NCBI GenBank assembly: GCA_016866785.1
Contig: VGLH01000039.1
Location: 1 to 32,517, forward strand
Length of the DNA stretch: 32,517 bases
Source of the DNA: Candidatus Poribacteria bacterium
GTDB lineage: Bacteria; Poribacteria; WGA-4E; GCA-2687025
Reading direction: 5' to 3'
The notes below the pieces were generated by a model. That model was not told the DNA's origin and ran no database searches. It worked only from the letters and a program-made list of their open reading frames with translations. Made by a program: the position numbers and the translations under genes. Numbering within the stretch: the first letter of the stretch is position 1; every line of letters begins with the position of its first letter. Below are positions 1-32,517 of this stretch, piece by piece.

Positions 1-78
1 GGCGACATCCGCTCCGACTGCCTCCAAGCCCTTCTGCACGCTGCGCAGATTGCCCTCGTATTCCACGACGGCGATCAT
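1..78 (-). CDS. hisH: Imidazole glycerol phosphate synthase glutaminase subunit HisH, N-terminal fragment
   Basis: Only the first 26 codons are inside the window. They read M-I-A-V-V-E-Y-E-G-N-L-R-S-V, close to the conserved HisH start (I-A-V/I-V-D-Y-x-x-G-N-L-x-S-V). HisH is the class I glutamine amidotransferase that feeds ammonia to HisF in histidine synthesis. The ATG overlaps the hisB stop as ATGA, implying translational coupling, and hisB-hisH is a classical operon order. The catalytic Cys-His-Glu triad lies beyond the edge and cannot be checked. Confidence 0.85.
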   Translation of the reverse strand, partial: MIAVVEYEGNLRSVQKGLEAVGADVA

Positions 79-665
79 TCGAGTCTGCCCTTCGAGGAGA
101 GAACCCCAACAACACGGTCGTCGGGACGCGTCGCCTGGTCGAGCGCCCGCGCGAACGCCTTGAACAGGCTCTCGATGATGTGGTGGCGGTTCGACCCGTA
201 CGGGCACAACAGGTGGATCGTCGTGCCGGAGTAGTTGGCGAAGCCGTGGAAGAACTCTTCGACGAGTTCGACGTCGAAGTCCCCGACCTTGCCCCCGTCC
301 AGCGGAGTCTGGAACACGACGATGGGACGCCCGCACAAGTCTAAGTGCACCGTCCCAAGGGCTTCGTACATGGGAACCGTCCCGCCGCCGAAGCGACGAA
401 TCCCAGCCTTGTCACCCAGAGCCTTCGCGACCCCCATGCCCAGGCAGATGCCGACGTCTTCGACCGTGTGGTGGGCGTCGACGTGCAGATCGCCTTGGGC
501 GCGAACGCGCAGGTCGAAGAACGCGTGCTTGGCGAAGAGCTCCAGCATGTGATCCAGGAACCCGACGCCCGTCGCGGCGTCACAGGTTCCTGTGCCGTCT
601 AGGTCGATTCGGAGCTCGATCTGCGTCTCGCGCGTCTTCCGCTCGATCTCGCCGATGCGTCCCAT
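75..665 (-). CDS. hisB: Imidazoleglycerol-phosphate dehydratase HisB
   Basis: This is a 196-residue monofunctional dehydratase of the usual length, without the phosphatase domain of the enterobacterial fusion. It converts imidazole-glycerol phosphate to imidazole-acetol phosphate in histidine synthesis. The two duplicated metal-binding motifs are visible: H-H-T-V-E-D-V-G near residue 65 and R-H-H-I-I-E-S-L-F-K-A near residue 160, which supply the His/Glu ligands for the two Mn ions. The N-terminal G-F-L-D-H-M-L-E signature is also intact. The stop overlaps the hisH start (ATGA). The gene is separated from upstream hisC by two non-histidine genes. The SD before the ATG is weak, so it may depend on read-through translation. 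Confidence 0.97.
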   Translation of the reverse strand: MGRIGEIERKTRETQIELRIDLDGTGTCDAATGVGFLDHMLELFAKHAFFDLRVRAQGDLHVDAHHTVEDVGICLGMGVAKALGDKAGIRRFGGGTVPMYEALGTVHLDLCGRPIVVFQTPLDGGKVGDFDVELVEEFFHGFANYSGTTIHLLCPYGSNRHHIIESLFKAFARALDQATRPDDRVVGVLSSKGRLE

Positions 666-728
666 GCGTGCAGCCTGTCTTGCGAGCGTCCCCCGCGCAT
701 GGCGAGCGCCCGCGTGTGGTTCTCGCGG

Positions 729-1505
729 TTACTCCGACTTCAGAGCTCCCCAGGTGGATGCCGCCTTGCCTCCTGGCGACACGGCGAGCCCTGCCTCGAA
801 TCCGCCCATGATCGACTTGATCTCGTCTTCAGACAGCGCCTTGCCGAAGACCGCCACCTCGTCCAGCAAACCGGTCCACGACTCGTTACCTTGCCTGCCG
901 ATCTTGATGAAGGCGACGGGGTTCAGCTTGCCCGGGTAGTCGGCGTCGCCGACCATCTTGCCGTCGACGTACTGCCGTCCCTTCTTGTCCTTGTCGCTCA
1001 GCACCACGGCGACGTGGTACCACTTGTCCTTGTCGAGCTTCTGGTTCTTGGGCAGGTTGACGTTGCCGCCGCCTGCCGGAATGAACCGCCCCCAGAGCAA
1101 GCCCGTGTTCTCGACCCAGATGCCGATCGTCTTCGACTCAGGCGCGCCGTCCTGCGCTTCGTCCGCCTGCACGTGCGCGATGCCTGAGTTCGTAGTCGGA
1201 AGGTCCGTGTACTTCGCCCAGGCGACGACGCTCATCGACGCGCTCTGAACGATAGGCGCGATGGCGTAGTTGCCGGTGGCGAATGATAGCTCGATCGCCT
1301 TGCCGAACTTGCCGGTTCCCCATTTGGGCTCCTTGATCAGCTTGGCGTCTCGCTTGTTTCCCGAGCCGTCCACCGCGATATCGCCCTTGCCGTCGTCGAA
1401 CATCCACAAGCCCACCAGCGCGCTGGCATCGATCGCTGCGTGGGCGGTTCCAACGCTCCATGCGAGGACGAGACCAAGACACGTAAGAGATATTCTACGG
1501 TTCAC
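729..1505 (-). CDS. Secreted LamG (concanavalin A-like) domain protein
   Basis: About 258 residues with an N-terminal signal peptide (basic N-R-R, hydrophobic core, A-H-A cleavage near residue 23). It is followed by one LamG/laminin-G-like jelly-roll domain: G-L-W-M-F-D-D-G, W-Y-H-V-A-V-V-L, Y-V-D-G-K and L-L-D-E-V-A-V-F are typical strands. Such domains usually bind carbohydrate or act as secreted adhesion modules; no catalytic residues were recognised. Two GTG codons sit in tandem at 1506-1508 and 1503-1505. An AAGGAGG SD at 1512-1518 has better spacing (6 nt) to the second, so that start is chosen. It overlaps the end of the upstream membrane-protein gene and sits inside the histidine operon, an odd position for a secreted lectin-like protein. 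Confidence 0.85.
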   Translation of the reverse strand: MNRRISLTCLGLVLAWSVGTAHAAIDASALVGLWMFDDGKGDIAVDGSGNKRDAKLIKEPKWGTGKFGKAIELSFATGNYAIAPIVQSASMSVVAWAKYTDLPTTNSGIAHVQADEAQDGAPESKTIGIWVENTGLLWGRFIPAGGGNVNLPKNQKLDKDKWYHVAVVLSDKDKKGRQYVDGKMVGDADYPGKLNPVAFIKIGRQGNESWTGLLDEVAVFGKALSEDEIKSIMGGFEAGLAVSPGGKAASTWGALKSE

Positions 1506-1983
1506 CACAGCCCTCCTTGCTGGGTAGTCCGATCACCCAGAGCAGAAACGCGAACGCCGAGCCGACGACCGCTCCGCTGTAGAACGGCACCGGCACGAGG
1601 AATTCCGCTCTGAGGAACCCGTTGATGATCGGCGGCAGGGCGATCAACGTCAAGCCGCATCCGAGCGTCGCGCGACCCAGCCATGTGTCGACCAGGCGTT
1701 CCCTGCCGCGCCGTATGTTGATCCACGAGACCCCAAGGAATCGGGTCGCCAGTCGGGCGTAGAAGTAGCCGACAGAGCACGCGAGCACAAACACGGAGAC
1801 GCTCAATTCGAGCCGCGCCCTGAAGCCTAGAGCCGATCCGTGAGAGGTCAGCCATGCCCAGAGGAACTGAGCAGCGACCGCCGCCGCCGCTTGGGCGACG
1901 AGCCACTTGGGTCGAAGATAGAACGGCAGAACGCGGGAAGTCAACTCCGGGTCGAGCCCGCGCAGCCGTGGGAGTCGCAGCAT
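1495..1983 (-). CDS. Small polytopic membrane protein of unknown function
   Basis: 162 residues with about four predicted hydrophobic segments (near residues 25-45, 58-76, 103-122 and 130-153) and basic loops between them (R-R-G-R-E-R). I do not recognise the family; the overall look is that of a small YIP1-like or DUF membrane protein, but this is a guess. The ATG is preceded by AGGAG at good spacing. The gene starts 51 nt after the hisC stop, and its 3' end overlaps the start of the LamG gene by about 11-14 nt. The two are probably co-translated inside the histidine operon. It may be an inner-membrane partner of the secreted LamG protein, which is inference from position only. Confidence 0.72.
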   Translation of the reverse strand: MLRLPRLRGLDPELTSRVLPFYLRPKWLVAQAAAAVAAQFLWAWLTSHGSALGFRARLELSVSVFVLACSVGYFYARLATRFLGVSWINIRRGRERLVDTWLGRATLGCGLTLIALPPIINGFLRAEFLVPVPFYSGAVVGSAFAFLLWVIGLPSKEGCGEP

Positions 1984-2034
1984 GGCGCCGCTCCTGGGCT
2001 GGCGTGCTCCTTCACACCCACACCGTCTGGTCGG

Positions 2035-3111
2035 CTAGTCCCTTGCGAGCAAGGCACCGAGGAATCGGTCGTTCTCCTCGGGAGTGCCGATGGTCACTCG
2101 GAGGCAGTTCGACAGAGCACCGGGTCGGTCGAGACATCGAACGAGCACTCCGCCTCGGACGAGTCGATAGAAGCATTCGGTCGCCCCGCCGGATACGCGG
2201 AACAGGACGAAGTTCGCGTCGGATCGGAACGGCTCGAATCGGCTGTCACTCACCATCGCGGCGAAGACGCGGTCGCGCTCCGCGACGATGCGCTTTGCCT
2301 GTTCTCGCACGGCAGCGCTGTGTCGCAGTAGGATGCCGGCTGCCGCCTGGGAAAACGCGTTCACGTTGTAGGGCAACCGCACCTTGTTGACGCAGCCGAT
2401 CCACTCCGGGCGGGCTGCCATGTAGCCGACCCGCAGACCCGCGATGCCGTACGCCTTTGAGAACGTCCGAAGGACGATCAGGTTCACGTGGTCGCGGAGG
2501 AGCGCGATGAAGCTCAGCCCGGAGTACTCGAAGTAGGCTTCATCCGACACGACGAGAACGTCCTCGCGGCGCAGCAGCGACTCGACGATGGTCGCGTCCC
2601 AGCAGTTGCCGGTGGGATTGTTCGGATAGCTGAGGAAGACGATGTTCGTGCTATCCCTTCGGAGCGCTCCGAGCAACGCGTCGGCGTCGATCTCGAACCG
2701 GTCGTCGAGCGGCACGCCGACGTACTCGACGCCATGCCCCTGGCTCAGGATGCGGTACATCGAGAAGGTCGGTTCCGGCGACAACACGCGGCAGTCCGGG
2801 CGACCCAGCGCCTGGATGAGGTAGGAGATCAGCTCGTCGGACCCGTTGCCGACTGCGACCCAACCGGGATCGAGCCGAAGGCGCTCCGCCAGGGCTCCTC
2901 GCAACTCGACGGTGTCCGCGTCCGGGTACCGGTTCGGCGGCATCGCTGCGAAGAGCTCAGCGATCTCGTTTCTAGCTGATTCCGGCAGATCGAACGGGCT
3001 CTCGTTGGCATCGAGCTTGACCTGGTGCGGCACAGGCTCCACGTGGTACGGCTGCAGTGCAGCCAGGTCGTCTCTGAGGAAGCGCGCCGAGACCGTTGGG
3101 CGTTCTTGCAC
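2035..3111 (-). CDS. hisC: Histidinol-phosphate aminotransferase HisC
   Basis: 358 residues, normal length for HisC, a class I/II PLP aminotransferase making L-histidinol phosphate from imidazole-acetol phosphate and glutamate. Visible hallmarks are D-A-N-E-S-P-F near residue 34, G-N-G-S-D-E-L-I (PLP phosphate region) near residue 88, Y-P-N-N-P-T-G near residue 162, D-E-A-Y near residue 190 and the Schiff-base lysine K219 in T-F-S-K-A-Y-G, followed by L-R-V-G-Y. The start is GTG, 11 nt after the hisD stop, fitting a tight hisD-hisC operon. Phenylalanine/tyrosine aminotransferases of the same fold are the alternative, but the neighbours make HisC by far the better call. Confidence 0.96.
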   Translation of the reverse strand: MQERPTVSARFLRDDLAALQPYHVEPVPHQVKLDANESPFDLPESARNEIAELFAAMPPNRYPDADTVELRGALAERLRLDPGWVAVGNGSDELISYLIQALGRPDCRVLSPEPTFSMYRILSQGHGVEYVGVPLDDRFEIDADALLGALRRDSTNIVFLSYPNNPTGNCWDATIVESLLRREDVLVVSDEAYFEYSGLSFIALLRDHVNLIVLRTFSKAYGIAGLRVGYMAARPEWIGCVNKVRLPYNVNAFSQAAAGILLRHSAAVREQAKRIVAERDRVFAAMVSDSRFEPFRSDANFVLFRVSGGATECFYRLVRGGVLVRCLDRPGALSNCLRVTIGTPEENDRFLGALLARD

Positions 3112-3122
3112 GGGCTTTGAGC

Positions 3123-4421
3123 TCAGGTAGGCGGGTTCTGGTTCCTGCGTCGGATCGTGGCGGAGGCGGCGTGTCCCTCCAGCCCTTCCGCGTGCGCCAA
3201 TGCTACGATCGCGTCCGTCACACGGTCAAGCGCCTGCGGTGTGTAGGCGAGCAGGTTCGTCGTCTTGAGGAAGTCCGCGACGCACAGCGACGAATAGAAC
3301 CGCGCGGTTCCCCCGGTCGGAAGGACGTGGCTCGGACCTGCGACATAGTCTCCTACGGCTTCCGGCGTGGACTCGCCGACGAAGACCGCCCCCGCGTTGC
3401 GTATCCTCACGGCGACGGGCATCGGGTCTCGCGTGAGCACCTCGACGTGCTCCGGCGCGACCTCGTTCGCGATCCCGATGGCGGCGTCTATATCCGACAC
3501 GACCAGACACGCCCCGAACGATTCAAAGGAGCCGCGTATCTCCTCCTGCCGCGGGAGCGTCTCGACCTGCGACCGAAGTTCCTCGCAGACCGATTCCGCC
3601 AATGCCTTCGATGTCGTGACGAGGACCGCCGACGACCGCGCGCCATGCTCCGCCTGTGAGATGAGGTCGGCTGCGACATAGGCGGGAGTCGCCGTGTGAT
3701 CGGCGATCACGAGGACTTCGCTGGGACCCGCCAGCTTGTCGATATCGACGATCCCGACGACCTCGCGCTTGGCAAGCTGTACGTAGTCTCCGCCGGGCCC
3801 GACGACCTTGTCGACGCGCGGGATGCTGCGCGTGCCGTAAGCCATGGCGGCGATCGCGGGAACGCCGGCGCACGCATAGACCTCCTCGATGCCGCACTCG
3901 CGCGCCGTCACGAGCATACCAGGATGCACCCCCCCAGTGCGTTGGGGCGGCGCTGCCAGCGCGATCTCCGAGACGCCGGCGACCTGTGCCGGGATCGCGT
4001 TCATCATCAACGACGAGAAGAGCGTCGGGGGGCAGTAGACCCCGACTCGACGGAGCGGAAAGACCATCTGTCCGAGCAGGGAACCGTCGGGCTCGGTCAT
4101 CATCCAGGAGCGCGAGAGCTGCTTCTCGTGGAACGAGCGTATGTTGCCGATTGCCAACCGCACGGCGTCGAGGAACGCGTCGGTGACGTGGGAGTAGGCG
4201 CGCTCCATGTCCTCGATCGACACGCGTAGCTCATTAGGCGCGTCCGGGGAGTCGAACATGCGGGTAAACTCGCGGCAAGCGTCGTCGCCGTCTAAGCGGA
4301 CGCGCGCGATGATCTCCCGAACCGACGACAGCAGGCTTCTGTCACCGAATCCGCCACGCTGGGACATCCGCGCGAGGAAACGCTCGGCTTCGGGGCTCGG
4401 GAAGGTGATGGTCGGCAGCAT
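3123..4421 (-). CDS. hisD: Histidinol dehydrogenase HisD
   Basis: 432 residues, full length. HisD is the zinc-dependent NAD enzyme that oxidises histidinol to histidine in two steps. Motifs seen: A-G-P-S-E-V-L-V-I-A-D near residue 230, the zinc/substrate region S-Q-A-E-H-G near residue 255, A-P-E-H-V-E near residue 324 and G-P-S-H-V-L-P-T-G-G near residue 368. It is the first gene of the minus-strand histidine operon. A TTGACC/TAGCAT promoter lies about 40-65 nt upstream. The short 5' leader leaves little room for a His-leader attenuator. hisG does not lie directly upstream, where a tRNA gene diverges instead. Confidence 0.97.
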   Translation of the reverse strand: MLPTITFPSPEAERFLARMSQRGGFGDRSLLSSVREIIARVRLDGDDACREFTRMFDSPDAPNELRVSIEDMERAYSHVTDAFLDAVRLAIGNIRSFHEKQLSRSWMMTEPDGSLLGQMVFPLRRVGVYCPPTLFSSLMMNAIPAQVAGVSEIALAAPPQRTGGVHPGMLVTARECGIEEVYACAGVPAIAAMAYGTRSIPRVDKVVGPGGDYVQLAKREVVGIVDIDKLAGPSEVLVIADHTATPAYVAADLISQAEHGARSSAVLVTTSKALAESVCEELRSQVETLPRQEEIRGSFESFGACLVVSDIDAAIGIANEVAPEHVEVLTRDPMPVAVRIRNAGAVFVGESTPEAVGDYVAGPSHVLPTGGTARFYSSLCVADFLKTTNLLAYTPQALDRVTDAIVALAHAEGLEGHAASATIRRRNQNPPT

Positions 4422-4459
4422 GCGTTTGCCCTGTTTTCCGGGATCGAGACGATGGCGGA

Positions 4460-4488
4460 ATGCTAACGTCCACGACAGGCACGGTCAA
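4460..4488 (-). promoter_or_regulatory. Putative sigma70-type promoter of the his operon
   Basis: On the minus strand, TTGACC (4483-4488) is followed after exactly 17 nt by TAGCAT (4460-4465), matching the sigma70 consensus at 5/6 and 4/6 positions. Transcription would start near 4453, giving a leader of roughly 30 nt before hisD. It lies back to back with the putative tRNA promoter. Prediction by eye only. Confidence 0.55.
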
Positions 4489-4498
4489 CAGCGGACGC

Positions 4499-4527
4499 TT
4501 GCCTTCGGCAATCCGGTGTGGTACAAG
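4499..4527 (+). promoter_or_regulatory. Putative promoter of tRNA-Leu
   Basis: TTGCCT (4499-4504), a 17-nt spacer, then TACAAG (4522-4527), with 4/6 matches in each box. The predicted start, near 4534, lies about 17 nt before the mature tRNA. It diverges from the his-operon promoter. Confidence 0.45.
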
Positions 4528-4550
4528 TGTTCTAGCCGATCCGACGGCGC

Positions 4551-4639
4551 GCCGGAGTGGTGAAATTGGCAGACACAGGAGACTCAAAATCTCCCGACTC
4601 TTAGCGGTCGTGTCGGTTCGAGTCCGACCTCCGGCACCA
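4551..4639 (+). tRNA. tRNA-Leu (anticodon CAA)
   Basis: The 7-bp acceptor stem GCCGGAG (4551-4557) pairs with CTCCGGC (4629-4635), followed by discriminator A and an encoded CCA (4637-4639). The anticodon stem GGAGA/TCTCC encloses loop CTCAAAA with anticodon CAA at 4585-4587, which reads UUG. A long class II variable arm follows, then a T-loop GGTTCGAGTCC. The class II arm and the anticodon both fit leucine. No obvious terminator follows. Confidence 0.96.
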
Positions 4640-4669
4640 CATCACACACGACGCAGCCACAAGTCCCGA

Positions 4670-5731
4670 CTAGCTCAACTCGACCGTTCGACCTGTTGAC
4701 GCACTCTCCACGGCGGCGTACGCGATACGGATCGACCTCAGGTTGTCGCGTCCGCTGGTCATGGGTTCTCTGCCGTCGTTGAGCGCGCGCATCAACTCGC
4801 CCATCGACCCGCCGAAGGCATCCGGGAACCAACTGCCCTCGATGTGGAAAGTCTGACGGCGCTCCGGCTCGTCTAACAGACAGACCGTCATCTCGTTGCC
4901 GGAGACCATGGCGCTGCCCAGCGTGCCGTCCGCGATCCAGTCGTACCGATGGAGCCCACGGACGCGCACGATGTTGTTGAAGTGGCTCATCGCCATCACT
5001 TGGCGTTCTGGCGCGAACTCCATCAGGATCGTATGGCACATGGGCGACACCGCCGCTTGTCCCGGCTGCATCGTCGCCGTCGCCTTGACGCGCAGTGGAT
5101 CGAGACCCGTGTAGTACCGGCACAGGTCAATGTAGTGAATGCCGTGGTCGATGATGTTGAAGTCTTTGAGAGCCACGAACCAGGAGCCCGGCGCGTCCTG
5201 AAACGACCGATGGAAGTGCGTGATGCAGTAGACATGCCCAAGAACGCCCCGGTCGAGGATGACCTTCAGAGCTCGGTGCGCTGGAGCCCATCGCGCCTGC
5301 TGGTTCACCATGAGCGGAACGGACGCCTGCCGGCACAACTCGACCATGCGAGTCGCAGCCGCCCAGTCCATCGCAAATGGTTTCTGGCTCAGAATGCCCA
5401 ACAGGTGTCGCGGACGCCTCGCGCAGATATGTTCGACGATGGGAAGGCGCTGGGAACCGTGTACCGCGAGGTCGATGATCTGGACCTCGGGGTTCTCAAG
5501 CATGTCGTCGATGCTGGTCGTGACGCGCGGGACGCCGAACCGCTCCTGGACCTGCTTCACGGCGGATTCGACGACGTCGCACGCCGCCACGACTCGATAG
5601 CCGAACCGCTGGTAGGCGGGAAGGTGGGCTCCCCGGACGATGCCGCCGCAGCCGATGAACCCGATGCCGTAGTCTTTGCGGTCGGGCGGCGTCGGTTGGT
5701 ACTCCTCGGGACGCAGATCGATGGTCGGCAT
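4670..5731 (-). CDS. Gfo/Idh/MocA family oxidoreductase
   Basis: 353 residues from the ATG at 5729-5731, which has an AGGAG SD 8 nt upstream; the frame stays open further upstream but without SD support. The N-terminal Rossmann fold has G-F-I-G-C-G-G-I-V-R-G near residue 22. The usual E-K-P motif appears as Q-K-P (S-Q-K-P-F-A), a variant seen in part of the family. The conserved D-H-G-I-H-Y-I-D-L segment supplies the likely catalytic His. Members oxidise or epimerise sugars and cyclitols with NAD(P); the substrate here is unknown. It is divergent from the FAH-family hydrolase gene, and sugar or carboxylate catabolism is a plausible shared setting. Confidence 0.9.
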   Translation of the reverse strand: MPTIDLRPEEYQPTPPDRKDYGIGFIGCGGIVRGAHLPAYQRFGYRVVAACDVVESAVKQVQERFGVPRVTTSIDDMLENPEVQIIDLAVHGSQRLPIVEHICARRPRHLLGILSQKPFAMDWAAATRMVELCRQASVPLMVNQQARWAPAHRALKVILDRGVLGHVYCITHFHRSFQDAPGSWFVALKDFNIIDHGIHYIDLCRYYTGLDPLRVKATATMQPGQAAVSPMCHTILMEFAPERQVMAMSHFNNIVRVRGLHRYDWIADGTLGSAMVSGNEMTVCLLDEPERRQTFHIEGSWFPDAFGGSMGELMRALNDGREPMTSGRDNLRSIRIAYAAVESASTGRTVELS

Positions 5732-5770
5732 GGCAGGGCTCCTGTGGGGTCGGACGGACGCGACGGGCTC

Positions 5771-5799
5771 AGAATAGCCGACTGGAGGCAACCCGTCAC
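5771..5799 (-). promoter_or_regulatory. Putative promoter of the Gfo/Idh/MocA gene
   Basis: On the minus strand, GTGACG (5794-5799), a 17-nt spacer, then TATTCT (5771-5776). The match is moderate, about 33 nt upstream of the leader and SD of the gene ending at 4670. Confidence 0.4.
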
Positions 5800-5833
5800 G
5801 CGCCGGTCTGCGCCAGGAACTGCGGATCGGTTC

Positions 5834-5862
5834 TTGAGTCGCCGGCTTCATCCCGGTATGAT
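5834..5862 (+). promoter_or_regulatory. Putative promoter of the FAH-family gene
   Basis: TTGAGT (5834-5839), exactly 17 nt, then TATGAT (5857-5862, 5/6 match). The predicted start near 5869 leaves a leader of about 44 nt before the ATG at 5913. It forms a divergent pair with the promoter at 5771-5799. Confidence 0.55.
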
Positions 5863-5912
5863 CGCGCCAACACGGCTTTCGTGCGGTTCCCCGCCATGAC
5901 GAAGGGCTAGAG

Positions 5913-6848
5913 ATGAAACTGATCCAGTACCACCAACCCGGTGAAGGCAAGCGGGTCGGAGTCGTCACTCGCGAGAACGTCGTGATCGATGTCACGACGG
6001 ATGAGTGCCCGACGGTGTTGTCGCTGCTCGAGACGTCTGCGCGGGAACAGGTGAGTCTGAACATCCTCGTCGGTGAGATGCAAGAACGCGCGTCGCAGGG
6101 ACGCCCCGTGGTAGCTCCGTGGGAGCGCGACTCGGTTCCCAGCCTTCGGTACGAGGACTTGGACAACGCGCCGTCGCCCGAGGAACGGCATCTGCTCCTG
6201 CCGCTCGACCCACCCGAGGTGTGGGGCTGCGGAGTCACCTACAAGCGCAGTTCCGACATGCGCGACGAGGACAGCCAGACGAACATCTACTCGCGGGTCT
6301 ACTCGGCGGATCGCCCGGAGATCTTCTTCAAGGCGACCGCGAGCCGATGTGTCGGACACCATGGCGCGATTGGCATTCGGAGCGATTCCGTGTTGACGGC
6401 GACCGAGCCCGAACTCGCGTTCGTCCTCGGCGCGGACGGCGACATCGTCGGCTACACGCTCTGCAACGACGTGTCCGCATGGGACATCGAACGCGACAAC
6501 CCGCTGTATCTGCCGCAGTCGAAGACGTACAACGGGTGCTGCGCGCTCGGACCCGCGCTCATCACGCCCAGCGAGGTGGACGACATCTACGACATCGGCC
6601 TGACGTGCACGATCATCCGGGATGGATCGACGCTCTGGGAGGGCTCAGTCAACACAGGGCAGATCAAGCGGAAGTTCGACGAACTGACGACCTACCTGCT
6701 GCGGGATAACGATTGTCCGGTTGGAACCGTCGTCTCTAGCGGAACCGGGATCATCGTCCCGAACACGCTGCCGCTGAAGGGCGGCGACACGGTGAAGATT
6801 GCCGCGCCCTCCATCGGCGTGCTCTCGAACGGGGTCGTGCAGTTCTAG
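5913..6848 (+). CDS. Fumarylacetoacetate hydrolase (FAH) family protein
   Basis: 311 residues. The C-terminal FAH fold is recognisable from T-E-P-E-L-A-F-V-L-G near residue 164 and G-Y-T-L-C-N-D-V-S-A-W-D near residue 185. These carry the Glu and Asp metal ligands of the family. P-S-Q-S-K-T-Y-like sequence and C-A-L-G-P follow. The family includes FAH, 2-keto-3-deoxy-sugar-acid dehydratases/hydrolases and oxaloacetate decarboxylases, so the exact reaction is open. Since sugar oxidoreductase and mannonate-dehydratase-like genes lie nearby, a role in keto-deoxy acid catabolism is plausible inference. The ATG has a GAAGGG SD about 6 nt upstream. It converges with the next gene, leaving only 19 nt between stops. 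Confidence 0.9.
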   Translation: MKLIQYHQPGEGKRVGVVTRENVVIDVTTDECPTVLSLLETSAREQVSLNILVGEMQERASQGRPVVAPWERDSVPSLRYEDLDNAPSPEERHLLLPLDPPEVWGCGVTYKRSSDMRDEDSQTNIYSRVYSADRPEIFFKATASRCVGHHGAIGIRSDSVLTATEPELAFVLGADGDIVGYTLCNDVSAWDIERDNPLYLPQSKTYNGCCALGPALITPSEVDDIYDIGLTCTIIRDGSTLWEGSVNTGQIKRKFDELTTYLLRDNDCPVGTVVSSGTGIIVPNTLPLKGGDTVKIAAPSIGVLSNGVVQF

Positions 6849-6867
6849 CAGACGGCGCGGTTCGGTA

Positions 6868-7479
6868 TCAGTCGAGCACGCGCCCGAGTTGCCCGACCGC
6901 CGTCTCGCCCCCTTTGTAGTGCAGATGGCGCTCGCCGACGATGGGCTGAGTGCTGACGATCTCGATAGTGCCGGACACGGTCGCTCCGGTCTCCTCATCG
7001 AGAAGCTGCCACCAACGGTACGGTCCTACGGCGCGGCTCCGCTGCATGATGACGCGGGCGTCGGTGATGTTGCGCACGATGAACGAGATGTGCGCGTCGG
7101 CGTTGCCCACGTTCAGGAAGCGGAAGTAGTCGTAGGCGCCGGAGACGAGCTCCGGGAAGAACAGCCGTTTTCCGACCGTTCGTCCGAACACGCTGGCGCC
7201 CGGGAAGTCGAGGACCTGGTTCCCCAAATGGCAGTGGCGCTCGGCGACGATGGGCTGGTTGCAGTTCACTTCGAAGGATGTGCTCACCTTGGGCGTCTCG
7301 ACGGCGGGCGTCCACGCCTGGTACGGAGCGATCGTGTTCTCCGCGCTCCACACCGTCTGCGCGTTTTCGTCGCGCGCGATGCAGACGACTCTCCCGTTGG
7401 CGGTTCCCACGTTGACGACCTGGATCCAGTCCTGCCACACGGGGTCGAGCTGAGCGAAGTAGAGCGTAGTCGCTGGCAT
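6868..7479 (-). CDS. Uncharacterised protein made of two tandem ~95-residue repeats
   Basis: 203 residues consisting of an internal duplication. Repeat 1 (about 5-95) and repeat 2 (about 107-200) share L-Y/F-F-x-x-L at the start, D-W/Y-x-x-V/F-x-N-V-G-x-A, an x-P-Y-x-x-W segment, and end with the near-identical Q-P-I-V-A/G-E-R-H-x-H. No signal peptide, membrane segment or known catalytic motif is evident. Alternating hydrophobic residues suggest beta-sandwich modules. I do not recognise a named family. The ATG has an AGGA SD on the minus strand and a good promoter (7509-7537) upstream, so it is probably transcribed alone. It lies between the FAH gene and a PhyH gene. Confidence 0.8.
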   Translation of the reverse strand: MPATTLYFAQLDPVWQDWIQVVNVGTANGRVVCIARDENAQTVWSAENTIAPYQAWTPAVETPKVSTSFEVNCNQPIVAERHCHLGNQVLDFPGASVFGRTVGKRLFFPELVSGAYDYFRFLNVGNADAHISFIVRNITDARVIMQRSRAVGPYRWWQLLDEETGATVSGTIEIVSTQPIVGERHLHYKGGETAVGQLGRVLD

Positions 7480-7508
7480 GGGGGGTCCTCATTCTTACGA
7501 GCAGTGAG

Positions 7509-7537
7509 ATTCTACGGGTTGGCGCGGCATATCACAA
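7509..7537 (-). promoter_or_regulatory. Putative promoter of the two-repeat protein gene
   Basis: On the minus strand, TTGTGA (7532-7537), 17 nt, then TAGAAT (7509-7514, 5/6 match). The predicted start is about 22-25 nt before the ATG. Confidence 0.5.
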
Positions 7538-7579
7538 CCGCGACTTCTCGCAGTGCGACGTGCTGGTTCCCATCGTCCC

Positions 7580-7608
7580 TTGACCGCCGCGATTCGCCGT
7601 CGTACTCT
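7580..7608 (+). promoter_or_regulatory. Weak putative promoter for the PhyH gene
   Basis: TTGACC (7580-7585, 5/6 match), 17 nt, then a poor -10 TACTCT (7603-7608, 3/6). It lies about 50 nt upstream of the GTG start at 7660. Confidence 0.3.
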
Positions 7609-7659
7609 CAACGCGTTGCCCAGCGTGTCCGACGACCCCTGCTGTGGGAGGCTTGTGAG

Positions 7660-8583
7660 GTGAGTGTCGATCTGGAGCAGCGCGCGAGCGATCCGATCGC
7701 CGTACCGAAGATCGTATCTGACGCTGACGTGTGCCATTTCGTCGATAAGGGATTCCTCGTCGTCCCGAACCTGATGACTGTCGATGAAATCGCCGATCTG
7801 CGCCAGGACACGGTGAACTTGGCGCGCGGCGCCTACCCGTGCGACTCCCTGAAACCCCTGCCGGGCGATATGTCCGATACCGAGGCGCTCGCCAACATCC
7901 TGTGCATCCATCAACCGCACTACATCAGTCCGGTGATGGAGAAGTACGTCCGCCACCCACGCATCTGCGGTGTGCTGAGTCAGATCACGGCGGCGCATCT
8001 GCCTCACTGGGATGGCAGCGCCAAGTGCATGCAATCGATGTTGTTCGTCAAGCCGCCGGGATTCCAGGGGCAGGCGTGGCATCAGGACGAAGTCTACATC
8101 CCGACAAGGGACCGCTCGCTCATCGGCGCGTGGATCGCCATGGACGACGCGACCATCGAGAACGGCTGCTTGTGGATCATTCCCGGATCGCACCGATCCG
8201 GGTACCTGTACCCCCAGCGAGAGCACAAGAACCCCGAGGAGTTCGATTTCGCCGGGGAGAGCTACGGCTTCGACGAGACCGCCGAGGTGCCCGTCGAGGT
8301 GAGCTGCGGTTCCGTCGTGTTCTTCAACGGCTATCTGCTGCACCGCTCGCGGAAGAACCGCAGCGGCATCTATCGACGGGTTCTGGTGAATCACTACTGC
8401 AACGCATGGTCGCTGCTGCCGTGGAGTATGCGCGAGGGCGAACGTCCCGCGACCGCCGACCGGCGAGCGATTGTCCACGTGTCCGGCGTCGACCCTTACG
8501 CGTGGAAGGGCGTCGAAACGCCGCCGAACAACGTGTGGCTGCGGACGTGTCAGGCGAACACGGAAACCAAGTCGCAGCCGTAA
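7660..8583 (+). CDS. Phytanoyl-CoA dioxygenase (PhyH) family protein
   Basis: 307 residues from a GTG with GGGAGG 8 nt upstream; the open frame extends further 5' but runs antisense to the previous gene. This is a cupin-fold Fe(II)/2-oxoglutarate-dependent oxygenase. The iron triad is visible as H141-Q-D143 and a distal His in Y-L-L-H (H228), with arginines just after it for 2-oxoglutarate. The segment D-D-A-T-I-E-N-G-C-L-W-I-I-P-G-S-H is the PhyH family signature. The substrate is unknown; bacterial members hydroxylate varied small molecules. It is followed 37 nt later by the AAA-ATPase gene. It is one of three divergent PhyH paralogues in the window. Confidence 0.92.
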   Translation: MSVDLEQRASDPIAVPKIVSDADVCHFVDKGFLVVPNLMTVDEIADLRQDTVNLARGAYPCDSLKPLPGDMSDTEALANILCIHQPHYISPVMEKYVRHPRICGVLSQITAAHLPHWDGSAKCMQSMLFVKPPGFQGQAWHQDEVYIPTRDRSLIGAWIAMDDATIENGCLWIIPGSHRSGYLYPQREHKNPEEFDFAGESYGFDETAEVPVEVSCGSVVFFNGYLLHRSRKNRSGIYRRVLVNHYCNAWSLLPWSMREGERPATADRRAIVHVSGVDPYAWKGVETPPNNVWLRTCQANTETKSQP

Positions 8584-8620
8584 CGGTCGGCGCGACGACG
8601 TCGGAGGCTCTGCCCGGACG

Positions 8621-10372
8621 ATGATTACGCGCGTGATCATCCGGAACTTCAAGCGATTCGAAGAGCAGGAGTTCGGCGACCTCGGCAGCCTCCACTTGTT
8701 GGTCGGGCAGAACAACTCCGGCAAGAGCACGCTCCTTCAGGCGCTTGCGATCTGGTCCTTCTGCATCGAGCAGTTCAGGATGTCTGCGCGAAGTGGTGAG
8801 CGCGCCATCGAGATCACGCTGCCGAATTTCACACCGTTGCCGTTGCCTGAGTTCCGACTTCTGTGGCTGAACAAGACGGAACGCAAGTATACACAGCTTA
8901 GTGACCCCGCGTCAGGCAAGATGAAGCGAGTTCAGGAGTTCATCCGCATTGAGTTGGACGTCGAGTGGCAGACTCGCGTTGGTACCTCCCATCAGTTCCG
9001 CGTTGAGCTTCGATACCAGACGCGACAGACCGTTTACGCAAGACCGGTTGGAGGATGGGAGCGATTCCGTGCATTGGACCGCGAAGGAGCCTTTCCTCGC
9101 GTCGTCTATGTGCCTCCGACATCCAATATCGAGGATCGAGAGCAATGGGTTGACGATCCTGTGCTGGGCGCGCGGGTGGGACGCGGCCAGCCTGGTAGCA
9201 TCGTCCGTAACGTGCTTCTTCGCACTGCTGAACGGCAAGGTGGACTGGGCGTTCGGACTCCATTCGGAGAACTGACGTCAAGGGTCAAGGACTGGTTCGG
9301 CGTAGACGTATGCCAGCCGGAGTACCGGCGAGGGCAAGACCAGTACATCACATCCGTCTACCGCACCGCGGATCAGGTTGAACTCGATTGGGTCAACGCT
9401 GGGAGTGGACTCCTTCAGACTCTCATTGTGCTCTCGTTCCTCTACGGATTCGAACCCGACGTCTTGTTACTGGACGAACCCGACGCGCACCTTCATGTGA
9501 ACCTGCAGCGGTCGCTGCTGCAGTTCCTGAGCAAGACCGCGCGCGAAGAGTCTGTACAGATGCTCATCGCGACGCATGCAGAGGAGTTCATCCGCAACGT
9601 CGACGCGTCGCAGATCACGTTCCTGACACCGGGAGGACCGCGACCCATCAAGCGCGTCGAAGCTGCAACGTTCGCGCTCAGCGAGATCAGCAACCTCGAT
9701 CTGGTGAACCTGATCGAAAGGCGCGTTTTCGTCTACGTCGAAGGAGAAACGGACGCGGAACTCCTGCGCGCATGGGCGGGCGTGCTGGACGGAACGGCGG
9801 AGTTCGAGGGGATCGAGTCGGCTATAGAATCGCGCGTCGCGTTCATCCCGCTTGGCGGGGGCAGCGCCGACGAAATGAAAGAACGCGCGGATCGGCACTT
9901 CGACGGCGCTCGCCTTCTCAGCGACAGAGCGGAGCGTGTGATGTTGCTCGATCGGAACAACCGGGCGACACTGCCGGCGGACACAGACGGGAATCCTGTC
10001 CTGCGCGTGTGGAAGCGGCGGCACGTTGAGAACTACCTGTTGATTCCTCATCCGTGGCAAAGGGTTGTCGAACGCGATTTCGAGCTCCACCGCAACATAG
10101 TCGACGGGTTCTTCTTCGACGAGCAGGGCTTCTCGGATCGAACCGATTGGCTTTCGGACACCGTCGAGAGTCTGAACACAAGCCGCGCCAAACTGCTGCT
10201 TTTCGACGCGCGGCAAGCGCTGAACCATTACGATGCGCTGAACGCGCGCCTCTACGACCACGGTCTGATCTATACGCGCCATGACATCGCCAGCGCGATG
10301 CGCCCCGAGGAAGTGCACCGGGACGTTCGAGACGTGCTCCGGCTGATCTACGACAAGACGCGCGTGCCATAG
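8621..10372 (+). CDS. AAA (ABC/SMC-like) ATPase with C-terminal TOPRIM-like domain, OLD/PARIS-like
   Basis: 583 residues from the ATG at 8621 (GGAGG 13 nt upstream). The N-terminus I-R-N-F-K-R-F plus Walker A G-Q-N-N-S-G-K-S-T (29-37), an ABC-type signature region with G-S-G-L-L-Q, Walker B L-L-L-D-E-P-D (D285/E286) and the switch histidine in I-A-T-H-A-E-E define an AAA15/AAA21-type ATPase. The C-terminal part starts with Y-V-E-G-E-T-D (E374) and has L-L-D-R-N (D444). These resemble TOPRIM acidic motifs. The segment R-R-H-V-E-N-Y-L-L (E470) is typical of OLD-like and DUF4435/AriB-like proteins. Related proteins act in anti-phage defence as nucleases or toxins; that role is inferred here. Part of the gene has lower GC (56% in 8881-9060), hinting at transfer. 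Confidence 0.85.
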   Translation: MITRVIIRNFKRFEEQEFGDLGSLHLLVGQNNSGKSTLLQALAIWSFCIEQFRMSARSGERAIEITLPNFTPLPLPEFRLLWLNKTERKYTQLSDPASGKMKRVQEFIRIELDVEWQTRVGTSHQFRVELRYQTRQTVYARPVGGWERFRALDREGAFPRVVYVPPTSNIEDREQWVDDPVLGARVGRGQPGSIVRNVLLRTAERQGGLGVRTPFGELTSRVKDWFGVDVCQPEYRRGQDQYITSVYRTADQVELDWVNAGSGLLQTLIVLSFLYGFEPDVLLLDEPDAHLHVNLQRSLLQFLSKTAREESVQMLIATHAEEFIRNVDASQITFLTPGGPRPIKRVEAATFALSEISNLDLVNLIERRVFVYVEGETDAELLRAWAGVLDGTAEFEGIESAIESRVAFIPLGGGSADEMKERADRHFDGARLLSDRAERVMLLDRNNRATLPADTDGNPVLRVWKRRHVENYLLIPHPWQRVVERDFELHRNIVDGFFFDEQGFSDRTDWLSDTVESLNTSRAKLLLFDARQALNHYDALNARLYDHGLIYTRHDIASAMRPEEVHRDVRDVLRLIYDKTRVP

Positions 10373-10392
10373 AGCGAAGGGGATACCCTGAC

Positions 10393-11424
10393 ATGAAACT
10401 CGGCATGGGCATCTACGCGGGCATGGCGACGGACCGCAACCTCCAGTTCGCCCGCCAGATCGGCGTCGGACACATCGTCCAGCACCTCCCCGGCGAGGAG
10501 ACCTTCCCCTCGGCGCGAGAAGGCTACTGGTCCTACGACGACCTGGCGCGCCTGCGAGTCCATATCGAGAGTCACGGTTTGGCGCTCGCCGCCATCGAGA
10601 ACTTCGCCCCGCATCACTGGGATCAGGTGCTGCTCGACTTGCCCGGCAAGGCGGCGCAGATGGAGAACCTCAAGAAGACCATCCGCAACATGGGCAAGGC
10701 GGGGATTCCCGTCATGGGTTACTACTTCAGTCTGGCGGGTGTCTGGGGACGCGTCTCCGGCGAGTTCGCGCGCGGCGGGGCGACGTCGGTCGGCTTCCTG
10801 GAGGATCAGGCTCCCGAACAGAAGCCCATTCCCCACGGCGAAGTCTGGGGCACCCGCGTCCGATCCGACGTGCCTCCGGGTGACATCGGGACTGTCACAC
10901 ACGAGCAGATGTGGAGCCGCCTCGAGTACTTCCTGACGAACCTGGTGCCCGTCGCCGAGGCAGCCGGCGTTCGGCTCGCCGCGCACCCCGACGATCCGCC
11001 GCTACCCGTGCTGCGCGGTACGGCACGCCTCATCACGCACCCCGACTACTACCGACGACTGCTCGACATCGCTCCGAGCTCGTCCAACGCCATCGAGTTC
11101 TGCCAGGGAACCGTGTCCGAGATGCAGGGGGCTGATGTCTACGACGCGATCCGCCGGTACGCCTCCGAGGGAAAGATCGCGTACGTGCACTTTCGGAACG
11201 TCCGTGGGAAGGTTCCCAACTACCGCGAGGTCTTCATCGACGAGGGCGACGTCGATATGGTAAAAGCCCTGCGCGCCTACGCCGAATCCGGCTACGACGG
11301 CGTTCTGATCCCCGACCACACGCCAGCGACCGCCTGCGACGCGCCGTGGCATGCCGGAATCGCGTACGCGATCGGTTACATGCGCGCCGCGATGACGGTC
11401 TTGGGCATTCCCATCGAGTCTTAG
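10393..11424 (+). CDS. uxuA: Mannonate dehydratase-like TIM-barrel enzyme
   Basis: 343 residues. The UxuA family pattern is clear: A-A-H-P-D-D-P-P near residue 197, F-C-Q-G-T near residue 236, V-H-F-R-N-V near residue 261, E-V-F-I-D-E-G-D near residue 275 and I-P-D-H-T-P near residue 308, then W-H-A-G-I-A-Y-A-I-G-Y. These include the His, Cys and Asp metal ligands known for the family. UxuA converts D-mannonate to 2-keto-3-deoxy-gluconate in uronate breakdown. At 343 residues it is shorter than the E. coli enzyme (394), as in many non-enteric homologues, so substrate identity is moderately certain. It starts 20 nt after the AAA-ATPase gene. The nearby FAH-family hydrolase might act on keto-deoxy acids (inference). 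Confidence 0.85.
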   Translation: MKLGMGIYAGMATDRNLQFARQIGVGHIVQHLPGEETFPSAREGYWSYDDLARLRVHIESHGLALAAIENFAPHHWDQVLLDLPGKAAQMENLKKTIRNMGKAGIPVMGYYFSLAGVWGRVSGEFARGGATSVGFLEDQAPEQKPIPHGEVWGTRVRSDVPPGDIGTVTHEQMWSRLEYFLTNLVPVAEAAGVRLAAHPDDPPLPVLRGTARLITHPDYYRRLLDIAPSSSNAIEFCQGTVSEMQGADVYDAIRRYASEGKIAYVHFRNVRGKVPNYREVFIDEGDVDMVKALRAYAESGYDGVLIPDHTPATACDAPWHAGIAYAIGYMRAAMTVLGIPIES

Positions 11425-11450
11425 CACCGCGTTTCAGGAGGCCTGCGACG

Positions 11451-14400
11451 GTGGCATCACGTCGGTTCGCGTTCGCTGTCCTGTGCGTGCTGCTCGCTCG
11501 CGCATCCCTGGCAACCGCCGCCTATGTTCCCGATGAGGCAATGGTGCGCGGGATGAACCGCGCCGTCGGCCTCATGGAGCAGTTCCGCTTCACCGACGCG
11601 GCAACAGCGTTCGACGCCCTCGCCGCCAGGGCTCCCACTTGGGCGGTGGCGCACCTGAACGCGGGCATCGCGCACCTGAACGCGCTTTCGGACCCGTCGA
11701 AGCCCGGTGGGGCTCTCGACAAGGCGGAAGCCGCGTTCAGGAAGGCTGCCGAGCTCGACCCGATGATGCCCAATGCGCCCTACTGTCTCGGCATGTTGAG
11801 CCGGTACCGAGGCGATTCCACGGCAGCACTCAAGTACTTCCAGGAGGCGCTCAGGTTGAGCCCGGAAGACCCCGATGCGCTCTACTTCATCGGCACGATG
11901 CTGCTCTCGTCGGGGCAGATGGAAGCATCCGTCGACTACTTCCGACGAGCCATTGAGCGGAACCCGTACCTGCTGTCGGCGCACTACTCGCTCGCACAGG
12001 CGCTCATACGGCTCCAGGAACGACAAGAGGCATTGAGCGTCTTGGCGACGTTCCAGCGACTCGACGCCGCGAAGGTGGGCGTCAAGCGCGCCGTCGCCTA
12101 CACGGAGATGGGTTCGCTCGCGGACGTGGTCCGCCTCTTCCCGCCCGCCAAGGACGCTCCCCGCGCGAGCAAACTTGCCGTGCGATTCACCACGACGGAC
12201 GCGGGTCTGACGCTATCGCACGCCGGAAAGGGCGTGCCGCTCGCATTCGCCGCCAACGACGCCGCGAGCCTCGGCGGATCGCTGGGGATCGGCGACGTGG
12301 ACGGCGACGAGGACCTGGATATCGTGGCTCCGGCAGTCCGAATGACCGACGGAACGGTTCGTGACGTGCTCTATGTGAACGCCAACGGGCGGTTCCGAAG
12401 TCAGCCGCTTCCGAATAGCCGGGCGAGTTCCGCGCGGGATTCGGTCGCTGCCCTGTTCGGTGACTACGACGGCGACGGGAACGCCGATCTGTATCTTCTT
12501 CGCTCAGGTCCGAACGCGTTGCTGCGCGGCGATGGAAAGGGTTCGTTTGCCGATGTGACCGATGCAGCCGGAGCATCCGGAGGCGACGCGCGCTCGCTGG
12601 CTGGCGCGTGGTCCGACGCCGACCACGACGGCGACCTCGACCTGCTGATCCTCAACGCGGACGGCTTGGCGCTTCTTCGGAACAACGGCAACGGTTCGTT
12701 CGCGGACGTGACGGCGAGTTCGGGTCTTGGCGATTTGCCTGGGAACCCTTGGGGGCTCTCGCTCGCGGACTTCGACAACGACGCGGACGTGGATGCGCTG
12801 ATCGTCCCTCGGAGCGGCTCGGCGCAGCTTCGACTGAACCAGCGCCTGAACCAGTGGGCAACCGGTCCGTCGCCATCACCGTTCGTGTCGAGCGCTGTGT
12901 CGGTGCTCACGGCGGACTTCGACAAGGACGGCGACGCCGATGTGCTGGCGCTCCTTGGCGATTCGACCCCGGCGCGGCTCTACCGGAACCGAGGCGACGG
13001 CTCCTTCGAGGCGTACGAGTGGAGCGATCGCGTTACGGGCAGCACCGGCGCGCTCATCGACTACGACAACGACGGCGCGGTGGACGTCTTTATCGCCAAC
13101 GGGAAGGTCGGAGGGGAGAAGTCGGGTCACTGCGTTCTCCTCGCGAACGACGGCGCTGGTCGGCTGACCGACGTCTCGAACACTGTGGGGCTCGCCGGCG
13201 TCGTCATCGCGAACGCGCGCGGCGCGGCAGGTGTGGACATCGACAGCGACGGCGACAGCGATCTGGTCATCGCCCGCAACGGCGACACGCCGGTCGTCCT
13301 GCGGAACGATGGAGCCAATCGCCACAAGTGGTTGTCGATCCGACTCGCCGGCAAGATGGCGAATCGGCTCGGGTACGGCTCGACGGTCGAGGTGAAGTGC
13401 GGCAGTCTCTGGCAGAAGTCGGAGCTACAGATGGTCGGCGGCGTCGGGGCGTCGTCGAGCCCTCGTCTTGAGTTCGGGTTAGCGGACGCCTCGACGGCGG
13501 ATTTCGTGCGGATCGTGTGGTCCAACGCGGTGCTGCAGTCGGAGCTCGAGGTGGCGGCGAACCAGCGGCTGACCATCCCAGAGGTGCAGCGGAAGGCGTC
13601 TTCGTGCCCGATCCTGTTCGCTTGGAACGGAGAGCGGTTCGAGTTCGTGACCGACTTCATGGGAGGGGGCGGCATCGGCTTCTTCGTCGCGCCCAGCGCG
13701 TACGGACCTCCCGATCCTTCGGAGCGCGTGCGTATCGAAGGCTCCCAACTCCGCGAAAGAGACGGCGAGCTCCAGCTCCGAGTCATGGAACCGATGGAGG
13801 AGGTCGCCTACGTCGATGAGTTGCGTCTGACAGCGGTCGATCATCCGGTCGGCACCGAGGTCTACCCGGACGAGCGCTTCTCGACGGACGGTCAGATGCC
13901 ATCCGGCAAGCCGTACGTCTACGAACGCCGCATTCATCCGATCCGAGCCATCGACCAGGATGGAGCAGACTGGACGGAGACCGTGACAGACCGAGATCGC
14001 AGATACCCGACTCTCGACCGCCATCCCCGGTTCCTCGGCTATCTCGCCCGCGTGCACTCGCTCGAACTCGACTTCGGAAACCGGTTCTCGACGCTCGACG
14101 CGTCTAAGCCGTGTGTGCTGAACCTGTACGGATGGATCGAGTACCCCTACTCGCATGTCGTCTACGCGGCTCAGCAGGCTGGGATCGAGGGCTCCGGCAT
14201 GAGCGTCGACGTTAGGACCGGCGGAGGCGACTGGCGAACCGTTCTGACGTCCGCTGGCTATCCGGCAGGCATGCCCAAGACGATGACGCTGGACATCAGC
14301 CCGTACGTAACGCCAGACACACAGGCGATCCGACTGCGGACCAACATGGAGATCTACATCGACGAGGCGTTCATCGCGCAGGATGTGGGCACGGACGCCG

Positions 14401-14864
14401 TTCGCCAGACGCAGATACGGGCATCGCGGGCGACACTCGAACACGCCGGCTACCCGCGCGAAGCCAGCCCAGACGGCAGGATGCCGCGTCTCTACGACTA
14501 CTCGACGATGGATCGCACCTACGCCTTCCGCAACACGCGGGGGGTCCACACGCGGTACGGCGACGTAACGCCCGTCGTCGCCGATGCCGACGACCAATAC
14601 GTCATCCTGGGGCGCGGCGAGGAGCTCGCGGTCGCGTTCAGCGCTGCGGACCTCCCGCCAATCCCGGAGGGCTACGAGCGCACGTATCTGTTCGACACCT
14701 TCGGCTACTGCAAGGATATGGACCTCTACACGGCGTTCCCCGACACCGTCGAGCCGCTGCCCTTCCGAGCCATGTCCGGCTATCCCTACGCGTCCACCGA
14801 GTCCTATCCCGACACGACGGCGATCCGGCAGTACCGTGCGACCTACCAGACGCGCGAGAAATGA
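11451..14864 (+). CDS. Secreted TPR / VCBS (FG-GAP) repeat / ASPIC-UnbV protein
   Basis: 1137 residues from a GTG with AGGAGG 9 nt upstream. Layout: signal peptide (1 to about 23, ending A-T-A-A); TPR-like helices (about 30-205) with A-L-x-Y-F-Q-E-A-L-R-L-S-P and similar; at least seven calcium-binding FG-GAP/VCBS loops (about 280-600) such as D-V-D-G-D-E-D-L-D, D-Y-D-G-D-G-N-A-D and D-I-D-S-D-G-D-S-D; an ASPIC/UnbV domain (about 626-713) with G-Y-G-S-T-V-E-V and V-R-I-V-W-S-N; then about 420 residues (718-1137) that I cannot assign, opening with F-A-W-N-G-E-R-F-E-F-V-T-D. It is probably an exported propeller-type binding protein. The next gene starts 4 nt downstream, so the pair is likely co-translated. 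Confidence 0.9.
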   Translation: MASRRFAFAVLCVLLARASLATAAYVPDEAMVRGMNRAVGLMEQFRFTDAATAFDALAARAPTWAVAHLNAGIAHLNALSDPSKPGGALDKAEAAFRKAAELDPMMPNAPYCLGMLSRYRGDSTAALKYFQEALRLSPEDPDALYFIGTMLLSSGQMEASVDYFRRAIERNPYLLSAHYSLAQALIRLQERQEALSVLATFQRLDAAKVGVKRAVAYTEMGSLADVVRLFPPAKDAPRASKLAVRFTTTDAGLTLSHAGKGVPLAFAANDAASLGGSLGIGDVDGDEDLDIVAPAVRMTDGTVRDVLYVNANGRFRSQPLPNSRASSARDSVAALFGDYDGDGNADLYLLRSGPNALLRGDGKGSFADVTDAAGASGGDARSLAGAWSDADHDGDLDLLILNADGLALLRNNGNGSFADVTASSGLGDLPGNPWGLSLADFDNDADVDALIVPRSGSAQLRLNQRLNQWATGPSPSPFVSSAVSVLTADFDKDGDADVLALLGDSTPARLYRNRGDGSFEAYEWSDRVTGSTGALIDYDNDGAVDVFIANGKVGGEKSGHCVLLANDGAGRLTDVSNTVGLAGVVIANARGAAGVDIDSDGDSDLVIARNGDTPVVLRNDGANRHKWLSIRLAGKMANRLGYGSTVEVKCGSLWQKSELQMVGGVGASSSPRLEFGLADASTADFVRIVWSNAVLQSELEVAANQRLTIPEVQRKASSCPILFAWNGERFEFVTDFMGGGGIGFFVAPSAYGPPDPSERVRIEGSQLRERDGELQLRVMEPMEEVAYVDELRLTAVDHPVGTEVYPDERFSTDGQMPSGKPYVYERRIHPIRAIDQDGADWTETVTDRDRRYPTLDRHPRFLGYLARVHSLELDFGNRFSTLDASKPCVLNLYGWIEYPYSHVVYAAQQAGIEGSGMSVDVRTGGGDWRTVLTSAGYPAGMPKTMTLDISPYVTPDTQAIRLRTNMEIYIDEAFIAQDVGTDAVRQTQIRASRATLEHAGYPREASPDGRMPRLYDYSTMDRTYAFRNTRGVHTRYGDVTPVVADADDQYVILGRGEELAVAFSAADLPPIPEGYERTYLFDTFGYCKDMDLYTAFPDTVEPLPFRAMSGYPYASTESYPDTTAIRQYRATYQTREK

Positions 14865-14868
14865 CGGC

Positions 14869-16782
14869 GTGACGCCGCGCGCCGTGATCATCGGCGCGGC
14901 GCTGATCCCGGTATCGTGCTTCTGGATCACGAACTCGGAGATGGCGACTGGCGTCACCGAGATCACTTCGACCTCCCTCCTCATCGGCGCGGTCTTCATC
15001 CTGTTCTGCCTGGTGCTCGCGAACGTCGCGACGGAGCGCGTTTCACCGCGTTACGCCCTGACTGGCGGCGAGATGCTGACCATCTACGTAATGGTCACGC
15101 TCGCGATGAGCATCAACGGGATCGGCATGTTCGGCTTCCTAACGACGGCTCTGACGAATCCCTACTACTACGCGACCCTTGAGAACCGGTGGCGCGACTA
15201 CTGGACGCCGATGCCCTCGTGGTTCGCCCCGCAGAGCCCAACGGCGATCGCGCACTTCTACGAGGGAAACTCGACCCTCTACACGCCGGATCATCTGCGG
15301 TCTTGGCTCGTTCCAAGCATCGTCTGGGCGGGGTTCACGGCAGCGCTGCTCTGGACGACGTTCTGCCTGAACGCGATCCTGCGCCGCCGCTGGAGCGAGC
15401 AGGAGCAGCTCACCTATCCGATTACGACGCTGCCTGTCGAGATGAGTCTTCGCGAGCACCGATTCACGGACTACTTCGCGAACCGATGGCTCTGGCTCGG
15501 GTTCGTCATCCCGTGCGTCATCCAGTCGTGGAACAGCGTCCAGTTCCACGTGCCGTCGCTGCCGTATATCCCCGTGAAGCCGTTCGACGTCGGATACCTG
15601 TTCCGCGACCGACCGTGGAACGCCGTCGGATGGGTTCCCGTCGGGTTCCACCCGTCGGTGATCGGGCTGACGTTCTTCATCCCGCTGGACGTGTCGTTCA
15701 GTTGTTGGGCGTTCTACGTATTGCGCAAGCTCCAAGACGTGTTCGCCTCGGCGGCGGGGCTTCGCGGATACGTCGCAGGCATCCGGTTCCCAGGTCACGC
15801 GGAGCAGGGAGCCGGCGCGTGGCTGGGGCTTTCGGCGATCGCTCTGTGGCTGAGCCGCAGCCATCTGCGCGCCGTGTGGCGCATGGCACTCGGCAGGAAC
15901 CGCGCAGCGGACGACGACGAGCCGATGCCGTACCGCCTTGCGTCAGCGGGCTTCGCGGCGGGCATGGTGCTTCTGTGCGGCTTCGCGGTTGCGGCGGGCA
16001 TCCGGTTGTGGGTAGCTGTCGCGTTCTTCGGGCTCTACGTCGTCTACATGCTCGCCTTGACACGCATCCGCAGCGAGGGCGGGGTCATCTGGCACTTCGG
16101 ACCCTGGCGGAACCCGGCGGAGCTCCTCGTCGACGCGGTCGGTTCGCGACGGATCGGTCCCGCGAGCCTGGTTCCGCTGACCGTTCTCCAATGGTTCAAT
16201 CTGGACTATCGCTGCGCGCCGATGCCTCACCAGTTGGAGGGAATGCACATCGGCAGACGAGCGCGTCTGCCGCTCCGACAGTTCACCGGGGTCATGCTCC
16301 TGGCGATGGGTCTCGGCATCGTGTTCAGCTTGTGGACGGTGCTCCATATGTACTACGCGAAGGGAGCCGGCACGCCCAACGTGAACCCCTGGCGGATGCA
16401 GATGGGGCTGATTCCGTACCGATGGCTGCGCGGATGGCTCGACAACCCCTCGGGCGCGGATGCCGCGAGTATGGGAACCGTCGGGCTCGGGTTCGCCGCC
16501 GTGACGTTCCTGAGCTTCATGCACCTCCGATTCGTGTCGTGGGCCCTGCATCCCATCGGGTACGCGGTGGGTACCACGTTCATCATCGACCTGATCTGGA
16601 TGCCGATGTTCGTCTCGTGGGCGCTGAAGGTGATCGTGTTGCGCGTCGGCGGCATCCGGGCATATCGAAAGGCGCTGCCCTTCTTCATCGGTCTGCTGCT
16701 TGGCGATTACGTGATCGCCTGCCTGTGGAGCATCGCTGGCGTGATCCTGGACATACCGATGTATCGCGTGTTCCCCAACTGA
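14869..16782 (+). CDS. Polytopic membrane protein, DUF6785/DUF6784-like
   Basis: 637 residues from a GTG 4 nt after the previous stop; the SD is weak, consistent with translational coupling. Many hydrophobic segments alternate with short loops: paired helices in the first 80 residues, a large soluble loop rich in Trp/Tyr/Pro, then further helices to the C-terminus. Characteristic stretches include G-G-E-M-L-T-I-Y, Q-L-T-Y-P-I-T-T-L-P, R-I-R-S-E-G-G-V-I-W-H-F-G-P and Q-W-F-N-L-D-Y-R. I associate this architecture with the DUF6785/DUF6784 family common in Planctomycetes and Poribacteria-like genomes; its function is unknown and a transporter role is a guess. Co-occurrence with the exported VCBS protein may be meaningful. 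Confidence 0.82.
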   Translation: MTPRAVIIGAALIPVSCFWITNSEMATGVTEITSTSLLIGAVFILFCLVLANVATERVSPRYALTGGEMLTIYVMVTLAMSINGIGMFGFLTTALTNPYYYATLENRWRDYWTPMPSWFAPQSPTAIAHFYEGNSTLYTPDHLRSWLVPSIVWAGFTAALLWTTFCLNAILRRRWSEQEQLTYPITTLPVEMSLREHRFTDYFANRWLWLGFVIPCVIQSWNSVQFHVPSLPYIPVKPFDVGYLFRDRPWNAVGWVPVGFHPSVIGLTFFIPLDVSFSCWAFYVLRKLQDVFASAAGLRGYVAGIRFPGHAEQGAGAWLGLSAIALWLSRSHLRAVWRMALGRNRAADDDEPMPYRLASAGFAAGMVLLCGFAVAAGIRLWVAVAFFGLYVVYMLALTRIRSEGGVIWHFGPWRNPAELLVDAVGSRRIGPASLVPLTVLQWFNLDYRCAPMPHQLEGMHIGRRARLPLRQFTGVMLLAMGLGIVFSLWTVLHMYYAKGAGTPNVNPWRMQMGLIPYRWLRGWLDNPSGADAASMGTVGLGFAAVTFLSFMHLRFVSWALHPIGYAVGTTFIIDLIWMPMFVSWALKVIVLRVGGIRAYRKALPFFIGLLLGDYVIACLWSIAGVILDIPMYRVFPN

Positions 16783-16793
16783 GGTTGCGAGAC

Positions 16794-17234
16794 ATGCACG
16801 GTTCCGAGCGCGGGTTCGTCACACGGTTGATCGTCCGGTCGTACGAAGCGGACGGCTTCGGACACGTGAACAACGCGATCTACGTGCAATATTTGGAGGC
16901 GGCACGGGGAGACCTGGTTCGCGCCATGGGACACGGCTACGCCATGTTCCACGAGTGGGGCGCATGCCCTGTCGTCCGGCGTCTGCAAGTGGAGTACGTC
17001 ACCCCAGCGCGCGTCGACGACGAGCTCGAAATCGAGATCGGCGTTGTCGAGCTCCGGCGGACGCAGTTCGAGCTCTGCTACGAGCTGCGCAATCGTCAGA
17101 CGGGACAGGTCGTCGCCACGGCGCGCACGCTGCACGCGTTCGTCAACCCGGCTAGTGCGGTCGTGCGGGTGCCCGAGCCCTTCGCGAGGACGTTGGCGCA
17201 CTACCGCGTCGGCGAGTCCACGCGCTCGACCTAG
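16794..17234 (+). CDS. Acyl-CoA thioesterase, 4HBT (YbgC/FadM-like) hotdog fold
   Basis: 146 residues from the ATG at 16794 with TGAGG 9 nt upstream; the frame is open far upstream but overlaps the membrane-protein gene. The motif E-A-D-G-F-G-H-V-N-N-A-I-Y-V-Q-Y-L-E-A-A-R is the classic 4-hydroxybenzoyl-CoA thioesterase signature, with the catalytic Asp at about residue 20. V-E-Y-V-T-P-A and the closing H-A-F-V-N strand complete a single hotdog domain of typical length. Substrate chain length cannot be told. It starts 11 nt after the membrane-protein gene, so it is likely in the same operon. Its TAG stop overlaps the TAG of the convergent gene at a CTAG palindrome. Confidence 0.92.
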   Translation: MHGSERGFVTRLIVRSYEADGFGHVNNAIYVQYLEAARGDLVRAMGHGYAMFHEWGACPVVRRLQVEYVTPARVDDELEIEIGVVELRRTQFELCYELRNRQTGQVVATARTLHAFVNPASAVVRVPEPFARTLAHYRVGESTRST

Positions 17235-18058
17235 GACGACGCTTGGGAACCGGCGATCTGCTCCTCGAAGTGGGTGAAGAGCCTGCCCACCTCGTCGATC
17301 ATCCGCGCGTAGTCGGCACGTCCCCACGGAGCCGCTTCGATGGTGACGGCGTCATCGAAGTCCATCGTGCGGAAGATGCGGAGGAAGTGCTCCCAGTTCG
17401 TCGTGCCGTATGGCGGCTGATAGTGGTTGTCGCGTACGCCGTCGTTGTCGTGGATGTGGAAGGTGATGATCCGGTCTTTGACCGCCTCGAAGACGCCGCG
17501 CAATGCGCCGTTGACGTGCGCGTGACCGGAGTCGAAGCAGATGCCGATGGAATCGGATCCGACGGCGTCCAGCGTGGCGATGAGCTCTTCGCCGGTCGTC
17601 CCAGGGTGTTTCGGCAGCATGTTCTCCAGGGCGAGTCGGACGCCCGTGCTCTCGGCGGCAGGCGCGAGCTGAGCGAGGCTCTCGATGAGCCATTCGCGCA
17701 TCTCTGGAACCCGCCCCGGGGCTTCGTCGGTGCCCGGGTGGACGACGATGCAGTACGTCCCCAGCGCAGCGGACTTCTCGATGAAGCGCCAGTGCACCTC
17801 TACCGCCTTGGTCCGCGCCGCTGGATCTGGGGATGACAGGTTGCAGTCGTTGCCGAACGGCGCATGGGTCGACCGAATGCGCACTCCCTCTCCGGCGAAA
17901 GTGTCAGCAATCTCTCGCAGACGTGCCGCATCCGTGCTGAGAATGAAATCCGGCGGGCCCGTCTCGATGGCTCGAACCCCTTGGCGGCTCAGATCGCACG
18001 CCGACTGCTTCGGCTGACCCAGACCCCCGGCACACACGGCAAACTCGACGGAACGCAT
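17231..18058 (-). CDS. Sugar phosphate isomerase/epimerase-like TIM barrel (AP endonuclease 2 family)
   Basis: 275 residues from an ATG with a strong AAGGAG SD. The xylose-isomerase-like TIM barrel signatures are L-A-L-E-N-M near residue 150 (metal Glu), C-F-D-S-G-H-A-H near residue 183 (Asp/His), F-H-I-H-D-N-D near residue 210 and T-I-E-A-A-P-W near residue 251 (Glu). This gives the expected E/D/H/E metal site. Family members interconvert ketoses or cyclitols such as inosose, so the substrate is unknown. It lies 12 nt downstream of the RNA methylase gene, at the end of a minus-strand cluster, and converges with the thioesterase gene with a 4-bp overlap of stop codons. Confidence 0.88.
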   Translation of the reverse strand: MRSVEFAVCAGGLGQPKQSACDLSRQGVRAIETGPPDFILSTDAARLREIADTFAGEGVRIRSTHAPFGNDCNLSSPDPAARTKAVEVHWRFIEKSAALGTYCIVVHPGTDEAPGRVPEMREWLIESLAQLAPAAESTGVRLALENMLPKHPGTTGEELIATLDAVGSDSIGICFDSGHAHVNGALRGVFEAVKDRIITFHIHDNDGVRDNHYQPPYGTTNWEHFLRIFRTMDFDDAVTIEAAPWGRADYARMIDEVGRLFTHFEEQIAGSQASS

Positions 18059-18070
18059 CTTATCTCCTTG

Positions 18071-19015
18071 CTAGCGAAGCGTCGGGCGCGAGCTACGCGC
18101 CACGTGCACGTAGCGGACAAAGCCCGTGTACTTGGGAACACGATACACGCGGATGTCTTCGTATCCGGCGTCCGCCAACCAGCCGGTGATGTCGGCAAGC
18201 GCGACGAACGCCGCTCGCGGAGCCGTTCGCGCGCAGTTGGCGATGATCTCGCGGAGCATGCCCTCCGGCGCGACGAGGTTCCTGCCATAGGGCAGGTCGG
18301 TCGCGACCGCATCGGCGGCGTGTCGGGCAGCGCGGGCGTCGGCCAGGGCGATCTCGCCCTCGTAGCCGAAGTGCGCCAGGTTGGCGCGTGTCATCCCGAC
18401 CATGCGCGGGTTCCAGTCCGAACCGATGGCAAGAGCGCCGATGGCGCACGCCTCCAAAAGGAGGGAACCGGTTCCCGAGCAGGGATCGACGACGGTGTCG
18501 CCCGGGCCCGCCACGACGTTCACAACGGCTCGGGCGAGCCGCGACGGGAGCGAACTCGACGTGCGATAGGGCTTGGCGTCGTGGCGTTCGTAGGACCGAT
18601 CTGGCTCGGAGCGCACAGCTCCCAGCAGCACGCAGCCTTGACGAGAGACGAGGAGGAAGCGGCTCTTCGGGTCGCGCAGGTTCGGGTAGAACCCCTCGAA
18701 CGCGTCTGCTGCGGCGATGACGTCTTCGCGCGTGAGCCGGCGTTCGGTTCCGGGCAACGTCACCGCGTCGATGCGGAACTCCGAGGCTCCCGCTCTGGCG
18801 CGTCGAACCCGATTCAGAAGCCCATCGAATGTGTCATCGGACGCGACGACATCGGCGGCGACGCGCAGGTATGCCGCTCGCGCGATATCGACGCTGCCAT
18901 GCGACGAGGCGAATCCGTCGGCGTCCGGCTCGCATCGGGCGAGTGACGCACACTCGGCGCGCAGCAGCTCGTTGCCGTGCTCGCGGACTGAGAGGACAAA
19001 CGCCGGCTTCGTCAT
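18071..19015 (-). CDS. Trm11/TrmG10-like RNA (guanine-N2) methyltransferase
   Basis: 314 residues. The C-terminal half is a Rossmann methyltransferase: D-P-C-S-G-T-G-S-L-L-L-E-A near residue 190 (SAM motif I), G-S-D-W-N-P-R-M (motif II) and A-T-D-L-P-Y-G near residue 238 (the D-P-P-Y-like catalytic motif of N-methylating enzymes). The N-terminal part (F-V-L-S-V-R-E-H-G-N-E-L-L-R-A-E) resembles the THUMP/ferredoxin-like RNA-binding segment of Trm11/TrmG10, which methylates G10 of tRNA. The exact RNA target is inferred. Its ATG overlaps, as ATGA, the stop of the third-frame tail of the TSUP gene, supporting an ancestral coupled operon. Confidence 0.83.
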   Translation of the reverse strand: MTKPAFVLSVREHGNELLRAECASLARCEPDADGFASSHGSVDIARAAYLRVAADVVASDDTFDGLLNRVRRARAGASEFRIDAVTLPGTERRLTREDVIAAADAFEGFYPNLRDPKSRFLLVSRQGCVLLGAVRSEPDRSYERHDAKPYRTSSSLPSRLARAVVNVVAGPGDTVVDPCSGTGSLLLEACAIGALAIGSDWNPRMVGMTRANLAHFGYEGEIALADARAARHAADAVATDLPYGRNLVAPEGMLREIIANCARTAPRAAFVALADITGWLADAGYEDIRVYRVPKYTGFVRYVHVARSSRPTLR

Positions 19016-19841
19016 AGCGATCCGTTCACGCGGGCGAGGATCAGCAACCGGATTCCTGCGACCGCCATCCCCACCGCCAGCAGCCGGATCAGCAGCGTGC
19101 CCTGCATCGTCCAGACAGGCGAGCCCCGATCTGGGCTCCTGCGATCACGCCGATTCCGAGCATGGCGGCGCGACGGACGCCGACGTAGAAATGTCCGCTC
19201 GCAACGTGAACACTCGTCGCCGCAAGCGCCGTGACGGAGAGCACGAACTGGGACATCGCCGTGGCGACGTGGGGCGGGATGCCGAGCACAGTCGTCAGCG
19301 CCGGGACGTGGATGCTGCCGCCGCCGATCCCAATCAGGCTCGGAAGGTACGTGACCGCGGCGCTGACACCTGCGCCAAACCAGCGGTTGAAGGAGTAGCT
19401 GTACGTCACACCGTTGGCATCGACGAAGGTGCGGTTCCACTGTCCGCCGGATGTCGTCGGGTCATGGTGGATCCGCGCCTTCGGGAACGCGAAGAGCAGC
19501 GTGCCGATGCCCGTCAGCACGACGCCGATGACGACGTCGTACTGCTCCCGCGATAGCAGACGCGTCGAGAACGCGCCCAGAACCGCAGACGGCAGACCAG
19601 CGAGCGCGAGCCATATCGCGGCTCGCAGGTCGATGCGTCGCTGGCGGAAGTACGCGACCGTACCCGAAGCGCTGTTGAGGCTCACGACGGCGAGCGAGAT
19701 GCTGGCGACGACGCTCGGTTCCAGATCGAGATACAGGAAGAGGAGGATCGGAACGAGGATGAACCCGCCGCCCGCGCCGACGAGTGTGCCATAGGCTCCG
19801 ACAACGAGCCCGATCGGGATGAGATAGATGCGTGACAGCAT
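19012..19841 (-). pseudogene. TSUP (TauE/SafE-type) permease gene with a single frameshift near its 3' end
   Basis: The first frame gives 250 residues (19089-19841) with the TSUP membrane family pattern: G-A-G-G-G-F-I-L-V-P near residue 22 and the repeat motif G-I-G-G-G-S-I-H-V-P-A-L in the second half. Members export sulfite, sulfonates or other anions. It ends abruptly in S-G-R-C-R-A-R-C, while another frame continues with M-Q-G-T-L-L-I-R-L-L-A-V-G, a normal last helix, to a TGA at 19012-19014 that overlaps the next ATG as ATGA. Loss of one base near 19105-19112 explains this. It may be a real mutation, since only the final helix is lost, or a sequence error. Confidence 0.8.
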
Positions 19842-19866
19842 GAAGTGCGAGTCGCCTCAGTGGGCG

Positions 19867-19895
19867 ATAGTACCCTGCGACCCGCTGAGCGACAA
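19867..19895 (-). promoter_or_regulatory. Putative promoter of the TSUP/methylase/isomerase cluster
   Basis: On the minus strand, TTGTCG (19890-19895), 17 nt, then TACTAT (19867-19872). The predicted start is about 20 nt before the ATG at 19841. It is divergent from the promoter at 19940-19968. Confidence 0.5.
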
Positions 19896-19939
19896 GGGTC
19901 CGCGACGGACGCAAATGGCGCGTCATGACGCCGCCGTGC

Positions 19940-19968
19940 TTGACGGGCTCTCTGCCAGTGCCTACAAT
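19940..19968 (+). promoter_or_regulatory. Strong putative sigma70-type promoter for the 86-aa/DUF2203/bioB operon
   Basis: TTGACG (19940-19945, 5/6), exactly 17 nt, then TACAAT (19963-19968, 5/6). This is the best promoter match in the window. The predicted start near 19975 leaves a short leader containing the GAGGAG SD of the gene at 20004. Confidence 0.65.
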
Positions 19969-20003
19969 CAGGGCGACTTGGCTGCTGCGCGAGGAGAAGT
20001 CCG

Positions 20004-20264
20004 ATGTTTGCCAGCCTGATCGACGATACAGCGGCGTTCCTGCTGTCGCACCTTCCCCAGGACGTGGTTTCGCATTTCGCCACCGCTCGCCGCGAGGCGC
20101 TTCGGGGCATCCGAGCGTGCGTCGACGCCTGCATCTCCGACAAGATTGCGCGCATCGACCGCGTCGAAGCCCAGGCGTCCAAACGGCGTGACTCAGGTGC
20201 GACGGATCGCAGCGCCGGACCCAAGATGACCATCGAGGAAGACGAGCCCACCGAGTCCTCATGA
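20004..20264 (+). CDS. Small hypothetical protein (86 aa)
   Basis: 86 residues from an ATG with GAGGAGAAG upstream and a strong promoter. The first ~60 residues look helical and amphipathic (D-D-T-A-A-F-L-L-S-H-L-P, A-R-R-E-A-L-R-G-I-R-A, I-D-R-V-E-A). The last ~25 are polar, acidic and probably disordered. No known domain was recognised. Its stop overlaps the DUF2203 start as ATGA, which makes a functional partnership with that protein likely; this is inference from coupling. Confidence 0.75.
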   Translation: MFASLIDDTAAFLLSHLPQDVVSHFATARREALRGIRACVDACISDKIARIDRVEAQASKRRDSGATDRSAGPKMTIEEDEPTESS

Positions 20265-20749
20265 CTCCAGCACTGGACGGGCGCTGCCCAATGCGACGAC
20301 CGGACGGCATGCGGCAACGACTCGGCAGTGGGCTGCGTCGGTTCTTCACTCTCGACGATGCGAACCGCATGATCCCGATGCTCGAGGCGTGGCTTGCCGA
20401 CATGCGGTCGACGTGGGCGTCCATGTCGGCTCTCGAGGAGCCGGTCAAGGCTGTCGTCCACCATGCGCATCTGGACGCCGGCAGCCGCGATGCCGGTCGG
20501 TTCCTATGCTTGTCCAGCCGTTTGCGCTCCCTGCAGCGGCAGATCGAGCACGAGGGCATCCTGCTTCGGGACATCGAAATCGGGTTGGTGGACTTCCCGT
20601 CGATGCGACTGGATCGCGAGATCCACCTGTGCTGGAAGTCCGGCGAGCCGGAAGTCCGCCATTGGCATGACGTAGACGCCGGGTACGCGAACCGACGACC
20701 GATCGATGAACTCGCCGAGGCAGACGACGGCGCGTCCGACGAGGTGTAA
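20261..20749 (+). CDS. DUF2203 family protein
   Basis: 162 residues. It begins after a short basic extension with F-F-T-L-D-D-A-N-R-M-I-P-M-L, and carries G-L-V-D-F-P-S-M-R near residue 107 and L-C-W-K-S-G-E-P-E-V-R-H-W-H-D near residue 121, the conserved core I know as DUF2203. The function is unknown; conserved Cys/His/Asp residues near the end suggest a metal site or folding core. The ATGA overlap with the upstream small protein favours the start at 20261, although an internal ATG at 20291 is possible. It ends 4 nt before the bioB-like gene, so the three form an operon. Confidence 0.87.
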   Translation: MTPALDGRCPMRRPDGMRQRLGSGLRRFFTLDDANRMIPMLEAWLADMRSTWASMSALEEPVKAVVHHAHLDAGSRDAGRFLCLSSRLRSLQRQIEHEGILLRDIEIGLVDFPSMRLDREIHLCWKSGEPEVRHWHDVDAGYANRRPIDELAEADDGASDEV

Positions 20750-20753
20750 CCCC

Positions 20754-21797
20754 ATGCAGCGACCCCGTACAAGCGCCGCCCCGACCCGCGCCACAGAGCT
20801 CGACCTCGCCGCTCTCGTCGACAAGCTCGGTATGCGAGTCTTGGACGGCGACCCCTTGGGCTTCGAAGACGCGCTCCGCCTCGTCGACTTGGACCTGTCC
20901 CTCTTGCCGCACCTCATGTCGTGGGCGGATCGAATCCGGCGCCACTTCCGAGGCGACGAGATCCACCTCTGTTCGATCGTGAACGCCAAGTCCGGCGGCT
21001 GTACCGAGGATTGTTCGTTCTGCGCTCAATCAGCCCGACACCAGACACAGATCAGCGTGTATCCGTTCCTAGCGACGGACGAGGTTCTGGAAGCAGCGCG
21101 CGAAGCGCACGGACGCCATGCGCAGGCGCTTGGACTAGTCGCTGCATGGCGGGGCTTGCGCGAGGGCCCGATGTTGGAGCGCGTGCTGGAGCGCGTGCGC
21201 GAGCTCACCGCCAGCGGAACCGTGCGAGCGGACGCGTCTCTGGGGATCATCGAGAGCGAGTCCGTGGCACATCGGCTGAGAGAAGCCGGGCTCGTCGCCT
21301 ACAACCACAACCTGGAGGCGGCGAAGAGCTACTATCCGAAGGTGTGCTCCACACACACGTACGAGGAGCGTGTCCAGACCATCCGCCACCTGAAGGCGGC
21401 GGGTCTGCGGGTGTGCTCAGGAGGCATCATCGGTCTGGGGGAGACGCCTCGACAGCGAGTCGAGCTAGCGTTCGAGCTCCGAGAACTGGACGTGGACATC
21501 GTGCCGATCAACTTCCTGAATCCGATTGCCGGAACTCCGCTCGAGCACATGGACCCGCTGTCGCCTAGGGAGTGCCTGCGGACGATCTCGCTGTTCCGGT
21601 TCGTCCTTCCCGACAAGGAGATCATGATCGCTGGAGGGCGCGAGGTGAACCTTCGGGACCTGCAGAGCATGATGTTCATGGCGGGAGCGAGCGCGACGAT
21701 GGTCGGACACTATCTCACGACATCGGGTCGTCGGGCAGAGGACGATCTGTCGATGATCTCCGATCTGGGGTTGTCTTGGGACTGGCACGAGGAGTGA
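20754..21797 (+). CDS. bioB: Biotin synthase (BioB)-like radical SAM enzyme lacking classical auxiliary-cluster ligands
   Basis: 347 residues from the ATG at 20754. The radical SAM C-T-E-D-C-S-F-C motif is intact near residue 83, and the order of motifs follows BioB: A-A-W-R, S-L-G-I-I, Y-N-H-N-L-E, V-C-S-G-G-I-I-G-L-G-E-T, I-A-G-G-R-E and F-M-A-G-A. BioB inserts sulfur into dethiobiotin. Aligned by eye to E. coli BioB, the ligands of the [2Fe-2S] cluster differ: Cys97 is Gly, Cys128 is Asp (D-A-S-L-G), Cys188 is kept, and Arg260 is Met (I-M-I-A-G-G-R-E). Sulfur-donor chemistry may therefore differ, as in non-classical BioB types, or the protein may be a BioB-related enzyme with another role. 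No other bio genes are nearby. Confidence 0.85.
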   Translation: MQRPRTSAAPTRATELDLAALVDKLGMRVLDGDPLGFEDALRLVDLDLSLLPHLMSWADRIRRHFRGDEIHLCSIVNAKSGGCTEDCSFCAQSARHQTQISVYPFLATDEVLEAAREAHGRHAQALGLVAAWRGLREGPMLERVLERVRELTASGTVRADASLGIIESESVAHRLREAGLVAYNHNLEAAKSYYPKVCSTHTYEERVQTIRHLKAAGLRVCSGGIIGLGETPRQRVELAFELRELDVDIVPINFLNPIAGTPLEHMDPLSPRECLRTISLFRFVLPDKEIMIAGGREVNLRDLQSMMFMAGASATMVGHYLTTSGRRAEDDLSMISDLGLSWDWHEE

Positions 21798-21979
21798 TGG
21801 CTCCGGCGCTGGGTTCGAGCATCGAAGCGATGTCTACCGGTAATGGGTGCGTGACGTTTGACTGGTACGTCGGTCGCGGGAGCCTCTGGCGGCCGTCACG
21901 GTGCGCGACGAAGCGGCTCTGACCGCAACGGGCCGCGATTGCCATGGGCAGAATGGATCGCACGACGAAGGAGAAACAC

Positions 21980-23014
21980 ATGACCCGGTGTAGGCGGGAT
22001 CGGACGCGCGCTGCGAATGGAATCGCGCTGACGTTCGGCATGGCGCTGCTCGTCGGCATCACGCAGAGCGTGATGGGCCAGGTATCGTTCCAGCAATTGC
22101 GCGAGCCGAACACCGACATCTCATTCAACGCGATGTCGGTCGCCGCGCCGGGCACCATTGTGCTCGCCGGTGAGCAGGTCTTCGAGAACGAAAAGGGTGT
22201 CGTTTCGGTCAGCTCCGATCGCGGCAAGACGTGGGCTTTGGTCAAGGGTCTCACTCGCGGGCGCCTGCTGGGTGTCACGATGGTGGACGGTATGAACGGG
22301 TGGGCTGTAGGTGAGGGCGGCGCAGTGGTCGCCACGACGGACGGCGGCAAGAAGTGGACGTCTCAGACCAGCAAGGTTCTCGTCGATCTGTACGACGTCT
22401 TCTTCCTCAACCCGCGCAAAGGCTGGGCGGTCGGTGCGAACAGCACCGTCGTGACGACTTCGGATGGCGGGCGCACATGGCAGGTACTCGCCGGCGGGCA
22501 GCCCAGCGGTCAGGTTGGCGAAGGCGAAGTGATGCTGATGGGCGTGTCTTTCATCTCTGAGACGGTCGGGTTCGCCGCTGGAGCCGGGGAGACGGGCGTC
22601 ATTCGGTCGACCACCGATGGCGGGAAGACCTGGAAGGTCGTCCACACAACCGAAGACGGGCTGTTCGACATCTCGTTCTCGAGCCCGCGCCAGGGATGGG
22701 CGGTTGGGAAGTTCGGCACGGTCATCATGACCTCGGACGGCGGGGCGACCTGGAAGGCGCAGCCCGGCGGCAGCGAAGAGGACCTGATCGGCGTCGAAGC
22801 CGGAGACGACAAGAACGTGTGGGCTTCCGGCGAGTACGGGGCGATTGCCTATACGACGAATGGCGGAACCAAGTGGAACTCCGTGTCGGTTCCAGTGACG
22901 ATTGGCGGCAAGTCGAAGCCGCTGACGGCGAAGGTCAGCGACATCGCCGCCATCAAGAACGAAGCGTGGGCGATGACGGACTTCGGGCGAGTCATCTACT
23001 TCGTCGCCAAGTGA
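21980..23014 (+). CDS. Secreted YCF48/HCF136-like beta-propeller protein
   Basis: 344 residues from the ATG at 21980, chosen because AAGGAG sits 6-7 nt upstream; an earlier in-frame ATG at 21944 lacks this. The N-terminus has a basic region and a hydrophobic core ending near S-V-M-G-Q (about residue 34), a signal peptide. Five to six BNR/YCF48 repeats follow, each like G-W-A-V-G-x-x-G-x-V-x-x-T-x-D-G-G-x-x-W, forming a propeller. In phototrophs such proteins assist photosystem II assembly. In non-phototrophs they are periplasmic or extracellular proteins of unknown role, and no photosynthesis gene is seen here. 182 nt separate it from bioB with no clear promoter or terminator seen. Confidence 0.9.
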   Translation: MTRCRRDRTRAANGIALTFGMALLVGITQSVMGQVSFQQLREPNTDISFNAMSVAAPGTIVLAGEQVFENEKGVVSVSSDRGKTWALVKGLTRGRLLGVTMVDGMNGWAVGEGGAVVATTDGGKKWTSQTSKVLVDLYDVFFLNPRKGWAVGANSTVVTTSDGGRTWQVLAGGQPSGQVGEGEVMLMGVSFISETVGFAAGAGETGVIRSTTDGGKTWKVVHTTEDGLFDISFSSPRQGWAVGKFGTVIMTSDGGATWKAQPGGSEEDLIGVEAGDDKNVWASGEYGAIAYTTNGGTKWNSVSVPVTIGGKSKPLTAKVSDIAAIKNEAWAMTDFGRVIYFVAK

Positions 23015-23024
23015 CGGGGATCGC

Positions 23025-24215
23025 GTGACGGTTCAGCCACGCTCACCGGAACTCGCCGATCGGATAGCGCGGCTCGGTACGGAGTCAGCCTTCCTCGTAT
23101 TGAGCCGCGCCCAAGCGCTCGAGGCGTCCGGCAGGTCGGTCGTGCATCTGGAGATCGGTCAGCCGGACTTCCCTACCCCCGAACACATCTGTGACGCCGC
23201 CATTCGCGCTATCCGCGATGGAGCGACCGGCTACTCGGCTACGGAGGGTATCCGCCCATTGCGAGAGGCGGTCGCTGAGCAGATCTCCGCGTCGCGCGGC
23301 GTCGAGGTCTCGCCCGAAGAGGTAGCCGTCACGCCTGGGGCGAAGCCACTTCTGTTCTTCGCTGCGCTCGCCTGCGTACGTCCCGGCGACGAGGTGATCT
23401 ACCCGGATCCTGGGTTCCCGATCTACGAATCGGTCATCCGGTTCGCCGGCGGGGTTCCAGTGCCGCTGCCGCTGTGCCCGGAGCTCGGCTTCGGCTTCCA
23501 GGAAGAGGAGTTGCGACGTCGGGTATCGCCCAAGACACGGATGTGCATCCTGAACTCGCCGCAGAACCCAACGGGCGGCACGCTCCGCCAGGAGGATGTT
23601 CGACTGATCTGCGAGCTCTCCGCAGAGCACGGGTTCTGGGTGCTCGCGGACGAAGTGTACTCAGAGCTGGTCTATTCCGGTTCCCATGTGAGCCCTCTGA
23701 GCCACGACGGGATGCGCGACCGGACGATCCTCGTGGATGGAGCCAGCAAGACGTTCGCGATGACCGGCTGGCGTCTCGGCTGGGGTGTCATGCCCAAGGC
23801 GGTCGTCGAAGCGGTCTCCCGACTGATGGTGAACTCCAACTCGTGCACGGCGACGTTCGTCCAACACGCCGGGATCGCCGCGTTGCGCGGACCACGGGAG
23901 CCCTTACGCCGGATGCTCGAGGAGTTCCGAGCTCGTCGCGACATGCTCATCGCTGGACTCAACGGCATCGACGGCATACGGTGCGGAAGTCCGAACGGTG
24001 CGTTCTACGCGTTCCCGGACGTTCGCGGAGTCTCCGACGATGATCGGGCGTTTGCCGAGTCTCTGCTGGCGGACCAGGGAGTGGCGACGCTGTGGGGATC
24101 ATCCTTCGGCGCGCAGGGCAAGGGACACCTGCGGCTCTCCTATGCCACGCGGCGCGAGCAACTGGAACTCGGGCTCGCGGGCATCCGCAAGCACGTTGAG
24201 AAGCTGAAGGGCTAG
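23025..24215 (+). CDS. Class I/II pyridoxal-phosphate aminotransferase (aspartate aminotransferase-like)
   Basis: 396 residues from a GTG 10 nt after the YCF48 gene. PLP fold motifs: I-G-Q-P-D-F-P-T-P near residue 44, G-Y-S-A-T-E-G near residue 69, N-S-P-Q-N-P-T-G near residue 177, D-E-V-Y near residue 209 and the Schiff-base lysine K242 in D-G-A-S-K-T-F-A-M-T-G-W-R-L-G-W. This is the subgroup I-gamma/AspC-like pattern. The amino-acid substrate cannot be fixed from sequence. The homoserine kinase gene downstream makes an aspartate-family role attractive, but that is inference. Confidence 0.92.
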   Translation: MTVQPRSPELADRIARLGTESAFLVLSRAQALEASGRSVVHLEIGQPDFPTPEHICDAAIRAIRDGATGYSATEGIRPLREAVAEQISASRGVEVSPEEVAVTPGAKPLLFFAALACVRPGDEVIYPDPGFPIYESVIRFAGGVPVPLPLCPELGFGFQEEELRRRVSPKTRMCILNSPQNPTGGTLRQEDVRLICELSAEHGFWVLADEVYSELVYSGSHVSPLSHDGMRDRTILVDGASKTFAMTGWRLGWGVMPKAVVEAVSRLMVNSNSCTATFVQHAGIAALRGPREPLRRMLEEFRARRDMLIAGLNGIDGIRCGSPNGAFYAFPDVRGVSDDDRAFAESLLADQGVATLWGSSFGAQGKGHLRLSYATRREQLELGLAGIRKHVEKLKG

Positions 24216-24271
24216 CGCCCGGGTGCCAGCCGACGCGCCGTGTTCCGCCCGTTCGAGCGAAGGAGTGGTCG

Positions 24272-25198
24272 GTGTCAGTGAGCCATCCGAAGATCGTCGT
24301 TCAGGTTCCCGCCAGCACGTCGAACCTCGGGTCCGGCTTCGATACCCTCGGAATGGCGCTCCAGATCCATTCCCGATACACGTTTGCCGTATGGGATGGC
24401 GAAGGTCTCTGTCACATCACAGCTTCGGGCTTGAACTCGGACGAGATCCCGCGAGACAGCACGAACCTTGCCTACCGCGCCTACCGCTCGCTCTACGAGC
24501 TCGCGGGACTGGACCCCCCGCCGGTCGCCATTCACATCGTCAACGGAATCCCTCTCGAACGGGGTCTCGGTGGAAGCGCGTCGGCGATCCTCGCCGGACT
24601 GCTCGCGAGCAACGCGTGGGTCTCCGAGCCCGTGCCGATTCAGCAGGTGCTTCAGCTCGCCACACGCCTCGACGGCCATGCTGACAACGTCGCAGCATCG
24701 CTGTACGGCGGTCTCCGCGTCGCGTGCCGAGATGGCGAACGAGTCCATTCCCTCCCGGTGGAGTGCTCGGACGACCTGCAGATCGTGATCGCAATCCCGA
24801 AGGTTCGGGTTCCGACAGCGGCGGCGCGATCCGTGCTCCCGCCATCGATCCCCCTCCAAGACGCCGTCTTCAACATCGGCCGAGTCGCCCTCCTCGTGGC
24901 TGCGTTCGCCACGCGCGAGTACCGGCACCTGGCTGCCGGCATGGAAGACCGTGTCCATCAGACCTACCGCGAGGCACTTGTGCCGGAAATGCGCGAAGCC
25001 TTCACCGCCGCTCGAGAGGCTGGGGCATGGGCCGCTGCGCTGAGCGGATCGGGCCCGACGATCGCGGCATTCTGCATCGGCGCTGCCGAAGAGGTCGCCG
25101 AGGCGATGAGAAGTACCTTTGCACGGGCTCGGATCGATGCGACAATCCACATCACGACGATTGACTTTCGCGGCGCGAGCACGAAGGTCGCGGACTGA
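24272..25198 (+). CDS. thrB: Homoserine kinase ThrB (GHMP family)
   Basis: 308 residues from a GTG with AAGGAG 6 nt upstream. GHMP kinase motifs are present: P-A-S-T-S-N-L-G-S-G-F-D-T-L-G near residue 13, the ATP loop L-E-R-G-L-G-G-S-A-S-A near residue 92, and S-G-S-G-P-T-I-A-A-F near residue 253. ThrB phosphorylates homoserine for threonine synthesis. The family's usual ATP loop G-L-G-S-S is here G-L-G-G-S, which occurs elsewhere and should be functional. thrA and thrC are not in the window. It follows the aminotransferase gene after 56 nt. Confidence 0.94.
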   Translation: MSVSHPKIVVQVPASTSNLGSGFDTLGMALQIHSRYTFAVWDGEGLCHITASGLNSDEIPRDSTNLAYRAYRSLYELAGLDPPPVAIHIVNGIPLERGLGGSASAILAGLLASNAWVSEPVPIQQVLQLATRLDGHADNVAASLYGGLRVACRDGERVHSLPVECSDDLQIVIAIPKVRVPTAAARSVLPPSIPLQDAVFNIGRVALLVAAFATREYRHLAAGMEDRVHQTYREALVPEMREAFTAAREAGAWAAALSGSGPTIAAFCIGAAEEVAEAMRSTFARARIDATIHITTIDFRGASTKVAD

Positions 25199-25315
25199 TG
25201 GGTTCCTGAATCCCCGAGGGCGATCTCGTTTCGCAGGCGATCGACGTCGATGCCGTGATGATCGCGGGTTCGTTCGTCGATCCCGCTCCCAAGAGCCCGG
25301 CAACAGGAGCCCCGA

Positions 25316-28105
25316 ATGTCCGCGCCGTGGTATGCGCAGGATATCCTCGCCATCGTTCGAGCTCTCAAGACGGATCTCAGGACCGGGCTGACCACGCTGG
25401 AGGCGGCTTCTCGCGCCCACGACTCCACGAATGCGGACGTGGCGATGGCGCAGCCGAAGCCCCTCTGGTCTGTGATCGTCGAGCAGGCGACGAACGCCCA
25501 AACCGCGTTGCTGGCGGCGGCGGGCGTGGGATCGGTGTTGGGGGGGCTCGCGACGGGAACACCCGCATACTGGCAAGGGATCGTCTGCCTCGTCGTGGGC
25601 ATCGCGATGGTGGCTATCCGTGTATGGCTCCGCATTCGGATAGACCGGGACCTGTCGTTGATCCGCGCTGGAGTACGGCGGAAGGCGCGGGTTCTGCGCA
25701 ACGGCGAGCCCGTCGATGTGGACCCGTTGGACATCGTCCTCGGAGACGTGCTCCGACTCCGCGCCGGGGACGCAGTTCCAGCCGACGCCCGCGTGTTCGC
25801 GTGCCAGGGCTTGTGCGTCAACCAGTCGCCTCTCACCGGTATCTCAGACCCGTCCGAGAAGACCTCGAGCACGTTGACCGGCGAGCTCTCGCCTCAAGAA
25901 CAGACGAACATGCTGTTCGCGGGATCGTTCGTCCATTCGGGTACCGGCAGCGCCGTCGTGGTTGCCGTCGGTGACGAGAGAACGATCTGTCAGTTCTACG
26001 CCAACCGGCACGCCGAGTTTCCGCTCGTCGCGACCCACGACCACGTGGCGCGCGCCTATCCGAAGATCGCTTGGCTCGGAGCCGTCGGCGCGCTCATCCT
26101 GGCAGCGCTCGTGCATCGTGGCGTCTCGGCGAACGCCGGAGAGACGCTGCACGCTGCCAGTGTCGCTGTCGCGTTTGTCTTGGCGGTGCTCCCTGCGCAA
26201 TCCGAACTGCTGACACTGCTGGTGTTCGCCAAGAGCCTCAAGGGATTGGTGCGGCTAGGAGCTTCCGTACAGGACCCGGAGATGCTGGAGTCGCTCGCGC
26301 TGACGACGACCGTGTGCTTCGACCCGCAGGGAGTCATCACGCGTGACGAGATGGCTGTTCATCGCGTGTTCGTCGACGGGCAGGTCTTCGACGGAAGCGC
26401 CGTACCCAGGCTCCTCGGAGCGGGAACAGAGATCGAACCCAACGAAGAATTGCTCCGGTATTCGATGCCCGATGTCGAGTACTCCGACGCGCCGGAGGAC
26501 ACGTCCGACGGTCCGACTGCGCCGCCGGACCTGTACCTCTTGCTCGTGAGCACGGCGATGTGCGCGCTCCACGCAGACGCGGGAGAAGACGGTCGGGAAG
26601 CGATGGAGCCACGCGTCAAGGACGCCCTCCTGCAACTGGCACGCAACGCCGGGATCGACGCATCGAGCTTCCGCGGCCTGATGCCCAAAGTCGCGGACTT
26701 GCCCTACGACTCGACGCGTCGCCGACAGAGCGTTCTCTTCCGCACCGAAGCAGATCGCGGATACCTGTTCGTCATCGGCAGCGTGGCGCCGATCCTGGAG
26801 CAGTCGAAGACGATCCGCCTCAACGACGAGGAAGACGTGCTCCAAGCCCGGCAGCGGGAGACCTTGTTCTACGTTCACGACGTCATGCGGTCGGACACGA
26901 CCCACGTGGTCGGTGTCGCCTATCGACGGATCTTCGGCGATATCGACCATGCAGCGGAGAACATCGAACGGCTCGAGGACGGAGTGACCTTCCTGGGGAT
27001 GATCGGGTTCTCCGATCCGCTTCGTGGCGATCTGCCCGAGGTGTTCGATGCGTGTTCGCGGGCTGGGATGCGTCTCGTCATGATGGCGGATGCGGAACCG
27101 CAGGTGGCTCGGCGCATCGCACGGGAGTGTGGTCTGCTGGATCATCGGTCACAGTTGCTGACAGGCGATCAGCTCAACCTGATGGAAGACGACGACCTGA
27201 TGCCCATGGTGGACCGGGTCATCGTCTACTCCCAGTTGCGGGGCGACCAGAAGGCGCGTGTGACGTCGATCCTTCGACGCCGAGAGAACGACGTGGCGTT
27301 CATGGGCAGGAACATGTACGACATCCCGGCGTTGCGCCACGCCGACGTCAGCATCGCCCCTGCCCGGTTCAGCGCGGATGCCGCCGTCCACGAGGCTGGG
27401 ATCGTCCTGGAAGATGCGACGCTCGGGGGTCTCTATCGCGTGCTCCGACTCGCCAAGGATGCGGGACGCGTCATTCGGCGGGTATCTCATTGGAGCCTGT
27501 CCGTGCACGCCGCGCTGGGATTCCTGCTCGCGATTGGCGCGGTGGTCGGGCTCTTTCTCGGCGGACCCAAGGTTCCGCTGGAGCTCTCGCAGCTCGTCTG
27601 GGCAGAGCTGCTCATCTTCGGCGTTCCGTTCTCGCTGGCTGCGGTGGGTATGCGGTTCCCTGAACCGACTCACTGGGCTACTGCGAACCGCAACGTGCCC
27701 AAGGGAATCGCCTGGCAGCACGTCGCGTCGCGAGGGCTGGTGCTCGCGCTGATGTCGCTCGCCGCGGGGATTGTCGTCTCGCGGTCGGTGCCGGCGGGAC
27801 CGTCACGAGCCGCCGTTTATCAAGCAGCTTCGGCGTTTGTTCTGGTGTCTTCATCGCTCGTGCTGCTGCTGCGTGACCTCATTGGCAGGCGAGGACCCGG
27901 AGCCGAGTTCGCCAAAGCGAACCGCTGGCTCATCGCTGGGTCGGCGGTGTCGGCGTTCCTTGCGGCTGTGGTTCCGTTCACACCGATCGGTGGGCTCTTC
28001 GGCGCTCCTGGGAGCGAGACGCTGGCTCCGGCGACGTTCCGCGTGATGTGGGTGGTACTCGCGGCGTTACCGGTTGCTGCGTGGTTCATGCCTCAGCCGG
28101 AATGA
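25316..28105 (+). CDS. Degenerate P-type ATPase-like membrane protein (probable pseudoenzyme)
   Basis: 929 residues from an ATG with AGGAG 7 nt upstream. The layout is that of a P2-type (Ca2+-ATPase-like) pump: N-terminal cation-ATPase region, two helices, A domain, helix pair, P/N domains, then six C-terminal helices. The catalytic motifs are eroded. TGES is T174-G-I-S. The intramembrane P-E-G-L motif is P293-A-Q-S. DKTGTLT is D336-P-Q-G-V-I-T, with only the Asp, G and last T kept. The N-domain KGAP is I487-G-S-V-A-P. TGD is A591-D-A. GDGVNDAP is G664-R-N-M-Y-D-I-P. DPxR (567-570) and the hinge Q-K remain. The frame is open throughout with normal codon use, so it looks selected and not decaying. 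Ion pumping is unlikely; a sensor, scaffold or channel-like role is possible. Confidence 0.88.
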   Translation: MSAPWYAQDILAIVRALKTDLRTGLTTLEAASRAHDSTNADVAMAQPKPLWSVIVEQATNAQTALLAAAGVGSVLGGLATGTPAYWQGIVCLVVGIAMVAIRVWLRIRIDRDLSLIRAGVRRKARVLRNGEPVDVDPLDIVLGDVLRLRAGDAVPADARVFACQGLCVNQSPLTGISDPSEKTSSTLTGELSPQEQTNMLFAGSFVHSGTGSAVVVAVGDERTICQFYANRHAEFPLVATHDHVARAYPKIAWLGAVGALILAALVHRGVSANAGETLHAASVAVAFVLAVLPAQSELLTLLVFAKSLKGLVRLGASVQDPEMLESLALTTTVCFDPQGVITRDEMAVHRVFVDGQVFDGSAVPRLLGAGTEIEPNEELLRYSMPDVEYSDAPEDTSDGPTAPPDLYLLLVSTAMCALHADAGEDGREAMEPRVKDALLQLARNAGIDASSFRGLMPKVADLPYDSTRRRQSVLFRTEADRGYLFVIGSVAPILEQSKTIRLNDEEDVLQARQRETLFYVHDVMRSDTTHVVGVAYRRIFGDIDHAAENIERLEDGVTFLGMIGFSDPLRGDLPEVFDACSRAGMRLVMMADAEPQVARRIARECGLLDHRSQLLTGDQLNLMEDDDLMPMVDRVIVYSQLRGDQKARVTSILRRRENDVAFMGRNMYDIPALRHADVSIAPARFSADAAVHEAGIVLEDATLGGLYRVLRLAKDAGRVIRRVSHWSLSVHAALGFLLAIGAVVGLFLGGPKVPLELSQLVWAELLIFGVPFSLAAVGMRFPEPTHWATANRNVPKGIAWQHVASRGLVLALMSLAAGIVVSRSVPAGPSRAAVYQAASAFVLVSSSLVLLLRDLIGRRGPGAEFAKANRWLIAGSAVSAFLAAVVPFTPIGGLFGAPGSETLAPATFRVMWVVLAALPVAAWFMPQPE

Positions 28106-28122
28106 TCCGGTGACATTCCGGC
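28096..28122 (+). terminator. Stem-loop overlapping the stop codon of the P-type ATPase-like gene
   Basis: A perfect 9-bp inverted repeat: GCCGGAATG (28096-28104) and CATTCCGGC (28114-28122) with a 9-nt loop. The TGA stop (28103-28105) lies at the stem/loop border. No T tract follows, so it is a hairpin-type or bidirectional terminator, or an mRNA 3'-end structure, not a canonical intrinsic terminator. Confidence 0.5.
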
Positions 28123-28147
28123 GGATGCGATCTGCCCTCGAGCCGCT

Positions 28148-28176
28148 TGGACAGAGCCGCGAGACTGAGCTATGAC
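28148..28176 (+). promoter_or_regulatory. Putative promoter of the oxidoreductase/PhyH gene pair
   Basis: TGGACA (28148-28153, 5/6), 17 nt, then TATGAC (28171-28176, 4/6). It would give a long leader (about 190 nt) that includes the 15-bp tandem repeat at 28333-28359. The rest of 28123-28372 shows nothing else recognisable. Confidence 0.4.
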
Positions 28177-28332
28177 CTAGTACAAACAGGTCCGTTTCCG
28201 GCGTCTGCGTGGTTGAGACCAGTCTCTCGAGCACGGAATGCCGGTCCCATCCGCGCGACGCAGGTCTGACGGCTCGACGCAGCGATTCGTACGGCGCGTG
28301 CTCGGACCGCGTGCACACATTTGCCGCAGCCC

Positions 28333-28359
28333 ATTGGGCGCTCTCCTATTGGGCGCTCT
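28333..28359. repeat. Short tandem direct repeat just upstream of an SD
   Basis: ATTGGGCGCTCT occurs at 28333-28344 and again at 28348-28359 (period 15, 3-nt spacer CCT). The second copy ends 1 nt before the AGGAGA SD of the gene at 28373. It could be an operator or a slippage product. Confidence 0.6.
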
Positions 28360-28372
28360 GAGGAGACCTACC

Positions 28373-29455
28373 GTGAAACAGGTTAATGTCGGACTGATCG
28401 GCTCGCAGTTTATCTCTGACATTCACGCCCATTCGTTGCAGCGCGTTCCTCGGGCGAACATTCTGGCAGTCGCTTCACGCACGCCGTCGCATGTGGAGGC
28501 GTTCGCCAAGCGCTTCGATATCCCGCACGCGTACACCGACTACATGCGCATGCTCGAGATGCCTGAGATCGACGTCGTCGTGTTGGGTCTGCCAAACGAC
28601 CTGCATTCCGAAGCCGCGCAGTATGCGGCAGAGGCTGGGAAGCACGTCATCTGCGAGAAGCCCCTCGCAGTCAACCTCGAACAAGCGGATGCGATGATCC
28701 GTACGTGCCGCAAGGCGAACGTCAAGCTCATGTATGCCGAGGAACTGTGCTTCACGCCGAAGTACGTCCGGCTGAAGACCCTGGTGGACGAGGGAGCCCT
28801 CGGCGACGTTTACATGATCAAGCAGTGCGAGAAGCACGACGGACCCCACTCTCCCTGGTTCTGGGACGTCTCCCGATCCGGCGGTGGCGTGACGCTCGAC
28901 ATGGGATGCCACGCGTTCCAGTTCTTCCGATGGATGTTGGGGAACCCGCCCGTGGAGAGCGTCTGGGCGGAGATGGGAACCTACGTCCATCGCGACAAGA
29001 CACAGGGCGACGACAACGCGGTCATCGTGGTCAACTTCGCCAACGGCGTGTCCTGCGTGGCTGAGGAGAGTTGGGCGAAACCGGGCGGCATGGACGACAC
29101 TGCCGAAGTCTACGGATCGGGCGGCGTCGCGTACGCCGACCTGCTGCACGGCAACTCGATCCGCACTTACAGCTCGCAGGGCTACGGATACGCCGTCGAG
29201 AAAGCCGGGAGCACCAAGGGCTGGTCGTTCACGATCTACGAGGAGGCGTGGAACTACGGCTTTCCGCAGGAGTTCGAGCACTTCATCGACTGCGTCGCAG
29301 ACGACAAGGAGCCGCTCGTGACCGGAGACGATGGCAGAGCGGTTCTCGAGATCATCTTTGCCGCGTACGAATCCGCCGGAACCGGCAGGAAGGTCCAGTT
29401 CCCGTATACGACGAGCGCGAAGCGACCGATCGATCTTTGGCGTCCGTCCGCCTAG
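28373..29455 (+). CDS. Gfo/Idh/MocA family oxidoreductase
   Basis: 360 residues from a GTG with AGGAGA 6 nt upstream; the longer upstream frame lacks an SD and runs through the promoter region. The N-terminal Rossmann motif is V-G-L-I-G-S-Q-F-I-S, a variant of GxGxxG in which the second and third Gly are replaced. The canonical E-K-P-L-A is present near residue 100, and G-G-G-V-T-L-D-M-G-C-H near residue 175 provides the catalytic Asp/His pair. The C-terminal F-E-H-F-I-D-C-V and Y-E-S-A-G-T-G-R-K-V are typical family ends. It is an NAD(P)-dependent sugar or cyclitol dehydrogenase of unknown substrate. A PhyH dioxygenase gene follows 24 nt later, likely in the same operon. Confidence 0.92.
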   Translation: MKQVNVGLIGSQFISDIHAHSLQRVPRANILAVASRTPSHVEAFAKRFDIPHAYTDYMRMLEMPEIDVVVLGLPNDLHSEAAQYAAEAGKHVICEKPLAVNLEQADAMIRTCRKANVKLMYAEELCFTPKYVRLKTLVDEGALGDVYMIKQCEKHDGPHSPWFWDVSRSGGGVTLDMGCHAFQFFRWMLGNPPVESVWAEMGTYVHRDKTQGDDNAVIVVNFANGVSCVAEESWAKPGGMDDTAEVYGSGGVAYADLLHGNSIRTYSSQGYGYAVEKAGSTKGWSFTIYEEAWNYGFPQEFEHFIDCVADDKEPLVTGDDGRAVLEIIFAAYESAGTGRKVQFPYTTSAKRPIDLWRPSA

Positions 29456-29479
29456 ATGGACGCCGACTGGAGGTGAGGC

Positions 29480-30217
29480 GTGGGGAGGCTTCTGAGTCGC
29501 GACGAGATCGCCGCGTACGAGCGCGACGGCTACCTGGCGTTCGAGGGCTTGCTGTCTGACGCCGAGGTGGACGCGTTGCTCGAACGCGCTGGGAAGATCG
29601 TGGAGGAAGAGCGTTCGGGAGTCCGCGTCCAGGTCGAGCCGCGCGTCGCCAAGGGCGAGCTGGCTGCGGAATCGAGGTTGAAGTCGATCCGCAAGGTCGA
29701 AGGGTTGGTTGAGCACGACGATCTCTTCATGGGCTTCGCGCAGCATCCGAACATCCTGCCGCGCATCCGAGACCTGCTCGGCGACCGTATACGGATGTTC
29801 CGCGACGCGCTCATGATGAAGCCGCCGCGAGTCGGCTCTGAGAAGCCGTACCACCAAGACTCCGCCTACTGGCAGATCGAACCGATGAACCTGTGCTCAG
29901 TCTGGGCGGCGCTCGATGATGCGACGCTCGAGAACGGCTGTATGCGGGTCCTGCCGGGGAGCCATCGCCAGGGCGTCGTCGAACATCGTTCGATCCGCGA
30001 CTTCCAGGTCGATGAGGGCTCGCTCGACCTGAGCTCCGAAGTCAGCGTGCCGCTGAGACGAGGCGGCGTGCTGTTCTTCCACAGCCTTCTGCTTCATGCG
30101 ACGTCCGATAATCTCTCGGATCGCCCGCGTCGTGCGATGATCGTCAGCTACATGGGAGCCGATGCCCGCTTCACCGGTCCGAGCGACAAGGCGCCGCAGT
30201 ACCTCCAGCTCGCTTAG
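29480..30217 (+). CDS. Phytanoyl-CoA dioxygenase (PhyH) family protein
   Basis: 245 residues from a GTG with GGAGGTG a few bases upstream. Fe(II)/2-oxoglutarate oxygenase motifs: Y-H125-Q-D127, a distal His in H-S-L-L-L-H206, R-P-R-R afterwards for the 2-oxoglutarate carboxylate, and the family block D-D-A-T-L-E-N-G-C-M-R-V-L-P-G-S-H. It starts with the typical R-D-E-I-A-A-Y-E-R-D-G-Y helix. It is probably co-transcribed with the preceding oxidoreductase gene, and overlaps the following glycosidase-like gene if that begins at its first ATG. The substrate is unknown. Confidence 0.93.
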   Translation: MGRLLSRDEIAAYERDGYLAFEGLLSDAEVDALLERAGKIVEEERSGVRVQVEPRVAKGELAAESRLKSIRKVEGLVEHDDLFMGFAQHPNILPRIRDLLGDRIRMFRDALMMKPPRVGSEKPYHQDSAYWQIEPMNLCSVWAALDDATLENGCMRVLPGSHRQGVVEHRSIRDFQVDEGSLDLSSEVSVPLRRGGVLFFHSLLLHATSDNLSDRPRRAMIVSYMGADARFTGPSDKAPQYLQLA

Positions 30218-31292
30218 GCGATTTCCCACCGCGTCGGCGTGGGTTCGAATCGCGGTGTGCGCCTTCGTCTTGCTGACGTCCTACGCCAGATCGGGGTCTG
30301 CAACCGTGCTCGAAGTCCACGATGGGTCGTTCGTCATCGATGGCGAACCGACTTTCCTGCTGGGAATCAGCTACTATGGCGGTCTTGGCGCTTCGGACGA
30401 GGTACTCGGTTCCGACCTCGACCGGATCGCCGCGTGCGGGTTCAACTGGCTGCGCGTGTGGGCGACGTGGACGGCGTTCGGCGAGGACGTTTCCGCGGTC
30501 AACGACGACGGATCGCCGCGCGAGCCGTATGTGAGCCGCCTCGTGCGCCTCGTCAACATGGCGGATGCGCGAGGCATGGTCGTCGACGTGACGCTGACGC
30601 GCGGTCTCAAGCGATCTGACGGTGAGTCGAGGCTGTGGGGAAAGCTCCCGGACTTCGCGGCGCATGAGCGTGCGGTCGAGACCATCACGGAGACGCTCCG
30701 CGACCGGCGCAACGTCTACATCGACCTGGCGAACGAGCGGAACGTCGGCGATGACCGGTTCGTGCCGATTTCGGAGCTAGCGGCTCTGCGCAAGATGGTC
30801 CGGTCAATAGACCCCGATCGTCTCGTGACGGCATCTCATGGCGGCGACATGATCGCCGAGGACGCTCGCGCATACATCGACGAGGTCGGCGTCGATCTGT
30901 TGACGCCGCACCGCGACCGCTACGCGGGGTCCCCTGGCGACACGCCCGCGCGTACGCGTGAGTACCTGTCCTGGATCACCGATGTCGGGCAAGATGTTGC
31001 CCTTCACTATCAGGAGCCCTTCCGACGGGGTTACGATCCGGGCCGGTGGAACCCAGTCGCTGCGGACTTCGTGCAGGACCTCGACGCAGCGTTCGACGCT
31101 GGCGCGGCGGGCTGGTGCTTCCACAACGGCGATACTCGCATGCCCGGAAGCGACGGCAGACCGCGTCGTTCCTTCGACCTGCGCGAGGGCTCGTTGTTCG
31201 ACGGGCTGGATCGGGAGGAGCGGGCGTTCGTGGAGAGCTTGTCAGAATGGGTCCGCCGGCACGGCAGGCGCGCCGCAGGCAGAACTGAGTGA
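30162..31292 (+). CDS. Secreted glycoside hydrolase-like TIM-barrel protein (GH-A clan/cellulase-like)
   Basis: Up to 376 residues. A signal-peptide-like segment follows an Arg/Ser-rich start (hydrophobic A-V-C-A-F-V-L-L-T-S-Y, small residues A-R-S-G-S-A-T). The ATG at 30162 overlaps the PhyH gene by 56 nt; a GTG at 30255 is a shorter alternative, so the start is uncertain. The mature part looks like a GH5-type barrel: F-L-L-G-I-S-Y-Y-G, G-F-N-W-L-R-V-W near residue 90, the putative acid/base in D-L-A-N-E-R-N, and a later Y-Q-E-P-F-R-R that could hold the nucleophile. Typical substrates are beta-glucans or mannans; none is certain here. A perfect hairpin at its stop ends the transcript. Confidence 0.8.
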   Translation: MPASPVRATRRRSTSSSLRRFPTASAWVRIAVCAFVLLTSYARSGSATVLEVHDGSFVIDGEPTFLLGISYYGGLGASDEVLGSDLDRIAACGFNWLRVWATWTAFGEDVSAVNDDGSPREPYVSRLVRLVNMADARGMVVDVTLTRGLKRSDGESRLWGKLPDFAAHERAVETITETLRDRRNVYIDLANERNVGDDRFVPISELAALRKMVRSIDPDRLVTASHGGDMIAEDARAYIDEVGVDLLTPHRDRYAGSPGDTPARTREYLSWITDVGQDVALHYQEPFRRGYDPGRWNPVAADFVQDLDAAFDAGAAGWCFHNGDTRMPGSDGRPRRSFDLREGSLFDGLDREERAFVESLSEWVRRHGRRAAGRTE

Positions 31293-31325
31293 ACGGGGCG
31301 CCGTACTCCTGACAGCGCCCCGTTC
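31291..31325. terminator. Perfect 11-bp hairpin between convergent genes
   Basis: GAACGGGGCGC (31291-31301) pairs perfectly with GCGCCCCGTTC (31315-31325) across a 13-nt loop. The stem begins inside the TGA stop of the upstream gene and ends 16 nt before the stop of the convergent PhyH gene. There is no T tract, as at 28096-28122. It is likely a bidirectional terminator. Confidence 0.65.
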
Positions 31326-31340
31326 GCTAGAACCGACGCG

Positions 31341-32144
31341 TCAGGCGACCCGTCGGCGATTGTCGTAAACGACCGGGAACGAATCCCCTTCGAGGATCGC
31401 CCCCTTCGGCACGTTGACGAACTGCTCCATCGGGTGCCAGCCGATGGGTTCGTATCGCGTGTGTCCGGGCATGTAGTGGACGGCGATCGCCGGACGCGGC
31501 CGATCGGTTCTGTTCTGTGGGCTGCCGTGCCATGTCAGGCAGTGATGCAGGTGGCACTCGCCCTTCTTGACCGGTGCTGGGACCTTCTCGATGACGACAT
31601 CGGGCGGCAACTGCGACGGATCGCGATGGATCGGCGTGAACTCATCGCGCGTTCCGAGGAACCGCTGCTGGTTCCCCCACTTGTGGCTTCCGGGAACCAT
31701 CCACATGCAGCCGTTGTCGATGTTGGCGTCCTGCAGCGCAACCCAGCCCGAGATCAGATCCGCCGGCTGGATCGTGGGCCAGAGGGGATGGTCCTGATGC
31801 CAGCCTGTGGGTCCGCCTTCGCGCGGCGGCTTGAACTGCACTTGATCGTGCCAGATGCGGAGCACGTCGGTACGGCAGAGCTGTGCGACCGCCACCGTGA
31901 TCTCGGGGCGGCGCGCCAGATCGAGGAACAGGTCGCTCGCTTCCCAGATGTTGACGATCTGGATGACAACGTTCGTGGGATCGTTGGTCAGATTCCGGTT
32001 CAGGACCGGCTTGCGGTCCGTCTGGTCGTGCATGACGCGGAGCATGTCGTCGTAGAGCCGATCGCACTCCTCGTCCGAGAAGACCTTCCCCAACTTGATG
32101 AAGCCGCGCTCATCGAACTCGCGGACCTGCGCGTCCGTCAGCAT
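31341..32144 (-). CDS. Phytanoyl-CoA dioxygenase (PhyH) family protein
   Basis: 267 residues from the ATG at 32142-32144 with GAGGG upstream. Fe(II)/2-oxoglutarate oxygenase residues: G-W-H116-Q-D118, a distal His in H-C-L-T-W-H206, then R-P-R-P; the block D-A-N-I-D-N-G-C-M-W-M-V-P-G-S-H is diagnostic. It diverges clearly from the other two PhyH proteins in the window (different spacer lengths and flanking motifs), so this is not a recent local duplication. It appears monocistronic, with its own promoter and the shared hairpin terminator. The substrate is unknown. Confidence 0.93.
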   Translation of the reverse strand: MLTDAQVREFDERGFIKLGKVFSDEECDRLYDDMLRVMHDQTDRKPVLNRNLTNDPTNVVIQIVNIWEASDLFLDLARRPEITVAVAQLCRTDVLRIWHDQVQFKPPREGGPTGWHQDHPLWPTIQPADLISGWVALQDANIDNGCMWMVPGSHKWGNQQRFLGTRDEFTPIHRDPSQLPPDVVIEKVPAPVKKGECHLHHCLTWHGSPQNRTDRPRPAIAVHYMPGHTRYEPIGWHPMEQFVNVPKGAILEGDSFPVVYDNRRRVA

Positions 32145-32194
32145 GTAGATACCCTCGCTTTGGTCGTATCCCTCACCGAAACGGGATCACGGGA

Positions 32195-32223
32195 ACTGTA
32201 GCGTTCGATCTGTCCGTACACAA
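32195..32223 (-). promoter_or_regulatory. Putative promoter of the minus-strand PhyH gene
   Basis: On the minus strand, TTGTGT (32218-32223), 17 nt, then TACAGT (32195-32200). The predicted start is about 45 nt before the ATG. Confidence 0.45.
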
Positions 32224-32312
32224 GCCAACCTCAGCAGTCGCCAGCGAGGTCGGCAAGGCTCTGACCTGCTCGGCTAAGTTGGGACAGTGGGTGCGACGAG
32301 GAGTATCCACCG

Positions 32313-32402
32313 TTGATAGGCGTCGCGACGGATGTTCTGCATCCGTTTGTGCGCGCGAGGGATCCGATGTTTCAGGAGGACTGGCCTGCTCCCGAAAAGT
32401 GA
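32313..32402 (+). pseudogene. Possible gene start truncated by the IS element
   Basis: A TTG at 32313 with GAGGAG 9 nt upstream opens a short frame (I-G-V-A-T-D-V-L-H-P-F-V-R-A-R-D-P-M-F) of coding-like composition. It runs into the presumed IS end after E-D-W and stops within it at 32400-32402. I do not recognise the protein. It could be an interrupted gene or chance. The rest of 32224-32312 shows nothing else. Confidence 0.3.
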
Positions 32403-32517
32403 ACCAGTTACAATGAGAGTCGTCCTTGCTGAAGGAGACTCTCGATGCCGAGGAAACGGCGAGCAGCAGACGAGATCATACGGCTGCTTCGGGAGGCGGA
32501 GATCGAGCTTGGGTCGG
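32382..32517 (+). mobile_element. Left end of an IS3-like insertion sequence (runs off the window)
   Basis: A terminal sequence of the form T-G-C-T-C-C-C-G-A-A-A-A-G-T-G (about 32387-32401), resembling IS3-family ends, precedes a transposase OrfA start at 32445. The exact outer boundary is uncertain (32382-32387). The right end and target duplication lie outside the window. Confidence 0.6.
32445..32517 (+). CDS. IS3-family transposase OrfA, N-terminal fragment
   Basis: The first 24 codons read M-P-R-K-R-R-A-A-D-E-I-I-R-L-L-R-E-A-E-I-E-L-G-S. This matches the start of IS3-type OrfA helix-turn-helix proteins (P-E-E-I-I-x-x-L-R-E-A-E-V). AAGGAG lies 8-9 nt upstream. OrfA normally combines with OrfB, which holds the DDE catalytic core, by frameshifting. 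The rest lies beyond the window edge. Confidence 0.75.
   Translation, partial: MPRKRRAADEIIRLLREAEIELGS

Follow-up and report, generated by a model that had tools for sequence, protein, structure and literature searches.

A conserved family of degenerate P2-type ATPases in Poribacteria, read as putative pseudoenzymes

P-type ATPases are usually treated as a family defined by the phosphorylated Asp. By analogy, the closest precedent of the Poribacteria family described here is TMEM94/ERMA, a eukaryotic ER protein with DKQGI and GSSANL and without TGES (PMC13322241), and with a disputed activity: one study detected neither ATPase activity nor Mg2+ binding for TMEM94 (PMC12134183), whereas Mg2+ uptake that was abolished by the D427N substitution was reported for ERMA (PMC13322241). 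TMEM94 was absent among the best 50-60 sequence/fold matches listed for the pseudo-pumps. By sequence profile, the closest solved relatives are the P2A Ca2+-ATPases (LMCA1 (lmo0841), 458 bits; SPCA1, 445 bits), and pumps of the LMCA1, SPCA1 and PMR1 type are also among the closest folds, with the same domain order. They differ from the pseudo-pumps by their intact DKTGT, TGES, KGA and GDGVND motifs and acidic M4-M6 ligands. The P3B Mg2+-ATPases (MgtA, TIGR01524) give the top NCBIfam match and a fold TM of 0.72-0.75; MgtA is a catalytically intact pump. The FUPA families resemble the pseudo-pump in being uncharacterised prokaryotic P-type proteins, and would differ from it in keeping the catalytic signature. 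No bacterial P-type ATPase pseudoenzyme was described in the literature that we searched, which does not prove that none exists. The statement of an earlier, sequence-only reading of this DNA that no system of this kind had been described has to be qualified for eukaryotes, where TMEM94/ERMA shows comparable losses (PMC12134183, PMC13322241).

The window, that is the whole stretch of 32,517 nucleotides analysed here, is an entire contig (G000:C39). The genome to which it belongs measures 4.35 Mb in 291 contigs, with an estimated completeness of 95%. The genes of interest in the window are the following:

21944..23014, + strand: Ycf48/BNR-type beta-propeller with a hydrophobic N-terminus, the most persistent neighbour of the pump gene (7 of 9 families)
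23025..24215, + strand: class I/II PLP aminotransferase, aspartate-aminotransferase-like, a conserved neighbour
24272..25198, + strand: homoserine kinase ThrB, 117 bp upstream of the pump gene and adjoining it in most families
25316..28105, + strand: pseudo-P-type ATPase, a stop-free ORF of 929 aa with the P2 domain order

The pseudo-pump domains follow the order N-terminus, M1-M2, A domain, M3-M4, P, N, P and M5-M10. Pfam (E1-E2_ATPase, 1.6e-24) and NCBIfam both place the window protein among the P-type ATPases, in agreement with the 929-residue frame of P2 domain order that had been read from the letters alone. Its top NCBIfam models, the TIGR01524 Mg pump and the TIGR01522 Ca pump, both scored far under their equivalog cut-offs (189 bits for TIGR01524, against a cut-off of 610.75). 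Among the 28 family members scanned with Pfam, E1-E2_ATPase was found in 28, Cation_ATPase_N in 26 and Cation_ATPase_C in 24; all 28 still had a recognisable A domain, compared with 8 for the HAD domain and 6 for the N domain. Taking the A, P and N domains and the M1-M10 layout as the criterion for the P-type ATPase superfamily fold, the pseudo-pump family meets it. We also noticed that residues 370-428 (26423-26599) form an acidic, low-confidence and probably disordered N-domain linker, mostly missing from families other than that of the window. A promoter and terminator scan gave no signal above shuffles.

AlphaFold2 models were obtained for the window protein (mean pLDDT 80) and for the L058 protein of Poribacteria isolate SB0662_bin_35 (mean pLDDT 82). 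Although only 23% identical to each other, both matched E1-state P2 pumps in Foldseek, with TM up to 0.75-0.78. The complete P-type fold is thus predicted to be kept in these models, as had been anticipated for a structure prediction. Given that the AF2 alignments contained mostly canonical pumps, the models show fold compatibility and are not an independent proof. Loci taken from the genome searches did not enter these predictions.

The motif substitutions of the window protein were placed by alignment to solved Ca pumps and 80 canonical homologues. Residues were compared, in SERCA numbering, between 67 pseudo-pumps from the class of the window genome (class members) and 80 canonical pumps spread over many phyla of Bacteria and Archaea:

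25679..26023, + strand: A (actuator) domain, residues 122-236, with the highest conservation of any domain in the family (pairwise identity 0.41 on average)
25835..25846, + strand: TGIS in place of TGES, residues 174-177, with I176; catalytic Glu in 0 of 67 class members
26192..26203, + strand: M4 PAQS in place of PEGL, residues 293-296; helix-breaking Pro in 66 of 67, Glu in 8 of 67
26321..26341, + strand: DPQGVIT in place of DKTGTLT, residues 336-342; Lys in 0 of 67, Asp kept in 30 of 67
26774..26782, + strand: IGS in place of KGA, residues 487-489; Lys lost in 67 of 67, Gly invariant
27305..27328, + strand: GRNMYDIP in place of GDGVNDAP, residues 664-671; Mg-binding Asp in 0 of 67, last Asp in 66 of 67

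In the window copy TGD is also replaced, by ADA, and the alignment put this and the five motif substitutions listed above exactly where the sequence-only reading had seen them. Across the class, E183, K352, K515 and D703 are lost together in all 67 members and no intact-motif copy was found among them (0/67); the 80 canonical pumps retain nearly all the catalytic, nucleotide and cation residues compared. The same reading had D336, DPxR and the hinge Lys surviving, which is true of the window copy (D336, DPLR and K646) but not of the family. The phosphorylatable Asp (D351) is present in 30 of the 67, window copy included, and lost in 37; the DPPR Asp is kept in 3 and D627 in 4, and the hinge position holds Lys in 16 and Arg in 50. 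With an acceptor Asp in only 30 members, autophosphorylation cannot be the function of the family as a whole, and with D336 still in place, residual phosphorylation is not excluded in the window copy.

We found losses beyond those first listed, in the nucleotide pocket and in the M5/M6 cation ligands. In the pocket, F487 is kept in 4 of 67 and R560 in 9, K515 and E442 in none. As for the cation ligands, M4 E309 is kept in 8 and M6 N796 in 3, and M5 N768 and E771 as well as M6 D800 in none; M6 nevertheless remains polar, with Q, H or N at the N796 position. The loss of K515 alone is not diagnostic, because P1B and P6 ATPases also lack this residue (PMC10654040), whereas the combined losses are. 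What is kept is structural: the A-domain glycines, PAD-R, W726 and W912 and, in 66 of 67 members each, the M4 Pro and the last GDGVND Asp. The family meets none of the criteria of an active enzyme (DKTGT, the TGE Glu, GDGxND, the nucleotide pocket), nor does it have the acidic/Asn ligands of M4, M5 and M6 by which a P2A Ca2+ pump is recognised. Three further P-type ATPases of the window genome keep DKTGT and TGES/TGEA, which rules out a genome-wide decay of these enzymes.

A homologue was present in all 40 genomes searched as relatives. By using a profile built from 28 members, we obtained a match in 82 of 83 class genomes, with one copy in almost every genome, closed ones included; the only class genome without a match is 81% complete. 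The 56 high-quality genomes of a phylum sample, single-contig genomes included, all gave a match in the profile search (56/56). The nearest orthologues of the window copy, at 44% identity, read TGIS / CFDPQGVIT / GRQLYDIA and TGIS / CFDPRGVMT / GRQLYDIP, that is, they share its substitutions as a conserved pseudoenzyme requires. The orthologue of genome G001 (L005 / L153, G001:C15:24776-27515) lies in two overlapping frames split near residue 337-339, a frameshift that may reflect genuine decay or else a mistake in the assembly.

Outside the class, genome G040, from a sister lineage, has a pseudo-pump together with canonical pumps, and genome G041, from another lineage, a canonical pump only. 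We could not find an intact P2A pump in the class with a canonical Ca-pump profile, since this profile reached at least 335 bits only in G040 and G041; the class maximum was 178 bits, and the best class match among the matches listed was the pseudo-pump itself. A recent loss private to the window genome is ruled out, the losses being common to the class and to the G040 copy. In a tree built with motif columns masked, all pseudo-pumps, including that of G040, fell on one side of a 100/99 branch and the canonical pumps on the other. This split speaks for one origin of the group, but it has to be read cautiously because the pseudo-pump tree has long branches.

Searching named genomes with the single window protein gave no match. 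An alignment-based search of named genomes returned mostly canonical pumps, and its scores cannot separate distant pseudo-pumps from canonical ones. In 36 named genomes the top score was at most 563 bits, compared to at least 749 bits for near-full-length class members, and the family was not seen there; this negative result is limited, as the score alone would not reveal a distant pseudo-pump. A P2-type homologue of Clostridia bacterium RGIG4680 (L076:8519-11170, JAFUOL010000034.1) is partly altered (TGAE, DKTGVFT, GDSVQDADA) and is possibly a second, independent degenerating pump in another phylum.

The pump dN/dS had a median of 0.11 (range 0.08-0.29; Nei-Gojobori, 35 close pairs from other genera), and the cytoplasmic catalytic part alone gave similar values in these pairs. 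The window copy is not among them: at 44% identity to the nearest relative, its dS is saturated. In 31 matched pairs, dN/dS was 0.08 for thrB and 0.12 for the pump, so that selection on the pump is slightly weaker yet clearly purifying. Losses common to orthologues and purifying selection, the two together being the criterion for a conserved pseudoenzyme, are thus both found. The proposal of a selected pseudo-pump, with dN/dS well below 1, is borne out by the common losses, the absence of intact motifs (0/67), the low dN/dS of the other members and the predicted P-type fold; its specific role as a sensor, regulator or scaffold remains unsupported. Constraint has also moved within the protein. 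Conservation peaks in the P domain in a set of 46 divergent canonical pumps (pairwise identity 0.59-0.62), but in the A domain in 16 divergent members of the family (0.41, versus 0.31-0.34 for the P domain). M5-M6 (0.34) rank among the better conserved segments of the family, and M7-M10 stay at the canonical level (0.27 versus 0.25 in canonical pumps).

In the window, the propeller, aminotransferase, ThrB and pump genes lie on the + strand separated by 10, 56 and 117 bp, which is the usual order across families. The propeller, probably exported as judged only from inspection of its hydrophobic N-terminus, precedes the pump in the same orientation at 18 of 26 loci. In f3 it is directly upstream, 54 bp from the pump, and the aminotransferase and ThrB genes are missing; in f4 thrB is missing, and in f8b no aminotransferase gene adjoins the pump. 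We did not find the propeller near the pump in f5, f6b, f6c, f1d and f9 (some on short contigs), and the cluster is absent in the lineages f6b, f6c, f1d and f9. With the effect of the other two genes removed, the partial distance correlation with the pump was 0.52 for the propeller, 0.39 for ThrB and -0.07 for the aminotransferase, a weak test with 13 related loci. Ycf48/BNR propeller paralogues are strongly expanded: the 13 genomes searched gave 13-36 matches each. Elsewhere in the window, an ORF at 8621-10372 (+) has AAA_15/AAA_21 ATPase domains in Pfam, of the OLD/AbiEii-type kind, and is a possible defence gene; 11346-14864 (+) encodes a TPR, FG-GAP and UnbV_ASPIC protein (Pfam), and after it 14584-16782 encodes a membrane protein with DUF6785/DUF6784.

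What could such a protein do? The destroyed catalytic motifs and the frameshifted G001 copy are what one would see if the gene were decaying or had been misassembled, but this explanation is hardly credible and we reject it for the family: open frames of ~900-980 aa run across the class, closed genomes included, dN/dS is ~0.11 and the gene is single-copy in almost every class genome. Since independent assemblies and closed genomes share the pseudo-pump, neither chance nor assembly error explains it. An unlikely alternative is a still-active transporter with non-canonical chemistry, in which ATP or another energy source would drive a changed substrate through the M4-M6 cavity, as claimed for ERMA/TMEM94. 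The kept fold and M4 Pro, the polar M6, the 30 members with D351 and the Mg2+ uptake reported for an ERMA equally devoid of TGES (PMC13322241) are compatible with it. However, 37 members have no acceptor Asp, all 67 lack K352, D703, E183 and K515, the nucleotide pocket and the M5/M6 acidic ligands are gone, and the TMEM94 cryo-EM study argues against activity even in the precedent (PMC12134183).

A regulator or sensor tied to the neighbouring amino-acid genes, for instance for amino acids or homoserine, would fit the ThrB and aminotransferase genes directly upstream in most families and an M4-M6 site that is now neutral and polar, no longer acidic. We consider it very unlikely, given that f3 has the propeller next to the pump instead of both genes, that f4 and f8b each lack one of them, and that the correlation with the pump is weaker for ThrB, and nil for the aminotransferase, than for the propeller. 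The transmembrane half could also serve as a passive, ATP-independent channel or as a lipid-binding or scrambling protein, an option helped by the conservation of M5-M6 and M7-M10 and by the buried lipid near M4 in the TMEM94/ERMA structures (PMC12134183, PMC13322241). It remains rather improbable, as a bare channel would not need the cytoplasmic A domain, the most conserved part, and a pore has no direct evidence. Our preferred reading, with a probability of roughly 0.6, is a membrane protein that works independently of ATP, as a scaffold or as a sensor of a ligand, a role inferred without biochemistry.

The normal catalytic cycle has very probably been lost, an inference from sequence without activity data, and the best reading of the family is that of a selected P-type ATPase pseudoenzyme. 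Support at this level comes from signature loss, purifying selection in close pairs, near-universal single copy, the lack of a detectable intact P2A pump in the class and the conserved cluster. For the preferred scaffold or sensor role, an ancestral cation pump would have become a P2-type pseudoenzyme once, early in Poribacteria, losing its phosphorylation, dephosphorylation, nucleotide-binding and cation-binding residues and keeping the complete fold, and would be the only P2-type protein remaining in the sampled class. Placed by inference in the inner membrane, it would work without an ATP-driven E1/E2 cycle, residues of every Post-Albers step being gone, and might act through its conserved A domain and through the M4-kinked cavity that it still has; on the outer side the propeller could be its partner. 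That partnership is tentative, resting on gene order and on the weak 13-locus correlation only, and it has against it the lineages without the cluster and the abundance of propeller paralogues. Doubtful as well is the fuller proposal of an ancient pseudoenzyme, fixed early in Poribacteria in replacement of the canonical P2 pump, that joins the exported Ycf48-like propeller in a membrane complex and serves, without ATP, as a platform for scaffolding, assembly or signalling.

It appears that the pump fold has been turned to a different task. A near-universal, single-copy bacterial family with the fold and without the chemistry suggests that pump architecture can be selected for uses other than ATP-driven transport. 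Automatic annotation likely labels these pseudo-pumps as cation pumps, and metabolic reconstructions of Poribacteria would be misled by that label.

TMEM94/ERMA is like the Poribacteria family in its P-type-like fold, which comprises ten TM helices and the A, P and N domains and is degenerate by an altered DKTGT and by the loss of TGES and GDGVND. It differs in being eukaryotic and in keeping the Asp-Lys pair of DKQGI, whereas in the Poribacteria family this Lys is lost in 67 of 67 members and the Asp in 37. The loss of the Asp in more than half of the members indicates that the fold can be maintained without any phosphorylation cycle, and it bears on the TMEM94/ERMA dispute. With even the Asp dispensable, the Poribacteria family has gone beyond TMEM94/ERMA.
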